A stretch of 64,000 nucleotides of DNA from Roseateles hydrophilus (lineage in GTDB: Bacteria > Pseudomonadota > Gammaproteobacteria > Burkholderiales > Burkholderiaceae_C): assembly GCF_026712245.1 (NCBI RefSeq), contig NZ_JAPPUY010000001.1, positions 682,001-746,000 on the forward strand, read 5' to 3'. The notes under the pieces were generated by a model, which searched no databases, had not been told where the DNA came from, and saw only the letters and a list, made by a program, of their open reading frames with translations. Position numbers and translations under genes: made by a program. Positions 1 to 64,000 of the stretch are shown here, one piece after another (within the stretch, counting starts at the first letter, position 1; the number at the start of each line of letters is the position of its first letter).

Positions 1-1548
1 CGTGCCGTCGTCGTCGTCTTCCAGCAGCGACAGGTTGACGGGGGCGTCCAGCGGCGCGGCCTGGCGCGTGGCGGCGCTGCGCTGCAGGTCGCACAGCGAG
101 TGCGTGTCCAGCCGGTCCAGCAGGCGCTGCAGCCCCAGCACGTCGAAATAGAACTCCAGCAGCGGGCCCACGTCGAGCGGGTGGTTCTGCACATGCTCGC
201 CCAGCGCCGTGTTGACGCGCTGCAGCGCCTCGGCGAGGTCGTCGGGAATGGCTTTCAGCGGCTGGTAGTCGGCCGGCTGCGCGCGGGCCAGCGTGGCCAG
301 CTCCTTGGCCAGCCGGCGCAGCGGCGGCTGCAGCACCTTGGGTGCATCGGCCACGGCGCTGCGGACGCGCTCGAGGCTGAGGCTGGCGCTGTACATGTCG
401 CGCGCGCGGTCAACGAGGTTGTGCGCCTCGTCCACCAGCAGCGCGAGCTTCCAGCCCTGCGCCTGCGCGAGGCCGTAGAGCTGGCCGTGGGGGTCGAAGG
501 CATGGTGCACGTCGCCGACGACGACGTCGACCCAGCGCAGCAGCTCCTGGCCCAGGTAGTAGGGGCAGACGCCATGCTTGAGCGCGATGCGGCGCTGCGC
601 GGGCGCGTCCAGCCAGCCGGCCTGCAGGCCTTCAGCGCGGGCGGCGGGTAGCGCGTCGTAGAAGCCGTGGGCCAGCGGGCAGGCGTCGCCGTGGCAGGCC
701 TTGGTGGGGTGCTCGCAGGCCTGCTCCTTGGCCACCAGCGTCAGCACGCGCAGGGCCTTGGTGGGCGCCGCCTCGCGCAGCGCGTGCAGCGCCTCCAGCG
801 CCGTGATGCGGCCCGTGCCCTTGCAAGTCATGTAGCCGATCTTGTCGAGCCGCTGGCCGGGCATGGCGCGCAGCAGCGGGTACAGCGTGCCCAGCGTCTT
901 GCCGATGCCGGTGGGCGCCTGCGCCAGCAGGTGGCGGCCGTTGGCGGCCACGCGGTAGACAGCCTCGGCCAGCAGGCGCTGGCCCGGGCGCAGCTCGCCG
1001 AGCGGGAAGGGCAGGGCGGCGAGGCTGGCGTCGCGCGCGCTGCGGTGCGCGGCCTCCTGCGCGGCCCAGGCCTCGAACTGCGCGCAGCGCGCCTCGAACG
1101 CCGCCTGCAGCGCGGCGGCGCTGAACTTGTCGCGCAGCACGGTCTCATGCTGTGTGTCGGCGTCCACGTAGACCAGGGCCAGCTCCAGCTCGGCCAGCCC
1201 GCGGTCCGCGGCGATGAGGGCGCCGTAGGTCTCCAGCTGCGCCCAGTGCAGCGCGCGGCGGTTCTCGGGGATGAGGTCCACCGGGCCGCGGATGGTCTTG
1301 ATCTCCTCCAGCCGGTTCACGTCGGCTTCATACCCATCGGCGCGGCCGCGCACGCGCAGGTGGCCGTGCATGGCTTCCAGCGGCAGCTCGATCTCGTAGC
1401 CGGGCGAGCGCCGCGCCAGCACGGCAAGCTGCATGGCCTGGCCCTCCAGCGCCGTGGCGGACGGCGTGAAGCGCCGGTCCAGGCTGCCGCGCTTGGCGGT
1501 GAACTCGCACAGGCTGCGGACGGAGACGGTGTAGGTCCAGTCGCTCAA
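1..1548 (-). CDS. RecB-type nuclease / XPD-like Fe-S DNA helicase fusion (DinG/YoaA superfamily), C-terminus outside window
   Basis: Predicted superfamily 2 DNA helicase with an N-terminal nuclease-like domain; 516 codons are inside the window and the C-terminal helicase half is cut off by the window edge. Residues 1-170 show a PD-(D/E)XK signature: Asp71 in GRADG, then E82-I-K84, then Q104-x3-Y108, the QxxxY motif of RecB/Cas4-type nucleases. The helicase follows, with Walker A APTGIGKT (211-218), four Fe-S-type cysteines (C278, C285, C290, C328) and a DEAH box (373-376). This is the XPD/DinG arrangement. The likely start is TTG at 1548, whose bases overlap the dinB stop (TTGA), so translation is probably coupled to dinB. 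A role in processing damaged or stalled DNA is inferred from the domains and from the dinB linkage. The family level is secure; joint nuclease and helicase activity is not shown. Confidence 0.85.
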   Translation of the reverse strand, partial: MSDWTYTVSVRSLCEFTAKRGSLDRRFTPSATALEGQAMQLAVLARRSPGYEIELPLEAMHGHLRVRGRADGYEADVNRLEEIKTIRGPVDLIPENRRALHWAQLETYGALIAADRGLAELELALVYVDADTQHETVLRDKFSAAALQAAFEARCAQFEAWAAQEAAHRSARDASLAALPFPLGELRPGQRLLAEAVYRVAANGRHLLAQAPTGIGKTLGTLYPLLRAMPGQRLDKIGYMTCKGTGRITALEALHALREAAPTKALRVLTLVAKEQACEHPTKACHGDACPLAHGFYDALPAARAEGLQAGWLDAPAQRRIALKHGVCPYYLGQELLRWVDVVVGDVHHAFDPHGQLYGLAQAQGWKLALLVDEAHNLVDRARDMYSASLSLERVRSAVADAPKVLQPPLRRLAKELATLARAQPADYQPLKAIPDDLAEALQRVNTALGEHVQNHPLDVGPLLEFYFDVLGLQRLLDRLDTHSLCDLQRSAATRQAAPLDAPVNLSLLEDDDDGT

Positions 1549-2756
1549 AACAGGCTCAGGTTGTCGGGCGCGCGCCGGGGGTCGGCGCGCGGCGCGGCTG
1601 GCGCAGCGTCCAGCACCTCGCTGGCATGCACCAGGTTGCCGACGCGCACGCCCATCAGCCGCAGCCGCTTGTCGAAGGTGACGCGCTTGAGGCACAGGCC
1701 CACCGCGTGGCGGATGTCGGCTGCGCTGGTCACGGGGATCTTGAGCGTCTGGTCGCGCGTGACGGTCACGAAGCCCTCGAAGCGCAGCTTGATGCCCACG
1801 GTCTTGCCCGCGTAGCGCTTGCGCGCGAGGTCGTCGGCCAGGCGCGCGCACAGCTCGTCCATGATCTGGCCCAGCAGTGCCTTGTCGTGGCGGGCGCTCA
1901 GGTCGCGCTCGAAGGTGGTCTCGCGGCTGATGGAGACGGGCTCGCTGTAGGTGACCACCGGCCGGTTGTCGCGGCCGTGCGCGGCGTTGTGCAGCCAGGC
2001 GCCGTAGCTGTCGCCGAACTGCTCGATGAGCCAGGCGGGCGGCGCCGCGGCGATGTCGCCCACGGTGTGCAGCCCCAGTTGGACGAGCTTGTCGCCCGCC
2101 TTCGGGCCGATGCCGTTGATCTTGCGCACGGCCAGCGGCCAGATGCGGGTCGGGATGTCATCCATCGTCAGCACGCTGATGCCGTCGGGCTTGTCCAGCT
2201 CGCTGGCGATCTTGCTGAGCAGCTTGTTGGGCGTGATGCCGATGGAGCAGGTCAGCCCGGTCGCGCGGCTCACCGAGTTCTTGATTTCGCGCGCCACGGC
2301 CTTCACGCCGCCCAGCGGGTCGTGGCCGACCGCATCGCGCACGCCGGGCACGTCGGTGAGGTCGATGTAGATCTCGTCGATGCCGCGGTCCTCGATCACC
2401 GGGGCCACCTCGGCCACGGCGGCCTTGAAGCGGCGCGAGTAGGTGCGGTAGCTGTCGAAGTCGGCCGGCAGCAGGATGGCGTCGGGCGCCCGCAGCGCGG
2501 CCTTCATCAGCCCCATGGCCGAGAACACGCCGAGGTCGCGCGCCGCGTAGGTGCTCGTGGTGACGACGCCGCGGCCCGTGTAGTCGCGCAGCTTCGCGTA
2601 GCGCCAGCTGCCGTCTTCCAGCTGCTGCGGCGCGTCCGCCCGGCGCCCGCCGATGACGACCGCCTGGCCTTTGAGCTGCGGATAGCGCAGCAGCTCGACG
2701 GACGCGTAGAAGGCGTCCATGTCGAGGTGGGCGATCCAGCGCTCGGGCAGCTGCAT
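1545..2756 (-). CDS. dinB: DNA polymerase IV (Y-family translesion polymerase)
   Basis: Error-prone polymerase that extends past lesions and mismatches. It is 403 aa, slightly longer than E. coli Pol IV (351 aa). The catalytic metal ligands are present: Asp12 in HLDMDAF, and Asp127/Glu128 in RGIDEIYID. Helix-hairpin-helix residues (INGIGPKAGDKL) lie mid-protein and the little-finger domain follows. The usual SIDE motif reads GIDE, a tolerated variant. The C-terminus ends NLSLF, and a hydrophobic QLxLF-like tail is how Y-family polymerases dock on the beta clamp. The gene sits behind two LexA-like boxes and is the first gene of a two-gene unit with the downstream nuclease-helicase, which points to SOS control. 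Confidence 0.96.
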   Translation of the reverse strand: MQLPERWIAHLDMDAFYASVELLRYPQLKGQAVVIGGRRADAPQQLEDGSWRYAKLRDYTGRGVVTTSTYAARDLGVFSAMGLMKAALRAPDAILLPADFDSYRTYSRRFKAAVAEVAPVIEDRGIDEIYIDLTDVPGVRDAVGHDPLGGVKAVAREIKNSVSRATGLTCSIGITPNKLLSKIASELDKPDGISVLTMDDIPTRIWPLAVRKINGIGPKAGDKLVQLGLHTVGDIAAAPPAWLIEQFGDSYGAWLHNAAHGRDNRPVVTYSEPVSISRETTFERDLSARHDKALLGQIMDELCARLADDLARKRYAGKTVGIKLRFEGFVTVTRDQTLKIPVTSAADIRHAVGLCLKRVTFDKRLRLMGVRVGNLVHASEVLDAAPAAPRADPRRAPDNLSLF

Positions 2757-2804
2757 GTCAGCGTGGCGCAGGGGCGGGCGAGGGCGGCATGCGGCGGATT
2801 GTCA

Positions 2805-2839
2805 CTGGGAATAAAGACAGGATCTGTCGGCATGGTCAG
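2805..2839 (-). promoter_or_regulatory. Tandem LexA-like (SOS) boxes over the dinB promoter
   Basis: Two copies of CTG-N10-CAG, the core of the proteobacterial LexA box, lie head to tail at 2805-2820 and 2824-2839, 19 bases centre to centre. On the minus strand a CTGACC -35-like hexamer (2839-2834), an 18-base spacer and a TTTATT -10-like hexamer (2815-2810) fall inside them. The dinB ATG is about 50 bases downstream. The first box is AT-rich in its centre as expected; the second is GC-rich and weaker. The assignment rests on pattern and position only. The boxes also lie just upstream of the divergent patatin gene. Confidence 0.6.
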
Positions 2840-2867
2840 AATGCGCGCAGTTGTCGAGTGAGGCCCC

Positions 2868-4250
2868 ATGCGTTTTGCGTTGCTGCTGTCCACCTGCCTG
2901 CTGCTGGCCGCCTGTGCCGGCAGCCCGTTGAACCCCCCACGCAACCAGCCGGCGGTGGTGCAGCCGGTGCTGCGCACCCCGCCCACCGAGACCCGCGACA
3001 CGGTCGTGGCGCTGAGCTTCTCGGGCGGCGGCCTGCGGGCGGCGGCATTTGCCTATGGCGTGCTGGAGGGCTTGCGGGCGCTGCCTTCGGCAGGCGGGCA
3101 GAGCCTGCTGGACGACGTGGGCTTCATCACCAGCGTGTCGGGCGGCTCCATCACGGCGGCGTATTTCGGCCTGCACGGCGCGGAGGGCCTGCCGAGCTTT
3201 CGCGACAAGGTGCTGCTGCGCGACGGCGAGGCGGGCCTGCGCTTCAGCCTGCTCAACCCCACCAACCTGATGCGCCTGTTCGCCGGCGGCCTGAACGATC
3301 GCAGCAATCTGAACGATTGGCTGGATCGCGACGTGTTCAAGGGCGCCACCTTTGCCGACATGTTCAAGCGCGAGCGGCCGGTGGTGTGGATCAATGCCAG
3401 CAACGCGCAGTACCGGCTGGCCTTCCCGTTTCATGAGCGGGCGTTCGCGTCCATCTGCAGCGATCTGGCGAGCTTCCCGGTGTCCGAGGCGGTGGCGGCG
3501 TCGATGGCGGTGCCGCTGTTCTTCGCGCCGGTGGTGCTGGAGAAGTTCCCGGATGCCTGCCGAGAGCCACTGCCCACCAGCCTGGTGCGGCGCGGTGCCG
3601 AGCGCGACGACCAGTACCGCCTGCGGCTGGCGTTGCAGCGCGCCATGAAGGACTACCGCGACCCACGCGCCGGCCGCTACCTGAAGTTGGTGGACGGCGG
3701 CGTGACTGACAACCTGGGCCTGGTCAGCATCCTGCAGAGCCGCGTGCTGCTGGACACGCCTTACGGCCCCATCGGCGAGCACGAGGCGGTGACGCTGCGC
3801 CGACTGCTGTTCGTCGTCGTGGACGCCGGCCAGGGCCCCAGCGGCGACTGGGGACGTGAGCTGGCCGGGCCCTCGGGCGTGGACATCGCGACAGCGGCCG
3901 TGGACACCGCCATCGAGAGCACGATGCGCATGAGCTACGCCTACTTCGTACCCATGATGCGCAACTGGGAGCGCGACCTGGTGACCTACCGCTGCTCGCT
4001 GCCCGACGCGCGCAAGGACGCGCTGCGGGCGCTGGACCCGCACTGGCGCTGCGAGGACATCCGCTTCAGCGTCACGCAGATCAGCTTTGCCGACCTGCCC
4101 GAGGCGGACGAGGCGGCGCTGAATGCCATCCCGACGCGGCTCAAGCTGCCGGCCGAGCAGATCGACCGCCTGATCGCGGCCGGTCGTGACGCGGCGGCGC
4201 GGGATGCTGACGTGCGGCGTTTCTCGCGCATGGTGCAGCGCGGCGAGTGA
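2868..4250 (+). CDS. Patatin-like phospholipase lipoprotein
   Basis: Predicted membrane-anchored serine lipid acyl hydrolase of 460 aa. It begins with a lipoprotein signal peptide whose lipobox LLAAC places the lipidated cysteine at residue 16. The patatin fold is marked by the oxyanion loop SGGGLR (52-56), the nucleophile Ser91 in SVSGGS (the first Gly of GxSxG is replaced by Ser), and Asp276 in the DGG motif. Patatins use a Ser-Asp dyad, and both residues are present. It should act on phospholipid or lipid esters in the periplasm or at the outer membrane. It is transcribed divergently from dinB. The substrate is unknown. Confidence 0.88.
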   Translation: MRFALLLSTCLLLAACAGSPLNPPRNQPAVVQPVLRTPPTETRDTVVALSFSGGGLRAAAFAYGVLEGLRALPSAGGQSLLDDVGFITSVSGGSITAAYFGLHGAEGLPSFRDKVLLRDGEAGLRFSLLNPTNLMRLFAGGLNDRSNLNDWLDRDVFKGATFADMFKRERPVVWINASNAQYRLAFPFHERAFASICSDLASFPVSEAVAASMAVPLFFAPVVLEKFPDACREPLPTSLVRRGAERDDQYRLRLALQRAMKDYRDPRAGRYLKLVDGGVTDNLGLVSILQSRVLLDTPYGPIGEHEAVTLRRLLFVVVDAGQGPSGDWGRELAGPSGVDIATAAVDTAIESTMRMSYAYFVPMMRNWERDLVTYRCSLPDARKDALRALDPHWRCEDIRFSVTQISFADLPEADEAALNAIPTRLKLPAEQIDRLIAAGRDAAARDADVRRFSRMVQRGE

Positions 4251-4262
4251 ACCGCCGTCCGC

Positions 4263-5243
4263 TCACCAGAGCGCGTGCACCTGTGGTGCGATGCGGCGCT
4301 GGTAGAGCTCGGCCAGCGCCTGCATCAGCGGCGCGGGCAGCGCGGCCAGGTCGGCGGCGCTGACGTTCTCGTCCACCTGGGCCGGTGTTCGGCCACCGGG
4401 GATGGCCGTGGTGACGGCCTCGGACATGAGGATCCAGCGCAGCGCCAGCCGCGCCATGCTGACGCCCTCGGGCAGCAGGCGGCGCAGTTCCTCGACGGCG
4501 GCCAGGCCCTGCTCGTAGTCCACGCCCGAGAAGGTCTCGCCCTTGTCGAAGGCCTCGCCCTGGCGGTTGAAGCCGCGATGGTCGTCGGCGGCGAACGTGC
4601 TGCTGCTCGTGAACTTGCCCGACAGCATGCCGCTGGACAGCGGCAGCCGCGCCAGCACACCGACCTGCGCGGCCTGAGCGGCGGGCAGGAAGGCCTCCAG
4701 CGGCCGCTGGCGGAACAGGTTGAAGATGATCTGCACCGACTGCACGCCCGGGAACTTCAGCGCCGCCATCGCCTCGTCGATGCGCTCGACGCTGACGCCG
4801 TAGTGGCGCAGCTTGCCCTCGCGTACGAGATCGTCCAGTGCGCCGAAGACCTCGGGCATCGTGTAGACCGCCGTGGGCGGGCAGTGCAGCTGCAGCAGCT
4901 CGATGGTGTCGGTGCCCAGGTTCTGCAGGCTGCGCTCGATGAAGGGGCGCAGGTTGCGGTAGCCCTCGGCCACATGCGGGTTCAGTCGCCGGCCCGCCTT
5001 GGTGGCGACATGGAACGGGTCGTTCGGCCGCTCCTGGCGCAGCCGGGCCAGCAGGCGCTCGCTGTGGCCGTCGCCATAGACGTCGGCCGTGTCGAAGAAG
5101 TTCACGCCGCGGTCCAGCGCGCGGTGCAGCGCGGCCATCGCGGCCGTGTCGTCGGTATCGCCCCAGGTGCCACCGATGGCCCAGGCGCCGAAGCCGATGG
5201 CGGAGACGTTCAGGCCGGTGCGGCCAAGGGGGCGGTAGATCAT
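4263..5243 (-). CDS. Aldo/keto reductase family oxidoreductase
   Basis: Cytosolic NADPH-dependent carbonyl reductase of 326 aa, the normal length for the family. The complete AKR catalytic tetrad is visible: Asp51 and Tyr56 in FFDTADVYGDG, Lys82 in ATKAG and His120 in LLQLHCPP. The N-terminus (RPLGRTGLNVSAIGFG) is typical of the AKR families that include YajO/Tas-like proteins. It is read leftward after phoH but is separated from it by a strong terminator, so it probably has its own promoter in 5244-5290. The physiological aldehyde or ketone substrate cannot be told from the sequence. Confidence 0.9.
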   Translation of the reverse strand: MIYRPLGRTGLNVSAIGFGAWAIGGTWGDTDDTAAMAALHRALDRGVNFFDTADVYGDGHSERLLARLRQERPNDPFHVATKAGRRLNPHVAEGYRNLRPFIERSLQNLGTDTIELLQLHCPPTAVYTMPEVFGALDDLVREGKLRHYGVSVERIDEAMAALKFPGVQSVQIIFNLFRQRPLEAFLPAAQAAQVGVLARLPLSSGMLSGKFTSSSTFAADDHRGFNRQGEAFDKGETFSGVDYEQGLAAVEELRRLLPEGVSMARLALRWILMSEAVTTAIPGGRTPAQVDENVSAADLAALPAPLMQALAELYQRRIAPQVHALW

Positions 5244-5291
5244 GGAGCGTCAGGTAATGAGCGATTTGGTAGCGCAATCATAGCGGCGCAG

Positions 5292-5317
5292 AAAAATGGC
5301 CCCGGCGTGGGGCCTTT
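5292..5317 (-). terminator. Intrinsic terminator after phoH
   Basis: On the minus strand a GGCCCC/GGGGCC stem with a five-base loop (5298-5314) is followed by ATTTTTC. It lies about 20 bases beyond the phoH stop and before the aldo/keto reductase start. Confidence 0.75.
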
Positions 5318-5335
5318 CCGTGAAGGAGGCCGTGG

Positions 5336-7009
5336 TCAGAGCACTTCGGACGCGAAATCCGCCAGCCGCGAGCGCTCGCCGCGCGCCAGCGTGACGTGGC
5401 CGCTGTGGGCCCAGCCCTTGAAGCGGTCGACCGCGAAGGTCAGGCCCGAGCTGCCCTCGGTCAGGTAGGGCGTGTCGATCTGCGCCAGGTTGCCCAGGCA
5501 GACGATCTTGGTGCCGGGACCGGCGCGTGTGATCAGCGTCTTCATCTGCTTGGGCGTCAGGTTCTGGGCCTCGTCGATGATGACGAACTTGTTCAGGAAG
5601 GTGCGCCCGCGCATGAAGTTCAGGCTCTTGATCTTGATCTTGCTGCGCACGAGGTCGTTGGTGGCCGCGCGGCCCCATTCGCCGGCGGACGAGCCGCCCT
5701 TGGCCAGCACCTCCAGGTTGTCGTCCAGCGCGCCCATCCAAGGGCCCATCTTTTCTTCCTCGGTGCCGGGCAGGAAGCCGATGTCCTCGCCCACGGGCAC
5801 GGTCACGCGGGTCACGATGATCTCGCTGTAGCGGCGGTCGTCGAACACCTGGGCCAGCGCGGCGGCCAGCGTCATCAGCGTCTTGCCGGTGCCGGCCGTG
5901 CCGGTCAGCGTGATGAAGTCGCAGTCCGGGTCCATCAGCAGGTTGAGCGCGAAGTTCTGTTCGCGGTTGCGCGAGGTGACGCCCCAGACGGCATGCTTCT
6001 GGTTGCCGTAGTCCTTCAGCGTGCGCAGCACGGCCGTCTTGCCGGTGATCTCGGTGACCTTGGCGTACAGCGGCGTGGCGCCCGGCGCCTCCAGGTAGAC
6101 CAGCTCGTTGACCAACAGGGTGGGCACCAACGGGCCGGAGATCCGGTAGAAGGTGGTGTTGCCCTGCTGCCAGCTCTCCATGGTCTTGCCATGGCGCTCC
6201 CAGAAGTCCGCCGGCAGGGCCTGCACGCCGGTGTAGAGCAGGTCGGAGTCTTCCAGCGTCTTGTCGTTGCGGTAGTCCTCGGCGGGCAGGCCCAAGGCGC
6301 GGGCCTTGATGCGCATGTTGATGTCCTTGGACACCAGCACGACCTCGCGATCCGGGTGCAGGTTCTTCAGTGCCTGCACGACGCCCAGGATCTGGTTGTC
6401 CGCCTTGCCCTGCGGCAGACCTTGGGGCAGCGGCGTGTCGATCAGCTGGGTCTGGAAGAACAGCTTGCCTTCGGCCTCACGGTGGCCGGTGCCGGCCAGC
6501 GGCAGGCCCTTGGCCATTTCTTCGATGGAGCTGCTCTTCAGGCTGGCGGCGAGCTGGTCCAGCTCACGGCTGACCTGGCGCACATTGCGGGCGACCTCGG
6601 TCATGCCCTTCTTGTGCCCGTCCAGTTCCTCGAGCGTGATCATGGGCAGGTAGACGTCGTGCTCCTCGAAGCGGAACAGCGACATCGGGTCGTGCATCAG
6701 CACGTTGGTGTCCAGCACGAACAGCTTGGTGGCACCAGCCGGCTTGCGTGTGCGCTTGGGCGCAGCGGCCTTGGCCGGTGCCTTGCTGACCGACTTGGTC
6801 GGCAGCGCCGGCTTGGCCGCCGGGGCCGCGGCCGTCGGCAGGCGCAGCACCTCGGCTGGCGGCGCCACGACGGGCGCAGCCGGTGCGGCCACGGGCGCGG
6901 CGGGCGCACCGCGAGGCGCACCGCGGGATTTGCTGGGGGTCAGATTGGCCGAGTAAGCAGTGGCATCGAGGCGGCTGGCGCGTTGTGCGGGAGGCTTGGG
7001 CAGTGGCAT
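5336..7009 (-). CDS. PIN domain-PhoH ATPase (PhoH2/YlaK type)
   Basis: Two-domain protein of 557 aa. After a low-complexity Ala/Pro/Lys-rich N-terminus (about 1-80) comes a PIN nuclease domain starting at LFVLDTNVLMHDP, with conserved acidic residues (Asp in LDTN, Glu pair in TLEELD). The PhoH P-loop ATPase follows, with Walker A GTAGTGKT near residue 370 and Walker B VIIDEAQNLT. PIN-PhoH fusions of this kind are known in other bacteria as RNA-unwinding, RNA-cleaving proteins; that is family knowledge, not seen here. The start chosen is ATG at 7009 (MPLPKPP), because the longer reading adds unconserved sequence. It is bounded by terminators on both sides, so it is monocistronic. Confidence 0.92.
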   Translation of the reverse strand: MPLPKPPAQRASRLDATAYSANLTPSKSRGAPRGAPAAPVAAPAAPVVAPPAEVLRLPTAAAPAAKPALPTKSVSKAPAKAAAPKRTRKPAGATKLFVLDTNVLMHDPMSLFRFEEHDVYLPMITLEELDGHKKGMTEVARNVRQVSRELDQLAASLKSSSIEEMAKGLPLAGTGHREAEGKLFFQTQLIDTPLPQGLPQGKADNQILGVVQALKNLHPDREVVLVSKDINMRIKARALGLPAEDYRNDKTLEDSDLLYTGVQALPADFWERHGKTMESWQQGNTTFYRISGPLVPTLLVNELVYLEAPGATPLYAKVTEITGKTAVLRTLKDYGNQKHAVWGVTSRNREQNFALNLLMDPDCDFITLTGTAGTGKTLMTLAAALAQVFDDRRYSEIIVTRVTVPVGEDIGFLPGTEEEKMGPWMGALDDNLEVLAKGGSSAGEWGRAATNDLVRSKIKIKSLNFMRGRTFLNKFVIIDEAQNLTPKQMKTLITRAGPGTKIVCLGNLAQIDTPYLTEGSSGLTFAVDRFKGWAHSGHVTLARGERSRLADFASEVL

Positions 7010-7061
7010 GTACGGCGTGTCGGCGGAAGGTGAACCCCATGCGCAACCGGCTCCAGAAAGC

Positions 7062-7091
7062 AAAAAGCCGCACAGGATGAGTGCGGCTTTT
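7062..7091 (-). terminator. Intrinsic terminator after the peroxiredoxin gene
   Basis: The arms AAAAGCCGCAC and GTGCGGCTTTT pair over 11 bases with a seven-base loop, ending in CTTTTTG on the minus strand. It separates the peroxiredoxin gene from phoH; the symmetry of its A/T ends means it could work in both directions. Confidence 0.85.
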
Positions 7092-7183
7092 CGGCAGGAG
7101 TCTGGAATGCGGCCCGGGGCATGAGCCGATTATGCACATCCAGCAGGGGCCCGCGAGAGGACGCCGGGCCGGGTGTCAGCGCC

Positions 7184-7663
7184 TCAGGCGGCTTCTTTCT
7201 TCTGGCCCTTGACGGCCTTCAGCACCTCGTCGACGTGGCCGGCAACCTTGATGCCGCGCCACTCGCCCACCAGGATGCCGTTCGGGGCGATCAGGAAGGT
7301 CGAGCGCTCGATGCCCTTGACCTTCTTGCCGTACATGATCTTGTTCTTGACCACGCCGAACATGTGGCAGAGCTTCTCTTCCGTGTCGGCGATGAGCTCA
7401 AAGGGCAGTTCCAGCGCCTGCTTGAACTTGTCGTGCGAGGCCATGTTGTCGCGCGACACGCCGAAGACGACCGCGCCGGCCTTCACGAAGTCCTTGTGGC
7501 GGTCGCGGAACTGCATCGCTTCGGTGGTACAACCCGGCGTGTTGTCCTTCGGGTAGAAGTACAGCACGACCGACTTGCCCAGGAAGGCGTTGGCGGTGAA
7601 CTTCACGCCGCCGGTGGCTTGAGCCTCAATTTCCGGCAGGGGTTTGTTGAGCGCAGGCGTCAT
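7184..7663 (-). CDS. bcp: Thioredoxin-dependent peroxiredoxin, Bcp/PrxQ family
   Basis: Cytosolic peroxidase of 159 aa that reduces H2O2 and organic peroxides. The peroxidatic cysteine is Cys45 in NTPGCTTEA. The position of E. coli Bcp's resolving cysteine (Cys50) is Met50 here, so this member should work as a one-Cys enzyme or use another partner; a further cysteine lies in EKLCHMFG. The start is ATG at 7663, giving the standard family N-terminus; a longer in-frame reading adds 17 unconserved residues. A TATAAT hexamer lies about 95 bases upstream of the start, and a clear terminator follows the stop. Confidence 0.94.
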   Translation of the reverse strand: MTPALNKPLPEIEAQATGGVKFTANAFLGKSVVLYFYPKDNTPGCTTEAMQFRDRHKDFVKAGAVVFGVSRDNMASHDKFKQALELPFELIADTEEKLCHMFGVVKNKIMYGKKVKGIERSTFLIAPNGILVGEWRGIKVAGHVDEVLKAVKGQKKEAA

Positions 7664-7757
7664 TGGGGGGTGCGGCAAGTTGAGCTCGCGGGGTCTCCGG
7701 GTCGTGAACGCCAACTGTGCAGCATGTCACGCGGGCGCCCGCAAGCAATAGCCTGTC

Positions 7758-7763
7758 ATTATA
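7758..7763 (-). promoter_or_regulatory. Possible -10 element for the bcp gene
   Basis: A perfect TATAAT on the minus strand in the 130-base gap upstream of the peroxiredoxin gene. I do not see a convincing TTGACA at the correct spacing, so this is a weak promoter call. Confidence 0.3.
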
Positions 7764-7792
7764 AGGCCTCGGCCCCCGCCGGCTGCCGGAGG

Positions 7793-8167
7793 TCATCCCT
7801 CGATCAGCAGTGCCGCCAGCACGTTGCGGCCTTCGCTGGCCAGGACGTTGTAGGTGCGGCAGGCGGCGGCGATGTCCATCACTTCGAAGCCGATGCGGGC
7901 TTCCACCAGCCCGCGCCACAGCGCCGGACTCGGAAAACGCAGCTTAGCGCCGCTGCCGAAGACGACCAGCTCAGGCTTGAGTGCCAGGATTGCTTCGAAA
8001 TGCGCGGGCTGAAGTTCCTCAAAGCGCGAAGGCGGCCAGGGCTGAACGGCGCCTTTCCAGGGCACCAGCACGCTGGCCGTGTGGGGCTTGCCATTGACCC
8101 AGACGCCCTGGGGATCGTGGCGCGAAATGCTGTTGCCGCCTTGCGGCTCATCGAGCTGGAACTTCAT
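7793..8167 (-). CDS. Mth938-like (NDUFAF3/DUF498 family) protein
   Basis: Small soluble protein of 124 aa belonging to the Mth938-like fold family, whose eukaryotic member NDUFAF3 assists respiratory complex I assembly. The recognisable core is PELVVFGSGAKLRFP followed by IGFEVMDIAAACRTYNVLA and a hydrophobic C-terminus. Its bacterial role is not settled. It is transcribed leftward, divergent from the alaA-like aminotransferase, with about 120 bases between them. It lies upstream of bcp but with a 130-base gap, so it is probably not strictly in the same operon. Confidence 0.85.
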   Translation of the reverse strand: MKFQLDEPQGGNSISRHDPQGVWVNGKPHTASVLVPWKGAVQPWPPSRFEELQPAHFEAILALKPELVVFGSGAKLRFPSPALWRGLVEARIGFEVMDIAAACRTYNVLASEGRNVLAALLIEG

Positions 8168-8289
8168 CGGAAAACGCGGGGCAGAAGGCCGGCCGCGAGT
8201 GTCGCCCAGAACGGCGTGGCCCGTGGCCCGGCCCTTAAACTTCGGGGTTCCCCTTGCATTGCAGCCCCAGGCTGCGTCGGAGCCCCCTT

Positions 8290-9516
8290 TTGAAGCCCAT
8301 CGCCAAGTCCAGCAAGCTCGCCAGCGTCAGCTATGACATCCGCGGCCCCGTGCTCGACAAGGCCCGGCAGATGGAGGAAGAGGGCCAGAAGATCATCAAG
8401 CTGAACATCGGCAACACGGCCGTGTTCGGCCTGACACCGCCCGACGAGATCGTGCAGGACATGATCCGCAACCTCGGCGACGCTGGCGGCTATACCGACA
8501 GCAAGGGCCTGTTCGCGCCGCGCAAGGCGGTGGTGCACTACACGCAGCAGAAGGGCGTCAAGGGCGTCACGGTGGACGACGTCTATCTGGGCAATGGCGC
8601 GTCCGAGCTGATCCAGATGGCCATCAACGCGCTGGTCAACGATGGCGACGAGATCCTGATCCCCTCGCCGGACTTCCCGCTCTACACCGCGGTCGTCGGC
8701 CTGTCCGGCGGTCGCCCGGTGCATTACCGCTGTGACGAAGGCGCCGGCTGGCTGCCCGACCTGGCGGACATCGAGAGCAAGATCAGCCCGCGCACGCGCG
8801 GCATCATGGTCTGCAACCCGAACAACCCGACCGGCGCGCTGTACCCGAACGAGCTGCTGCTGGGCATCATCGAGCTGGCCCGCAAGCATCAGCTCGTCAT
8901 CTTCGCCGACGAGATCTACGACAAGACGCTGTACGACGGCAACGTCCACACCAGCATGGCCGCACTGGCCGACGATGTGCTGTTCGTGACCTTCAACGGC
9001 CTGTCCAAGAACTACCGCAGCTGCGGCTACCGTGCCGGCTGGATGGTCGTCAGTGGCGAGAAGCGCCATGCCCGTGACTACATCGAGGGCCTGAACATGC
9101 TGGCCTCGCTGCGGCTGTGCTCCAACACGCCGGGCCAGCTGGCGATCCAGACGGCGCTGGGTGGCTACCAGAGCATCGACGACCTCGTCGCGCCCACCGG
9201 CCGGCTGTGCCGCCAGCGCGACCTGGCCTACGAGCTGCTGACGCAGATTCCGGGCGTCAGCGTCGTCAAGCCCAAGGCGGCGCTCTACATGTTCCCGCGC
9301 CTGGACCCCAAGATGTATCCCATCGCCGACGACCAGCAGTTCGCCTATGAGCTGCTGGCCGAAGAGAAGGTGCTCATCGTCCAGGGCACCGGCTTCAACT
9401 GGCCCGAGCACGACCACTTCCGCCTCGTCTTCCTGCCCAACGTGGACGACCTGCGCGAGGCCATCGGCCGCATCGATCGTTTCCTGGCCGGCTATCGCCG
9501 CCGCCACTCCGCCTGA
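8290..9516 (+). CDS. alaA: Alanine-synthesising aminotransferase, AlaA type (PLP-dependent)
   Basis: Class I/II aminotransferase of 408 aa that transfers the amino group of glutamate to pyruvate. It matches E. coli AlaA along its whole length, from KSSKL-x4-YDIRGPVL at the start to QGTxFNWP near the end. The PLP lysine is Lys240 in FNGLSKNYR, with Asp207 in FADEIYD and Asn in NPNNPTGA. The start is taken as TTG at 8290, eight bases after GGAG and exactly where the family begins; an in-frame ATG at 8254 would add 12 unconserved residues. It is followed 30 bases later by hom, so alanine and threonine genes are grouped. Confidence 0.93.
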   Translation: MKPIAKSSKLASVSYDIRGPVLDKARQMEEEGQKIIKLNIGNTAVFGLTPPDEIVQDMIRNLGDAGGYTDSKGLFAPRKAVVHYTQQKGVKGVTVDDVYLGNGASELIQMAINALVNDGDEILIPSPDFPLYTAVVGLSGGRPVHYRCDEGAGWLPDLADIESKISPRTRGIMVCNPNNPTGALYPNELLLGIIELARKHQLVIFADEIYDKTLYDGNVHTSMAALADDVLFVTFNGLSKNYRSCGYRAGWMVVSGEKRHARDYIEGLNMLASLRLCSNTPGQLAIQTALGGYQSIDDLVAPTGRLCRQRDLAYELLTQIPGVSVVKPKAALYMFPRLDPKMYPIADDQQFAYELLAEEKVLIVQGTGFNWPEHDHFRLVFLPNVDDLREAIGRIDRFLAGYRRRHSA

Positions 9517-9546
9517 TTCCGATTTCCGTTGTCTGAAAGCCCTGCA

Positions 9547-10866
9547 ATGAAAGCGATCCAAGTCGGCCTGATCGGCCTCGGCACCGTCGGTGCCGGCACC
9601 TTCAACGTTCTGCAGCGCAACCAGACCGAGATTCGTGGCCGCGCTGGCCGGGGCATCGAAGTGGCGATGGTCGCGGCCCGCAATCCCGAGCGCGCCAAGG
9701 CCTACCAGGCCATCGTCGGCGACGCCGTGCCCTGCACGGGCGACGCGCAGCAGCTGGTCAACAACCCGGCCATCGACATCGTCGTCGAGCTGATCGGCGG
9801 CATCGAGCCGGCGCGCACGCTGGTGCTGCAGGCGATTGCCAACGGCAAGCACGTCGTCACGGCCAACAAGGCGCTGCTGGCGCTGCATGGCACGGAGATC
9901 TTCGAAGCCGCGCGCGAGAAGGGCGTCGTTGTCGCGTTCGAAGCGGCCGTGGCTGGCGGCATCCCCATCATCAAGGCGCTGCGCGAAGGCCTGACCGCCA
10001 ACCGCATCGAGTGGATCGCCGGCATCATCAACGGCACGACGAACTTCATCCTGTCGGAGATGCGCGGCAAGGGCCTGGACTTCGCCACCGTGCTGAAGGA
10101 GGCCCAGCGCCTGGGCTATGCCGAGAGCGACCCGACCTTCGACATCGAAGGCGTGGACGCCGCCCACAAGCTGACCATCATGAGCGCCATCGCGTTCGGC
10201 GTGCCGGTGCAGTTCGACAAGGCCCATGTGGAAGGCATCTCCAGCCTGCAGGCCACCGACATCAAGTACGCCGAACAACTCGGCTACCGCATCAAGCTCT
10301 TGGGCATCACGCGCCGGCGTGACAACGGCATCGAGCTGCGCGTGCATCCGACGCTGATTCCGGCTACCCGCCTCATCGCCAACGTCGAAGGCGCGATGAA
10401 CGCCGTCGTCGTGCAGGCCGATGCCGTTGGCACCACGCTTTACTACGGCAAGGGCGCCGGCGCCGAGCCAACGGCCTCCGCCGTCGTCGCCGACCTGGTG
10501 GATGTGACCCGCCTGGCCACCGCCGACCCCGACCATCGCGTGCCTCACCTGGCCTTCCAGCCGGATGCGATGAGCAACACGCCCGTGCTGCCCATGGCCG
10601 ATGTGCAGACGGCCTTCTACCTGCGCCTCGTCGTCGCCGACCAGGCCGGCGTGCTGTCGCGCATCACCACCATCCTGGCCGAGCACGACATCTCCATCGA
10701 CGCCGTGCTGCAGCGCGAGTCGGCGGAAGGCGAGCGCCAGACCGACCTCATCATCCTGACGCACGACACGTCCGAAGGCCGCATGAACGAGGCGCTGGCC
10801 AAGATGCAGGGGCTGCCCACCGTGCTGGCCCCCATCGTCAAGCTGCGCAAGGAAGAACTCGCCTGA
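9547..10866 (+). CDS. hom: Homoserine dehydrogenase
   Basis: Reduces aspartate semialdehyde to homoserine on the branch to threonine and methionine. The 439-aa protein has an N-terminal NAD(P)-binding motif (GLIGLGTVGAGT), the catalytic region YAESDPTFDIEGVDAAHK and a C-terminal ACT domain (from about 355: LRLVVADQAGVLSRITTIL), the usual site of threonine feedback. It is monofunctional, with no fused aspartokinase. ATG at 9547 gives the family N-terminus; a TTG 18 bases earlier is possible. thrC starts two bases after its stop, so the two genes form an operon. Confidence 0.97.
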   Translation: MKAIQVGLIGLGTVGAGTFNVLQRNQTEIRGRAGRGIEVAMVAARNPERAKAYQAIVGDAVPCTGDAQQLVNNPAIDIVVELIGGIEPARTLVLQAIANGKHVVTANKALLALHGTEIFEAAREKGVVVAFEAAVAGGIPIIKALREGLTANRIEWIAGIINGTTNFILSEMRGKGLDFATVLKEAQRLGYAESDPTFDIEGVDAAHKLTIMSAIAFGVPVQFDKAHVEGISSLQATDIKYAEQLGYRIKLLGITRRRDNGIELRVHPTLIPATRLIANVEGAMNAVVVQADAVGTTLYYGKGAGAEPTASAVVADLVDVTRLATADPDHRVPHLAFQPDAMSNTPVLPMADVQTAFYLRLVVADQAGVLSRITTILAEHDISIDAVLQRESAEGERQTDLIILTHDTSEGRMNEALAKMQGLPTVLAPIVKLRKEELA

Positions 10867-10868
10867 CC

Positions 10869-12260
10869 ATGAAGTACATCAGCACCCGCGGCGACCAGGC
10901 CGAGCGCGGCTTCTCCGACATCCTGCTCGAAGGCCTGGCGCCCGACGGCGGCCTCTACCTGCCCAAGACCTACCCCCAGGTCGACGCCGCCACGCTGGCC
11001 CGCTGGCGTGGCCTTGCCTATGCCGACCTCGCGTTCGAGATCCTGTCGCTCTACATCGACGACATCCCCGCCGACGACCTGCGCGCCATCACGCGCCGCG
11101 TCTACACGGCCGAGGTCTTCGGCACCGAGCAGATCACGCCGCTGACCTGGCTGGGCGACCACATCGCGCTGCAGGGTCTGTCCAACGGCCCGACGCTGGC
11201 CTTCAAGGACATGGCCATGCAGTTGCTGGGCGCGCTGTTCGAGTACGAACTGGGCCGCCGCGGCGAGACGCTGAACATCCTGGGCGCGACGTCCGGCGAC
11301 ACCGGAAGCGCGGCTGAATACGCGATGCGCGGCAAGAAGGGTGTCAAGGTCTTCATGCTCAGCCCCAACGGCCGCATGAGCCCGTTCCAGCAGGCGCAGA
11401 TGTTCAGCCTGCAGGACGCCAACATCCACAACATCGCCATCGACGGCGTGTTCGACGACGCGCAGGACATCGTCAAGGCCGTGTCCAACGACCTCGTCTT
11501 CAAGCGCGAGCACCGCATCGGCACGGTCAACAGCATCAACTGGGCACGGCTGCTGGCGCAGGTCGTCTACTACTTCGCCGGCTACTTCCAGGCGACGAAG
11601 AGCAACGCCGAGAAGGTCAGCTTCACGGTGCCGTCGGGCAACTTCGGCAACGTCTGCGCCGGCCATGTGGCGCGCCAGATGGGCCTGCCCATCGCGAAGC
11701 TGGTGGTCGCGACCAACGAGAACGACGTGCTGGACGAGTTCTTCCGCACCGGCGCCTACCGCCCACGCGGCACGGCGGACACGCACGAGACGTCCAGCCC
11801 GTCGATGGACATCTCCAAGGCCAGCAACTTCGAGCGCTTCGTGTTCGACCTGCTGGGCCGCGACGGCGCGCGCGTGAAGCAGTGCTTCACCAGCCCGCAG
11901 TTCGCGTTGACGGGCGATGAGCATGACGCCATCGCCGGCTTCGGCTTCAGCTCCGGCCGCAGCACACACGCCGACCGCGTGGCCACGATCCGCCGCACCT
12001 ACACCGAGCACGGCATCGTCATCGACCCGCACACGGCCGACGGCCTCAAGGTGGCGCTGGAGCAGCACGACCCGGCCGTGACCATGCTGGTGCTGGAGAC
12101 GGCGCTGCCGGCCAAGTTCGCCGCCACCATCCACGAGGCGCTGGGCATCGAGCCGCCGCGGCCTGCGGGCCTGGAGGGCATCGAGGACCTGCCCAAACGC
12201 GTCAAGGTGATGCCGGTCGATGTGGAGCAGGTGAAGGCCTACATCCACGCCCATGTCTGA
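10869..12260 (+). CDS. thrC: Threonine synthase
   Basis: PLP enzyme converting O-phosphohomoserine to threonine. The 463-aa length and N-terminus (MKYISTRG, then DGGLYLP) fit the long, E. coli/yeast-like form. The PLP lysine is Lys113 in PTLAFKDMAMQ and the phosphate-binding region is ATSGDTGSAA. It follows hom directly and overlaps the start of moeA by eight bases. No thrB lies in the window, so the kinase step must be encoded elsewhere. Confidence 0.97.
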   Translation: MKYISTRGDQAERGFSDILLEGLAPDGGLYLPKTYPQVDAATLARWRGLAYADLAFEILSLYIDDIPADDLRAITRRVYTAEVFGTEQITPLTWLGDHIALQGLSNGPTLAFKDMAMQLLGALFEYELGRRGETLNILGATSGDTGSAAEYAMRGKKGVKVFMLSPNGRMSPFQQAQMFSLQDANIHNIAIDGVFDDAQDIVKAVSNDLVFKREHRIGTVNSINWARLLAQVVYYFAGYFQATKSNAEKVSFTVPSGNFGNVCAGHVARQMGLPIAKLVVATNENDVLDEFFRTGAYRPRGTADTHETSSPSMDISKASNFERFVFDLLGRDGARVKQCFTSPQFALTGDEHDAIAGFGFSSGRSTHADRVATIRRTYTEHGIVIDPHTADGLKVALEQHDPAVTMLVLETALPAKFAATIHEALGIEPPRPAGLEGIEDLPKRVKVMPVDVEQVKAYIHAHV

Positions 12261-13458
12261 GCCCCGCAAGCCGCTGATCCCGCTGGACGACGCGCTCGCG
12301 TCGCTGCTGGCGCAGGTCACGCCGCTGGCTGGCACGCAGGCGGTCGCCACCGCCGAGGCCCGCGGCCGCGTGCTGGCGGCCGATCTCGTGTCGCCGGTTG
12401 ATGTGCCGCCGGCCGACAACTCGGCGATGGACGGTTACGCCTTGCGTGCGGCCGATGCTGGCGCGCTGCTGCCGGTCACGCAGCGCATTCCCGCCGGCAG
12501 CGTGCCCGCGCCGCTGGCCGCCGGTGAGGCGGCGCGCATCTTCACCGGGGCGCAGGTGCCGGCCGGTGCGGATACCGTCGTCATGCAGGAGCACACCGAG
12601 CTGGTCGACGGCCATCTGCGCGTGACGCAGCTCGTCACCACCGGCGCCCATGTGCGTCGCCGCGGTGAGGATGTGCGCGCCGGCGCCGTCGTGCTGCCGG
12701 CCGGCACGCGGCTGGACGCCGTGTCGCTGGGCCTCGCGGCCACGGCCGGCGCAGCGCAGCTGACCGTCACACGCCGCCCGCGTGTGGCCGTGTTCTCGAC
12801 GGGCGACGAACTCGTCATGCCCGGCGAGCCGCTGCCGCCCGGCGCCATCTACAACTCCAACCGCTTCACGCTGCGCGCGCTGCTGGAAGGCCTGGGCTGC
12901 GAGGTCGTTGACCTCGGCATCGTGCCCGACAAGCTCGACGCGACGCGTGCTGCGCTGCGCGAGGCGGCGGCCCGGGCCGACGTCATCCTGACCTCCGGTG
13001 GCGTGTCCGTCGGCGAGGAAGACCACCTGCGCCCGGCCGTGCAGGCCGAGGGCCGGCTGGACCTGTGGGCCATTGCGATCAAGCCCGGCAAGCCGTTTGC
13101 GTACGGCCGCGTCGGCGACGCCCATTTCATTGGCCTGCCAGGCAACCCGGTGTCCAGCCTCGTGACCTTCCTGGTGCTGGTGCGCCCCTTCCTGCTGAAG
13201 CTGCAGGGCGCCACGCGCCTGGCGCCGCGTGGCTATCGCATCCCCGCCGGCTTCGAATGGCCCAAGCCCGACAAGCGTCGCGAGTTCCTGCGCGTGCGGC
13301 TGGATGAAGCCAGCGGCCTGGCCCTGTTCGGCAACCAGAGCAGCGGCGTGCTGACCTCGGCCTTCTGGGCCGATGGCCTGGTGGACAACCCCGCCGGGCA
13401 GGCGTTCAAGGCGGGCGACGCCGTGCGCTTCATTCCGTTCTCGGAGTTGCTGGCATGA
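12253..13458 (+). CDS. moeA: Molybdopterin molybdenumtransferase MoeA
   Basis: Inserts molybdate into adenylylated molybdopterin in the last step of molybdenum cofactor synthesis. The protein is 401 aa with the gephyrin-E hallmarks: NSAMDGYAL near residue 56, FSTGDEL, the MoCF-fold signature TSGGVSVGEED and GLPGNPVSSL. The C-terminal beta domain is intact. Its ATG overlaps the end of thrC by eight bases and its stop overlaps the moaD start as ATGA, so amino-acid and cofactor genes are probably co-transcribed. Confidence 0.97.
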   Translation: MSEPRKPLIPLDDALASLLAQVTPLAGTQAVATAEARGRVLAADLVSPVDVPPADNSAMDGYALRAADAGALLPVTQRIPAGSVPAPLAAGEAARIFTGAQVPAGADTVVMQEHTELVDGHLRVTQLVTTGAHVRRRGEDVRAGAVVLPAGTRLDAVSLGLAATAGAAQLTVTRRPRVAVFSTGDELVMPGEPLPPGAIYNSNRFTLRALLEGLGCEVVDLGIVPDKLDATRAALREAAARADVILTSGGVSVGEEDHLRPAVQAEGRLDLWAIAIKPGKPFAYGRVGDAHFIGLPGNPVSSLVTFLVLVRPFLLKLQGATRLAPRGYRIPAGFEWPKPDKRREFLRVRLDEASGLALFGNQSSGVLTSAFWADGLVDNPAGQAFKAGDAVRFIPFSELLA

Positions 13459-13712
13459 CGATCACCGTGCGTCTGAAGTTCTTCGCGTCCTTGCGCGAGA
13501 AGCTGGGCGAAGGCGAGGCGCTGGCCCTGCCCGCCGGCAGCACGGTGGCTGATGCACGCGCGGCGTTGCGTGCGCGCGGCGGCGCGCATGCCGAAGCGCT
13601 GGCTGCGGGCCGCGCGGTGCGCTCGGCGCTGAACCAGAAGATGTGCGCGGAGTCCGCGGTGCTGGCGGATGGCGACGAGCTCGCGTTTTTTCCGCCCGTC
13701 ACCGGCGGTTGA
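13455..13712 (+). CDS. moaD: Molybdopterin synthase sulfur-carrier subunit MoaD
   Basis: Ubiquitin-like sulfur carrier of 85 aa ending in the required Gly-Gly (PPVTGG), which is adenylated and thiocarboxylated before donating sulfur to precursor Z. It overlaps moeA by four bases. Its catalytic partner MoaE is normally the adjacent gene but here lies 8.2 kb away at 21955, with the polyamine/SPFH gene block between them. Confidence 0.96.
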   Translation: MTITVRLKFFASLREKLGEGEALALPAGSTVADARAALRARGGAHAEALAAGRAVRSALNQKMCAESAVLADGDELAFFPPVTGG

Positions 13713-13716
13713 TCGC

Positions 13717-14082
13717 TTGAACGGCCTGCACCTGACGGCCGACCTGCGCGGCGTCGACGCGGCGCTGCCGCTGATGCGCGACCCCGTGGCGCTGGCGTCG
13801 CTGTGCCGCGACGCCGTCACGGGCTCGGGCCTCAGTGGCGTCGCCGAACTGTTCCACCGCTTTGGTGCGGCTGACGAGCAGGGCGGCATCACCGGCGTCG
13901 TGCTGCTGGCCGAGTCTCACCTGGCCATCCACACCTGGCCCGAACTGGGCGGCGTGACGCTGGACGTCTACGTCTGCAACTACGGCGCCGACAACAGCGC
14001 CAAGGCCGAGGCGCTGATGGAGACGTTGCTGGCTGCGCTGGCACCCGAAGTGGCCAACGTGCAGCGCCTGCGAAGAGGCTGA
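13717..14082 (+). CDS. S-adenosylmethionine decarboxylase proenzyme (class 1b, pyruvoyl)
   Basis: Makes decarboxylated AdoMet, the aminopropyl donor for polyamine synthases. At 121 aa it has the size of the short bacterial SpeH-type proenzyme. Self-cleavage should occur at Glu66-Ser67 in LLAESHLAIHTWPE, turning Ser67 into the pyruvoyl group; His72 and Cys86 (YVCNYG) match the processing and proton-donor residues of the Thermotoga enzyme. The chosen start is TTG at 13717, four bases after the moaD stop, because upstream codons run through moaD in another frame. Its stop overlaps the next ATG (TGATG). It presumably feeds the membrane aminopropyltransferase encoded convergently at 16097-17662. 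Confidence 0.93.
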   Translation: MNGLHLTADLRGVDAALPLMRDPVALASLCRDAVTGSGLSGVAELFHRFGAADEQGGITGVVLLAESHLAIHTWPELGGVTLDVYVCNYGADNSAKAEALMETLLAALAPEVANVQRLRRG

Positions 14083-14546
14083 TGGCCGGCGAGCGAATGC
14101 ACCGCGAGTCCGCGCAGGCCTCGTCGGCGGAAGAGATGGACGAACTGGTGTCTCGGGCGAGGGCGCAACGACGTCGCATTGACGCGGTCGACGGCCAGCT
14201 GCACATCGCCAATCACATCCCTCGTGGCGAGCGCATCGCCAACACGTTGATGTCGCTTGGGCTGCTCGCCTGCTCGCTGCATGCTGCACTCCACGACGAT
14301 CTTCACATCAGTGGCCGGCGCGGGCCGGGCATCCATCTGCATGGCCCGCCGCTGTGGATGCTGTGTGCGGCGATGGCATGCGCTGCCGCCAACATGCTGT
14401 CGGTTGTCGTGGATCACTACGACACGCGCGCCAACGAGTTCCGCTACCGTCGTTTTGCGTTGGTCACGCAGGTGGCTGGCTGGTTACTGTTCTTTGCGGC
14501 GTTCGCGGCGGAGGCGTTCGTGTTCCAACTGGCAACACGGCACTGA
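14082..14546 (+). CDS. Unknown inner-membrane protein, coupled to the AdoMet decarboxylase gene
   Basis: A 154-aa protein I do not recognise. The first 50 residues are hydrophilic and charged (SSAEEMDELVSRARAQRRR). Three hydrophobic segments follow at about 52-70, 89-110 and 125-150, with a His-rich loop (HAALHDDLHISGRRG) between the first two. The ATG shares a base with the stop of the decarboxylase gene, so the two are almost certainly co-translated. It ends nine bases before the stop of the convergent FAD oxidase gene. The context suggests a membrane partner of the polyamine gene block; no catalytic motif is visible. Confidence 0.75.
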   Translation: MAGERMHRESAQASSAEEMDELVSRARAQRRRIDAVDGQLHIANHIPRGERIANTLMSLGLLACSLHAALHDDLHISGRRGPGIHLHGPPLWMLCAAMACAAANMLSVVVDHYDTRANEFRYRRFALVTQVAGWLLFFAAFAAEAFVFQLATRH

Positions 14547-14555
14547 CGCCAGCGT

Positions 14556-16115
14556 TCAGAGCCTGACCCGCGCCGCCGCGCCGACGCCGGCCGTGTAGGC
14601 CTCCTCGAACACCGAGTACCCCGCCAGGTCGCTGTGCGCGAACACGACCCGGCCGCTCGCCTCGTTCAGTGCGGCCAGTGCCGCCGAGCCGCGCAGGCCC
14701 GGCGTCGGGATGCTCATTGCGTGGCCGAAGCGGCACAGGTCGATGCGCTCGACCTGGCCGGGCAGATCGGGGTGCGTCTGCGCCAGCTCGTCGATGACGA
14801 CCTGGGCCCAGTGCTGCCATGGCTGGCTCAGCAGCTCGCCGCGTTGCGAGGCCGGCAGCGCGAGGTAGGCGGTCAGCAGCGGCGGCTGTGGCGTCGGGTC
14901 CAGCGACTGGTGGCGGGCGTTCACATAGCCCAGCGCTGTTGTGCCGTAGCGCACGCTGTCCCACGCAGATGGCAGGCCGGGGCGGATCAGCAAGGGCTCG
15001 CGCAGCAGCACATTGGCCGTCAGCCAGGGCGCGTAGCTGGGCTTCAGTGCACGCAGCGCGGCGGGTGGCGCGGCTAGCAGCCGGGCGCTGACGAACAGCG
15101 GCGTCGCCATGACGACGGCACGCGCGGCCCAGCGCTCGGGGGCGTGGGCGGCCTCGTTCCAGGCCAGTGCCTCGATGCCGTCGCGCGTCTCGGTCACGCG
15201 CAGCACGCTGCGGCCCAGGTGCAGGCGGTCGCGCAGCGGCTCGGCGATGCGCTGGCTGAGCCAGCCGTTGCCCTCGGGCCAGGTCAGCACGGGCTCGCGC
15301 TCGGCGCTGTCATCGCCTGGCGCATGGAAGCCGTGGCGGCTGGCGAAGTAGTGCAGGCCGGCCCAGGCCGACACGCCGTCGGCGCTGGCGCCGAAGTCGT
15401 CGCGGCAGCAATAGTCCAGGTACCAGCGCAGCCGTGTGTCGTGCAGGCCCTGGTGGTCCAGCCAGGCGGCGAAGGTCTGTGCGTCGAGCGCGGCGTGGGC
15501 GGGTGTCCAGCGCGCGCGGCGTGTCGGCATCGCAAAGCCGGCGTTGCGCTGCGCCTGCGCGACGAGCGCGGCGAAGCGCCGGTACTGCTCGCGCGTGGCC
15601 GCGTCGTCGGCCGGTGGCAACAGGCCCTCGTGCCAGGCGCCGTCGATGAACAGGCGCTCCTGCGGGCTGTGGCACAGGTGGCGCTCGTCCCAGTCGGTGC
15701 GGCCCAGGCGCTGGCGTGACAGGCCCAGCTCGGCCAGCAGCTGCGACACCTCGTGCGCGTCCGCGCCGGGCAGCGGCAGGTAGTGCGCGCCCAGCGGGCA
15801 GGGCGCGCCGCCCAGTGCGTGCGCGCGGCTGTTGCCGCCGGCCTGATCCTCCAGGTCCAGCAGCGCGATGTCGTCCACGCCGCGTTGGCTCAGCGCCCGC
15901 GCGCAGGCCAGGCCGGCGATGCCGGCGCCGACGATGAGCACGCCCGTCTGGCGCAGCGGGCCGTCGGCGCGCGGCAACTCGCCGCGCAGCCGATGCCCGC
16001 GCTCGGGATGCGTGCCGACCCAGCCGCCTCGCAGCGTGGGCGCGTCGGGCGTGCAGCCGGCGGCCGCCACGCCCGCGAGCAGCAGCGTGCGCCGCCTCAA
16101 TGCACCGCTCCCCAT
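14556..16115 (-). CDS. Exported FAD-dependent amine oxidase-like protein (twin-Arg lipoprotein signal)
   Basis: A 519-aa flavoprotein of the amine oxidase/phytoene desaturase fold. The N-terminus carries RRRTLLLAGVAAAGC, a twin-arginine-like signal ending in a lipobox (Cys about 21), which suggests folded export and anchoring on the periplasmic side. The FAD-binding GxGxxG is VLIVGAGIAGLACARAL at about 58-74, followed by an acidic strand end (ALLDLEDQAGGNSR). The C-terminal FAD motif (ALAALNEASGRVVFAHSDLAGY) is intact. It is the last gene of the seven-gene leftward operon and overlaps the aminopropyltransferase gene by 19 bases. Oxidation of a polyamine or aminopropylated product is an inference from that context; phytoene-type substrates are not excluded. 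Confidence 0.82.
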   Translation of the reverse strand: MGSGALRRRTLLLAGVAAAGCTPDAPTLRGGWVGTHPERGHRLRGELPRADGPLRQTGVLIVGAGIAGLACARALSQRGVDDIALLDLEDQAGGNSRAHALGGAPCPLGAHYLPLPGADAHEVSQLLAELGLSRQRLGRTDWDERHLCHSPQERLFIDGAWHEGLLPPADDAATREQYRRFAALVAQAQRNAGFAMPTRRARWTPAHAALDAQTFAAWLDHQGLHDTRLRWYLDYCCRDDFGASADGVSAWAGLHYFASRHGFHAPGDDSAEREPVLTWPEGNGWLSQRIAEPLRDRLHLGRSVLRVTETRDGIEALAWNEAAHAPERWAARAVVMATPLFVSARLLAAPPAALRALKPSYAPWLTANVLLREPLLIRPGLPSAWDSVRYGTTALGYVNARHQSLDPTPQPPLLTAYLALPASQRGELLSQPWQHWAQVVIDELAQTHPDLPGQVERIDLCRFGHAMSIPTPGLRGSAALAALNEASGRVVFAHSDLAGYSVFEEAYTAGVGAAARVRL

Positions 16116-17662
16116 TCCTCCTCAAAGGTCTGCACCAGCACCTGGTTGCTCAGGCGGTTGACCTCGCTGGGCACGCGGGCCATGTCGGGCGGGAAGTCCA
16201 GCAGCGTGGGCAGGGTCTGTGCGCTCATGAAGCGCAGCCCTGGTGGGAACTGCGTCGGCAGCCGGAAGGGGCGGCGCGACGCGAGGATGAAGCCCCATTC
16301 GCCAAAGGACGGCACATGAGCGTGGTAGGGCGTGGCCGTCAGCCCGACAGACTCCAGCGTGGCCACGACCGTCCAGAAGCTGCGCCGCGCGATGAGCGGC
16401 GACGTGGATTGCACGACCGCATAGCCGCCGGCGCTCAGGCGCTGGTCCACGAACTCGTAGAAGCTGGCCGTGTAGAGCTTGCCCAGTGCGAAGTTGGACG
16501 GGTCGGGGAAGTCGATGATGATGATGTCGAAGGTCTCGGTCTGCTGCTCCAGCCAGCCGAAGGCGTCGGTGTTGATGACGCGCAGCTTCGGTGACGACAG
16601 CGCCTGGCCGTTCAGCGCGGCGAGTTTGGCGTTGTCGCGGAACAGCGTCGTCATCAGCGGGTCCAGTTCCACCAGCGTGACCTGCTCGACGCTGGCGTAC
16701 TTCAGCACCTCGCGCACGGCCATGCCGTCGCCGCCGCCCAGCACCAGCACACGCTTGGGCGCACCGTGCGCGGCCATGGCCGGCTGCACCAGGGCCTCGT
16801 GGTACCGGTACTCGTCGCGCGAGTGGAATTGCAGATTGCCGTTCAGGAACAGCCGGGTGCCGCCAGCGCCCTCGGTGACGACGATGCGCTGGTAGGCGCT
16901 GCTTTGCTTGAAGACGATGTCCTCGCCGTAGAAGCGGTCCTCGGCCCAGGTCGTCAGCCGCTCGGCACCCAGCAGCGCGGCCAGCAGCAGGCCGGCGGAC
17001 AGCGCACAGGCCGCGCCCATCGCGCCACGCGCCCGCACATCGGCCCGGAACAGCCACAGCGCCCACACCGCGACGGCCACGTTCAGCAGCCCGAACACCA
17101 CGCCCGTGCGCACCAGCCCCAGGTGCGGCACCAGCACCAGCGGGAAGGCCAGCGCCACGAGCAGCGCGCCGAGGTAGTCGAAGGTCAGCACCTGCGACAC
17201 CAGGTCCTTGAGCCCGTAGCGCGCGCTGAAGTGGCGCTTGAGGATGCGCATGACCAGCGGAATCTCCAGCCCCACCAGCGTGCCCACCAGCAGCACCAGC
17301 GCATACAGCAGCACGCGGAACGGCGTGGCGGCGCCCGGCGGCAGCAGGCTGTGCACGGCGAACAGCGCCGCTGGCATCAGCCCGCCGATGACGCCCACCA
17401 GCAGCTCCACCTGCAGGAACACGCCCACCAGCTGCCGCTCCACGAAGCGGGACAGCCACGAGCCCAGCCCCATCGCGAACAGGTAGACGCCGATGATGGT
17501 GGAGAACTGCAGCACCGAGTCGCCGAGCAGGTAGCTCGCCAGCGCGCCGGCAGCCAGCTCGTAGACCAGGCCGCAGGCCGCGATGAAGAACACGCTGACG
17601 AGCAGCAGCACCTCGGCGGCCGAGACGCGCGCGGCGGCGGTGGGAGGGGCGGCGTCGCTCAA
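16097..17662 (-). CDS. Membrane-embedded spermidine synthase-like aminopropyltransferase
   Basis: A 521-aa fusion of a polytopic membrane domain and a spermidine synthase domain. Residues 1-245 hold about seven hydrophobic segments, starting with AEVLLLVSVFFIAACGLVYE. The C-terminal half has the AdoMet-binding VLVLGGGDGMAVREVL near residue 305, the acidic LVELDP and the catalytic-type DFPDPSNFALGKLYT. Cytosolic SpeE is about 290 aa and lacks the membrane part. Expected reaction: transfer of an aminopropyl group from decarboxylated AdoMet to an amine; the acceptor is unknown. The start is TTG, sharing bases with the upstream stop (TTGA), so it is translationally coupled to the beta-propeller gene. 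The convergent decarboxylase gene can supply the donor. Confidence 0.9.
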   Translation of the reverse strand: MSDAAPPTAAARVSAAEVLLLVSVFFIAACGLVYELAAGALASYLLGDSVLQFSTIIGVYLFAMGLGSWLSRFVERQLVGVFLQVELLVGVIGGLMPAALFAVHSLLPPGAATPFRVLLYALVLLVGTLVGLEIPLVMRILKRHFSARYGLKDLVSQVLTFDYLGALLVALAFPLVLVPHLGLVRTGVVFGLLNVAVAVWALWLFRADVRARGAMGAACALSAGLLLAALLGAERLTTWAEDRFYGEDIVFKQSSAYQRIVVTEGAGGTRLFLNGNLQFHSRDEYRYHEALVQPAMAAHGAPKRVLVLGGGDGMAVREVLKYASVEQVTLVELDPLMTTLFRDNAKLAALNGQALSSPKLRVINTDAFGWLEQQTETFDIIIIDFPDPSNFALGKLYTASFYEFVDQRLSAGGYAVVQSTSPLIARRSFWTVVATLESVGLTATPYHAHVPSFGEWGFILASRRPFRLPTQFPPGLRFMSAQTLPTLLDFPPDMARVPSEVNRLSNQVLVQTFEEEWGAVH

Positions 17663-18618
17663 GGCTTGGGCGGCGTCAGCGTCACGGACACGGCCAGCCG
17701 CGTGCCGTCCGGGCTGGCCGCGATGTTGCGCACGGCGCCGCCCAGCGCGGGCAGGTCGGCGAAGGGCTGGAAGCCGCTGCCGGCCTTACCGTCCCAGCGC
17801 AGGAACAGGTGGCCGCGCGCCATCAGCAGCGAGCCGTCCGGCAGCCGGGCAAAGTACTGCGGCCGGTTGGCGGGCTTGTCACCCTCGGGCAGCGGCGGCG
17901 TCTCCACCAGCACCTGAGGTGTGGCCTCGTCGGGGCCTTGTGCGCTGATGCGCCAGCGCTGCGGGTCGGTCTGGTCCACGAACAGCGCGCGTCGGCCATC
18001 GGCCGTGCGGGCCAGCGCGCGGCCGGGCTTGTCGGTCAGCAGCGTCTGCCGGCCGCTGCGGCGGTCGATCAGCACGGCCCGGTGCTGGTTGCGCTGCGGC
18101 ACGTCGTCGACGATGAAGGCGGCGATGAGTTCTGGCGTGATCCACGCGTGATAGCCGATGCGCTTGACCGGCACGACGGGCGCCACGGGCTGGCCATCCC
18201 AGCCGAAGTGCCACAGCGAGGGCTGGTGCATCTCGATGCCGTAGGCCGGGTCGGCCGTGACCACGCGGATGGCCGAGAAGCCGCTGCCGTCGGGCAGCGG
18301 GGTGGGCGAGTAGAGGTTCTCGGTCGTCCGGGTGACGGCGGTTGTGCTGCCGCTGGCGAGCTCGTGCCGGTAGACGTTGTAGCTGCCGGTGTGGCCAGCG
18401 CTGTAGACCACGGTCGCACCGTCGGGCGTGAAGGCGGGCTGGATGTGGCTGCCCTTGGTCAGCGTGATGTTGCGCAGCTCGGTGAGCGTGCCGGCCTTCA
18501 GGTCCAGCCGGGCGACGAAGACGGCGACATCGGGTGGCGCGTCCGCGGCCGCGGCGGGCAGCGCGACGGTCAGGAACAGCGTGAAGGCGTGGGCGAGGCG
18601 GCGGAGGGCGTGGTGCAT
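17659..18618 (-). CDS. Exported TolB/PD40-like beta-propeller protein
   Basis: A 319-aa protein with a signal peptide (FTLFLTVALPAAAADA) followed by repeated WD40-like PD40 blades: IQPAFTPDGATVVYSAG, then YSPTPLPDGSGF, ALARTADGRRALFVD and IAASPDGTRLAVSV. These F-x-PDG-x motifs typify TolB-type propellers, which usually bind other proteins or glycans in the periplasm. No enzyme motif is seen. ATG at 18618 is chosen because it begins the signal peptide. It sits between the YciI-like gene and the aminopropyltransferase gene, overlapping the latter by four bases. A role as periplasmic sensor or scaffold of this operon is inferred. Confidence 0.8.
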   Translation of the reverse strand: MHHALRRLAHAFTLFLTVALPAAAADAPPDVAVFVARLDLKAGTLTELRNITLTKGSHIQPAFTPDGATVVYSAGHTGSYNVYRHELASGSTTAVTRTTENLYSPTPLPDGSGFSAIRVVTADPAYGIEMHQPSLWHFGWDGQPVAPVVPVKRIGYHAWITPELIAAFIVDDVPQRNQHRAVLIDRRSGRQTLLTDKPGRALARTADGRRALFVDQTDPQRWRISAQGPDEATPQVLVETPPLPEGDKPANRPQYFARLPDGSLLMARGHLFLRWDGKAGSGFQPFADLPALGGAVRNIAASPDGTRLAVSVTLTPPKP

Positions 18619-18655
18619 GGCATGCCTGTGCAGAGCGACGGGCCGCGAGTGTCGG

Positions 18656-19000
18656 CTAGAAAGACACCCGCTCCGGCAGCGCCTTGCTCCAGTGGAAGAT
18701 GTCCCAGCCGGCGCGCAGGCCACCGGTGGTGAAGGGGTCGGTGGCGATCAGCGCCTCGACCGCGGCCTTGTCCGGTGCGCGAACGACCCACAGCGCGCCC
18801 ACTGGCGTCGCGTCGGGCGATGTGCGCAGCGAGCCTGCCACCCGCAGCATGCTGCGCTGGGCGGCGACCCATTCGAGGTGCGCTTGCAGCAGTTGCTGGC
18901 GCAGAGCGCCGGCGCCGGGCTTGTCGTGAAAACGGACGGCGAACAGCGTCCAGTCTTCATGGGCATTCGCCGTCAGCACGGCGAAGTCATGCTCACCCAT
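18656..19000 (-). CDS. YciI-like domain protein
   Basis: A 114-aa soluble protein of the YciI/dimeric alpha-beta barrel family. Recognisable elements are the N-terminal strand with WTLFAVRFHDKPG, the R-x3-L-x2-HL pattern (LRQQLLQAHLEWV), the hairpin VAGSLRTSPDATPVGALWVV and a C-terminal DPFTTGGL. Family members include small enzymes and proteins of unknown role; a His/Asp pair (His45, Asp97 region) is kept. It overlaps the DUF350 gene by eight bases, so it belongs to the same operon. Its part in the system is unknown. Confidence 0.8.
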   Translation of the reverse strand: MGEHDFAVLTANAHEDWTLFAVRFHDKPGAGALRQQLLQAHLEWVAAQRSMLRVAGSLRTSPDATPVGALWVVRAPDKAAVEALIATDPFTTGGLRAGWDIFHWSKALPERVSF

Positions 19001-19214
19001 GAATCGCCGCAGCGACGATGTTGCCGATGGAGATGCACATCGCCCCGACGACGATGGCCAGCGCCAGGTTCTTGTGTTCGACGATCTCTTCCCACAGCTT
19101 GTAGGGCGTGATCTTGTCGACCACGATGAAGCAGATCCAGAAGATGACGACGCCGATGAGGGCGTACATCGTCGTGCCGAGGACGACTTCGGGCTTGAGC
19201 CAGTCGAGGGTCAT
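18993..19214 (-). CDS. DUF350 small membrane protein (YjfL family)
   Basis: A 73-aa inner-membrane protein with two hydrophobic helices (about 13-33 and 50-70) separated by a charged loop (KITPYKLWEEIVEHKN). This is a single DUF350 unit; E. coli YjfL carries two. DUF350 proteins are repeatedly found beside PspA-, SPFH- and polyamine/peptide-ligase-type genes, but their function is not established. A good AGGAG lies eight bases before the ATG. It follows the DUF4178 gene by 21 bases in the operon. Confidence 0.88.
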   Translation of the reverse strand: MTLDWLKPEVVLGTTMYALIGVVIFWICFIVVDKITPYKLWEEIVEHKNLALAIVVGAMCISIGNIVAAAIHG

Positions 19215-19235
19215 GGTGAGCGCTCCTTGTGCGTC

Positions 19236-20816
19236 TTATTTGTGGCTGCCGCCACCGCTGCTGTAGCCGCCGTAGCTGCCGCCACTGGGGATGTAGACGC
19301 CGCTGCCGCGCGTGTTGGCACGGCATTGGCGGTATTCGTTGCTGTTTTCGCCGAAGCTGGTCTTGTACTGCTGGCAGTCGTCGCTGGCGCAGGCGCGCAG
19401 CAGCGCGCCCAGCAGGAGCAGCACGAACAGCCCCAAGAACAGATAGACCAGCAGCTTGGCGCCACCGGCGTTGAAGGCTGCGGCGTCGCGCGTGAAGCTT
19501 GCGGCCGGCGCGGTGGCCAGGCCGAAGGCCTTTTGCACGGTTGCGGCGGGCAGCGTGCGGCCGGCGCTCCACGTGACCTCCGGGCCCTGCTGTTCCCGGC
19601 TCAGCAGGAACTGGCCGTCGGCGCTGGCGAAGTCGGTCACCTGCACGCGGTCGTCCAGCCGCACGGGCCAGTAGAACTCGCCCAGCACATGGGTCGTCTT
19701 GGCCTGGTAGGTCCAGCGCTGGTCGTAGTGCCGGCCCTTCCAGGTGGCGCCCTTGCGCGACGGGATGGGCGCGCCGGTCAGCGTCTGCACCAGGCTCCAG
19801 CCCTCCTGCGTGTCCACGAGGAAGGCAAAGCCCGCCAGCCGGTTGAACAGCAGGTACTCGCGCCAGAAGCTCTGCTCGTCCTCCGCATCCTCGGGGATGT
19901 CGCAGCGCTCCTGGTAGCCCACGACCTGCCAGGCTTGCGGCTTGCCGCCGGCGTCGGGCAGTGAACCGCTGCGGCCCAGCGGGATCAGCGGCGGCTGGCC
20001 TGGCGACTGCGCGGTGAAGCCCAGCGCCTTGGCGTCGCCCTCGGGCAGGTCGACAACGGCGTTGCACTGCGCGCAGACCATGCTCTTGGTCTGCGCGAGC
20101 TGGGGCTCCAGCGGCGCGCCGCAGCTGGGGCAGCCGATGGCGCGGCCCTTGAACCGGGCCTCGGCGATGGACTCGCCCTCGGCCGTCGTGCGCAGGCCCT
20201 GCAGCGCCAGCTCGGCCAGCTGCACCGGGCGGCCGACGGACCAGACGAAGGAGAGATCCTGCCGGTACTCCAGCGCGCCCACCTCGTCGCGCTCATTGCG
20301 CAGCTCGACGACGCCGCCGTCCTGCGGCACGCGCGGCAGCTCGCCCTCGGCGGCGCGCACAGTCGCCTCGATGACGGCGGCCACCTGCCAGCGCTGGCCC
20401 GCCAGCGTCAGTGGTTGGCCGACCTGGGGGGATGGCGGCGGCGCCTCGTCCAGCGGCGCCTCGAAGCTGAGGACGAACTGGCCGTTGTCCTCGCTGAGCC
20501 AGGCCACGCGGGGCGTGCCGTCGGCGTCGAACAGCAGATGCCATTCGTTCCAGTGGCCCAGCTCCGAGCCGCGCTGCACGCGGCCGACCACGGCGAAACC
20601 GGCGCCCATCCAGCGCCCGGTGGCACCCAGTTGCAGCGGCGAGTAGTCGTCAAAAATCTCGGCGCTCTGGCCGATGCGGCTCAGCGTGTCACCGTCGCGC
20701 AGCAGCGTGCTGCGGCAGAAGCCGCACACGGCGCTGGCCGACGCTGCGCTCGCGAACTCGACGGGCGCGCCGCAGTTGGGGCAGCTCGCGCGCCAGCGGC
20801 GCTGGGACTCAGCCAA
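19236..20816 (-). CDS. Zinc-ribbon, DUF4178 membrane protein with Gly/Ser-rich tail
   Basis: A 526-aa protein with two zinc ribbons: C12/C15/C31/C34 at the N-terminus and C229/C232/C248/C251 in the middle. Each is followed by a DUF4178-like beta-rich module (for example HWNEWHLLFDADG near 90 and FWREYLLFNRLAGFAFL near 320). One transmembrane helix follows at about 454-474. The remaining 50 residues contain C476, C481 and C498 and end in a Gly/Ser/Tyr-rich stretch (503-526). The start is TTG overlapping the SPFH stop by eight bases; no ATG lies nearby. DUF4178 has no known activity. The layout suggests a cytosolic sensor or platform tied to the membrane, working with the SPFH and DUF350 proteins. 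Confidence 0.85.
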   Translation of the reverse strand: MAESQRRWRASCPNCGAPVEFASAASASAVCGFCRSTLLRDGDTLSRIGQSAEIFDDYSPLQLGATGRWMGAGFAVVGRVQRGSELGHWNEWHLLFDADGTPRVAWLSEDNGQFVLSFEAPLDEAPPPSPQVGQPLTLAGQRWQVAAVIEATVRAAEGELPRVPQDGGVVELRNERDEVGALEYRQDLSFVWSVGRPVQLAELALQGLRTTAEGESIAEARFKGRAIGCPSCGAPLEPQLAQTKSMVCAQCNAVVDLPEGDAKALGFTAQSPGQPPLIPLGRSGSLPDAGGKPQAWQVVGYQERCDIPEDAEDEQSFWREYLLFNRLAGFAFLVDTQEGWSLVQTLTGAPIPSRKGATWKGRHYDQRWTYQAKTTHVLGEFYWPVRLDDRVQVTDFASADGQFLLSREQQGPEVTWSAGRTLPAATVQKAFGLATAPAASFTRDAAAFNAGGAKLLVYLFLGLFVLLLLGALLRACASDDCQQYKTSFGENSNEYRQCRANTRGSGVYIPSGGSYGGYSSGGGSHK

Positions 20817-21840
20817 GCTTCTTCAGGAGGTCCGCTTTTTTGGCGGCGAATTCCTCGTCGGTCAGGATGCCCTTGGCCTTGAGGTCGCCGAGCTTTTCCA
20901 GCAGCGAAACGATGTCGTCGGGCCGCGTGGGGGCGGGGGCGGGCGCAGCAGCGCCCACACCGGCCAGCCCCTGGCCCAGTGTTTGCGCCAGCGTCTGGCC
21001 CAGCGCCACGCCGGCGCCCAGGCCGATGGCTTCGCCTGCGATGCCGCTGCCGCCGCCGGCTGCGCCCTTGGCCATCTCGGGCAGGGCTTGCGCGGCCTGG
21101 TACTGCATGAACTGGCCCATGTTCTGGCCGATGATGCCCATGCCGATGCGCTGGTCGAGGATCTTCTGCAGCTCCTCCGGCAGCGACACGTTCTGCATCG
21201 TCACCGAGATCAGCTCCAGCCCCAGCGCTGCAAATGCGGGCGCGGTGGCGGCCTGGAGGGCGGCGGCGAACGCGGTCTGATTGGCGGCCAGGTCCAGGAA
21301 GGGCGTGCCGCTGCCGGCGACGGCGTCGCTGATGTGCTGCAGCATGAGGCCGCGCAGCTGGCCTTCCAGCTCCTGCACCGTGTAGCGCTCGCGGGTGCCA
21401 GAGATCTGGCTGTGGAAGGTCTTGGCGTCCTGGACGCGGTAGGCGTAATTGCCGAAGGCGCGCAGGCGCACGGCACCGAAGTCTTTGTCGCGGATGGCGA
21501 TGGGCTGGCTGGTGCCCCAGCGCTGGTCGATCTGCTGGCGGGTGCTGAAGAAGTAGACGTCGCTCTTGAAGGGCGACTCGAACAGCTTGTCCCAGTTCTT
21601 CAGATAGGTCAGCACCGGCAGCGTCTGCGTCGTCAGCTTGTGGGTGCCCGGGCCAAAGACGTCGGCCACCTGGCCCTCGTTGACGAAGACGGCGACCTGC
21701 GACTCGCGCACGACGAGCTGGCCGCCGTTCTGGATTTCCATGCCGGCCATCGGAAAGCGCCACGACAGCGTGCCATCGCCGTCTTCCGTCCACTGGATGA
21801 CGTCTATGAACTGTTTCTTGATGAAATCCATCAGGGCCAT
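20809..21840 (-). CDS. SPFH-SHOCT protein (YdjI/virion-core-like family)
   Basis: A 343-aa protein with no signal peptide. An SPFH/band-7-like domain covers about 25-225 (GGQLVVRESQVAVFVNEG at its start). A Gly/Ala/Pro-rich linker (about 250-305) leads to a C-terminal SHOCT motif (LEKLGDLKAKGILTDEEF). The same layout occurs in B. subtilis YdjI, found in an operon with a PspA homologue. SPFH proteins form membrane-associated oligomers; SHOCT motifs are oligomerisation or targeting tags. It is the first gene of the leftward operon, with AGGAA six bases before the ATG, so the operon promoter should lie within 21841-21950, shared back to back with moaE. Confidence 0.88.
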   Translation of the reverse strand: MALMDFIKKQFIDVIQWTEDGDGTLSWRFPMAGMEIQNGGQLVVRESQVAVFVNEGQVADVFGPGTHKLTTQTLPVLTYLKNWDKLFESPFKSDVYFFSTRQQIDQRWGTSQPIAIRDKDFGAVRLRAFGNYAYRVQDAKTFHSQISGTRERYTVQELEGQLRGLMLQHISDAVAGSGTPFLDLAANQTAFAAALQAATAPAFAALGLELISVTMQNVSLPEELQKILDQRIGMGIIGQNMGQFMQYQAAQALPEMAKGAAGGGSGIAGEAIGLGAGVALGQTLAQTLGQGLAGVGAAAPAPAPTRPDDIVSLLEKLGDLKAKGILTDEEFAAKKADLLKKLG

Positions 21841-21954
21841 GTCGGTTCCTGCGAACGGTGAAATGAAAGTTGGCCGCGAGTATCGGCCGGCGCGTCGGGG
21901 CGCCCTGTCGCAAACACGTGAATCTCACCGACCGAGGAGGTGAGAATCTGTGCC

Positions 21955-22428
21955 ATGCCCAGAGTATTCATCCAAGCCGAGGACTTCGACCTTGGTCATG
22001 AGACCTTGCAACTGCGCCAGCACAACGGCGGCGTGGGCGCCGTCGTCGCTTTTGTCGGCACCGTGCGGGAGCACAGCAGCGGCGCGGCCGTCTCGGCGAT
22101 GGAGCTGGAGCACTACCCCGGCATGACCGAGGCGGCCATCGAGGCCATGGTGGACGAGGCGTTCGCCCGGTTTGACATCCTCGGCGCGCGTGTCATCCAC
22201 CGCGTCGGGCGGCTGCTGGCGCGTGAGCAGATCGTGCTGGTGCTGGTGAGCAGCGCCCACCGCGGCCAGGCCTTCCAGGCCTGTGAGTTCCTGATGGACT
22301 ACCTGAAGACGCAGGCGCCGTTCTGGAAGAAGGAGCACACGCCGGACGGTGCGCACTGGGTGGACGCTCGAGTGGCCGACGACGAGGCGCTGGCGCGCTG
22401 GGGCATCGCCGCCGGGAACGCGGCGTGA
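21955..22428 (+). CDS. moaE: Molybdopterin synthase catalytic subunit MoaE
   Basis: Pairs with MoaD to put two dithiolene sulfurs into precursor Z. The 157-aa protein shows the family landmarks: VAFVGTVREH, LEHYPGM near residue 50 and the active-site lysine region APFWKKEH near 125. ATG at 21955 begins the usual MPRVxIQxEDF N-terminus. An AGGAGG lies 14 bases upstream, far for that start, inside the loop of a small hairpin (TCTCACC/GGTGAGA). It is separated from moaD by the leftward polyamine block and overlaps crcB as GTGA. Confidence 0.96.
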   Translation: MPRVFIQAEDFDLGHETLQLRQHNGGVGAVVAFVGTVREHSSGAAVSAMELEHYPGMTEAAIEAMVDEAFARFDILGARVIHRVGRLLAREQIVLVLVSSAHRGQAFQACEFLMDYLKTQAPFWKKEHTPDGAHWVDARVADDEALARWGIAAGNAA

Positions 22429-22790
22429 ACGCCGCTGCAGTGGCGCTGGGTGCTGCGCTGGGGGCGCTGGTGCGTTGGCAGGCCGGCCTGATGTTCAACG
22501 CGCGCTGGGCCGGCTTTCCGCTCGGAACGCTGCTGGTGAACCTGGTGGGTGGCCTGCTTATCGGCATGGCGCTGGAATGGTTGGGCCGCCAGCCCCACGA
22601 GCTGTTGAAGCTGCTGCTGGTGACGGGCTTCCTGGGCGGGCTGACGACGTTCTCGGCGTTCTCGGGGGAGTCGCTGGCGCTGCTGCGCCATGGCGAGCTG
22701 GGCATGGCGCTGGCCCATGGCCTGGCCCATGTGCTGGGCTCGCTGCTGGCGGCTTGGGCGGGCATGAAGCTGATGCAAAGCTTGATCTGA
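22425..22790 (+). CDS. crcB: Fluoride ion channel CrcB/Fluc
   Basis: Small four-helix membrane protein of 121 aa that exports fluoride as a dual-topology dimer. The conserved elements are GTLLVNLVGGLLIG (with the pore Asn) and GFLGGLTTFSAFSGE, the Thr/Phe track. The GTG start overlaps the moaE stop (GTGA), so it is coupled to moaE. I do not see the conserved fluoride riboswitch fold, and there is no room for one before this gene. Confidence 0.95.
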   Translation: MNAAAVALGAALGALVRWQAGLMFNARWAGFPLGTLLVNLVGGLLIGMALEWLGRQPHELLKLLLVTGFLGGLTTFSAFSGESLALLRHGELGMALAHGLAHVLGSLLAAWAGMKLMQSLI

Positions 22791-22795
22791 ATCAA

Positions 22796-22823
22796 CTTGA
22801 AAAGCGCTGAAAGGCGCCCACTT
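22796..22823 (+). promoter_or_regulatory. RpoH (sigma-32) heat-shock promoter for clpB
   Basis: CTTGAAA (22796-22802), a 14-base spacer and CCCACTT (22817-22823) resemble the sigma-32 consensus CTTGAAA/CCCCATnT. It starts six bases after the crcB stop and ends 26 bases before the clpB ATG, exactly where a clpB heat-shock promoter is expected. No CIRCE element is present. Confidence 0.65.
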
Positions 22824-22849
22824 GGCTTGGCAACAGGAGGTCCCATCCC

Positions 22850-25444
<2,595 letters not shown>

Positions 25445-25494
25445 GGGCCGTCACTGACGCCGGTTGGGTGCGTCGGCCGGCGCATCCGCCCCTC

Positions 25495-25530
25495 AAACCG
25501 CTTTGATCGCAAGACAAAGCGGTTTTTCTT
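25495..25530 (+). terminator. Intrinsic terminator after clpB
   Basis: AAACCGCTTTG and CAAAGCGGTTT form an 11-base perfect stem with a nine-base loop, followed by TTCTT. It closes the moaE-crcB-clpB unit 50 bases after the clpB stop. Confidence 0.88.
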
Positions 25531-25541
25531 GGTTTCATGCA

Positions 25542-25560
25542 TATAATAAGAATTATTCGC
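25542..25560 (+). promoter_or_regulatory. Fur box
   Basis: This 19-base AT-rich stretch matches the Fur consensus (GATAATGATAATCATTATC) at 13 of 19 positions, in an otherwise about 70% GC region. It lies directly upstream of a small membrane protein gene and a TonB siderophore receptor gene, so iron-dependent repression of that operon is likely. Confidence 0.7.
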
Positions 25561-25581
25561 ATTTGTATTTGAGGGGTGGCG

Positions 25582-25797
25582 ATGCCGCACAACGCACGCT
25601 CACGGGCTCTGCATCACGCGATGCCCGATGGCCGCCATGCGGGCTGGCTGTTGTGGCGCTGGCCGGTGGCTCTGGGCCTCGTGAGCGCCAGCGGCCTGGT
25701 TTCGGCGCTGGTGTCGGACACCTGGGGCGATGCCTGGTCCTGGCTGGCGCTGGGCCTGCCGGTACTCGTCATCGCTTGGTGCTCGCTGCGCCGCTGA
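25582..25797 (+). CDS. Small two-helix membrane protein, first gene of the iron uptake operon
   Basis: A 71-aa protein with a basic N-terminus (NARSRALHH) and two hydrophobic segments (about 28-45 and 52-68: WSWLALGLPVLVIAWC). I recognise no family. GAGG lies seven bases before ATG 25582; a GTG six bases earlier is too close to it. The gene sits between the Fur box and the siderophore receptor gene, with a 39-base gap to the latter, so it should be iron-regulated. A helper role in ferric-siderophore uptake is inferred from position only. Confidence 0.6.
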   Translation: MPHNARSRALHHAMPDGRHAGWLLWRWPVALGLVSASGLVSALVSDTWGDAWSWLALGLPVLVIAWCSLRR

Positions 25798-25836
25798 ACG
25801 CCTTTCCGTTTCCACTGTTACTGCCTTGCCTGCTCG

Positions 25837-27960
25837 ATGACTCGTCCTGCCTTTCTGTTGACCGCCTGCGCACTGGCTGCCGCCGGCACTTGCGTCCAAG
25901 CCCAGATCGCCGCCACCGGCCCCGATGCGCCGCAGGCCGCCAACCTGGAAACCGTGGTGGTGACAGGCAAGCGTGCCAACCGCGTGTCCAAGGGCGCCAC
26001 GGGCCTGCCGATGGACGTCAAGGAGACGCCGCAGACCATCAGCAGCATCGACCGCGAGGACATGGCCAACTTCGGCCTCACCGGCAGCAACGAGGCCCTG
26101 GGCCTGGCCACCGGCATCAACGTCGAGCAGTACGAGACCAACCGCGCCACCTTCAACGCCCGCGGCTTCGACATCCAGCTGACCCAGATCGATGGCCTGG
26201 GCATGACCAACTCCTGGGGCACCGTCGTCGGCCGGGAAGACACCTTCCTGTTCGACCGCATCGAACTGATCCGCGGGGCCAACGGCCTGCTGACCGGCGT
26301 GGGCAATGCGTCGGGCACCATCAACTACATCCGCAAGCGACCGCTGAACCAGGACAGCAGCGAGTTCAACGTCACCCTGGGTCAATGGGGCAAGAAGCGC
26401 GCGGCGCTGGACGTCAACCAGGTGCTCACCGCGGACGGCGCCTGGGCCGGCCGCCTGGTGGTGGCGCATGAGGACAAGGACTCGTACCTGCGCGATCTGC
26501 ACAACCAGCGCAGCTCGGTCTATGGCGTGGTGGACGGCCAGATCGGCAGCCACGGCGTGCTGACGGTGGGCATCACGGCGGTCGACGCCAAGCAGGACTC
26601 GCCGATGTGGGGCTCGCTCACGCTGCTGCGCGCCGACGGCACGCAGGCCGACTTCCCCGTGGGCGCCTCCACCTCGCAGCGCTGGACCTACTGGAACACC
26701 CGTTCTTACAACGCCTTCATCGAGTACGCCCACCAACTCGCCGAGGGCTGGGAGGCCAAGCTGACCTACAACACGCGCCACGGCGACGAGTCGACGCGGC
26801 TGCTTTACGCCTACTCGCCCACCGGCGTGCTCAAGGCCGACAACACCGGCCTCGTCGGCTGGCCCTACCGCAGCGAGGGTGACACCGACCACCGGGTGCT
26901 GGACGCCAACCTGAGCGGCAACTTCACGGCCTTTGGCCGCCAGCACCGGCTGCTGCTGGGCCTGAGCCAGTCGCGGGAGAAGACGGCCGTCGACACCTTC
27001 GCGGTGCAGAGCCACATGGGCGACGCGCTGCCGGCCTTCCCCTATGGCGGCGACGTCTACACCGAGCCCACCTGGGGCACGCGCCAGCCCAGCACCCGTG
27101 GCGAGCAGAAGCTGACGCGCTTCTATGCCGCCTCGCAGATCGGCCTGACCGAGCAGCTCAAGGGCATTCTCGGCGTCAATGCCGTGCGCCTGGCGCGCAG
27201 TGGCGCCTCCATCTACGGCAACGCGGCGACCAACACCGTCTACCCCGACACCCGGGAGGTCAGCCCGTATGTCGGCCTGACCTACGCCTTCACGCCGGCC
27301 GTCACGGGCTATGTGTCCTACTCGGACATCTTCCAGAACCAGGATCAGACCGACAAGCAGGGCGAGTACCTCGCGCCGATGCAGGGCTTGAACGCCGAGG
27401 CGGGCGTGAAAGCCGAATGGCTGGACCGCGCGCTGCTGACCACCTTCGCCGTGTTCACGGCGAAACAGCAAGGCCTGGCGACCTACGGCGGCGTGATCGG
27501 TGGCACCGGCACCTCGCTCGATGGCCAGTCCTGGTACGAGGGCAAGGACGTGAAGTCGCGCGGCGTCGAGGCCGAGGCGACAGGCCGGCTGGGCAAGGAC
27601 GCCAAGCTCACCCTGGGCTACACCCATCTCAAGCTCACCGGCCCCGACGGTCAGGACATCTACGAGTGGGTGCCCCGCAATACCGTCAACGTCCGTGTCG
27701 ACAGCCGTGTCCCCGCACTGCCGGCCCTGCGCCTGGGCCTGGGCGGACGCTGGCAGTCCGACGTCCGCAAGGTGGGCAGCGCCAAGCAGGACGCCTACCT
27801 GGTGGCCAATGCCTTTGCTGCGTACGAGCTGTCTCCGGCCGCCACGCTACGCCTGAACGTCAACAACGTCTTCGACAAGAAGTACATCGGCGGTCTGGCC
27901 TACGGCGCCATCTACGGTGAGCCGCGCAATGTGTCGGTGACCCTGGACTACAAGCTCTGA
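25837..27960 (+). CDS. TonB-dependent siderophore receptor
   Basis: Outer-membrane receptor of 707 aa. A signal peptide ends at VQAQ, followed by a TonB box-like ETVVVTG. The plug domain runs from MDVKETPQTISSIDRED to DRIELIRGANGLLTGVGNASGTINYIRKRP, the signature of the FhuE/FpvA siderophore subfamily. The C-terminal beta-barrel ends in the expected aromatic-rich strand (NVSVTLDYKL). There is no N-terminal signalling (STN) domain, so it is a plain transporter and not a transducer. The siderophore type cannot be read from sequence. The PepSY gene follows after seven bases. Confidence 0.95.
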   Translation: MTRPAFLLTACALAAAGTCVQAQIAATGPDAPQAANLETVVVTGKRANRVSKGATGLPMDVKETPQTISSIDREDMANFGLTGSNEALGLATGINVEQYETNRATFNARGFDIQLTQIDGLGMTNSWGTVVGREDTFLFDRIELIRGANGLLTGVGNASGTINYIRKRPLNQDSSEFNVTLGQWGKKRAALDVNQVLTADGAWAGRLVVAHEDKDSYLRDLHNQRSSVYGVVDGQIGSHGVLTVGITAVDAKQDSPMWGSLTLLRADGTQADFPVGASTSQRWTYWNTRSYNAFIEYAHQLAEGWEAKLTYNTRHGDESTRLLYAYSPTGVLKADNTGLVGWPYRSEGDTDHRVLDANLSGNFTAFGRQHRLLLGLSQSREKTAVDTFAVQSHMGDALPAFPYGGDVYTEPTWGTRQPSTRGEQKLTRFYAASQIGLTEQLKGILGVNAVRLARSGASIYGNAATNTVYPDTREVSPYVGLTYAFTPAVTGYVSYSDIFQNQDQTDKQGEYLAPMQGLNAEAGVKAEWLDRALLTTFAVFTAKQQGLATYGGVIGGTGTSLDGQSWYEGKDVKSRGVEAEATGRLGKDAKLTLGYTHLKLTGPDGQDIYEWVPRNTVNVRVDSRVPALPALRLGLGGRWQSDVRKVGSAKQDAYLVANAFAAYELSPAATLRLNVNNVFDKKYIGGLAYGAIYGEPRNVSVTLDYKL

Positions 27961-27967
27961 GGTCGCC

Positions 27968-29140
27968 ATGAGCCTCACCGCGCGCTCGCTCCGAATCTGG
28001 ACTTGGCTGCACAAGTGGAGCAGCCTCGTTTGCACGCTCTTCATGCTGCTGCTGTGCCTCACGGGCCTGCCGCTGATCTTTCACCACGAGATCGGCCATT
28101 TGCTGGGCACGGAAATCGAGGCGCCGGAGCTGCCCGCCGCGCAGGACCGGCAGCTGGCCTCCGCCGACGACGTGATGGCCGCTGCGCGTGCGACGTACCC
28201 GAACCGCATCGTGCAGTTCATGGGCAAGTCCGACGATGACGAGCGGCTCTGGTGGGCGACGCTGACGCCCACGCCCGCACCGACCGATGACTACAAATCC
28301 GTGATGGTGGACGGACGCACGGCACAGGTCGTCGGTGAGTACAAGGTCGGCGAGGGTTTCATGGACCTGATGCTGCGCCTGCACGTGGACCTGTTTGCCG
28401 GCCTGCCGGGCAAGCTGTTCCTGGGCTTCATGGGCCTGCTGCTGCTGGTCGCCCTGGTGTCAGGCGTGGTGCTGTATGCGCCCTTCATGCGCAAGCTGGA
28501 CTTCGGCACGGTGCGCCACGCGCGTGCCGCACGCACCCGTTGGCTGGACCTGCACAACCTGATCGGCATCGTCACGCTGGTGTGGTGCTTCGTCGTCGGC
28601 GCGACGGGCGTCATCAACACCTGGGCCGACCTGTTGATCAAGTACTGGCAGTACGAGCATGTCGGCGAGCTGGTGAAGCCCTACCAGGGCCAGCCGCTGG
28701 TGCCCGAAGCGGAGCGCGCGCCGCTGCAGCGCGCGCTGGAGGCCGCACAGACCGCGGCGCCGGGCAAGCAGCTGTTCTTCGTGGCCTTTCCCGGCACGTC
28801 GTTCTCCAGTCCGCACCACACCACGTTCTTCATGCGGGGCAATACGCCACTCACGTCCAAGCTGCTGCTGCCGGTGCTGGTCGACGCGCGCACCGCGCAG
28901 GTCACGGCCGCGCCGGAGCTGCCCTGGTACCTGGACGCGCTGCTGATCTCGCAGCCGCTGCACTTCGGCGACTACGGCGGCATGCCGATGAAGATCCTGT
29001 GGGCGCTGCTGGACATCGCCACCATCGTCGTGCTGGGCAGTGGCCTGTACCTGTGGCTGAAGAAGCGTGGCCCGGCCGTGTCACCAGCGCGAGGCGTGGT
29101 CCTCGGTCACGCCGAGCAGGCCGTTGATGCGCCGCGGTAG
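27968..29140 (+). CDS. PepSY-associated membrane protein, probable ferric-siderophore reductase type
   Basis: Polytopic inner-membrane protein of 390 aa with PepSY domains in its periplasmic parts. Four hydrophobic segments are visible: about 17-40, 140-165, 195-215 and 345-362. Conserved histidines sit at membrane ends (LHKWSSL, HHEIGH, LDLHNLIGI, LHFGDYGG), as in family members thought to bind heme and reduce iron. Such proteins commonly accompany TonB siderophore receptors. GAGG lies five bases before the ATG. Its last 60 bases overlap the end of the convergent DUF2804 gene. Confidence 0.87.
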   Translation: MSLTARSLRIWTWLHKWSSLVCTLFMLLLCLTGLPLIFHHEIGHLLGTEIEAPELPAAQDRQLASADDVMAAARATYPNRIVQFMGKSDDDERLWWATLTPTPAPTDDYKSVMVDGRTAQVVGEYKVGEGFMDLMLRLHVDLFAGLPGKLFLGFMGLLLLVALVSGVVLYAPFMRKLDFGTVRHARAARTRWLDLHNLIGIVTLVWCFVVGATGVINTWADLLIKYWQYEHVGELVKPYQGQPLVPEAERAPLQRALEAAQTAAPGKQLFFVAFPGTSFSSPHHTTFFMRGNTPLTSKLLLPVLVDARTAQVTAAPELPWYLDALLISQPLHFGDYGGMPMKILWALLDIATIVVLGSGLYLWLKKRGPAVSPARGVVLGHAEQAVDAPR

Positions 29141-30061
29141 CGCCCGCGGGGCCGTGCGCACTTCCCCCGCGAAGGTGCCCACTGGCTGCACATAGCGGCT
29201 CGCGGCAAAGCCCAGGTTCTTGTTGGCGGCGCGAGCGCCTTCCGGCGTGAACATCAGGTCCAGCAGGCCGTCGTCGGTGCGCACGCGCCATGGCGCCAGC
29301 GGCCGGGTGGCGTCGAACTCGAATTGCGCCGCGCCCAGCGCGATCGGCGCGCCTGCCAGCCACAGCACGTTTTCCTGCTGACCCAAATAGCCCTGCTGCA
29401 GGTTGAAGCCCACGTCCGGCCCGTGTGCGCTGGCCCAGCGCCAGGCGGTGTCGCGCGCCAGCAGGCCGTTGGACGCGTCGACGGCGGCCCAGGCGCCGTC
29501 CAGCGCGAAGCGTTGCCCGGCTGCCTCGGCCCAGCCGCGCACGGGCAGGGCCGTGGTCTTCTGCGTTGCGTGGGCCAGGCCACCCGCGATGGGGGCGATG
29601 GCCAGCAGCGGCGGCGCCATGGCGGTGAGGTCCAGCTCGGCGTCGACATGCAGCGCGCGCGTGGCGACCTGCAGCCCCAGCCGCCCGCCGGCCTCGCGCA
29701 GTGACAGCCGCGCGCCGGGGCCGCGGAACCACGCGTCGGCACCGGTCAGCGGCGCGTCGCCCACGTGGGCCTGCAGGCCGGGCAGGCCGTCCTGGCTCCA
29801 GTCGGCCTGCAGCGTGCGGGTCTGGCGGTCGAACAGGTAGGCGAACGCACTGACGGCCCAGCCGACATCGACGATGGCGACGCCGATGAACACGGCCTCG
29901 TTGCCCAGGCCCACGTATTGCCAGCGCTTGTGGTGTAGCCGGCGCCACAGGCGGCCGGGCCGGGGCTGCAGGCCCGCCCAGTCGATGGCCGCGATGCGAC
30001 CCGCGTAACGGCCGTGGGCAGGCGCGCCGTCGATGACGACGCTGGCAGGTGCCGGCGTCAT
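29081..30061 (-). CDS. DUF2804 family protein
   Basis: A 326-aa protein of the DUF2804 family, recognised by the N-terminal GRYAGRIAAIDWAGL...RRLHHKRWQYVG, the middle KTTALPVRGWAE region and the C-terminal EGARAANKNLGFAASRYVQPVG. The family is predicted beta-rich and related to lipocalin-like hydroxyneurosporene synthase/AttH folds; no biochemical role is established. ATG at 30061 overlaps the stop of the AraC regulator gene (ATGA), so the two are translationally coupled. The 3' end overlaps the PepSY gene by 60 bases on the opposite strand. Confidence 0.85.
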   Translation of the reverse strand: MTPAPASVVIDGAPAHGRYAGRIAAIDWAGLQPRPGRLWRRLHHKRWQYVGLGNEAVFIGVAIVDVGWAVSAFAYLFDRQTRTLQADWSQDGLPGLQAHVGDAPLTGADAWFRGPGARLSLREAGGRLGLQVATRALHVDAELDLTAMAPPLLAIAPIAGGLAHATQKTTALPVRGWAEAAGQRFALDGAWAAVDASNGLLARDTAWRWASAHGPDVGFNLQQGYLGQQENVLWLAGAPIALGAAQFEFDATRPLAPWRVRTDDGLLDLMFTPEGARAANKNLGFAASRYVQPVGTFAGEVRTAPRALPRRINGLLGVTEDHASRW

Positions 30062-31044
30062 CCCGCCTGCTGCCGGCGCCATTGCAGCGGTGCCTGGCCG
30101 GTCCATTGCCGGAAGGCGCGCGTGAAGGCGCTTTGTTCGGAATAGCCCAGCAGCAGCGCCACCTCGGCGAGCTCCACGCTGGTGTCGCGCAGATAGGCCT
30201 CGGCCAGCTGCTGGCGCGTCTGGCCCAGCAGGGCCTGGAAGCTGATGCCCTGCTCGGCGAGGCGCCGCTGCAGGCTGCGCGGGCTCATCTGCAGGCTGTC
30301 GGCCAGGTCGGCCAGCTGGGTGCGGCCGCTGCGGATCAGCCCCACCAGCGCCTGGCGCCACACGGCCAGCGGCCCGGTCACGGCCGCCACCTCCTGCAGC
30401 AGCCGTTCGGCCTGCGCGTCCAGCAGCGCCAGCAGCGCGGCATCGGCGCCGCGCAGCGGCAACGCGAGGTCGCTTGCCGCCAGCACGACGCGCGTGCTGG
30501 GCTGGCCGAAGCGCACCGGGCCGCCGAAGAAGTCTTCATAGGGGCGCACGTCGGCCGGCCGCGGGTTGACGAAGTCCACCGCCAGCGCGCGCACCGGCCG
30601 GCCGGTGAACTCGCGCGTCAGCTGCATCAGCGCGGCGATGGCGGTCTCGTCCACCAGCGCGCCGGGCCGGCCGCGCGCCACGCCCCATTCGATGCACAGC
30701 CCCTCGGCACAGGGGTGCACCTGGGCGAGGTTGACGTCGTAGATCGCGCGGTGGTGGCGCTCCAGCCGCTGCAGCGCCTCGGCCAGCGTGCTGCAGGCCA
30801 GCGCCGCGAAGCCGACGATGCCGAAGTGTCGCGGCGCAATGCCGCGCGCCAGCCGCAGCGTGAACGTGGCTTTGGGGCCGGCGTCCAGGTCACGGGCCTG
30901 CTGCAGCAGCGCCTGCCAGCGCTTGAGGGCGACGAAGCCCTGGGCAGGCGAGGGCGGCTCGCCCAGCGCGCCCGCACGGCCCTGCGCCGCCACGTGCTCA
31001 AAGAGCAACTGGACATAGCTGGCGGCGACGCGGGTGTCATCCAT
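30058..31044 (-). CDS. AraC-family transcriptional regulator (Arabinose_bd-type N-domain)
   Basis: A 328-aa DNA-binding protein. Residues 1-210 form the Arabinose_bd-like effector domain found in regulators such as OruR and ArgR-type AraC proteins. The C-terminal HTH_18 domain has two helix-turn-helix units (LADLADSLQMSPRSLQRRLAE and LAEVALLLGYSEQSAFTRAF). It is coupled to the DUF2804 gene downstream and divergent from a fatty-acid hydroxylase gene (127 bases between), both of which it may control. The lipid-type neighbours suggest a fatty-acid-like effector; this is inference. Confidence 0.9.
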   Translation of the reverse strand: MDDTRVAASYVQLLFEHVAAQGRAGALGEPPSPAQGFVALKRWQALLQQARDLDAGPKATFTLRLARGIAPRHFGIVGFAALACSTLAEALQRLERHHRAIYDVNLAQVHPCAEGLCIEWGVARGRPGALVDETAIAALMQLTREFTGRPVRALAVDFVNPRPADVRPYEDFFGGPVRFGQPSTRVVLAASDLALPLRGADAALLALLDAQAERLLQEVAAVTGPLAVWRQALVGLIRSGRTQLADLADSLQMSPRSLQRRLAEQGISFQALLGQTRQQLAEAYLRDTSVELAEVALLLGYSEQSAFTRAFRQWTGQAPLQWRRQQAG

Positions 31045-31171
31045 GGGGCTGGCATCATCCCGTGTGCCTGCCCGGCTGCCGCTGCGGGATCACCCCAGGC
31101 CTGGCGCGATCTGTCAAAAACCCGGGGTTTGCCGTCAAGAAGCCGGGCGCGTTTGGCGCCAATATCGCGGC

Positions 31172-32047
31172 ATGGACTGGGTGCTCGATCTCTATCAACG
31201 CCACTTCGACTGGCGCGACCTGACGCTGCTGGTACTGTCGCCGCTGTTCATGATCGCCATTGCCTGCGAGGCCTGGCGCTTTCGCAGGACCGGCGTGTTC
31301 GAGCTGCGGGACAGCATCGACAGCCTGAACAGCGGCGGCAGCTACCTCGTGGCCGACCTGATCCTGCTGACGGTGCTTGTGCTGCCGGCCATGGGCTGGG
31401 TGTACGACCACCGGCTGTTCACCGTCGACGTGACGCCGCTGCGCTTCCTCGGCCTGTTCCTGTTCGTGGAGTTGCTGTACTACGGCTTTCACCGCGCGAG
31501 CCACCGCATCCGCTGGTTCTGGTGCGCGCATGTCGTGCACCACGGCTCCGAGAAGATGAACTTCGGCACCGCGCTGCGGCAAAGCTGGTTCTACCCGCTG
31601 GCCGGCAACTGGCTGTTCTACCTGCCGGCCGTGTGGCTGGGCTTCGAGCCGCGCTGGGTGCTCTTCGCGCTGTCGCTGAACCTGGGCTACCAGTTCTTCG
31701 TGCACACCACCTGGGTGGGCCGCATGCCGGCGTGGTTCGAGGCCGTCTTCAACACGCCGTCGCACCACCGCGCCCACCACGGCCGCAACCCGCAGTACAT
31801 CGACAAGAACTTCGGCGGCACGCTGATCGTGTTCGACCGCCTGTTCGGCACCTTCGAGCCGGAGCGCGAGCCGGTGGACTATGGCCTGGAGCACCCGTTC
31901 CCGACGCACCACCTGTTCTGGCTGAATGCGCACGAGTGGCGGGCCATGTTGCGTGACATGGCCGCCGAGAAGACGTGGGGCCTGCGCTTGGCCCACCTGT
32001 GGAAGCCGCCCGAATGGCGGCGGCATTCCAACGGTTTCAGGGAGTGA
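31172..32047 (+). CDS. Sterol desaturase/fatty acid hydroxylase superfamily protein
   Basis: Integral-membrane diiron oxygenase of 291 aa. The histidine clusters that bind the two irons are present: FHRASH (HxxxxH type), HVVHHGSEKMN and HHRAHHGRNPQ, with a fourth His-containing segment near the C-terminus (EHPFPTHHLF). Four hydrophobic segments lie at about 20-40, 60-85, 88-115 and 150-180. It should hydroxylate or desaturate a lipid chain; the substrate is unknown. ATG at 31172 begins the family N-terminus; a longer in-frame reading runs back over the AraC start. It is divergent from the AraC gene. Confidence 0.9.
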   Translation: MDWVLDLYQRHFDWRDLTLLVLSPLFMIAIACEAWRFRRTGVFELRDSIDSLNSGGSYLVADLILLTVLVLPAMGWVYDHRLFTVDVTPLRFLGLFLFVELLYYGFHRASHRIRWFWCAHVVHHGSEKMNFGTALRQSWFYPLAGNWLFYLPAVWLGFEPRWVLFALSLNLGYQFFVHTTWVGRMPAWFEAVFNTPSHHRAHHGRNPQYIDKNFGGTLIVFDRLFGTFEPEREPVDYGLEHPFPTHHLFWLNAHEWRAMLRDMAAEKTWGLRLAHLWKPPEWRRHSNGFRE

Positions 32048-32053
32048 CGCCGC

Positions 32054-34054
32054 TCAGGGCTTGAGGTGGCGGGCCAGGAAGGCCTCCATGCGCGTCGCGA
32101 AGTCCACGCGGTTTTTCAGTATCGAGAAGCCATGGCCCTCGCCGGGGTAGGTCACCCATTCGGGCTCATGGCCAGCCTCTCGCAGCGCATCGCGCATGCG
32201 CTTGCCATGGGCCAGCGGCACGCGCAGGTCGTTCTCGCCGAAGGCCAGCAGCACCGGCGCCTGGATGCGCGCGGCCTGGCGCACGGGTGAGTTGGCGATG
32301 ATCATCGCGGCGTCCTTCTCCAGGTCGCCGATGGTCTCCGGCAGGTGGTGGCGGCGGGCCTCGCCGCTGGTGTCGTCGTTGACCCACCACGAGCCCTTCA
32401 GCAGCAGCTCCAGGTCGGTGACGGCCACCCAGGCCACAGCGCAGCGGTAGAGCTCGGGGTGGCGCACCAGGCCCATCAGCGCGCTGTAGCCGCCGTAGCT
32501 GCCGCCGGCGATGCAGGCGCGGTCGCTCGCGAGGCCCTGCTGCCGGGCCCACAGCAGTGCGTCGGCCACGTCGTCCTGCATGGCCTGGCCCCACTGCTTG
32601 AAGCCGGCGCGGTAGTGCGCATGGCCATAGCCGGTGCTGCCGCGGAACTCCGGCTCGATGACGACGTAGCCGCGCGACGCCAGGAACTGCCCCCATGCAT
32701 GCCAACCCCACACGTTGCCGCGCACCCAGGGCCCGCCATGCACCAGCACGACGGCGGGTAGCGGGCCCTGCGCCTGTGGGCTGCGGGTGACCCACACCGG
32801 CAGGTCGCGCCCGTCGCGGGCGCGGATGCGGTGGAAGTCCATCAGCGCCATCTCCGACGGCTTCACGTCGTTGCGCACTTTGCCCACCGCGCGCCAGGTG
32901 GCTTCACCGGCAGGCGGCTGGGCCTGGTAGAGCCAGATTTGGCCGGGGTCGCGATCGCTGAAGCTGCGCACCAGCGCACTCATGTCGGCCTCGCCGCAGC
33001 GCCGGCAGTCGATGCGGTTGATGCGGCCCGGCAGGCGCGCATCGGCCTGGGCCTGCAGCGTCTTCATCGCGTCGTGGAACCACACGGTCGTTTCGCCATC
33101 GATGATCAGCCGCACGCCGAGCGCCGGGCCGCCGGCGTCACTGAGCAGCCGACCGGTAAAGCTGAAGCCCGGGGCCTCGACCATCGCCTGCTGCTCCGGC
33201 GCGCCGCGCTCGAAGTCATAGCGGGCCAGCACCGACTCGCGCCCCTGGGCCGGGCTGCGCAGCACGTACAGCTGGCCGGCATCGTCCACCGAGTGCACGT
33301 TGAACGGCACCTCGAACAGGCCACTCTCGTACAGCCGGCGCCAGGCCTGCTGGCCGGGGCCGCGCCAGTAGGCGGCGCGCCGGCCGGCGTGCTGCGTCAG
33401 CGCCACGCGCAGCTCGCCGCGGCTGTCGGTCAGCCAGTCGACGACATGGGCCGGTGCCTGTGCATCGAGGCTGCGTGTGCGGCCGGTGCGCGTGTTCAGC
33501 CACAGCGGCGTGGCGGTGCGGTCGTCGCCGGTGCTGATGTGGGCGATGAGCACCTCATCGCCGGCCGCGGCGTCGTGGGTTGCGGGCACGCGCAGCAGCC
33601 GGTGGTTCCAGTCCAGCAGGCGCTCGTGGCGGCCGGAGCCGTCGCTGACGATGGGCCGGCCCATGCGGCGCACCAGCTGGCGCAGTTCGCTGCCGTCCAC
33701 GTTGACGGCATACAGACCTGGCGCCCCGTTGGGGCGGCCGCTGCCCTCTGACAGATCCTGCACACCGAAGAGCAGGCGGCCGTCGTTCACCCAGCGGGCC
33801 TGCACGATATCGCCGTCAGCAAACTGGGCGGTGCGCATGATGCGGCCGCTGTTCAGGTCCACCACCGCCAGCCCCACGCGCGTCAGCCCGCGGGCGGTGG
33901 TGATGGCCAGCAGGCGGCCCGAGGGCGACAGGCTGGCCTCGGCAATGTCTGCGTCCTTGAAGTACACCTCGGCCGGCGGCTGCGCGGCCTGCACGGCCGC
34001 GCAGCAAAGCAGGCCGGCGATGGCGCCGGCCCAGCGTCTGACGATGGATGTCAT
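32054..34054 (-). CDS. S9 family (prolyl oligopeptidase) serine peptidase, copy 3 of 3
   Basis: Exported peptidase of 666 aa with a signal peptide (AGLLCCAAVQAAQ). An N-terminal beta-propeller (about 25-400, starting ADIAEASLSPSGRLLAIT) precedes an alpha/beta hydrolase domain: nucleophile in AGGSYGGYSALMG near residue 520, Asp in GENDLRVPLAHG near 605, His in YPGEGHGFS near 640. S9 enzymes cut short peptides, often at proline or after dipeptides. GGAGG precedes the ATG. It is the last of three tandem paralogues transcribed leftward, 80 bases after the previous copy. Confidence 0.94.
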   Translation of the reverse strand: MTSIVRRWAGAIAGLLCCAAVQAAQPPAEVYFKDADIAEASLSPSGRLLAITTARGLTRVGLAVVDLNSGRIMRTAQFADGDIVQARWVNDGRLLFGVQDLSEGSGRPNGAPGLYAVNVDGSELRQLVRRMGRPIVSDGSGRHERLLDWNHRLLRVPATHDAAAGDEVLIAHISTGDDRTATPLWLNTRTGRTRSLDAQAPAHVVDWLTDSRGELRVALTQHAGRRAAYWRGPGQQAWRRLYESGLFEVPFNVHSVDDAGQLYVLRSPAQGRESVLARYDFERGAPEQQAMVEAPGFSFTGRLLSDAGGPALGVRLIIDGETTVWFHDAMKTLQAQADARLPGRINRIDCRRCGEADMSALVRSFSDRDPGQIWLYQAQPPAGEATWRAVGKVRNDVKPSEMALMDFHRIRARDGRDLPVWVTRSPQAQGPLPAVVLVHGGPWVRGNVWGWHAWGQFLASRGYVVIEPEFRGSTGYGHAHYRAGFKQWGQAMQDDVADALLWARQQGLASDRACIAGGSYGGYSALMGLVRHPELYRCAVAWVAVTDLELLLKGSWWVNDDTSGEARRHHLPETIGDLEKDAAMIIANSPVRQAARIQAPVLLAFGENDLRVPLAHGKRMRDALREAGHEPEWVTYPGEGHGFSILKNRVDFATRMEAFLARHLKP

Positions 34055-34134
34055 GAGTCCTCCCGCTGCTCTGGCGGCAGCGCGCGCAGCTTAGGGCCGC
34101 CAGCGGGTGCGCCGCCGGCCCAGCCTGGCAATAC

Positions 34135-36144
34135 TCACCGTGCTTGGGCGGAGCCGGCCGGTGCGAGGTGCTGTGCCAGGAAGGCCGCCATGCGCTCGGC
34201 GAAGTCCACCTCGTTCTTCAGCACGGCAAGGCCGTGGCCTTCGCCCGGGTAGGTCACCCACTGGGGCTCGTTGCCGGCCGCCTGCAGGGCCTCGCGCAGG
34301 CGCTTGCCGTGGGCCAGCGGCACGCGGCGGTCTTCCTCGCCGAAAGCCAGCAGCAGCGGCGCCTTGAGGCGGGCTGCCTGGAGCACGGGGGAGTTGGCCA
34401 GGATCATCCCCGCGTCGGCCTTGCCGTCGGCCACCAGTTCGGACATGCGGTAGCGCCGCATCAGGTGTGCGTCGTCGTCCACCCAGAAGGAGCCGTTCAC
34501 CAGCAGCTCCAGGTCGGTCACGGCCAGCCAGGCCACGCCGCAGCGGTACAGCGCCGGGTCGCGCACCAGGCCCATCAAGGTGCTGTAGCCGCCGTAGCTC
34601 GCACCGGCAATGCAGGCCTTGTCGCTGGCCAGGCCCTGTTTCTGCGCCCAGCGCAGCGCGTCGGCCACGTCGTCCTGCATGGCCTGGCCCCACTGGCGGA
34701 AGCCGGCCTTCATGTGCGCCTCGCCGTAGCCGGTGCTGCCGCGGAACTCCGGCTCGATGACCACGTAACCGAGCGAGGCGAGGAACTGCGCCTGGGCATG
34801 CCAGCCCCAGATGTTGCCGCGCGACCACGGGCCGCCGTGCACCAGCACCACGGCCGGCAGCGGCCCCTTGGCGGCGGGGCTGCGGGTCACCCACACCGGC
34901 AGGTCGCGCCCATCGCGGGCGGTGATGCGCTGGAAGGCCATCGCCGCCATGTCCTCGGCCTTGACGGCCTCGCGCGCGCGGCCCACCTTGCGCCAGCCCT
35001 TGCCGCCGTCCAGCGGGCCGCGATGCACCCACCACTCGCCGGGCTCGCGGTCGCTGTAGGAGTGCACCAGCACCACCATCTCGGGGCGGTCGCACTGCCG
35101 GCAGGTGACGCGGTTGACGCGTCCGGGCAGCAGGCCGTCCACCTGCTCCTGCAGCGCTTTCATGGCGTCGGTCAGCCACACGGTGGTTTCGGCCTCGGTC
35201 ACCACGCGCACGCCGCGCAGCTGGCCGTCGTTCAGCGTCATCAACTGGCCCGTGAAGTCGAAGCCCGGCGTGACGACCAGCGGCTGCTCCTCGGGCGCGC
35301 GGCGCGTGAAGTCATAGCGCGCCAGCACGCGCTGGCCGTCCTGGCCACGGGACTGCGTCACGTAGAGCGTGCCGGCACTGTCCACGCCGAACGGCGTGAA
35401 GGGGGCCTGGCCCAGCGCGGCCTCGAACAGCGGCTGCCAGTCCTCGCTGCCGGGCGCGCGCCAGGCGGCACTGATGCGGTCATCGCGCCGCGCGACGGCC
35501 ACGCGCGCCTCGCCCCGCGGGTCGGTCAGCAGGTCGACGGTGCCGGCCGGCACCTTGAAGTCCGCGCTGCGCGTGCGGCCGGTCAGGGTGTTCAGCCACA
35601 GCGGCGTCAGCGTGCGCTCGTCGTTGACGGTCACACGGCCCACCAGCACCTCCTCGCTGCCGACGCCGTCGCGCGAGCGCAGCGTGCTGAGCAGGCGGTG
35701 GTTCCAGTCCAGCAGTCCGCCCGTGGCCGGGTCGCGGACGGTGCGGGTGTTCAGCCGGCGCACCAGCTGCAGGCGCTTGGTGCCGTCGGCATTGACGGCG
35801 AACAGGCCCCCGGCGCCGCGGCCGCGGCCGCTGCCCTGCGAGAAGTCCACCGCGCTGAACACCAGCCGCCCGTCGTTGACCCAGTGCACGTTGGTGACGT
35901 CACCGTCCTCGAACTGCACCACCCGCCGCGGCTGGCCGCCGTTGATGACGTCGAACACCACCAGGCCGGCCCGTTCGGCGCCCAGCGTGCCGGTGATGGC
36001 CAGCCAGCGCCCGCTGGGCGACAGGCGAGCGTCGACGATGTCGGGTTCGCGGAAGAACACCTCGGCGGGAGGCGGCGCGGCCTGGGCACCGGCAGCCAGC
36101 AGCACAACGGTCACACAGGCCGCCCAGCGGAACACTGTCTTCAA
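34135..36144 (-). CDS. S9 family (prolyl oligopeptidase) serine peptidase, copy 2 of 3
   Basis: A 669-aa paralogue of its neighbours. The TTG start at 36144 has GAGGAG seven bases upstream and opens a signal peptide (CVTVVLLAAGAQAAPP); no ATG fits as well. The propeller begins EPDIVDARLSPSGRWLAIT. The catalytic serine is in AGASYGGYSTLMG near residue 516, with Asp in GEEDRRVPLAHG and His in YPGEGHGLA. A CRQCDRPEM cysteine pair in the propeller-hinge region is shared with the other copies (CRRCGxxDM). Conserved residues indicate an active enzyme. Confidence 0.94.
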   Translation of the reverse strand: MKTVFRWAACVTVVLLAAGAQAAPPPAEVFFREPDIVDARLSPSGRWLAITGTLGAERAGLVVFDVINGGQPRRVVQFEDGDVTNVHWVNDGRLVFSAVDFSQGSGRGRGAGGLFAVNADGTKRLQLVRRLNTRTVRDPATGGLLDWNHRLLSTLRSRDGVGSEEVLVGRVTVNDERTLTPLWLNTLTGRTRSADFKVPAGTVDLLTDPRGEARVAVARRDDRISAAWRAPGSEDWQPLFEAALGQAPFTPFGVDSAGTLYVTQSRGQDGQRVLARYDFTRRAPEEQPLVVTPGFDFTGQLMTLNDGQLRGVRVVTEAETTVWLTDAMKALQEQVDGLLPGRVNRVTCRQCDRPEMVVLVHSYSDREPGEWWVHRGPLDGGKGWRKVGRAREAVKAEDMAAMAFQRITARDGRDLPVWVTRSPAAKGPLPAVVLVHGGPWSRGNIWGWHAQAQFLASLGYVVIEPEFRGSTGYGEAHMKAGFRQWGQAMQDDVADALRWAQKQGLASDKACIAGASYGGYSTLMGLVRDPALYRCGVAWLAVTDLELLVNGSFWVDDDAHLMRRYRMSELVADGKADAGMILANSPVLQAARLKAPLLLAFGEEDRRVPLAHGKRLREALQAAGNEPQWVTYPGEGHGLAVLKNEVDFAERMAAFLAQHLAPAGSAQAR

Positions 36145-36197
36145 TCGCTTCTCCTCGTCACAGCCTTGTGGGCGGAGCGGGAGCATACGGCCAGGTG

Positions 36198-38240
36198 TCA
36201 GCGAGCTGGGGCGGTCGTGCCCGGCGCCGGGCCGCTGTTTTGCGGGGGCGGGGCCAGGTGGCGGGCCAGGAAGGTCTCGACGCGGCGGGCAAAGTCCAGC
36301 CGGTGCGCGGGCTTGCTCCAACCATGGCCTTCGCCGGGGTAGCTGACCCACTCGGGCGGCCGGCCGGCGGCGATGAGGGCGTCGCGCATGCGCGTGCCAT
36401 GGGCGAGCGGGACGCGCTGGTCCAGCTCGCCATAGGCCAGCAGCAGCGGCGCCTTCATGCGCTCGGCCAGCTTCACGGGAGAGTTCGCAGCGAGCATGGC
36501 GGCATCCTTGACAGGGTCGCCCACCAGCTCGGGCAGGGTCAGCCGGCGCGCGACGGCGCCGTCATCGGTCACCCACCACGAGCCGTTCGTCATCAGCGCC
36601 AGATCCGAAATCGCCAGCGAGGCAATGCCGCAGCGGTAGAGCTCAGGGTCTCTGGCCAGGCCCATCAGCGCGGCGTAGCCGCCATAGCTCGCGCCCACGA
36701 TGCAGGCTCGATCGCTGGCCAGACCCTGCTGCTGCGCCCATTTGAGGGTGTCCGTCACGTCGTCCTGCATGGCCTGGCCCCACTGCTTGAAGCCGGCGCG
36801 GAAGTGGGCTTCGCCGTAGCCGTCGCTGCCACGGAACTCCGGTTCGATGACCACGTAGCCGCGCGAGGCGAGGAACTGCGCCCAGGCGTTCCACTGCCAC
36901 ACCACGCCGCGCACCCACGGGCCGCCGTGCACCAGCACGACCGCGGGCAGCGGCCCCGTGGCGCCCTCGGGGCGCGTGATCCACACGGGCAGCTCGCGGC
37001 CGTCGCGGGCCTGGATGGACTGCAGGTCCAGACTGGCCATCGTCGCCGGGTCGATGTCCTCGCGCAGGCGGCCGATGGCGCGCCAGCGGCTCTCGCCGTC
37101 GCCGGGCCGGGCCTGGTAGAGCCACAGCTTGCCGGGGTCGCGGTCGCTGTACGAGTGCACGAGCGCCACCATGTCCGGCTGGCCGCAGCGGCGGCAGTCG
37201 ATGTGGTTGAGCTTGCCGGCGAGCAAGCGGTCCACCTGTGCCTGGAACTTCTTCATGCGCTCGTCCAGCCAGACGGTGGTGTGGCTGTCGACCAGCGTGC
37301 GCACGCCGAGCAGCACACCGCCCTCGCTGAGGAGGTGACCGCTGAAGTCGAAGCCTGGCGCGCGCACCAGGGGGGTGGTCGATGGCGCCCGCGTCTGCGG
37401 GTCGTAGCGTGCCAGCACGCGCTGCGCGGCGCCCGGCGGCACATGGCTGACGTACAGCGTGCCGTCATCGCCGACGCCCTCGATCGTGAAGGGCTGGTCG
37501 ATCACGGTCGTGTCGTAGAGCTGTACCCAGCCGGTCTGGTTCGGTGGCAGCCAGTGGGCCTGCACCCGGTCGTTGCGTACCGTCAGCGTCGCCCAGGCTT
37601 TGCCCTGGCGGTTCACCACCCAGCGATAGCTGCTGGCGGGGGCGGTCGTGGCGTAGGCGTGCGTTGCACCGGTGTTGACGTTGAGCCAGACCGGGTTCTC
37701 CGCGTAGATGCCCCCGATGCCGCCGGTTTCGGCGAGCAGCACGCGGTCGTTGGCCTCGCCTGGCCGCAGTTCGGGCACCAGCAGCAGGCGGTGGTTCCAG
37801 CTCAGGCTGTCAGTGTGGCTGCTATCGGTGTTGATGAAGTTGTGCGTTTGGCGCACCAGCATGCGCATGCGCGAGCCGTCGACATTCACGGCGAACAAGC
37901 CCGGCGCGCGGTGGTGGCTGCCGCTGGCCTCGCCGAGGTCGGTCAGGCTGAACAGCAGGCGCTCCTCGTTGGCCCAGCGCACCTGCACCACATCCGAACT
38001 CTGCGAGCCCACGACGCGTTTCAGCGGGCCGCCAGGCGCCAGGTCCATCACGACCAGGCCGACGCGGGCTGCGCCCTTGGCTGATGTGATGGCGAGCCGC
38101 TTGCCCGAGGGCGACAACACGGCTTCGGCGATGTCGGGGTCATTGAAAAAGCTCGCGGCCGGTGGCGGAGCGGCCTGCGCGAAGGCACTCAGGGTCAGCA
38201 GCAGGGCGGTCGTCAGGGCCTGGTGGGAACGCCGAATCAT
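36198..38240 (-). CDS. S9 family (prolyl oligopeptidase) serine peptidase, copy 1 of 3
   Basis: First and longest copy, 680 aa. ATG at 38240 has GAGGAG just upstream and starts a signal peptide (ALTTALLLTLSAFAQAAPP). The propeller starts DPDIAEAVLSPSGKRLAIT. Catalytic residues: Ser in VGASYGGYAALMG near 517, Asp in GELDQRVPLAHG, His in YPGEGHGWS. The three copies share the hinge cysteine pair CRRCG and near-identical stretches around the active site, consistent with tandem duplication. A 12-base palindrome (38259-38270) lies upstream. Confidence 0.94.
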   Translation of the reverse strand: MIRRSHQALTTALLLTLSAFAQAAPPPAASFFNDPDIAEAVLSPSGKRLAITSAKGAARVGLVVMDLAPGGPLKRVVGSQSSDVVQVRWANEERLLFSLTDLGEASGSHHRAPGLFAVNVDGSRMRMLVRQTHNFINTDSSHTDSLSWNHRLLLVPELRPGEANDRVLLAETGGIGGIYAENPVWLNVNTGATHAYATTAPASSYRWVVNRQGKAWATLTVRNDRVQAHWLPPNQTGWVQLYDTTVIDQPFTIEGVGDDGTLYVSHVPPGAAQRVLARYDPQTRAPSTTPLVRAPGFDFSGHLLSEGGVLLGVRTLVDSHTTVWLDERMKKFQAQVDRLLAGKLNHIDCRRCGQPDMVALVHSYSDRDPGKLWLYQARPGDGESRWRAIGRLREDIDPATMASLDLQSIQARDGRELPVWITRPEGATGPLPAVVLVHGGPWVRGVVWQWNAWAQFLASRGYVVIEPEFRGSDGYGEAHFRAGFKQWGQAMQDDVTDTLKWAQQQGLASDRACIVGASYGGYAALMGLARDPELYRCGIASLAISDLALMTNGSWWVTDDGAVARRLTLPELVGDPVKDAAMLAANSPVKLAERMKAPLLLAYGELDQRVPLAHGTRMRDALIAAGRPPEWVSYPGEGHGWSKPAHRLDFARRVETFLARHLAPPPQNSGPAPGTTAPAR

Positions 38241-38258
38241 GGTCTCCTCATGGTGCTG

Positions 38259-38270
38259 GATAGCGCTATC
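38259..38270. promoter_or_regulatory. 12-base palindrome upstream of the S9 peptidase cluster
   Basis: GATAGCGCTATC is a perfect palindrome 18 bases upstream of the first S9 start, in the region shared with divergent nadB. It could be a dimeric repressor site; no regulator gene for it is evident. Confidence 0.3.
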
Positions 38271-38372
38271 TTTTGGGGGAGCATAGTTCGGTTTGGCGCG
38301 TAGCCAGGCTGGTTGAGTTGGCAATCCTCACATCGCCGGACACGCAGCGCCGCTGCGGGACAATCCGCCGCC

Positions 38373-39977
38373 ATGACTGCTGTTCCCCAGGACGACGCTC
38401 CCGTCGTCATCATCGGCGCCGGGCTGGCCGGTTTGACCGTGGCCCTGCACCTGGCCGACACCGTGCCCGTCGTCGTGCTCGCCAAGCGCGAACTGACCGA
38501 AGCCGCCACCGCCTGGGCGCAGGGCGGCATCGTCGGCGTGCTGGGCAGCGACGACTCCATCGACAGCCATGTGCGCGACACGCAGGATGCCGGTGCCGGC
38601 CTCGTCGACGAAGGCACGGCCCGCTTCATCGCCGAGCGCAGCGCGGCGGCCGTGGGCTGGCTGGTGGAGCAGGGCGTGCCGTTCACGCCCGACGACACCG
38701 GCCCCATGGGCCTGCACCTCACGCGCGAGGGCGGCCATGCGGTGCGCCGCATCGCCCACGCGGCCGACGCCACCGGCAAGGCCATCCACGACCAGTTGCT
38801 GGCCGTGGCGCGACGCCACCCCAACATCCGGCTGCTGGAGCGCTGGATGGCGGTGGACCTGATCACCTCGCGCCATGTGCAGCGCGACGAGCCGCCGCGC
38901 GTCTACGGCGTCTACGCGCTGGACATCGACACCCAGCGCGTCGAGACGCTGGCCGCACGCGCCGTCGTGCTGGCTACCGGCGGCGCTGGCAAGGTCTACC
39001 GCTACACGACCAACCCCGACACGTCGACGGGCGACGGCATCGCGATGGCCTGGCGCGCCGGCTGCCGCGTCGCGAACATGGAGTTCATCCAGTTCCACCC
39101 GACCTGCCTGTACCACCCGCAGGAACGCAGCTTCCTCATCACCGAGGCGCTGCGCGGCGAGGGCGGCCACCTGAAGTTGCCCGACGGCACGCGCTTCATG
39201 GCTGCGCATGACGAGCGCATGGAGCTGGCGCCGCGCGACATCGTCGCCCGTGCCATCGACTTCGAGATGAAGAAGCACGGCCTGGACCATGTGTGGCTGG
39301 ACGCCACGCACCTGGGCGAGGCTTTCCTCATCGAGCACTTCCCCACCATCCATGCGCGCTGCCTGAAGCTGGGCATCGACATCGCGCGGCAACCCATCCC
39401 CGTCGTGCCGGCCGTGCACTTCACGTGCGGCGGCGCGGTGACTGACCTGAGCGGCCGCTGCGACCTGCCGGGGCTGTATGCCGTCGGTGAGACCGGCTAC
39501 ACGGGCCTGCATGGCGCCAACCGGCTGGCGAGCAACTCACTGCTGGAATGCGTGGTGCTGGGCCAGACCTGCGCCAGCGACATCCTCGGCCAACCGCCTC
39601 AGCCCGCCGCACCGCTGCCGGCCTGGGACGAGAGCCAGGTCGAGAATGCCGACGAGCAGGTCGTCATTGCCCACAACTGGGACGAGCTGCGCCTGCTGAT
39701 GTGGAACTACGTCGGCATCGTGCGCACCACCAAGCGGCTGGAGCGCGCGCTGCACCGCATCGAGCTGCTGCGCGGCGAGATCGACGATTACTACGGGTCC
39801 TTCCGCGTCACGCGCGATCTGCTGGAGCTGCGAAACCTCGTCGACTGCGCCGAGCTCATCGTCAAGTCCGCGCTGATGCGCCACGAAAGCCGTGGCCTGC
39901 ACTACAGCCGCGACTACCCGCAGACGCTGCCGGTGAGCTTCCCGACGGTGTTGATCAGCGAGCGCCGGCGCCGTTAG
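38373..39977 (+). CDS. nadB: L-aspartate oxidase
   Basis: First enzyme of de novo NAD synthesis, a flavoprotein oxidising L-aspartate to iminoaspartate. The 534-aa protein has an N-terminal FAD motif ([18 protein letters not shown]), the fumarate-reductase-like active region ([20 protein letters not shown]) and the FAD-closing segment ([26 protein letters not shown]), then the C-terminal helical domain. ATG at 38373 starts the family N-terminus. Its product goes to NadA, encoded at 41612-42712 on the other strand. The last four bases overlap the stop of the RHH gene. Confidence 0.97.
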
Positions 39978-40195
39978 GCGTCGCCGGCTTCTGGGTCAGG
40001 CTCGGCTGCCGGCCGCCCGCGCTTGGGCGCCGGGCTGCTGGCCGGCTTGATGCCGCGCCGCGCCAGCGCGTCGCGCAGCAGGTACTCGATCTGCGCGTTG
40101 GCCGAGCGCAGCTCCTGTGCGGCCAGGCGCTCGATCTGGGCCCACAGCGCCGGGTCCAGCCGCAGCGCGAAGCTCTTCTTGTCAGGGCTGGCCAT
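39974..40195 (-). CDS. Arc-like ribbon-helix-helix DNA-binding protein
   Basis: A 73-aa protein whose first 50 residues fit the Arc/MetJ fold: strand [20 protein letters not shown], then a helix-turn-helix with [18 protein letters not shown]. The tail is Pro/Arg/Ala-rich ([13 protein letters not shown]). Proteins of this type bind short palindromes as dimers of dimers. It is 42 bases downstream of the stomatin-like gene and read in the same direction. The obvious candidate target is the 16-base palindrome at 41143-41158 just before that gene; autoregulation is inferred. Confidence 0.85.
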
Positions 40196-40237
40196 AGCGC
40201 ATCCCGACAGCTTGCGGGCCGAGACGGGGCGAGAGGC

Positions 40238-41128
40238 TCATGAATACAGCGTGCCGGCGTTGACGATGGGCTGCGTGTCCTTGTCGGAGCACAGCACCAC
40301 CAGCAGGTTGGACACCATGGCCGCCTTGCGCTCGTCGTCCAGCTCCACGATGTCGCGCTCCGACAGGCCGCGCAAGGCCTCTTCCACCATGCTCACCGCG
40401 CCCTGCACGATCTTCTTGCGGGCGCTGATGATGGCCTCGGCCTGCTGGCGGCGCAGCATGACCTGGGCGATCTCCTGCGCGTAGGCGAGGTGGGTGATCT
40501 TGGCGTCCAGCACGCGCACACCGGCCTCGGCGAAGCGGGCCTGCAGCTCGTGCACCAGCGCGGCCGCGACCTCGTCCTGCCCGGCACGCAACGTGGTCTC
40601 GCCGACGCTCAGGTCCTCGCCGTCGTCATAGGCGTACTGCGAGGCCAGGTGGCGCATGGCGGCTTCGGCCTGGATGCCCACATAGGCCTCGTAGTCGTCC
40701 ACCTCGAACACCGCGCGGGCGCTGTCTTCCACGCGCCAGACGACGGCCACGCCGATCTCAATGGGATTGCCGCGCTTGTCGTTGACCTTGATGGTCGGCG
40801 CATTGAGGTTGCGTGCGCGCAGCGAGATGCGGCGCTTGACGGCGAAGGGGTTGGCCCAGCGCAGGCCCTCGGCGCGGTCGGTGCCGGTGTAGCGGCCGAA
40901 CAGCGTCAGGATGCGGCCCTCGTTGGGCTGCTGCATGTACAGGCCCGCGAACATCAGCACGGCCGCCACGATCAGCAGCACACCGAGCAGCATCACCACC
41001 GGCTGGCCACGGCCGGCCCACAGCACCAGCGGGCCCAGCACCAGCAGCCCCAGGCCGCCCAGGATGGCGAGATAGCCACTGGTGGTGCTGGCCGCCGTCT
41101 CCTGGCGCTGCGCGTTCGTCTGAATCAT
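40238..41128 (-). CDS. Stomatin/prohibitin-like SPFH (band 7) membrane protein
   Basis: A 296-aa protein with two adjacent hydrophobic segments (about 19-35 and 42-62) and an SPFH domain (about 65-230: [17 protein letters not shown] to [19 protein letters not shown]), then a short helical C-terminus ending IVNAGTLYS. Such proteins form oligomeric rings in membrane microdomains and often guard proteases or channels. The second of two adjacent ATGs is taken, giving five bases to AGGAGG; the first leaves only two. A palindrome covers the promoter region and an RHH regulator gene follows, so the pair looks like an autoregulated unit. Confidence 0.9.
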
Positions 41129-41142
41129 CATGGCCTCCTGTA

Positions 41143-41158
41143 AAAGTGATATCACTTT
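41143..41158. promoter_or_regulatory. 16-base perfect palindrome, probable operator of the SPFH-RHH operon
   Basis: AAAGTGATATCACTTT is perfectly self-complementary and AT-rich in a GC-rich genome. It lies 14 bases before the SPFH start codon, where a bound protein would block transcription. The RHH protein encoded in the same operon is the natural candidate to bind it. Confidence 0.6.
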
Positions 41159-41193
41159 AATTGCATTTCGAAGGCGATTGCAAGGGGCGGGCG

Positions 41194-41217
41194 AAAAAAA
41201 GCCCGCAGCTTGCGGGC
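41194..41217 (-). terminator. Intrinsic terminator after the ComFB gene
   Basis: On the minus strand GCCCGCA-AGC-TGCGGGC is followed by seven T. It lies 33 bases after the ComFB stop and before the SPFH promoter, separating the two units. Confidence 0.88.
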
Positions 41218-41249
41218 GTGGTCGCAGAGGCTCAGCGCCAGGCGTCAGT

Positions 41250-41540
41250 TCAGGCGCGCGCTCGCAGCGCGGTGCGGGCCTGCACGAAGTTGAAGGCGTA
41301 GCTCACCGCATCGGCGATGGCGGTGTCGATCTCGTGGCGCTCGTGTTCGGTCAGGTAGAAGCTGAAGTCCACCTCGTGGCGGATGTAGCGCGGCGTCAGG
41401 CGGTTCAGCGCCACGCAGGCCACGTCGCACAGCAGGTCGTTGCTGGCGGCGATCTCGGGGTGGGCCTCGGCGGCGTCCATCACGGCGGCGAAGACCTCGC
41501 GCTCGTGGTGGTTGTACAGGGAGCTGAAATCGGCGGGCAT
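41250..41540 (-). CDS. ComFB-family protein
   Basis: A 96-aa soluble protein of the ComFB (late competence protein) family. The hallmark is NHHEREVFAAVMDAAE followed by the LCDVACVALNRLTPRYIRHEVDF core. Many members carry a CxxC pair that is only partly kept here (LLCDVAC, Cys56/Cys60). Family members have been linked to cyclic-dinucleotide signalling in other phyla; nothing in this sequence shows ligand choice. AAAGG lies seven bases before the ATG. It is bounded by its own terminator and by nadA downstream of a gap, so it is probably expressed alone. Confidence 0.8.
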   Translation of the reverse strand: MPADFSSLYNHHEREVFAAVMDAAEAHPEIAASNDLLCDVACVALNRLTPRYIRHEVDFSFYLTEHERHEIDTAIADAVSYAFNFVQARTALRARA

Positions 41541-41611
41541 GGGCGGCCTTTCTGGGTCAGGAACGATGCGCGGTTATAGCGCCGCGCGGTGGCGGCCTCC
41601 ACTGTCCCAGA

Positions 41612-42712
41612 TCAAGCCGCGCCGATGCCCGGGGTCATCCCGGAGGCCTGGGCCTTGCGGGCGGCCGTGAAGTCCAGCATGCGGTTGATGCAGCGCTGCG
41701 CCTTCACGCGGGTGGGCTCGTCCACGTGGATCTCTGGCGTGCCGCGCTCCAGGCACTGCACCAGGTTGAGCAGACCGTTCATGGCCATCCACGGGCAGTG
41801 CGCGCAGCTCTTGCAGGTGGCGCTGTTGCCGGCGGTGGGCGCCTCGATCAGCGTCTTGTGCGGCGCCAGCTGGCGCATGCGGTGCAGGATGCCGTTGTCG
41901 GTGGCCACGATGTATTCCTGCGCCGTGCCCTCGACGACGGCCTTGATGAGGGCCGACGTGGAGCCCACCACATGGGCCATGTCGACGACGCTCTTGGGAG
42001 ACTCGGGGTGGACAAGAATCTGGGCGTTCGGGTGCTGCTCGCGCAGCAGCTCCAGCTCCAGCCCCTTGAACTCGTCGTGCACGATGCAGGCGCCGTTCCA
42101 CATCAGCATGTCCGCGCCGGTCTGCTCCTGGATGTAGCGGCCCAGGTGCCGGTCGGGCGCCCACAGGATCTTCTGGCCCTTGGCGTGCAGGTCGGACACG
42201 ATCTCCAGCGCGCAGGAGCTCGTCACCATCCAGTCGGCGCGCGCCTTCACGGCGGCGCTGGTGTTGGCGTAGACGACGACCTGCCGGTCGGGGTGCGCGT
42301 CGCAAAAACGCGCGAAGTCGTCGGCCGGGCAGCCCAGGTCCAGCGAGCAGGTGGCGTCCAGGTCGGGCATCAGCACGCGTTTCTCAGGGCTGAGGATCTT
42401 GGCCGTCTCGCCCATGAAGCGCACGCCGGCGACGACCAGCGTCTGCGCCGCGTGGTCGCGGCCGAAGCGGGCCATCTCCAGCGAGTCCGACACGATGCCG
42501 CCGGTGGCCAGCGCCAGGTCCTGCAGCGGGCCGTCCACGTAGTAGTGCGCCACCAGCACGGCGTTGTGCGCCTTCAGCAGTTCGGCAGCGCGTTCGGTGA
42601 GGGTCTGGCGCTCGGGCGCCGTCAGCGGGGCGGGCACCTTGGCCCAGGCGTGGGCGGTGGAGCAGGCGCCGGCGGCATCCTGCTTGGTGTAGTCGAACAG
42701 CTGTTGTTCCAT
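41612..42712 (-). CDS. nadA: Quinolinate synthase
   Basis: [4Fe-4S] enzyme condensing iminoaspartate with dihydroxyacetone phosphate to quinolinate. The 366-aa protein keeps the cluster cysteines: one in [11 protein letters not shown], and one in the [13 protein letters not shown] segment; Ser/His substrate-binding motifs ([24 protein letters not shown]) are present. ATG at 42712 (MEQQLFDY) is used; an upstream in-frame start would add 26 residues without family support. It works with nadB, transcribed toward it from 38373, though three unrelated genes lie between. Confidence 0.96.
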
Positions 42713-42835
42713 AAGGGGCTTGGCAGGTGAGAGCAGCGCGCTGCGCCGAGCCCGCGGGGCTGGCTGCAGTCGGCGTGTGTCAGTGGGCATGATTGTCGAC
42801 GCCCCGGCGATGACGGCATGGCGTCGACGTGGAAT

Positions 42836-43693
42836 TCAGGCCTCGGCGAAGAAGCGGCTCGGCGGCATGCCCACGGTGCGCGTCACCATCGCCGTGAAGG
42901 CGCTGGCGCTGGCGTAGCCCAGCTCGGCGGCGATGTGGCTCATGGGCCGGCCGCGGGCGGCGAGCGTCAAGGCGTGGGCCAGCAGCAGTTGCGAGCGCCA
43001 TTGCGCGAAGCTGGTGCCCAGTTGCTCGCGGAACAGCCGGCTCAGGGTGCGCGGGCTGTAGCCGGCGTCGGCCGCCCAGTCCTCCAGCCCGGCATGGCGA
43101 CCGGGCTCGCGCAGCATGGCTTCGCACAGCGATCTCAGGCGTGCGTCCCGCGGCAGCGGCATGCCCAGCGAGAGTGCTCGGGCGCGCTGCAGCTCGTGCA
43201 CCACCAGCGCCTGCAGGCCGCGGCGCCGGGCCGCGTCGTCCGCTGTCTCTGGCGGGCAGGGGTCGGCATCGATGGGCAGGGCCAGCGTCAGCTCGCGCAG
43301 CAGCGGCGACACCTCGAGAACTCGGCTTTGCAGCCACAGCGCACCGTCAAGCAGTTCGCAGCGCATGTAGAGCGTCAGCAGGTCGGCGCGCTCGATGGCC
43401 GTGACGGCATGCTCCAGGCGCGCAGGAATCCAGACCGCCCGTGACGGCGGCACGATGAAGGTGGATTGCTCGGTGTCCACCCGCACCGCGCCGCTGACCG
43501 AGAACACCAGCTGGCCCCAGTCGTGGTGGTGGGGCTGGATGTCGGTCAAGTGCGCCAGCACCCGGCGGTTCGCCCGCATCGGGCGCTCGTCACTCGGGTC
43601 GCGCCGCTCGGGTTGGTAGGAGAGTTCGCCGGCACGTGTTCGCAGCACCAGGGGCGCAGACGGGGCGCGCGGTCGGTGGAGCTCAGGCGTCAT
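42836..43693 (-). CDS. AraC-family regulator with cupin sensor domain
   Basis: A 285-aa transcription factor. The N-terminal half is cupin-like (HHHDWGQLVFSVSGAVRV, then VPPSRAVWIPARLEHAV). The C-terminal HTH_18 domain shows LEDWAADAGYSPRTLSRLFRE and ISHI/MSHIAAELGYASASAFTAMV as its two DNA-reading units. It is divergent from the MFS exporter gene with 71 bases between, containing the inverted repeat CGATAG-N11-CTATCG, so it most likely controls that transporter in response to a small ligand. Confidence 0.92.
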   Translation of the reverse strand: MTPELHRPRAPSAPLVLRTRAGELSYQPERRDPSDERPMRANRRVLAHLTDIQPHHHDWGQLVFSVSGAVRVDTEQSTFIVPPSRAVWIPARLEHAVTAIERADLLTLYMRCELLDGALWLQSRVLEVSPLLRELTLALPIDADPCPPETADDAARRRGLQALVVHELQRARALSLGMPLPRDARLRSLCEAMLREPGRHAGLEDWAADAGYSPRTLSRLFREQLGTSFAQWRSQLLLAHALTLAARGRPMSHIAAELGYASASAFTAMVTRTVGMPPSRFFAEA

Positions 43694-43704
43694 TGGCGGG
43701 AAAT

Positions 43705-43727
43705 CGATAGAACTTGACGGGCTATCG
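43705..43727. promoter_or_regulatory. Inverted repeat between AraC regulator and MFS exporter
   Basis: CGATAG and CTATCG are separated by 11 bases (17 centre to centre), with a TTGACG -35-like element between them on the plus strand. This fits a regulator site in the shared divergent promoter. AraC proteins more often use direct repeats, so the call is cautious. Confidence 0.4.
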
Positions 43728-43764
43728 TAACTGCGCCGCGGCGCCGCTCCCTACAGTGCCGGCC

Positions 43765-45024
43765 ATGGATTCCTCTCTCGCGACCCCGTTGGACGCCGGT
43801 CTGCAGCGCCGCCGCGACATCGCCACCATCTCCACCATCGGCGTGGCGCATGGCAGCTCGCACTTCTTTCACATGCTGCTGCCGCCGCTGTTCCCGGCCT
43901 TCATCCAGGCCTTCGGCCTGAGCTATTCGGAGCTGGGCCTGCTGGTGACGACCTTCTTCGTCATCTCCGGCGCCGGCCAGGCGACCTCGGGCTTCATCGT
44001 CGACCGCATCGGTGCGCGGCCCGTGCTGTTCGTGGCCATGGGCTGCTTTGCGCTGGCCTCCGCGGCGGCCGGCCTGGCCCAGGGTTTTGGCGGGCTGCTG
44101 CTGGCGGCGGCGCTGGCCGGCCTGGGCAATGCGCCCTTCCACCCGGCGGACTTCACCATCCTGAACAAGCGCGTCTCCCAGCCCCGGCTGGGCCACGCGT
44201 TCTCGGTGCATGGCATCACCGGCAACCTGGGCTGGGCGCTGGCGCCGGTGTTCTCCATCGGCATCGCCCAGGCCAGCGGCAACTGGCGCTATGCCTACCT
44301 GGGCACGGCGCTGGTGGCGCTGGCCGTGCTGGCCCTGCTGTACTGGCAGCGCGACGCCATCGATGACCGCCAGGGGTCCTGGGGCCATGCCAAGGCGGCG
44401 CCCGGCACGGCGGCCGAGCACCCCATGGCCTTTCTGAAGCTGCCCTCGGTGTGGCTGTGCTTCTCGTTTTTCTTCTGGACGACGGCGGCGCTGTCCAGCA
44501 TCCAGAGCTTTGCCAGCCCGGCGCTGCAGCAGATGTACGGCCTGCCGCTGGCGCTGACGGCCTATGTCGTCACCGGCTACATGCTGGCCGGCGCGGCCGG
44601 CATGGTGTGCGGCGGCTTCCTGGTGGCGCGGGCCGAGCGGCTGGAGCGCACTATCGCGCTGGCCATGGCGTTTGCCGCCGCGCTGCTGCTGCTGGTGGCG
44701 ACCGGCCTGCTGCCGGGGCTGCTGGCGGCGGGCGTGGCGGCGCTTGCGGGCTTTGGCACCGGGCTGGCCGGGCCGTCGCGCGACATGCTCATCAAGCGCG
44801 CCGCGCCGCCCGGGGCCACGGGTCGCGTGTACGGCACGGTGTACTCGGGGCTGGACATCGGCTTCGCGCTGGCCGCGCCGGTGTTCGGCTGGGTGCTGGA
44901 CCACGGCATGCCGCGTGGCGTGTTCGCCGGCGCAGCGGTGGCGCTGATGCTGGGTGTGGGCTCGGCCGGGCTGGTGGGGCTTGGCCTGGCGCGGCGCCGC
45001 GGGCTGGTGGTTGCCGGCAGCTGA
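43765..45024 (+). CDS. MFS transporter (Fsr/fosmidomycin-resistance-like)
   Basis: Twelve-helix major facilitator of 419 aa. The first helix region (IGVAHGSSHFFHMLLPPLFP) is characteristic of the Fsr-like subgroup of drug/metabolite exporters. The MFS motif A loop (GFIVDRIGARPVL) follows helix 2, and the second half repeats it (GGFLVARAERLER). The ATG at 43765 begins the family N-terminus. The divergent AraC gene probably governs it. Export substrate unknown. Confidence 0.9.
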   Translation: MDSSLATPLDAGLQRRRDIATISTIGVAHGSSHFFHMLLPPLFPAFIQAFGLSYSELGLLVTTFFVISGAGQATSGFIVDRIGARPVLFVAMGCFALASAAAGLAQGFGGLLLAAALAGLGNAPFHPADFTILNKRVSQPRLGHAFSVHGITGNLGWALAPVFSIGIAQASGNWRYAYLGTALVALAVLALLYWQRDAIDDRQGSWGHAKAAPGTAAEHPMAFLKLPSVWLCFSFFFWTTAALSSIQSFASPALQQMYGLPLALTAYVVTGYMLAGAAGMVCGGFLVARAERLERTIALAMAFAAALLLLVATGLLPGLLAAGVAALAGFGTGLAGPSRDMLIKRAAPPGATGRVYGTVYSGLDIGFALAAPVFGWVLDHGMPRGVFAGAAVALMLGVGSAGLVGLGLARRRGLVVAGS

Positions 45025-45086
45025 CGCCACCGCCGCACGGCGGCACGTACCATGCGCGCTCCCGCTCGATGGAGGCTGCTGCCCGC

Positions 45087-46187
45087 ATGAAGTTCAAGCA
45101 TTTCGTCACCTCGGCCACGTTCGAGAACAACGCCTTCCTGGCGCTGCTGATTGCGGTCAGCATCGCCTTCGTGTGGATCCTGCTGCCGTTCAGCGGCGCG
45201 GTCTTCTGGGGCGCGGTGATCGCCATCGTCTTCACGCCCCTGTATGCCGCCCTCGTGCGGCGCTGGCCGGGCCGGCAGACGCTGGCGGCACTGGCCACGC
45301 TGTCCGTCATCGTCGTCATGGTGCTGCTGCCCATGACGCTGCTGATGGGCACGCTGCTGAAGGAGGGCGCAGCGCTCTACCAGCGCTTGCAGTCGGGCGA
45401 GACCAACTTTGCGCGCTACTTTGAGCAGGTGCTGGCCGTCGCTCCGGCCTGGTTGCATGAGTTGCTGGAGCACTTCGGGCTGACCGACCTCGCGGCACTG
45501 CAGGAGCGCATCACCCAGGCCGTGGCGCGCGGCAGCCAGGCGATTGCGACGCAGGTCTACAGCATCGGCCAGAACGCGCTGGACCTCGTGGTGGGCTTCT
45601 TCGTCATGCTCTACCTCGCGTTCTTCCTGCTGCGCGACGGCGCGGCGCTGAGCCGGCGCATCCGCGCGGCCGTGCCGCTGGCGCCGGAGCACCGCCGCGA
45701 ACTGGCGGCCAAGTTCATCACCGTCATCCGCGCCACCGTGAAGGGCAACGTCCTCGTCGCCGCCACGCAGGGCGCTTTGGGCGGGCTGGCCTTCTGGTTC
45801 CTGGGCATCAAGGGCGCGCTGCTGTGGGCGGTGCTGATGGGCTTTCTGTCGCTGCTGCCGGCCATTGGCGCGGGGCTGATCTGGCTGCCGGTGGCGATTT
45901 ACTTTCTCGTCACCGGCGCCACCTGGCAGGGCGTGGCGCTGATCGCCTACGGCGTGCTTGTCATCGGCCTGGTGGATAACCTGCTGCGGCCGCTGCTGGT
46001 GGGCAAGGACACGCAGATGCCGGACTACCTGGTGCTGATCTCCACCATCGGCGGCATGGGCCTGTTTGGCATCAACGGCTTCGTCATCGGCCCGGTCATT
46101 GCGGCGATGTTCATGGTGGTCTGGGACCTGTTTGCCACGGCGCGCGAGGCCGCCGCGGCGGAAGGTGAGCGGGCGAGCGAGCGCTAG
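45087..46187 (+). CDS. AI-2E/PerM family permease
   Basis: Polytopic membrane protein of 366 aa in the AI-2E (UPF0118) family. Hydrophobic hairpins are at about 17-60 and 65-90; a soluble insert (95-150) precedes VVGFFVMLYLAFFLLRDG, and the C-terminal block contains LLPAIGAGLIWLPVA, DNLLRPLLVG and the family-typical LISTIGGMGLFGINGFVIGPV. Family members export signals or exchange Na+/H+. ATG at 45087 is chosen; ATG 45069 in frame is possible, but the GGAGG lies inside that longer reading. Confidence 0.9.
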   Translation: MKFKHFVTSATFENNAFLALLIAVSIAFVWILLPFSGAVFWGAVIAIVFTPLYAALVRRWPGRQTLAALATLSVIVVMVLLPMTLLMGTLLKEGAALYQRLQSGETNFARYFEQVLAVAPAWLHELLEHFGLTDLAALQERITQAVARGSQAIATQVYSIGQNALDLVVGFFVMLYLAFFLLRDGAALSRRIRAAVPLAPEHRRELAAKFITVIRATVKGNVLVAATQGALGGLAFWFLGIKGALLWAVLMGFLSLLPAIGAGLIWLPVAIYFLVTGATWQGVALIAYGVLVIGLVDNLLRPLLVGKDTQMPDYLVLISTIGGMGLFGINGFVIGPVIAAMFMVVWDLFATAREAAAAEGERASER

Positions 46188-46261
46188 CGCCTCGGCCCAG
46201 CGCCCGGCGGGCCGCGCCGCTGGGTCGATGGCCGGCGGCGCGCGCGGGCTACAGTCTCGAC

Positions 46262-47983
46262 ATGACTAGACAAGAGACATCCCCCCGCCTGGCCGGCCAC
46301 AAGCTGGTGGAGGCGCTGATCGCACAGGGCATCGACACCGTCTTCGGCGTTCCTGGTGAGAGTTACCTTGCTGTCCTCGACGGCTTCCACGAGCACCGCG
46401 ACCGCATCCGCTTCGTGGCCTGCCGCCAGGAGGGTGGCGCGGCCTTCATGGCCGAGGCGCAGGGCAAGCTGACCGGCAAGCCCGGCATCTGCTTCGTCAC
46501 GCGCGGCCCCGGCGCCACCAACGCCAGCATCGGCCTGCACACCGCCTTCCAGGACAGCACGCCGATGATCCTGTTCATCGGCCAGGTCGCCAGCGACCAG
46601 CGCGACCGCGAGGCCTTCCAGGAGGTCGACTACCGCCAGATGTTCGGCCCCGGCACGCTGGGCATGGCCAAGTGGGTGGGCGAATGCCACGAGGCTGAGC
46701 GCCTGCCCGAGTACGTCGCACGCGCCTTCCACACGGCCATGCAGGGCCGGCCCGGCCCCGTGGTGCTGGTGCTGCCCGAGGACATGCTGACCCGGCCGAT
46801 CGCGGCGCCGGTAGTCGCCCCCGCGCGGCCCGCCGAAGCCGCCCCCACACCCGCCGCGCTGGCCGAGCTGCGCGAGCGCCTGGCGGCGGCAAAGCGGCCG
46901 CTGGTCATCGCCGGTGGCGGCGGCTGGACGCCCGCATCGACCGCGGCGCTGCAGTCGTTCGCCGAAGCCTGGCAACTGCCGGTGGGCTGCGCCTTCCGAT
47001 TCCAGGACCTGTTCGACAACGCTCACCCCAACTACGCTGGCGACGTGGGCATCGGCATCAACCCGAAGCTCGCGGCGCGGGTGAAGGACGCCGACCTCAT
47101 CCTCGCCATCGGCCCGCGCCTGGGCGAGATGACGACCGGCGGCTACACGCTGCTGCAGGCGCCGCGCCCGGCGCAGCAGCTCATCCACATCCATGCCGGC
47201 GCCGAGGAACTGGGCCGCGTCTACACGGCCGAGCTGCTGATCAACGCCAGCATGAGCCAGGCCGCGCCGGCGCTGGCCGCGCTGGCGCCGCCGGCCGACA
47301 TCGCCTGGCGCGACTGGACGGCCGCCGCCAACGCCGACTACCGCGCCAACCTCGTGCCCACGCCGGTGGCGCCGCTGGACATGGCCGAGGTCATGCGCCT
47401 CATCGACGCCACGCTGCCCGAGGGCACGGTGTTCACCAACGGCGCCGGCAACTACAGCGGCTGGCTGCACCGCTTCCACCGCTACACGGCGCTGCACCGC
47501 TTCGGCAAGACGCAGCTGGCGCCGACCTCCGGCGCCATGGGCTACGGCGTGCCCGCTGCGGTGGCTGCCGCGCTGCTGCAGGACCAGCGCTGGGTGGTGA
47601 ACATCGCTGGTGATGGCGACTTCCTGATGACCGGCCAGGAGCTGGCCACGGCCACCGGCTATGGCGCCCAGCGGCTGCTGGTCGTCGTCGTCGACAACGG
47701 CACCTACGGCACCATCCGCATGCATCAGGAGCGCGAGTATCCGGGCCGCGTGTCGGGCAGCGACCTGTACAACCCCGACTTCGCCGCGCTGGCGCAGGCC
47801 TTCGGCTGGCGGGCCGCACATATCACGCGCACCGAGGAGGTGGCCGGCGCGCTGGCCGAGGCGCTGGCCCATCCTGAGCAGCCCACGCTGCTGCACCTGA
47901 AGCTGGACGCTGACGTGTCCACCAGCCGCAGCACGCTCAGCGCCATCCGCGCGGCGGCCGAGCAGCGCCTGGCTGGCGCGTGA
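46262..47983 (+). CDS. Thiamin diphosphate-dependent enzyme, acetolactate synthase-like
   Basis: A 573-aa ThDP enzyme with the three-domain layout of the acetohydroxyacid synthase/oxalyl-CoA decarboxylase group. The cofactor-activating Glu is in CRQEGGAAFMAEA (about 60), and the ThDP/Mg motif GDGDFLMTGQELAT...VVVDNGTYGTI is near 440-475. The central domain has the Rossmann-like VIAGGGGWTPAS. It stands alone without a small regulatory subunit gene (ilvH) and is not in an ilv operon, so it is probably a paralogue with another 2-oxoacid reaction. Its stop overlaps the next GTG (GTGA). Confidence 0.9.
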   Translation: MTRQETSPRLAGHKLVEALIAQGIDTVFGVPGESYLAVLDGFHEHRDRIRFVACRQEGGAAFMAEAQGKLTGKPGICFVTRGPGATNASIGLHTAFQDSTPMILFIGQVASDQRDREAFQEVDYRQMFGPGTLGMAKWVGECHEAERLPEYVARAFHTAMQGRPGPVVLVLPEDMLTRPIAAPVVAPARPAEAAPTPAALAELRERLAAAKRPLVIAGGGGWTPASTAALQSFAEAWQLPVGCAFRFQDLFDNAHPNYAGDVGIGINPKLAARVKDADLILAIGPRLGEMTTGGYTLLQAPRPAQQLIHIHAGAEELGRVYTAELLINASMSQAAPALAALAPPADIAWRDWTAAANADYRANLVPTPVAPLDMAEVMRLIDATLPEGTVFTNGAGNYSGWLHRFHRYTALHRFGKTQLAPTSGAMGYGVPAAVAAALLQDQRWVVNIAGDGDFLMTGQELATATGYGAQRLLVVVVDNGTYGTIRMHQEREYPGRVSGSDLYNPDFAALAQAFGWRAAHITRTEEVAGALAEALAHPEQPTLLHLKLDADVSTSRSTLSAIRAAAEQRLAGA

Positions 47984-48843
47984 GCGGCGGCGCGGCGCGC
48001 GTCGGCCTCACGCTGTCGCTGCAGGACGGCAGCCGCCACGCCGTCGCCACGGCCCAGGACGTGGCCGATGCGCTGCAGGGCTGGGGGCGTGAGCCCGGCA
48101 GCCATGCCACGCTGGGCGGCGCCGGCCGCGTGCTGCAGGCCGCGGGCGACATGGGGCAGGGCTTTCAGCTGCGCCTGCTGGACGGCGCCGCCTCGCCGCT
48201 GCGCAGCGAGCGGGCCGCGCTGAGCCGGGCCGAGGTGGTGCGCCGCCTGCAGGCCTTTGTCGCGGCCCCCGACGACACCGGCTCGCGCGCCGCTTGGCGG
48301 CGCGGCCGGCGCTGGCGCAGCGAGGCCGACATCGCCGCCCGCGTGCCGCGCTCACCCTGGGCCTACTGGCGGCGCTGGCTGTTGCTGCTGCTGGCCTTGC
48401 AGCTTGTGCCGGGCGTGTTCACCGGCGTCGGGCTGTGGGAGCAGGGGCGCACCGATCGCTTCATGGACGGTGCCGTCCGCTACGAGGCCCGCGTGGTCAG
48501 CAACGAACCCGATTCCAGCCGGTCCAGCCAGCGTCGCGTGACGCTGCACCGGCTGGACGGGCAGGGCGCCTACGTGCACATCTCGCGCAAGTCGCGGCTG
48601 GCGCAGGCCCAGGTGGGCAACGCAGAAGCCATCTGGGTGGCGCGGGACGGCCGCTGGAAGACCGACTCGTCGCTGTGCCTGTACTGCGGCTATGGCATTG
48701 CTGGCATGGGCCTGTTGTTCCATGCGCTGACGCTGATGGGCCTCTTCCTCCAGGGCTGGCAGGACCGCTTCCGCCGGCCCGTGCCAGACCGCTTCGCCGC
48801 GTTGGACGCAGCCTCGCAGCGCTCAGGGACAATGCCCGCATGA
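47980..48843 (+). CDS. Unknown membrane protein between ThDP enzyme and S4 protein
   Basis: A 287-aa protein that I cannot assign. Residues 1-120 are soluble and Ala/Arg-rich. Hydrophobic helices lie at about 133-152 (RRWLLLLLALQLVPGVFTGVG) and 235-255 (YGIAGMGLLFHALTLMGLFL), with a beta-rich loop between them. That loop ends in CLYCGYG, a C-x2-C pair just before the second helix. The GTG start overlaps the ThDP gene stop and its own stop overlaps the next ATG, so three genes are coupled. Possibly a membrane protein with an external beta domain; no function is proposed. Confidence 0.7.
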   Translation: MSGGAARVGLTLSLQDGSRHAVATAQDVADALQGWGREPGSHATLGGAGRVLQAAGDMGQGFQLRLLDGAASPLRSERAALSRAEVVRRLQAFVAAPDDTGSRAAWRRGRRWRSEADIAARVPRSPWAYWRRWLLLLLALQLVPGVFTGVGLWEQGRTDRFMDGAVRYEARVVSNEPDSSRSSQRRVTLHRLDGQGAYVHISRKSRLAQAQVGNAEAIWVARDGRWKTDSSLCLYCGYGIAGMGLLFHALTLMGLFLQGWQDRFRRPVPDRFAALDAASQRSGTMPA

Positions 48844-49061
48844 GCGAATTGACCCTGGCACTGCGTGGTGACTACATCGAACTCGACAAGCTGCTGAAGG
48901 CCTGCGGCCTGGCCGACAGCGGCGGGCAGGCGCGTGCGCTGATCAGTGCCGGCGAGGTGCAGGTGGACGGCCAGGTGGAGTTGCGCAAGACCGCCAAGAT
49001 GCGCGCCGGCCAGGTGGTGCGCTTCGCCGGCCAGACCGTGCGCGTCGTGCCGGCGCAGTGA
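48840..49061 (+). CDS. S4-domain RNA-binding protein (YbcJ type)
   Basis: A 73-aa protein that is one S4 RNA-binding domain: YIELDKLLKACGLADSGGQA, then ISAGEVQVDGQVELRKTAKM. This is the YbcJ-like stand-alone form; such proteins bind structured RNA, probably ribosomal. ATG overlaps the previous stop (ATGA). It is convergent with the solute-binding protein gene, 16 bases away. Confidence 0.92.
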   Translation: MSELTLALRGDYIELDKLLKACGLADSGGQARALISAGEVQVDGQVELRKTAKMRAGQVVRFAGQTVRVVPAQ

Positions 49062-49077
49062 CGCGCTGGCAGCGGCC

Positions 49078-49836
49078 TCAGCGGTAGCGATCCAGGATCT
49101 GGTTCAGCCGGCCCTCGCTGCGCATCTGGCGCAGGGCCTGGTTGATGGCCTCCAGCGCCGCGGCTTCGCGGCTGGACACCGCGCAGCCCAGCTCGGTGCG
49201 GTCGAACTCCAGCACCTCGCGCAGGCCCGCGTCCGGGTGGCGCTTGATGAAGTGCTGCAGCGACAGCCGGTCCGTCAGCACATAGCGCACCCGGCCCACG
49301 GCCAGGCGGCGCAGGTTGGTGTCGGCGTCGACGACGTCCTGGCGCTTGAAGGTCTTGGGCAGCGCGGCTTCCACTTTGGGGTAGTGGTAGCCCAGCACGG
49401 TGCCGACGGGTTCACCTGCCAGGCCCGACAGGGCCGCCAGAGCCGGCGCGTCGCGTGAGGCCGCCACCACCTCGGCCGAGGTGATGAAGCGCTGCGTCCA
49501 CAGCAATTGCCCCTCCAGCCATCCGGGCTGCACGTAGCAGTGCACGTCGGCCTCGCCCCGGTGCAGCGCCGAGGCCGCGCGCTTGGCCGGCAGCACTACG
49601 TACTGCAGCGGCCTGCCCAGGCCGGTGGCCAGGGTGTCGGCGATGTCCTTGAGCAGGCCGTCGACCGGCTGCGATCCCGCCATGGCCAGCAGCGGCATGG
49701 CCTGGTTGGTGGGCACCACGTAGCGCAGGGGCGCCGGTGTGCCCTGTGCCATGACGGCAGGTGCAGAGCCCGCCAACGCCAGCCCGGCCAGCCAGCGCAG
49801 GCTGGGGCGGAGCGGGGGCGGCGGCCGGTGCGTCAT
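49078..49836 (-). CDS. Periplasmic solute-binding protein (amino acid/SBP family 3-like)
   Basis: A 252-aa exported protein; signal peptide ends near AVMAQG. The mature part has the SBP_bac_3 pattern: GLLKDIADTLATGLGRPLQYVVLP, KRAASALHRGEADVHC, TVLGYHYPKVEAAL and a C-terminal INQALRQMRSEGRLNQILDRY. No ABC permease genes lie next to it, so it may be an orphan receptor or a sensor input. ATG at 49836 overlaps the serB stop (ATGA), so it is coupled to serB. Confidence 0.87.
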   Translation of the reverse strand: MTHRPPPPLRPSLRWLAGLALAGSAPAVMAQGTPAPLRYVVPTNQAMPLLAMAGSQPVDGLLKDIADTLATGLGRPLQYVVLPAKRAASALHRGEADVHCYVQPGWLEGQLLWTQRFITSAEVVAASRDAPALAALSGLAGEPVGTVLGYHYPKVEAALPKTFKRQDVVDADTNLRRLAVGRVRYVLTDRLSLQHFIKRHPDAGLREVLEFDRTELGCAVSSREAAALEAINQALRQMRSEGRLNQILDRYR

Positions 49837-50543
49837 GCCGGCAGCAGCGTGAGCAGCCGGTCCAGGCCGCCCTCGTTGATGGCCACCATCGCGGCGGCGC
49901 GCACCTTGGGCTTGGCGTGGAAGGCCACGGACAGCCCGGCCTCGCCCATCATGGGCAGGTCGTTGCTGCCGTCGCCGATGGCCATGGCCTGGGCAGGCGT
50001 GCAGCCGATGGCGGCGCAGCACTGCAGCAGCATGCGGCGCTTCTCCTCGCCGTCGCAGATGTCGCCCCAGTCCTGCATGACGACGCGGCCGGTGAGGGCG
50101 CCGTCGGCAATCTCCAGCTCGTTGCTGCGCACGTAGTCCATGCCCAGCTCGGCCGCCACGAAGCGCGTGAAGAAGGTGAAGCCGCCCGAGACCAGCACCA
50201 GCGTCAGCCCGGCGGCCTTCAGCGCCGCGCACAGCTCGCGCGCGCCGGGGTTGAACGTCAGCCGCTCGGCCAGCACGCGCTCCAGCACGCTGGCCGGCAC
50301 GCCCGCCAGCAGGGCCAGGCGGCGTTGCAGGCTGTCGCGGAAGTCGGTGATCTCGCCGCGCATCGCGGCCTCGGTGATGGCGGCGACAGCCTCGCCCTTG
50401 CCCGCGAGGGCTGCGATCTCGTCGATGCACTCGATGCTGATCAGCGTCGAGTCCATGTCGAAGGCGGCAAGCTTGAAGTGGCTGAGCGGGGGCAGGGCGA
50501 GGCCGGCTTGGACGACGAGGCCGGGGGCAGAGGCGGAGGTCAC
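49833..50543 (-). CDS. serB: Phosphoserine phosphatase
   Basis: HAD-superfamily phosphatase releasing serine from phosphoserine. The 236-aa protein shows motif I FDMDSTLIS, the ECIDEIA cap entry, motif II LVSGGF and motif III IGDGSNDLPMM with its preceding lysine-bearing helix. It lacks the N-terminal ACT-like domain of longer SerB proteins. GTG at 50543 gives the usual N-terminus; another GTG 57 bases earlier is in frame. The SBP gene overlaps its end. Confidence 0.95.
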   Translation of the reverse strand: MTSASAPGLVVQAGLALPPLSHFKLAAFDMDSTLISIECIDEIAALAGKGEAVAAITEAAMRGEITDFRDSLQRRLALLAGVPASVLERVLAERLTFNPGARELCAALKAAGLTLVLVSGGFTFFTRFVAAELGMDYVRSNELEIADGALTGRVVMQDWGDICDGEEKRRMLLQCCAAIGCTPAQAMAIGDGSNDLPMMGEAGLSVAFHAKPKVRAAAMVAINEGGLDRLLTLLPA

Positions 50544-50639
50544 GGGAGGCGGAAGGCAGCAGGAGTTGGCTTGATTATCCCGACGCGCCCACCCCGCCAC
50601 GGTTCGTGCCGCGCGAGGGGGCGCTTGCGCGGCAGCGGC

Positions 50640-52091
50640 TCAGTCGCGGCGCTGCTCGAAGGCCTCACGCACCGCATCGACCGCATCGAGCCGGCCCGCG
50701 GCCAACTGCTCGGGCAGCAGGGGGAAGGCCCGCTGGCGGGCGAGCAGCTCGCGCGCCGCTGGTGGGCCCTCGCGCAGCGTTGCCCAGATGAAGGGTGCCC
50801 AGTCCGGCGCGCGGCCGTCCGGTCCTCGCACCGCGCGCAGCACGTTGGGATTGCGGTCGGCCAACAGGGTCTCGAAGCGGGTTTGCGTCAGCACGAACTC
50901 GCGGCGCGACACACAGCGCTCCCGAACAACGAACGCGGGGTCGGTGAGGCAGCGGTCCAGCTGCGTGTCGCTGAGCGGCAGCCGGGCCTCGCGCAGCGCC
51001 AGCCAGCGCACGCTCTGGTCGCTGTCGCTGAGGGCCTGGGCCAGCTGAGCGGCATCAAAGCTGGCCGCGAGCTGGCTCGTCCAGCCGCGCCGCACGACGG
51101 GGTTGGGATGCGCCAGCCCTGCGGCCGCCTGGGCCGGGGTCGGGCGCGCTTCCGGCCGTCCGCGGTACCACGAAGCGAGGTTCTCGTCCTCGTGCAGCAG
51201 GCCGGCATTGATCTGCTCGGCCGGCAGCGCAATGTCGCGTCGGCGCAGCAGGCCGATGCGCACCAGCGGGGCCGGGTCGGTCAGCACGAGTGCGATCTGC
51301 TCGGCGTTGTAGCGGGGCAGCCACCAGGCCTCCATGGTCAGTCGTTCTCGCACGGCGACGGGCGCTTCGCGCAACAGGCGTGTGGCCGTCTCCGGCGGCA
51401 AGCCGCCTTCGGCTGTGCGCAACTGCGGCAGCAGGCGCAGCAGCAGCGCCTCGCGTCGCTGCGCCAGGGCCTGGTCGAGCAGGCCGGGGCTTGCCTGCTG
51501 GCGTGCGGCGGGCGCCATCAGCCGGAACGCGTGGTGCACCCGTTCGTCATCGCCTTGCGTCAGCACCTGCTGCAGGCGGGCCTCGGCATCGGGCTGCTGC
51601 AGGCGCTGAGCCAGCAACCAGCGGGTCAGCAGGTCAGCCCGGCGCTCCAGCACGGCCAGCTGCGCCGGCGTCAGCGGCAGAGCGGGCGGGGCGAGCAGCG
51701 CCCAGTCCAGCCGGTCGTCGGCAGCATCCAGCAGGCGGGACACGAGGGCGGGCGCCGGGGTGGCGAAGCGGCCGCGCAGTCCGTCGGCCAGCATCTGCCG
51801 AAGTTCTGGCTCAGGCGAGTGGGTCCACAGCGTCAGCCATTGCTCGGCGTCCAGCTGCGGGGCCGAGGCCACCAGGCGCCGCACGTCGGGCGAGGGATCC
51901 TTCAGCAGGTGCGGCAGCAGTTCGGGCGGCACCGTCCAGCGCTGCTCGAGCGCGAGCTGCAGCGCAGCGGTCCGCACGTCGGCATCGGCATGCCGCAGCG
52001 CTTGCGCCAGCTGCTGGGTGTCGCTTGGCGCCTGGGCAGCGGCCAGGCCGCTGGCGAGCAGGCCGGCCAGCAGCAGCTGGGCCGCCGTCAT
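50640..52091 (-). CDS. Exported HEAT-like repeat protein
   Basis: A 483-aa protein with a signal peptide (LLLAGLLASGLAAAQA) and about ten helical repeats. Each has a D/P-x-VR motif, for example HADADVRTAALQLAL, DPSPDVRRLVAS, HPNPVVRRGWTSQLA and SDQSVRWLALREA. These are HEAT or leucine-rich-variant-like repeats that mediate protein contacts. No catalytic site is seen. ATG overlaps the mfd stop (ATGA), so it is co-translated with mfd; I know of no reason for that link. The reading frame ends cleanly before serB. Confidence 0.8.
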   Translation of the reverse strand: MTAAQLLLAGLLASGLAAAQAPSDTQQLAQALRHADADVRTAALQLALEQRWTVPPELLPHLLKDPSPDVRRLVASAPQLDAEQWLTLWTHSPEPELRQMLADGLRGRFATPAPALVSRLLDAADDRLDWALLAPPALPLTPAQLAVLERRADLLTRWLLAQRLQQPDAEARLQQVLTQGDDERVHHAFRLMAPAARQQASPGLLDQALAQRREALLLRLLPQLRTAEGGLPPETATRLLREAPVAVRERLTMEAWWLPRYNAEQIALVLTDPAPLVRIGLLRRRDIALPAEQINAGLLHEDENLASWYRGRPEARPTPAQAAAGLAHPNPVVRRGWTSQLAASFDAAQLAQALSDSDQSVRWLALREARLPLSDTQLDRCLTDPAFVVRERCVSRREFVLTQTRFETLLADRNPNVLRAVRGPDGRAPDWAPFIWATLREGPPAARELLARQRAFPLLPEQLAAGRLDAVDAVREAFEQRRD

Positions 52092-55000
52092 GCGGTCTTG
52101 ACCGGCTGGCCCAGCAGCCGCAGTACCTCGCGCACGGCCTGGGCGCGGTCCTGCGGGCTGCTCAGCGCCTTCTCGATGCGCAGCTTCTCGTTGCCCACCA
52201 GCTTGATGTTGCGGTTCTTCTGCACCAGCTCGATCACGCGCATCGGGTCGATGGGCGGGTTGGGGCGGAAGTTGAGGTTGATCAGCCCCGGCGCGGCGTC
52301 GACCTTGATGACGCCATAGGGCTTGGCCAGCACGCGCAGGCGGTGCAGGTCGAACAGCGTCTGGCCCTGCGTGGGCAGCTTGCCGAAGCGGTCGGTGATC
52401 TCTTCCAGCATCGCGTCGATCTGCTCGGGCTTCTCGGCCGTGGCCAGGCGCTTGTACAGGCTCAGCCGCACCTGCACGTCGCCGCAGTAGGCGTCGGGCA
52501 GCAGGGCGGGGGCGTGCAGGTTGATCTCGGTGTTGGTGGAGAAGGCACCGGTGGGCGAGAGCAGGTCGGGCTCGCGGCCGCTCTTCAGCGCCCGCACGGC
52601 TTCGCTGAGCATGTCGTTGTAGAGCTGGAAGCCCACCTCCATCATGTTGCCGCTCTGGTTGTCGCCCAGCACCTCGCCGGCACCGCGAATCTCCAGGTCG
52701 TGCATGGCCAGGTAGAAGCCCGAGCCCAGTTCCTCCATGGCCTGGATGGCGTCCAGGCGCTGCGTGGCCTGCTTGGTGAGGCCCTGCAGGTCCGGCACCA
52801 TCAGGTAGGCGTAGGCCTGGTGGTGGCTGCGGCCGACGCGGCCGCGCAGCTGGTGCAGCTGCGCCAGGCCGAACTTGTCGGCGCGGCTGATGACGATGGT
52901 GTTCGCGCTCGGCACGTCGATGCCGGTCTCGATGATGGTGGAGCACAGCAGCAGGTTGTGCTTGCCGGCCACGAACTCGCGCATCACCCGCTCCAGCTCG
53001 CGCTCGGGCATCTGGCCGTGGGCGACGACGATGCGCGCCTCCGGCAGCAGCTCCTCGAGCTTCTGCCGGCGGTTCTCGATAGTCTCGACCTCGTTGTGCA
53101 GGAAGTAGACCTGGCCACCGCGCTTCAATTCGCGCAGCACCGCCTCGCGGATGGTGCCGCTGCTCTCGGCGCGCACGAAGGTCTTGATGGCCAGGCGCCG
53201 CTGCGGCGCGGTGGCGATCACCGACAGGTCGCGCAGGCCTTCCAGCGCCATGCCGAGCGTGCGCGGGATGGGCGTGGCGGTCAGCGTCAGCACATCCACC
53301 TCGGCGCGCATGGCCTTCATCGCCTCCTTGTGGCGCACGCCGAAGCGGTGTTCCTCGTCGATGACCAGCAGCCCCAGCCGGTTGAACTTCACCTCGGCGG
53401 ACAGCAGCTTGTGCGTGCCGACGACGATGTCGATGCTGCCGTCGGCGATGCCTTCCATCGCTGCCTTGATCTCCTTGGCCGAGCGGAAGCGGCTCATCTC
53501 CGCCACCTTCACCGGCCAGGCGCCGAAGCGGTCGGCGATGTTCTGGTAGTGCTGCTCGGCCAGCAGCGTCGTCGGCGCCAGGATGGCGACCTGCTTGCCG
53601 CCCATGACGGCCACAAACGCTGCGCGCAGGGCGACTTCGGTCTTGCCGAAGCCCACGTCGCCGCAGACCAGGCGGTCCATCGGCTTCGGGCTGATCATGT
53701 CCTGGATGACCGCGTGGATGGCGGCGCGCTGGTCGGGCGTTTCCTCGAAGCCGAAGCTCGCGGCGAAGGCTTCGTAGTCGTGGCCGGAGTAGCGGAAGGC
53801 GTGGCCTTCGCGGGCGGCACGGCGGGCGTAGAGGTTGAGCAGCTCGGCCGCGGTGTCGCGCACCTGTTCGGCGGCCTTGCGCTTGGCCTTTTCCCACTGG
53901 CCGGAGCCCAGCTTGTGCAGCGGCGCTTCCTCGGGGCTCACGCCGGTGTAGCGGCCGATCAGGTGCAGCTGCGCCACCGGCACGTACAGCGTTGCCTTGT
54001 CGGCGTACTCCAGGTGCAGAAACTCGCTCTTCTGCCCGTCGCCGAGGTCGATGTTGACCAGGCCCTGGTAGCGCCCGATGCCGTGGTTGATGTGCACGAC
54101 GGGGTCGCCCACCTTGAGCTCGGACAGGTCCTTGATCAGCGCGTTGACGTCGCTGACCTGCTCCTGCTTGCGGCGCCGGCGCGTGGTGGGCGTCGTCGCG
54201 AACAGCTCGGTCTCGGTGATGAGCTGGACGGGCCGTTGTTCGTCAACCCAGAAGAAGCCCGACGCCAGCGGCGCCGCTGTGATGGCGTACTTCTCGTCGC
54301 TGGCAGCGAACTCGGCCAGGTCCTTCACCGAGGGCGGGTCGATCTTGTGGTCGCGCAGCTGCTCCAGCAGGCTTTCGCGGCGGCCTTCGCTTTCGGCCAC
54401 CAGCAGCACGCGGTGCGGCGTGCTCTTCAGGTGCGCCTCCAGCCGCGCCATCGGCTCCTGCGTGCCGCGCTCCACGCTGACGTCGGGCAACGGGCGCGCG
54501 AAGTCGACGGGCTCGGCGCCGCGCACCGACAGCACCGCGTGCGGCTTGGTCAGGCCGAAGAAGTCCTCGGCCGTCAGGAAGATCTCGGCCGGCGCCAGGA
54601 TGGGCCGTTCGGGGTCGTGCTGCAGGAAGCGGTGGCGCTCCCTGGTGTCGGTCCAGAAGCGCTGGATGGCCTCGTCCACCTCGCCGTGCAGCGCGAGGCC
54701 GGCTTCGGCCCCGAGGTAGTCGAACACGGAGGCCGTCTGTTCAAAAAAGATCGGCAGGTAGTACTCGATGCCGCCCGAGGCCACGCCCTCGCCGATGTCG
54801 CGATAGAGGCGCGACTTGGTCGGGTCGCCCTCCATCTTCTCGCGCCAGCGGTTGCGGAAGGCCTTGCGCGCCGCCTCGTCCATCGGGAACTCGCGGCCGG
54901 GCAGCAGGCGCACATCGGGCACCGGATAGAGGCTGCGCTGGCTGTCGGGGTCGAACACGCGGATGGAATCCACCTCGTCGCCGAACAGGTCCACCCGATA

Positions 55001-55555
55001 CGGCACGGCCGAGCCCATCGGGAACAGGTCAATCAGGCCGCCGCGCACCGCGTACTCGCCCGGCTGCACGACCTGGCTGACGTTGGTGTAGCCGGCGAGC
55101 GTCAGCTGTGCGCGCAGCGAGGCCTCGTCGAGCCGCTGCTTCTGCTTGAAATTGAAGGTCGTCGCGGCCAGGAAGCTGGGCGGCGCCAGGCGCACCAGCG
55201 CGGTGGAGGCTGGCATCAGCACGACGTCGATGGACTTCGTTTTCTTCGCCTGCAGCAGCTCCCACAGCGTGGCCAGGCGCTCGGAGATCAGGTCCTGGTG
55301 GGGGCTGAAGCTGTCGTAGGGCAGGGTCTCCCAGTCCGGGAACACGGCCACCTTGAGCTCGGGCGCGAAGAACTTGAGCTCGTCCTCCAGCCGCTGCGTG
55401 TCGCCCGGCTCGGCCGTGAAGATGGCGGCCAGCCGGCCGGCGGCCTGTTGCTGCTGCACGAAGCGGGCGAGCAGCAGCGCGTCGGCCGAGCCCAGCGGGC
55501 GGGGATGGGTGAACTTCTTGCCGGGCTGAACAGCCGGCAGCGAGGGCAGAGTCAT
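52088..55555 (-). CDS. mfd: Transcription-repair coupling factor
   Basis: SF2 DNA translocase that removes RNA polymerase stalled at lesions and recruits UvrA. The 1155-aa length is standard. In order: UvrB-homology module (1-340), RNA polymerase interaction domain (about 480-550, GDPVVHINHGIGRYQGL), helicase motor with Walker A GDVGFGKT and DEEH in VIDEEHRFGVRHKE, the TRG motif region, and the C-terminal regulatory domain. The start ATG 55555 follows no obvious long leader. The region 55556-55674 to the divergent DUF885 gene holds a short GC-rich hairpin without a T-run. Confidence 0.97.
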   Translation of the reverse strand: MTLPSLPAVQPGKKFTHPRPLGSADALLLARFVQQQQAAGRLAAIFTAEPGDTQRLEDELKFFAPELKVAVFPDWETLPYDSFSPHQDLISERLATLWELLQAKKTKSIDVVLMPASTALVRLAPPSFLAATTFNFKQKQRLDEASLRAQLTLAGYTNVSQVVQPGEYAVRGGLIDLFPMGSAVPYRVDLFGDEVDSIRVFDPDSQRSLYPVPDVRLLPGREFPMDEAARKAFRNRWREKMEGDPTKSRLYRDIGEGVASGGIEYYLPIFFEQTASVFDYLGAEAGLALHGEVDEAIQRFWTDTRERHRFLQHDPERPILAPAEIFLTAEDFFGLTKPHAVLSVRGAEPVDFARPLPDVSVERGTQEPMARLEAHLKSTPHRVLLVAESEGRRESLLEQLRDHKIDPPSVKDLAEFAASDEKYAITAAPLASGFFWVDEQRPVQLITETELFATTPTTRRRRKQEQVSDVNALIKDLSELKVGDPVVHINHGIGRYQGLVNIDLGDGQKSEFLHLEYADKATLYVPVAQLHLIGRYTGVSPEEAPLHKLGSGQWEKAKRKAAEQVRDTAAELLNLYARRAAREGHAFRYSGHDYEAFAASFGFEETPDQRAAIHAVIQDMISPKPMDRLVCGDVGFGKTEVALRAAFVAVMGGKQVAILAPTTLLAEQHYQNIADRFGAWPVKVAEMSRFRSAKEIKAAMEGIADGSIDIVVGTHKLLSAEVKFNRLGLLVIDEEHRFGVRHKEAMKAMRAEVDVLTLTATPIPRTLGMALEGLRDLSVIATAPQRRLAIKTFVRAESSGTIREAVLRELKRGGQVYFLHNEVETIENRRQKLEELLPEARIVVAHGQMPERELERVMREFVAGKHNLLLCSTIIETGIDVPSANTIVISRADKFGLAQLHQLRGRVGRSHHQAYAYLMVPDLQGLTKQATQRLDAIQAMEELGSGFYLAMHDLEIRGAGEVLGDNQSGNMMEVGFQLYNDMLSEAVRALKSGREPDLLSPTGAFSTNTEINLHAPALLPDAYCGDVQVRLSLYKRLATAEKPEQIDAMLEEITDRFGKLPTQGQTLFDLHRLRVLAKPYGVIKVDAAPGLINLNFRPNPPIDPMRVIELVQKNRNIKLVGNEKLRIEKALSSPQDRAQAVREVLRLLGQPVKTA

Positions 55556-55674
55556 GCGGACCTACAAACGACAACAGCCCCGATGCGGGGCGTGACGGGA
55601 TTCTACGGAGGGCATGTCTTTGGTCGGGGGTCTGGGGGCATGGCAGCATGCCGCCCGTTCCTACCGGAGATTTC

Positions 55675-57447
55675 ATGCAACGTCGTCATGCCCTGAGCCT
55701 GCTGGCCACCAGCCTTGCCCTCAGCCTTCCCGCTCACGCCACCCCCACCGAGAGCCAGCGCTTCCACCAATGGCTGGACGCCCAGTGGGAGCAGACCCTC
55801 CAGCAGCAGCCCGTGCTCGCCACCTCGCTGGGCGACCCGCGCTACAACGACCAGCTGCCCGACACGACGACTGCCGCCTACCGCGCCCAGGCCCGGCGCG
55901 AGATGCAGCAGCAGCTCAAGGCGCTGGCCGGCTTTGACAAGGCCAAGCTGGCGCCCAAGGACCGCGTGTCCTACAGCATGCTCAAGCTGGACCTGCAACA
56001 TGCCCTGGCGGGTGAGCGCTTCCCGGAGTGGATGCAGCCCATCAGCCAGATCGGCGGCCTGCCCAGCTTTCTGGCGCAGCTGGGCACGGGCCAGTCCATC
56101 CAGCCGTTCAAGACGGTCAAGGACTACGACGACTGGCTGAGCCGCTTGAGCAAGGCCGTGCCGCAGTTCGACGGCACCATCGCCAACATGCGTGCCGGCG
56201 TGAAGGCGGGCGTGACCCAGCCCCGCGCCGTGGTGGACAAGGTGCTGCCGCAGCTGCAGGCGCTCGCCGTCAGCGAGCCCGAGCAGAGCCTGTTCTGGGG
56301 CCCGGTCAAGGACTTCCCCGAGGCCGTGCCGGCTGCCGAGCGCGAGCGCATCACCGCCGCCCTGCGCCAGCTGCTGGCCACGCAGGTGCTGCCGGCCTAT
56401 GGCCGCCTGCTGGCCTACGTGCGTGACGAGTACGCACCCAAGGCGCGCAAGAGCACGGCCTGGTCTGCCCTGCCGGACGGCAAGGCCTGGTACGCCCATC
56501 GCGTGCGCCAGTCCACCACCGTGGCACTGTCGCCCGACGAGATCCACGCCATCGGCCTGAAGGAAGTGGCGCGCATCCTGGGCGAGATGGACGCCGTGCG
56601 CCGGCAGGTGGGCTTCGCTGGCGATCTCAAGGCCTTCTTCAAGCACCTCAACGAAGACCCGAAGTACTACTTCACCAAGCCGGAAGACCTGCTCAACGGC
56701 TACCGCGACCTGCAGAAGAAGATCAACGCGCTGACGCCCAAGCTGTTCGACATCCAGCCCCGGGCGGACTACGAGGTGCGCGAGGTCGAGGCCTTCCGCG
56801 CCGAGAGCGCGGCCGGCGCGTCCTACCAGGACCCATCGGCCGACGGCTCGCGCCCGGGCGTGTTCTATGTGAACACCTTCAACCTGAAGGCCCAGCCCAT
56901 CTTCGGCATGGAGACGCTGTCGCTGCACGAGGCGTCGCCGGGCCACCACTTCCAGATCGCCATCGCGCAGGAAGACCAGCAGCTGCCGGCCTTCCGCCGC
57001 TTCGGCAGCAACTACACCGCCTACGTGGAAGGCTGGGCGCTGTACGCCGAGAGCCTGGGCAAGGAGCTGGGCCTGTTCACCGACCCCTACCAGTGGTACG
57101 GCCGCCTCAGTGACGAGCAGCTGCGCGCGATGCGCCTGGTGGTGGACACCGGCCTGCACCACAAGGGCTGGTCGCGTGAAAAGGCCATCCAGTACATGCT
57201 GGACAACTCGTCCATGGCCGAGAGCGATGTCGTTTCCGAGGTCGAGCGCTACATCGTCTGGCCCGGCCAGGCGCTGGGCTACAAGATCGGCCAGCTGGAG
57301 ATCACCAAGCTGCGCGCCGATGCCGAGAAGGCGCTGGGCGCGAAGTTCGACATCAAGGGCTTCCACCGCGTCGTGCTGACGGCCGGCCAGGTGCCGCTGC
57401 CGGTGCTGCGGGAACTGGTGATGGACTGGGTCAAGACGCGCCGTTGA
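55675..57447 (+). CDS. DUF885 family metallopeptidase-like protein
   Basis: A 590-aa exported protein; signal peptide MQRRHALSLLATSLALSLP then AHA. The DUF885 core is present: the H-E-x-x-P-G-H-H motif (LHEASPGHH, about residues 419-427) corresponds to a zinc peptidase site, and YVEGWALYAESLG supplies the distal glutamate. Family members act as carboxypeptidase-like enzymes, mostly uncharacterised. CGGAG lies seven bases before ATG 55675. A hairpin lies just after the stop. Confidence 0.9.
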   Translation: MQRRHALSLLATSLALSLPAHATPTESQRFHQWLDAQWEQTLQQQPVLATSLGDPRYNDQLPDTTTAAYRAQARREMQQQLKALAGFDKAKLAPKDRVSYSMLKLDLQHALAGERFPEWMQPISQIGGLPSFLAQLGTGQSIQPFKTVKDYDDWLSRLSKAVPQFDGTIANMRAGVKAGVTQPRAVVDKVLPQLQALAVSEPEQSLFWGPVKDFPEAVPAAERERITAALRQLLATQVLPAYGRLLAYVRDEYAPKARKSTAWSALPDGKAWYAHRVRQSTTVALSPDEIHAIGLKEVARILGEMDAVRRQVGFAGDLKAFFKHLNEDPKYYFTKPEDLLNGYRDLQKKINALTPKLFDIQPRADYEVREVEAFRAESAAGASYQDPSADGSRPGVFYVNTFNLKAQPIFGMETLSLHEASPGHHFQIAIAQEDQQLPAFRRFGSNYTAYVEGWALYAESLGKELGLFTDPYQWYGRLSDEQLRAMRLVVDTGLHHKGWSREKAIQYMLDNSSMAESDVVSEVERYIVWPGQALGYKIGQLEITKLRADAEKALGAKFDIKGFHRVVLTAGQVPLPVLRELVMDWVKTRR

Positions 57448-57455
57448 GCGCTGCA

Positions 57456-57477
57456 GCGGCGGCCTGCGGGCCGCCGC
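57456..57477 (+). terminator. GC-rich hairpin after the DUF885 gene, weak terminator
   Basis: GCGGCGGCC and GGCCGCCGC pair perfectly over nine bases with a four-base TGCG loop, nine bases after the stop. Only CTGTCTTG follows, so it is a weak or Rho-assisted terminator at best. Confidence 0.4.
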
Positions 57478-57589
57478 CTGTCTTGCCGGGATGCAGCCTG
57501 TGCCTCTGGCGGTGCGCTGCATCGCGCGGGGCTCGCAGGCGCCGCCGGGGGCTCGGTAGGCTGTGCCCCATCACTGCGACGGAGACCCC

Positions 57590-61224
<3,635 letters not shown>

Positions 61225-62469
61225 TCAGTGCTCGTGGCCGGCTTCGCCCTTGCCGAGCTCGGCCTTCACGACGAAGCTGTTCTTCGCGGCCACGCGCTCG
61301 CCGCCCGACAGGCCTTGCAGGATTTCCACCTGCCGGCCGTCGGCGCGGCCGGTCTGCACCGGCACGGCCTCGAACTGCTGGCCGCGTCGCACGAACACCA
61401 CCGTGCGGCCGTCCAGCGTCTGCAGCGCGTCGGCCGGCACGGCCACCGCCACGGCGGCGGCGTCCTGGCTCAGCGCCACGCTGACGGGCAGGCCCGGTCG
61501 CCACAGTCCCTGCGGGTTGGGCAGCAGCACGCGCGCGGTCGCGCTGCGGCTTTGCTCGCCCACCAGCGCGCCCACGTGTGTGAGGCGGCCCTGGCCCTCG
61601 GCCTCGAAGGCGGTGGACGTCACGCGGGCCTGCGCGCCGGTCTGTAAGCGGGCCAGGTCCTGCGCGGGCACGGCCAACGTCACCCACACACTGCTCAGGT
61701 CGGCCAGCTGGAAGATGGCCGCGTCGTCCGGCAGTGCCTCGCCGGCGCTGATCTTCTTGTCCACGATCACGCCCGCGATCGGCGCGCGCACCTCCAGTCG
61801 GGCCAGGCCTTGCGTGCCGGCCGTGGCGGTGGCGCCCAGCGCGGCGAGCTTCTGCCGCAGGGCCTCGACGCCGATCTCGGCCTCCTGCAGCGCCTGGCGC
61901 GCGGCCAGGTAGTCCTGCTCGGCCGAGATCTTGTCCCGCCACAGCTGGTGTTCGCGCTCGTGCGTCTGGCGGGCCAGCGCGAGGCGCTTCTCAGCCGCCA
62001 GCAGCTCGGCGCGCTGCTCAGCCAGCGCCGGGCTGACGATGACGGCCAGCAGCTGGCCGCGCTGCACGCGGTCGCCCGCGTTGGCGTGCACGGCTTGCAC
62101 GGCGCCGGCCAGCCGCGGCGTGACGACGACGCTGCGGTCCTGGTTCAGCGCCACCTCGCCCATCAGGCTCAGCGTGCCGGCGACGCGTGCAGGCCCGGCC
62201 GTGGCGAGCTGCACGCCGTTATGGCGCAGCTGTTCATCGGTGATGCGGGCCTGCGCATGCGCGCCGGCCTCGGCCGCGCTGGCGGCCGGCCCAGCGGCGC
62301 TGGCCGCGGCCTGGGGGGCCTTCGGTGCGGTGGGCGGGGTCTCGGCATGGCCGTGGTCGTCATGCGCGTCGTGGCTGTGGCCGTCGCCTTCGCGGTGCAG
62401 GATGGCGGTGCCGGCCAGCAGGCCCAGCGCCAGCACGGCGGCCAGGGCCAGTGCAGTCTTCTTGTTCAT
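61225..62469 (-). CDS. czcB: Membrane-fusion protein of the metal RND pump, CzcB type
   Basis: Periplasmic adaptor of 414 aa linking the permease to the outer-membrane channel. After an N-terminal anchor (MNKKTALALAAVLALGLLAG) comes a His/Asp-rich metal-binding stretch (HREGDGHSHDAHDDHGHAE, about 26-44). The lipoyl halves flank a coiled coil (about 185-250), followed by the beta-barrel and membrane-proximal domains (QTLDGRTVVFVRRG). The His-rich segment is usual for CzcB and unusual for CusB. czcA starts 12 bases after its stop. Confidence 0.92.
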   Translation of the reverse strand: MNKKTALALAAVLALGLLAGTAILHREGDGHSHDAHDDHGHAETPPTAPKAPQAAASAAGPAASAAEAGAHAQARITDEQLRHNGVQLATAGPARVAGTLSLMGEVALNQDRSVVVTPRLAGAVQAVHANAGDRVQRGQLLAVIVSPALAEQRAELLAAEKRLALARQTHEREHQLWRDKISAEQDYLAARQALQEAEIGVEALRQKLAALGATATAGTQGLARLEVRAPIAGVIVDKKISAGEALPDDAAIFQLADLSSVWVTLAVPAQDLARLQTGAQARVTSTAFEAEGQGRLTHVGALVGEQSRSATARVLLPNPQGLWRPGLPVSVALSQDAAAVAVAVPADALQTLDGRTVVFVRRGQQFEAVPVQTGRADGRQVEILQGLSGGERVAAKNSFVVKAELGKGEAGHEH

Positions 62470-62473
62470 GGGG

Positions 62474-63682
62474 TCAGTCCTTGTCTTGGGTGTTGCGGCC
62501 GAGCAGACGGTCCAGCTCGGCGGCGGCGCGGTGGGCGTCGGCGACGTGCTGCAGCTGCTGGCGTTGCAGCTGGAACAGGCTGCGCTGGGCATCCAGCACG
62601 TCCAGGAAGGCGAACTTGCCGAGCTCGTAGCCCCGCAGCGCCGTGTCGTGCGCAGCCTGCGCGGCGGCCAGGGCCTCGCCGGCCAGCAGCAGCGCCTGCT
62701 CGCGGCTGGCGCGCAGGCGCTCCGCCGCGGCGGCCACGTCCACCTGCAGCTTCAGCGTCGCGGCGTGCACCGCCTCGCGCGCCTGGTCCTCGCGGCGCAG
62801 GGCTTCCAGCAGGCCACCCTGGTTGCGGTCGGCCAGCGGCAGCGGCAGCGTCAGGCCGATGACGGCCTGGGTGCGGCCGAGCTCGGCGTCGCGCTTGGCG
62901 CCCAGCGTCAGCGTCACATCGGGCACGCGCCGGGCGCGTTCGCCGGCGGTCAGCGCCTGGCGGCGGGCGATGTCCAGCTGCGCCAGGCGCAGCGCGGGCG
63001 CGTCGGCCTGCCAGGCCAGCAGCTGCCCGGCATCGGGCAGGGCGGGCAGCGTGGCGGCGTCACCCTCGGCGTGGGGCACGGCCTGCGGGCCCTGCGCCCA
63101 CAGGGCCGCCAGCCGCGCGCGAGCCTGCAGCGTGGCGCTCTGCGCCTGGGCCAGCTCGGCACGCGCCTGGGCCTCGGCGACGCGGGCCTTGGCGGCCTCC
63201 AGCGGTGGCACCTTGCCGGCCTGCAGCCGCAGCGCCGCCGCCGCGCTGGCCTGGGCCGCCAGCGTGACGGCCGAGGCGGCGAGCCGCTGCTGGGCCTCGG
63301 CGCCCAGCAATTCAAAGAACGCGGCGGCCACGCCGGCGCGCAGCTCGGCCTGCTTGGCCAGCAGCGCCACGGCGGCCTGCTCGCGGGCCTGGGCGGCAAC
63401 GGCCATGCGGGCGGCGCGCTTACCGCCCAGCTCCAGCGCCTGGCTGAGCTGCACGGTGCTGCTGCGTGTGGCGGCACGGGTGTCCTCCAGCAACAGGCCC
63501 AGCTCGGGGTTGGGGCGCGCGCCGGCCTGCAGTTCGGCACCTTGCAGCGCCTGCAGCTCCAGCCGCGCCTGGGCCAGTTCAGGGTTGTGGGTCAGGGCCA
63601 GGGCTTGCGCCTCGGCCAGCGTGAGGGCGTGGGACACGCCGGGGGCCAGCGCCAACAGCAGCGCCGGGAACAGGGATCGCAT
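62474..63682 (-). CDS. czcC: Outer-membrane channel of the metal RND pump, CzcC type
   Basis: TolC-like outer-membrane factor of 402 aa. Signal peptide ends at SHA-LTLAEA; two OEP repeats follow, each with long alpha-helical coiled coils (LAQARLELQALQ... and AHDTALRGYELGKFAFLDVLDAQRSLF). The first gene of the czcCBA operon; czcB starts four bases downstream. The promoter should lie in 63683-63784. Confidence 0.92.
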   Translation of the reverse strand: MRSLFPALLLALAPGVSHALTLAEAQALALTHNPELAQARLELQALQGAELQAGARPNPELGLLLEDTRAATRSSTVQLSQALELGGKRAARMAVAAQAREQAAVALLAKQAELRAGVAAAFFELLGAEAQQRLAASAVTLAAQASAAAALRLQAGKVPPLEAAKARVAEAQARAELAQAQSATLQARARLAALWAQGPQAVPHAEGDAATLPALPDAGQLLAWQADAPALRLAQLDIARRQALTAGERARRVPDVTLTLGAKRDAELGRTQAVIGLTLPLPLADRNQGGLLEALRREDQAREAVHAATLKLQVDVAAAAERLRASREQALLLAGEALAAAQAAHDTALRGYELGKFAFLDVLDAQRSLFQLQRQQLQHVADAHRAAAELDRLLGRNTQDKD

Positions 63683-63784
63683 CGAACTCTCCGGTGGTGG
63701 AACAACGGCAGGCAGTTCGGCGCGTCGGGGCACCCGGCGGGTGCCTCGCTTCGTCAGGGAAGGGGGTGAAAGCGACGCGCCGAC

Positions 63785-63994
63785 TCAGGCGCGCAGCCAG
63801 TCGGGGCGTTCGAGCCCGGCAGGGATGTGGGACTTGGGCCGCCTCAGCGCAGCCGGCTCGGGCGGTGCGGCCTGGCGCGCCGGGTGGGCGCGCTGTTCAT
63901 CCAGCGGCGCGGCGCAGCCGGCGTGGTGGCAGTGGCAATGGCCGGTCTCGCAGACGGCGGGCGCCTCGCCGGGCGCGGCGTCATGGGCCGCCAC
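63785..63994 (-). CDS. Cys/His-rich small protein, possibly the C-terminal part of a longer gene
   Basis: At least 69 residues are open up to the window edge; the codons before GTG 63994 are also open, so the start may lie outside. The N-terminal third has a dense metal-ligand cluster, CETGHCHCHHAGC, with four Cys and three His in 13 residues. The rest is Pro/Ala/Arg-rich. It lies upstream of and parallel to czcCBA, 102 bases away. A metal-binding role next to the efflux pump is inferred; I recognise no family. Confidence 0.5.
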   Translation of the reverse strand: MAAHDAAPGEAPAVCETGHCHCHHAGCAAPLDEQRAHPARQAAPPEPAALRRPKSHIPAGLERPDWLRA

Positions 63995-64000
63995 CGACTG

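Follow-up and report, generated by a model that had tools for sequence, protein, structure and literature searches.

A conserved gene neighbourhood in Roseateles hydrophilus with SpeD, a membrane aminopropyltransferase and a lysine-tipped tail: a candidate system for protein modification at the cell envelope

The stretch of Roseateles hydrophilus DNA analysed here (64,000 nucleotides, referred to as the window) carries a block of nine genes, confirmed at positions 13717-21840 by profile searches and by their translations (Table 1). The first-pass annotation had described nine genes in two convergent units with nearly all junctions overlapping. All nine were located and the units do converge; most of the same-strand junctions also overlap, but a gap of 21 bases separates the DUF4178 and DUF350 genes. 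The start codon of the SpeD gene is TTG, and a longer SpeD frame opens at 13669.

Table 1. Genes and features of the block, with positions in the window
Feature	Position	Strand	Evidence
SpeD, class 1b AdoMet decarboxylase	13717..14082	+	PF02675 3.9e-24; TIGR03330 80.7 bits (cut-off 75.65)
154-aa membrane protein, orphan	14082..14546	+	no family above cut-off
FAD amine oxidase, Tat-type signal, lipobox-like Cys	14556..16115	-	PF01593 5.4e-23
Tat-type signal of amine oxidase, residues 1-21, ...RRRTLLLAGVAAAGC	16053..16115	-	translation; homologues aligned by eye
7TM-aminopropyltransferase fusion (mSpeE; 7TM-SpdSyn)	16097..17662	-	NCBIfam PRK03612 672 bits (cut-off 472)
Seven-helix membrane domain of fusion, residues 1-245	16928..17662	-	helices and loop charges
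GGGDG dcAdoMet motif of fusion, residues 309-313	16724..16738	-	conserved in 41/41 loci compared
PD40 / beta-propeller protein, accessory	17659..18723	-	PF07676 1.1e-8
YCII-like protein, accessory	18656..19000	-	PF03795 4.3e-8
DUF350 (YjfL-type), half-size, 73 aa	18993..19214	-	PF03994 5.7e-15, model positions 7-66 of 133
DUF4178 protein (domain present in two stretches; cysteines resembling a zinc ribbon; single C-terminal TM; exported tail)	19236..20816	-	PF13785 2.9e-29
Gly/Ser tail of DUF4178 protein after TM, end ...GGYSSGGGSHK	19239..19388	-	candidate acceptor; terminal Lys codon 19239-19241
SPFH / band-7 protein with SHOCT	20809..21840	-	PF13421 2.9e-75; PF09851 2.4e-9

The SPFH, DUF4178, DUF350, membrane aminopropyltransferase, Tat-type amine oxidase and SpeD genes form a real conserved neighbourhood. 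This core was complete in the 13 genus neighbourhoods fetched, with SpeD found in 12/13 (the contig of the remaining one being too short). Among 150 genomes of the phylum, DUF4178 was present in nine, all of which belong to the 14 genomes with the fusion (Fisher p 2e-11) and carry DUF4178 less than 10 kb from it (9/9), so that the association goes beyond chance. The possibility raised at first reading, that the genes rarely co-occur elsewhere, thus gave way to strong co-occurrence in this survey. The fusion cluster is spread over many phyla. No class 1 SpeD match was found by profile search in two genomes with the fusion (G096, G116), and the idea that absence of SpeD goes with loss of the acidic motif was rejected, as GGGDG is kept at their loci (L042, L043). 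A search of these two genomes for class 2 AdoMetDC gave zero matches, but as the controls gave none either, it carries no weight. In the control genome of Corynebacterium glutamicum (Actinomycetota) the fusion, DUF4178 and DUF350 were matched and class 1 SpeD was not.

The nine genes do not all belong to one set. While the core is conserved, the other three genes are local extras: YCII is confined to the genus (11/13 genus neighbourhoods; 1/80 named loci, that one from a genus member), PD40 occurs in 6/13 and 0/80, respectively, with tblastn matches at six loci only, and the 154-aa membrane protein had no match in the 149 other genomes of the family (0/149). This last result rules it out as a conserved part of the cluster, and it is probably an accessory of one strain only.

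The spermidine-synthase domain fused to about seven membrane helices, as first proposed, was borne out by the PRK03612 match and by the helices seen in an AlphaFold2 model of mSpeE (mean pLDDT 90). Structural matches for the whole model were spermidine synthases throughout the list, and in a model comparison the catalytic domain matched thermospermine synthase 6bq2 with Z 35 and 1.5 A over 257 residues. The dcAdoMet motif and both catalytic Asp residues are intact in 41/41 loci compared, three acidic residues (E86, E133, D162) are invariant within the fusion helices, and the ESH processing site of the window SpeD is likewise present in 62/62 cluster SpeDs. The conserved processing site, the dcAdoMet motif and the co-occurrence of the genes support the earlier proposal of aminopropyl chemistry at the membrane. 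The diamine pocket, when compared to that of spermidine synthase 6qmm, is altered: its Glu is Thr in 40/41 fusions (Thr420 in the window) and its Tyr is Phe in 41/41 (Phe453). The Glu is absent also from thermospermine synthase 6bq2 and from the Thermus enzyme 1uir.

The SpeD/SpeE-like pair might simply be the ordinary and only spermidine pathway of the organism, as the first-pass annotation had itself allowed. The window SpeD is the sole SpeD of the genome, mSpeE is its only Spermine_synth protein with an acidic dcAdoMet motif, and a gene of the ornithine/lysine/arginine-decarboxylase family exists in the genome. Against this stand the changes to the pocket Glu and Tyr throughout the fusions. 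A fusion of this type from Li et al. 2019 reportedly gave no complementation of a speE strain. Although the genome has no other such pair, the accessible text of PMC12803844, citing Li et al. 2019, reports that in experiments such bacterial fusions took no part in making spermidine or spermine. Plain spermidine synthesis is an unlikely function, and that the pair serves as the ordinary pathway is highly improbable.

The fusion has a mean K+R of 8.1 in loops 2-3, 4-5 and 6-7, compared to 0.26 in loops 1-2, 3-4 and 5-6, and this difference has the same sign in 120/120 distinct fusions. From this charge pattern the catalytic domain is predicted to be extracytoplasmic, on the same side as the exported amine oxidase; such a location would require dcAdoMet outside the cytoplasm, for which we know of no bacterial precedent. 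The closest PDB sequences to the amine oxidase are polyamine, putrescine and monoamine oxidases, and its homologues carry, by loose patterns, an RR motif in 75/86 cases and a lipobox-like motif in 54/86. The lysine-tipped tail of the DUF4178 protein is likewise predicted to be extracytoplasmic, in the same compartment as the oxidase, with an orientation bias that is modest (48/65 fused tails; 22 to 3 for stand-alone peptides, with 8 ties).

Foldseek returned nothing at E <= 0.001 for the model of the DUF4178 protein (pLDDT 82), and the highest VIA Z was 4.5, from which no conclusion on the fold is drawn. The C-terminal lysine of its tail had been overlooked in the first-pass annotation. All 66 fused DUF4178 tails compared end in Lys (HK in 65), as do 33/33 stand-alone peptides. 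A lysine-tipped partner, either the DUF4178 tail or else a small peptide or an exported protein encoded nearby, was found at 109/121 aminopropyltransferase loci, a count that includes the test loci on other contigs (2/2); further plasmid-borne loci fetched as a test had one in 6/6. It was not found at 12/121 loci, including three (L080, L119, L127) with about 10 kb on each side. Of the ORFs lying no more than 330 nt beyond the 3' ends of five other cluster genes, 0/487 had HK, GGK or RGK endings. A pooled pN/pS of 0.40 over 9 pairs indicates coding constraint on the lysine-tipped peptides. In sister clusters 0/14 proteins end in Lys, all ending in Gly or Ser; 13 of these lie by a YgiC/YjfC-type peptide-spermidine ligase and one with the lipoprotein of that ligase alone. 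Recognisable partners were present at 12/18 DUF350 loci without the fusion, the reading frame of one (L175) being uncertain, and no partner was found at four of the 18 (L168, L171, L176, L178); at the other two (L179, L180) both enzymes are absent and a Ser-rich protein has FIG as its last residues. By computation, the lysine tip depends on the presence of the aminopropyltransferase.

Gene conservation, intact active-site motifs and the C-terminal lysine are established by computation. The reading that we prefer, at a probability of roughly 0.45, is a membrane-side system for modification of a protein tip, in which SpeD would produce decarboxylated AdoMet in the cytosol and the 7TM-aminopropyltransferase would transfer its aminopropyl group to a Gly/Ser tail anchored in the membrane, at the epsilon-amine of the lysine that ends it. 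In the window the DUF4178 protein would supply this putative acceptor with its own C-terminus, and elsewhere a separate peptide or lipoprotein would do so. Lysine, like putrescine, offers an aminobutyl arm, so the tip would bear a spermidine-like side chain, on which the exported amine oxidase may then act. The half-MFS-like 7TM part may carry dcAdoMet or substrate, with the SPFH, DUF350 and DUF4178 domains as a possible scaffold. A fuller version, which would amount to a new class of extracytoplasmic protein modification, is decidedly speculative: the 7TM part would export dcAdoMet for use by the aminopropyltransferase domain of the same protein, giving N-epsilon-(3-aminopropyl)lysine at the C-terminus of a dedicated membrane-anchored tail. 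The oxidase would then convert the tip to an aldehyde able to cross-link the envelope, and the ligase sister clusters, among them those of E. coli, would arrive convergently at a spermidine tip on tails that end in Gly.

The enzyme may instead aminopropylate a membrane small molecule or lipid head group such as phosphatidylethanolamine, the lysine tail being a sensor or dock for the charged product. A membrane-embedded enzyme with invariant acids in its helices, and with SPFH and DUF350 neighbours, would suit such a role, but the occurrence of Lys tips with the aminopropyltransferase and of Gly/Ser tips with the peptide-spermidine ligase is left unexplained, and we consider it doubtful. The C-terminal lysine could also be used by an alternative enzyme. 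The C-terminal lysine of Braun's lipoprotein is attached to peptidoglycan, and the exported or lipoprotein tails found here, which bear the same terminal residue, might be tethered likewise, with the aminopropyltransferase modifying another target or tuning the link; as the Lys tip tracks the aminopropyltransferase, while SPFH or DUF350 genes occur with Gly/Ser tips too, this is improbable.

Modification of the lysine tip, if true, would represent a novel way of modifying proteins of the cell envelope. New here are the predicted extracytoplasmic catalytic domain and a lysine-tipped partner that follows the aminopropyltransferase; the tip provides a concrete acceptor candidate, suited to mass spectrometry, for a fusion cluster previously without one. 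The scheme would unite DUF350, DUF4178 and the exported amine oxidase, and suggests a possible target of the E. coli YjfC/YgiC peptide-spermidine ligases. Should the catalytic domain truly lie outside the cytoplasm, export of dcAdoMet would be a further surprise.

The cluster of Li et al. 2019 (Biochem J 476:2579) is said to combine an AdoMetDC with an MFS-spermidine synthase fusion and DUF350. It shares the fusion, the class 1b SpeD and the DUF350 neighbourhood with the window; no acceptor, topology or lysine-tipped partner is known from its abstract. In the literature searched, with subscription papers mostly outside reach, no acceptor or lysine-tipped partner for these fusions was found.

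The block had been put forward as an undescribed system, which does not hold: close relatives were reported by Ravi et al. 2024 (PMC11237479, which cites Li et al. 2019), with the mechanism unproven in its accessible part. That text describes a 7TM-SpdSyn operon with CesT/Tir-PspA, DUF350, DUF4178 and a lipoprotein, of which the fusion, DUF350 and DUF4178 are common to the window. Compared to its group 2, SPFH replaces the CesT/Tir-PspA dyad in the window (profile searches found no PspA among the nine proteins), and SpeD and the amine oxidase are added. DUF4178 is predicted there to be intracellular, whereas in the window the protein carries a TM followed by a tail with a terminal lysine. The band-7/SHOCT variant described in the same text has its SHOCT band-7 protein, AdoMetDC and amine oxidase all represented in the window. 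The group from which that variant derives includes an ATP-grasp peptide ligase, and none occurs among the nine proteins.

An envelope-stress role is the proposal of Ravi et al. 2024 (PMC11237479, accessible part), and the cluster could be a PSP-like module with polyamine chemistry as a signal and no fixed protein acceptor. The neighbourhood parallels the PspA/CesT-Tir operons of that text, and clusters of the L039/L045 type hold PspA-like genes, but the window cluster has no PspA gene, the single PspA match of the genome lying on another contig (C6:484062); we regard this, too, as improbable. Nothing was found pointing to the defence role that had also been suggested.

The yjfIJKLMC and ygiBC genes of E. 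coli have DUF350 (yjf only), an exported Gly/Ser-rich tail and a polyamine enzyme in common with the window. YjfC and YgiC, annotated as peptide-spermidine ligases, are however ATP-grasp ligases and not aminopropyltransferases, and the tails end in GG, not K. Fungal NHMT, whose 7TM is reported as fungal only in the accessible text of PMC10349129, resembles the fusion in joining 7TM to a SpdSyn-like domain, and acts on exported proteins after signal-peptide cleavage. According to that text NHMT has lost the acidic dcAdoMet residue and methylates an N-terminal histidine, whereas Asp312 of mSpeE occupies the acidic position of GxG(D/E)G, unlike the non-acidic residue of NHMT-type methyltransferases.

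All nine genes of the block were present as described in the first-pass annotation, within a genome of 13 contigs and 4.77 Mb. moeA and moaD adjoin the left end of the block, and moaD is overlapped by the first frame of SpeD. Of the named relatives that were fetched, Pelomonas sp. Root1444 was closest, with a 7TM-SpdSyn fusion 88% identical to that of the window. Between SpeD and the amine oxidase lies the gene of a 154-aa three-helix-like membrane protein, which had no match among the 149 other family genomes searched; in the fetched genus neighbourhoods SpeD and the amine oxidase stand end to end at this place. The DUF350 protein of the window (73 aa) covers only model positions 7–66 of 133, while those of other clusters are of full or double length.

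Features discussed, with positions and the last residues of the partners of plasmid-borne fusions
Feature	Position	Partner end
154-aa membrane protein	window 14082-14546	
7TM-SpdSyn fusion	window 16097-17662 (-)	
DUF350	window 18993-19214	
Split MFS/SpdSyn-like pair (L004)	G000:C6:67074-70439	
Novosphingobium plasmid fusion locus		SHK
Gemmatirosa plasmid fusion locus		HGK
Burkholderia plasmid fusion locus		SHK
Tritonibacter plasmid fusion locus		RVK
Ensifer plasmid fusion locus		SGK
Alteromonas plasmid fusion locus		SGK

The fusion scored over the cut-off in 33 of 60 relatives: in the genus 19 of 20 (own genome counted; the twentieth is a fragment), in the rest of the family 10 of 16 and in the rest of the order 4 of 24. 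Across the phylum, evenly sampled with 150 genomes, it was found in 14. DUF4178 occurred in nine of the 150, all with the fusion (Fisher p 2e-11; 3e-10 without the own genome), DUF350 in 37, including all 14 with the fusion (3e-10; 1e-9), and SpeD in 35, including 12 of the 14 (3e-7; 1e-6); within this sample they lay at most 10 kb from the fusion in 9/9, 12/14 and 9/12 genomes, respectively. A genome search for class 1 SpeD gave no match in G096 and G116, which carry the fusion. Named loci were taken from genome contigs as the best 80 of 520 relatives (L078 and L062 are the same record), with titles including Acidobacteria, Gemmatimonas, Leptospiraceae, Cytophagales, Corallococcus and Nitrospinota. 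Among the 51 of these with at least 4 kb on either side, DUF4178 and DUF350 were each present in 47, the amine oxidase in 45, SPFH in 43 and SpeD in 27.

A lysine tip recurred in a survey of 121 fusion loci, 99 of them with a DUF4178 protein. Of the latter, 66 have it on the DUF4178 protein itself, which ends in one transmembrane helix followed by a Gly/Ser tail and a C-terminal Lys (HK 65, GK 1); 56 of the 65 have no second Lys in their last 40 residues. In the remaining 33 an ORF of 45–65 aa, chosen by eye within 330 nt downstream of the DUF4178 gene, encodes one transmembrane helix and a polar tail with a Lys end (HK 22, GK 11; codon AAA 19, AAG 14), and all three stop codons are used. As a control, five other cluster genes were followed downstream over the same 330 nt, and none of the 487 ORFs there ended in HK, GGK or RGK. 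Ten representative peptides had no Pfam or NCBIfam family over the cut-off, and that of Novosphingobium is annotated by NCBI as a hypothetical protein. Ten clusters (PspA-type and related) had no local DUF4178 match; eight of these (L039, L041, L042, L044–L048, with that of L042 the weakest) proved on inspection to have a GK-ending exported protein or peptide beside either the fusion or DUF350, and in the other two a lipoprotein ending GGGK or RGGK lies next to DUF350 on another, fetched contig. Lysine-tipped partners thus total 109 of 121, with none found within the stretch, in several cases a short one, at L068, L080, L118, L119, L122–L127, L130 and L137. In a further test, six plasmid-borne fusions were taken from the 12 records with at least 80% coverage, and all six had a lysine end, two only on a second, wider look.

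For comparison, 18 DUF350 loci without the fusion were analyzed, and a recognisable exported partner was found in 12, 11 of them beside a YgiC/YjfC-type ligase; at the other, L170, the partner is a YgiB homologue only. Together with E. coli YjfM and YgiB, these 14 partners end in Gly (9) or Ser (5) and never in Lys. Given 109/121 Lys ends with the fusion against 0/14 here, the kind of tip seems to go with the enzyme: Lys where this is the aminopropyltransferase, Gly or Ser where it is the peptide–spermidine ligase. Both YjfC and YgiC carry the annotation of such a ligase and are reportedly the subject of Pederick 2023. In E. coli K-12 the lipoproteins YjfM and YgiB (L159, L160) adjoin them, and their Gly/Ser-rich, GG-ended tails are candidate substrates. 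Two loci (L179 in G140, L180 in G199) combine a double DUF350 with a Ser-rich exported protein of 328/337 aa ending GFIG; neither fusion nor ATP-grasp ligase was found in the neighbourhood, and this is possibly a third variant.

The Glu-Ser-His of the SpeD processing site is kept in all 62 cluster copies. The catalytic His that comes after this site is replaced by Ser in L041, L044, L047 and L048 (ISTWP in place of IHTWP), the activity of which may be altered. GGGDG, the Tyr-His pair and both Asp of DxPDP are retained in the fusions of 41/41 loci. A Glu and a Tyr of Synechococcus spermidine synthase 6qmm are replaced by Thr420 (Thr in 40/41, Ala in L048) and Phe453 (Phe in 41/41); the same Glu is also missing from Medicago thermospermine synthase and the Thermus triamine/agmatine enzyme, the best matches to the modelled catalytic domain. 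The amine oxidase has a Tat-type signal and in many cases also a lipobox-like Cys, by loose patterns with no background rate. Two further Spermine_synth matches in the own genome lack the acidic residue. At L004 an MFS/SpdSyn-like protein is divided over two overlapping genes; the acidic dcAdoMet residue is absent from its SpdSyn-like half, as it is from fungal NHMT, and by this analogy the protein may be a methyltransferase.

Across 120 distinct fusions, mean K+R was 8.1 in loops 2-3, 4-5 and 6-7 versus 0.26 in loops 1-2, 3-4 and 5-6, a difference whose sign is shared by all 120. From this pattern and the seven helices, the catalytic domain is predicted to lie outside the cytoplasm, the side depending on helix 7 alone. 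This helix equals helix 6 in hydrophobicity (mean 1.94 each; helix 2 is lowest at 1.39) and is flanked by charges of +2.2/-0.9 before and +2.0/-4.2 after. E86, E133 and D162 are invariant acidic residues within the helices. In the split pair on G000:C6, the N-terminal half, which is MFS-like, aligns with the membrane domain of the fusion (i-Evalue 1e-9, one target), but a relationship is suggestive only, because the score of 24.4 comes with a composition bias of 16.5 bits. A precedent for such a SpdSyn-like domain acting outside the cytosol is fungal NHMT, which likewise has a 7TM part and modifies secreted proteins only once the signal peptide has been cleaved (PMC10349129).

We infer that the terminal Lys is the aminopropyl acceptor. 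Transfer onto its side chain would give a spermidine skeleton carried by the protein, and the narrow spermidine-synthase pocket would easily admit only a chain-end Lys. No statement of this reading was found in the literature searched, the coverage of which excludes most subscription journals.

A cluster of AdoMetDC, an MFS-spermidine synthase fusion and DUF350 was reportedly noted by Li et al. in 2019. Ravi et al. (2024; PMC11237479) already describe an operon of 7TM-SpdSyn, DUF350 and DUF4178, as well as a band-7/SHOCT variant that carries AdoMetDC and polyamine oxidase. The window thus holds a variant of this known neighbourhood and not, as first proposed, an undescribed system; the present analysis adds the tip lysine and the side of the membrane on which the catalytic domain is predicted to lie.
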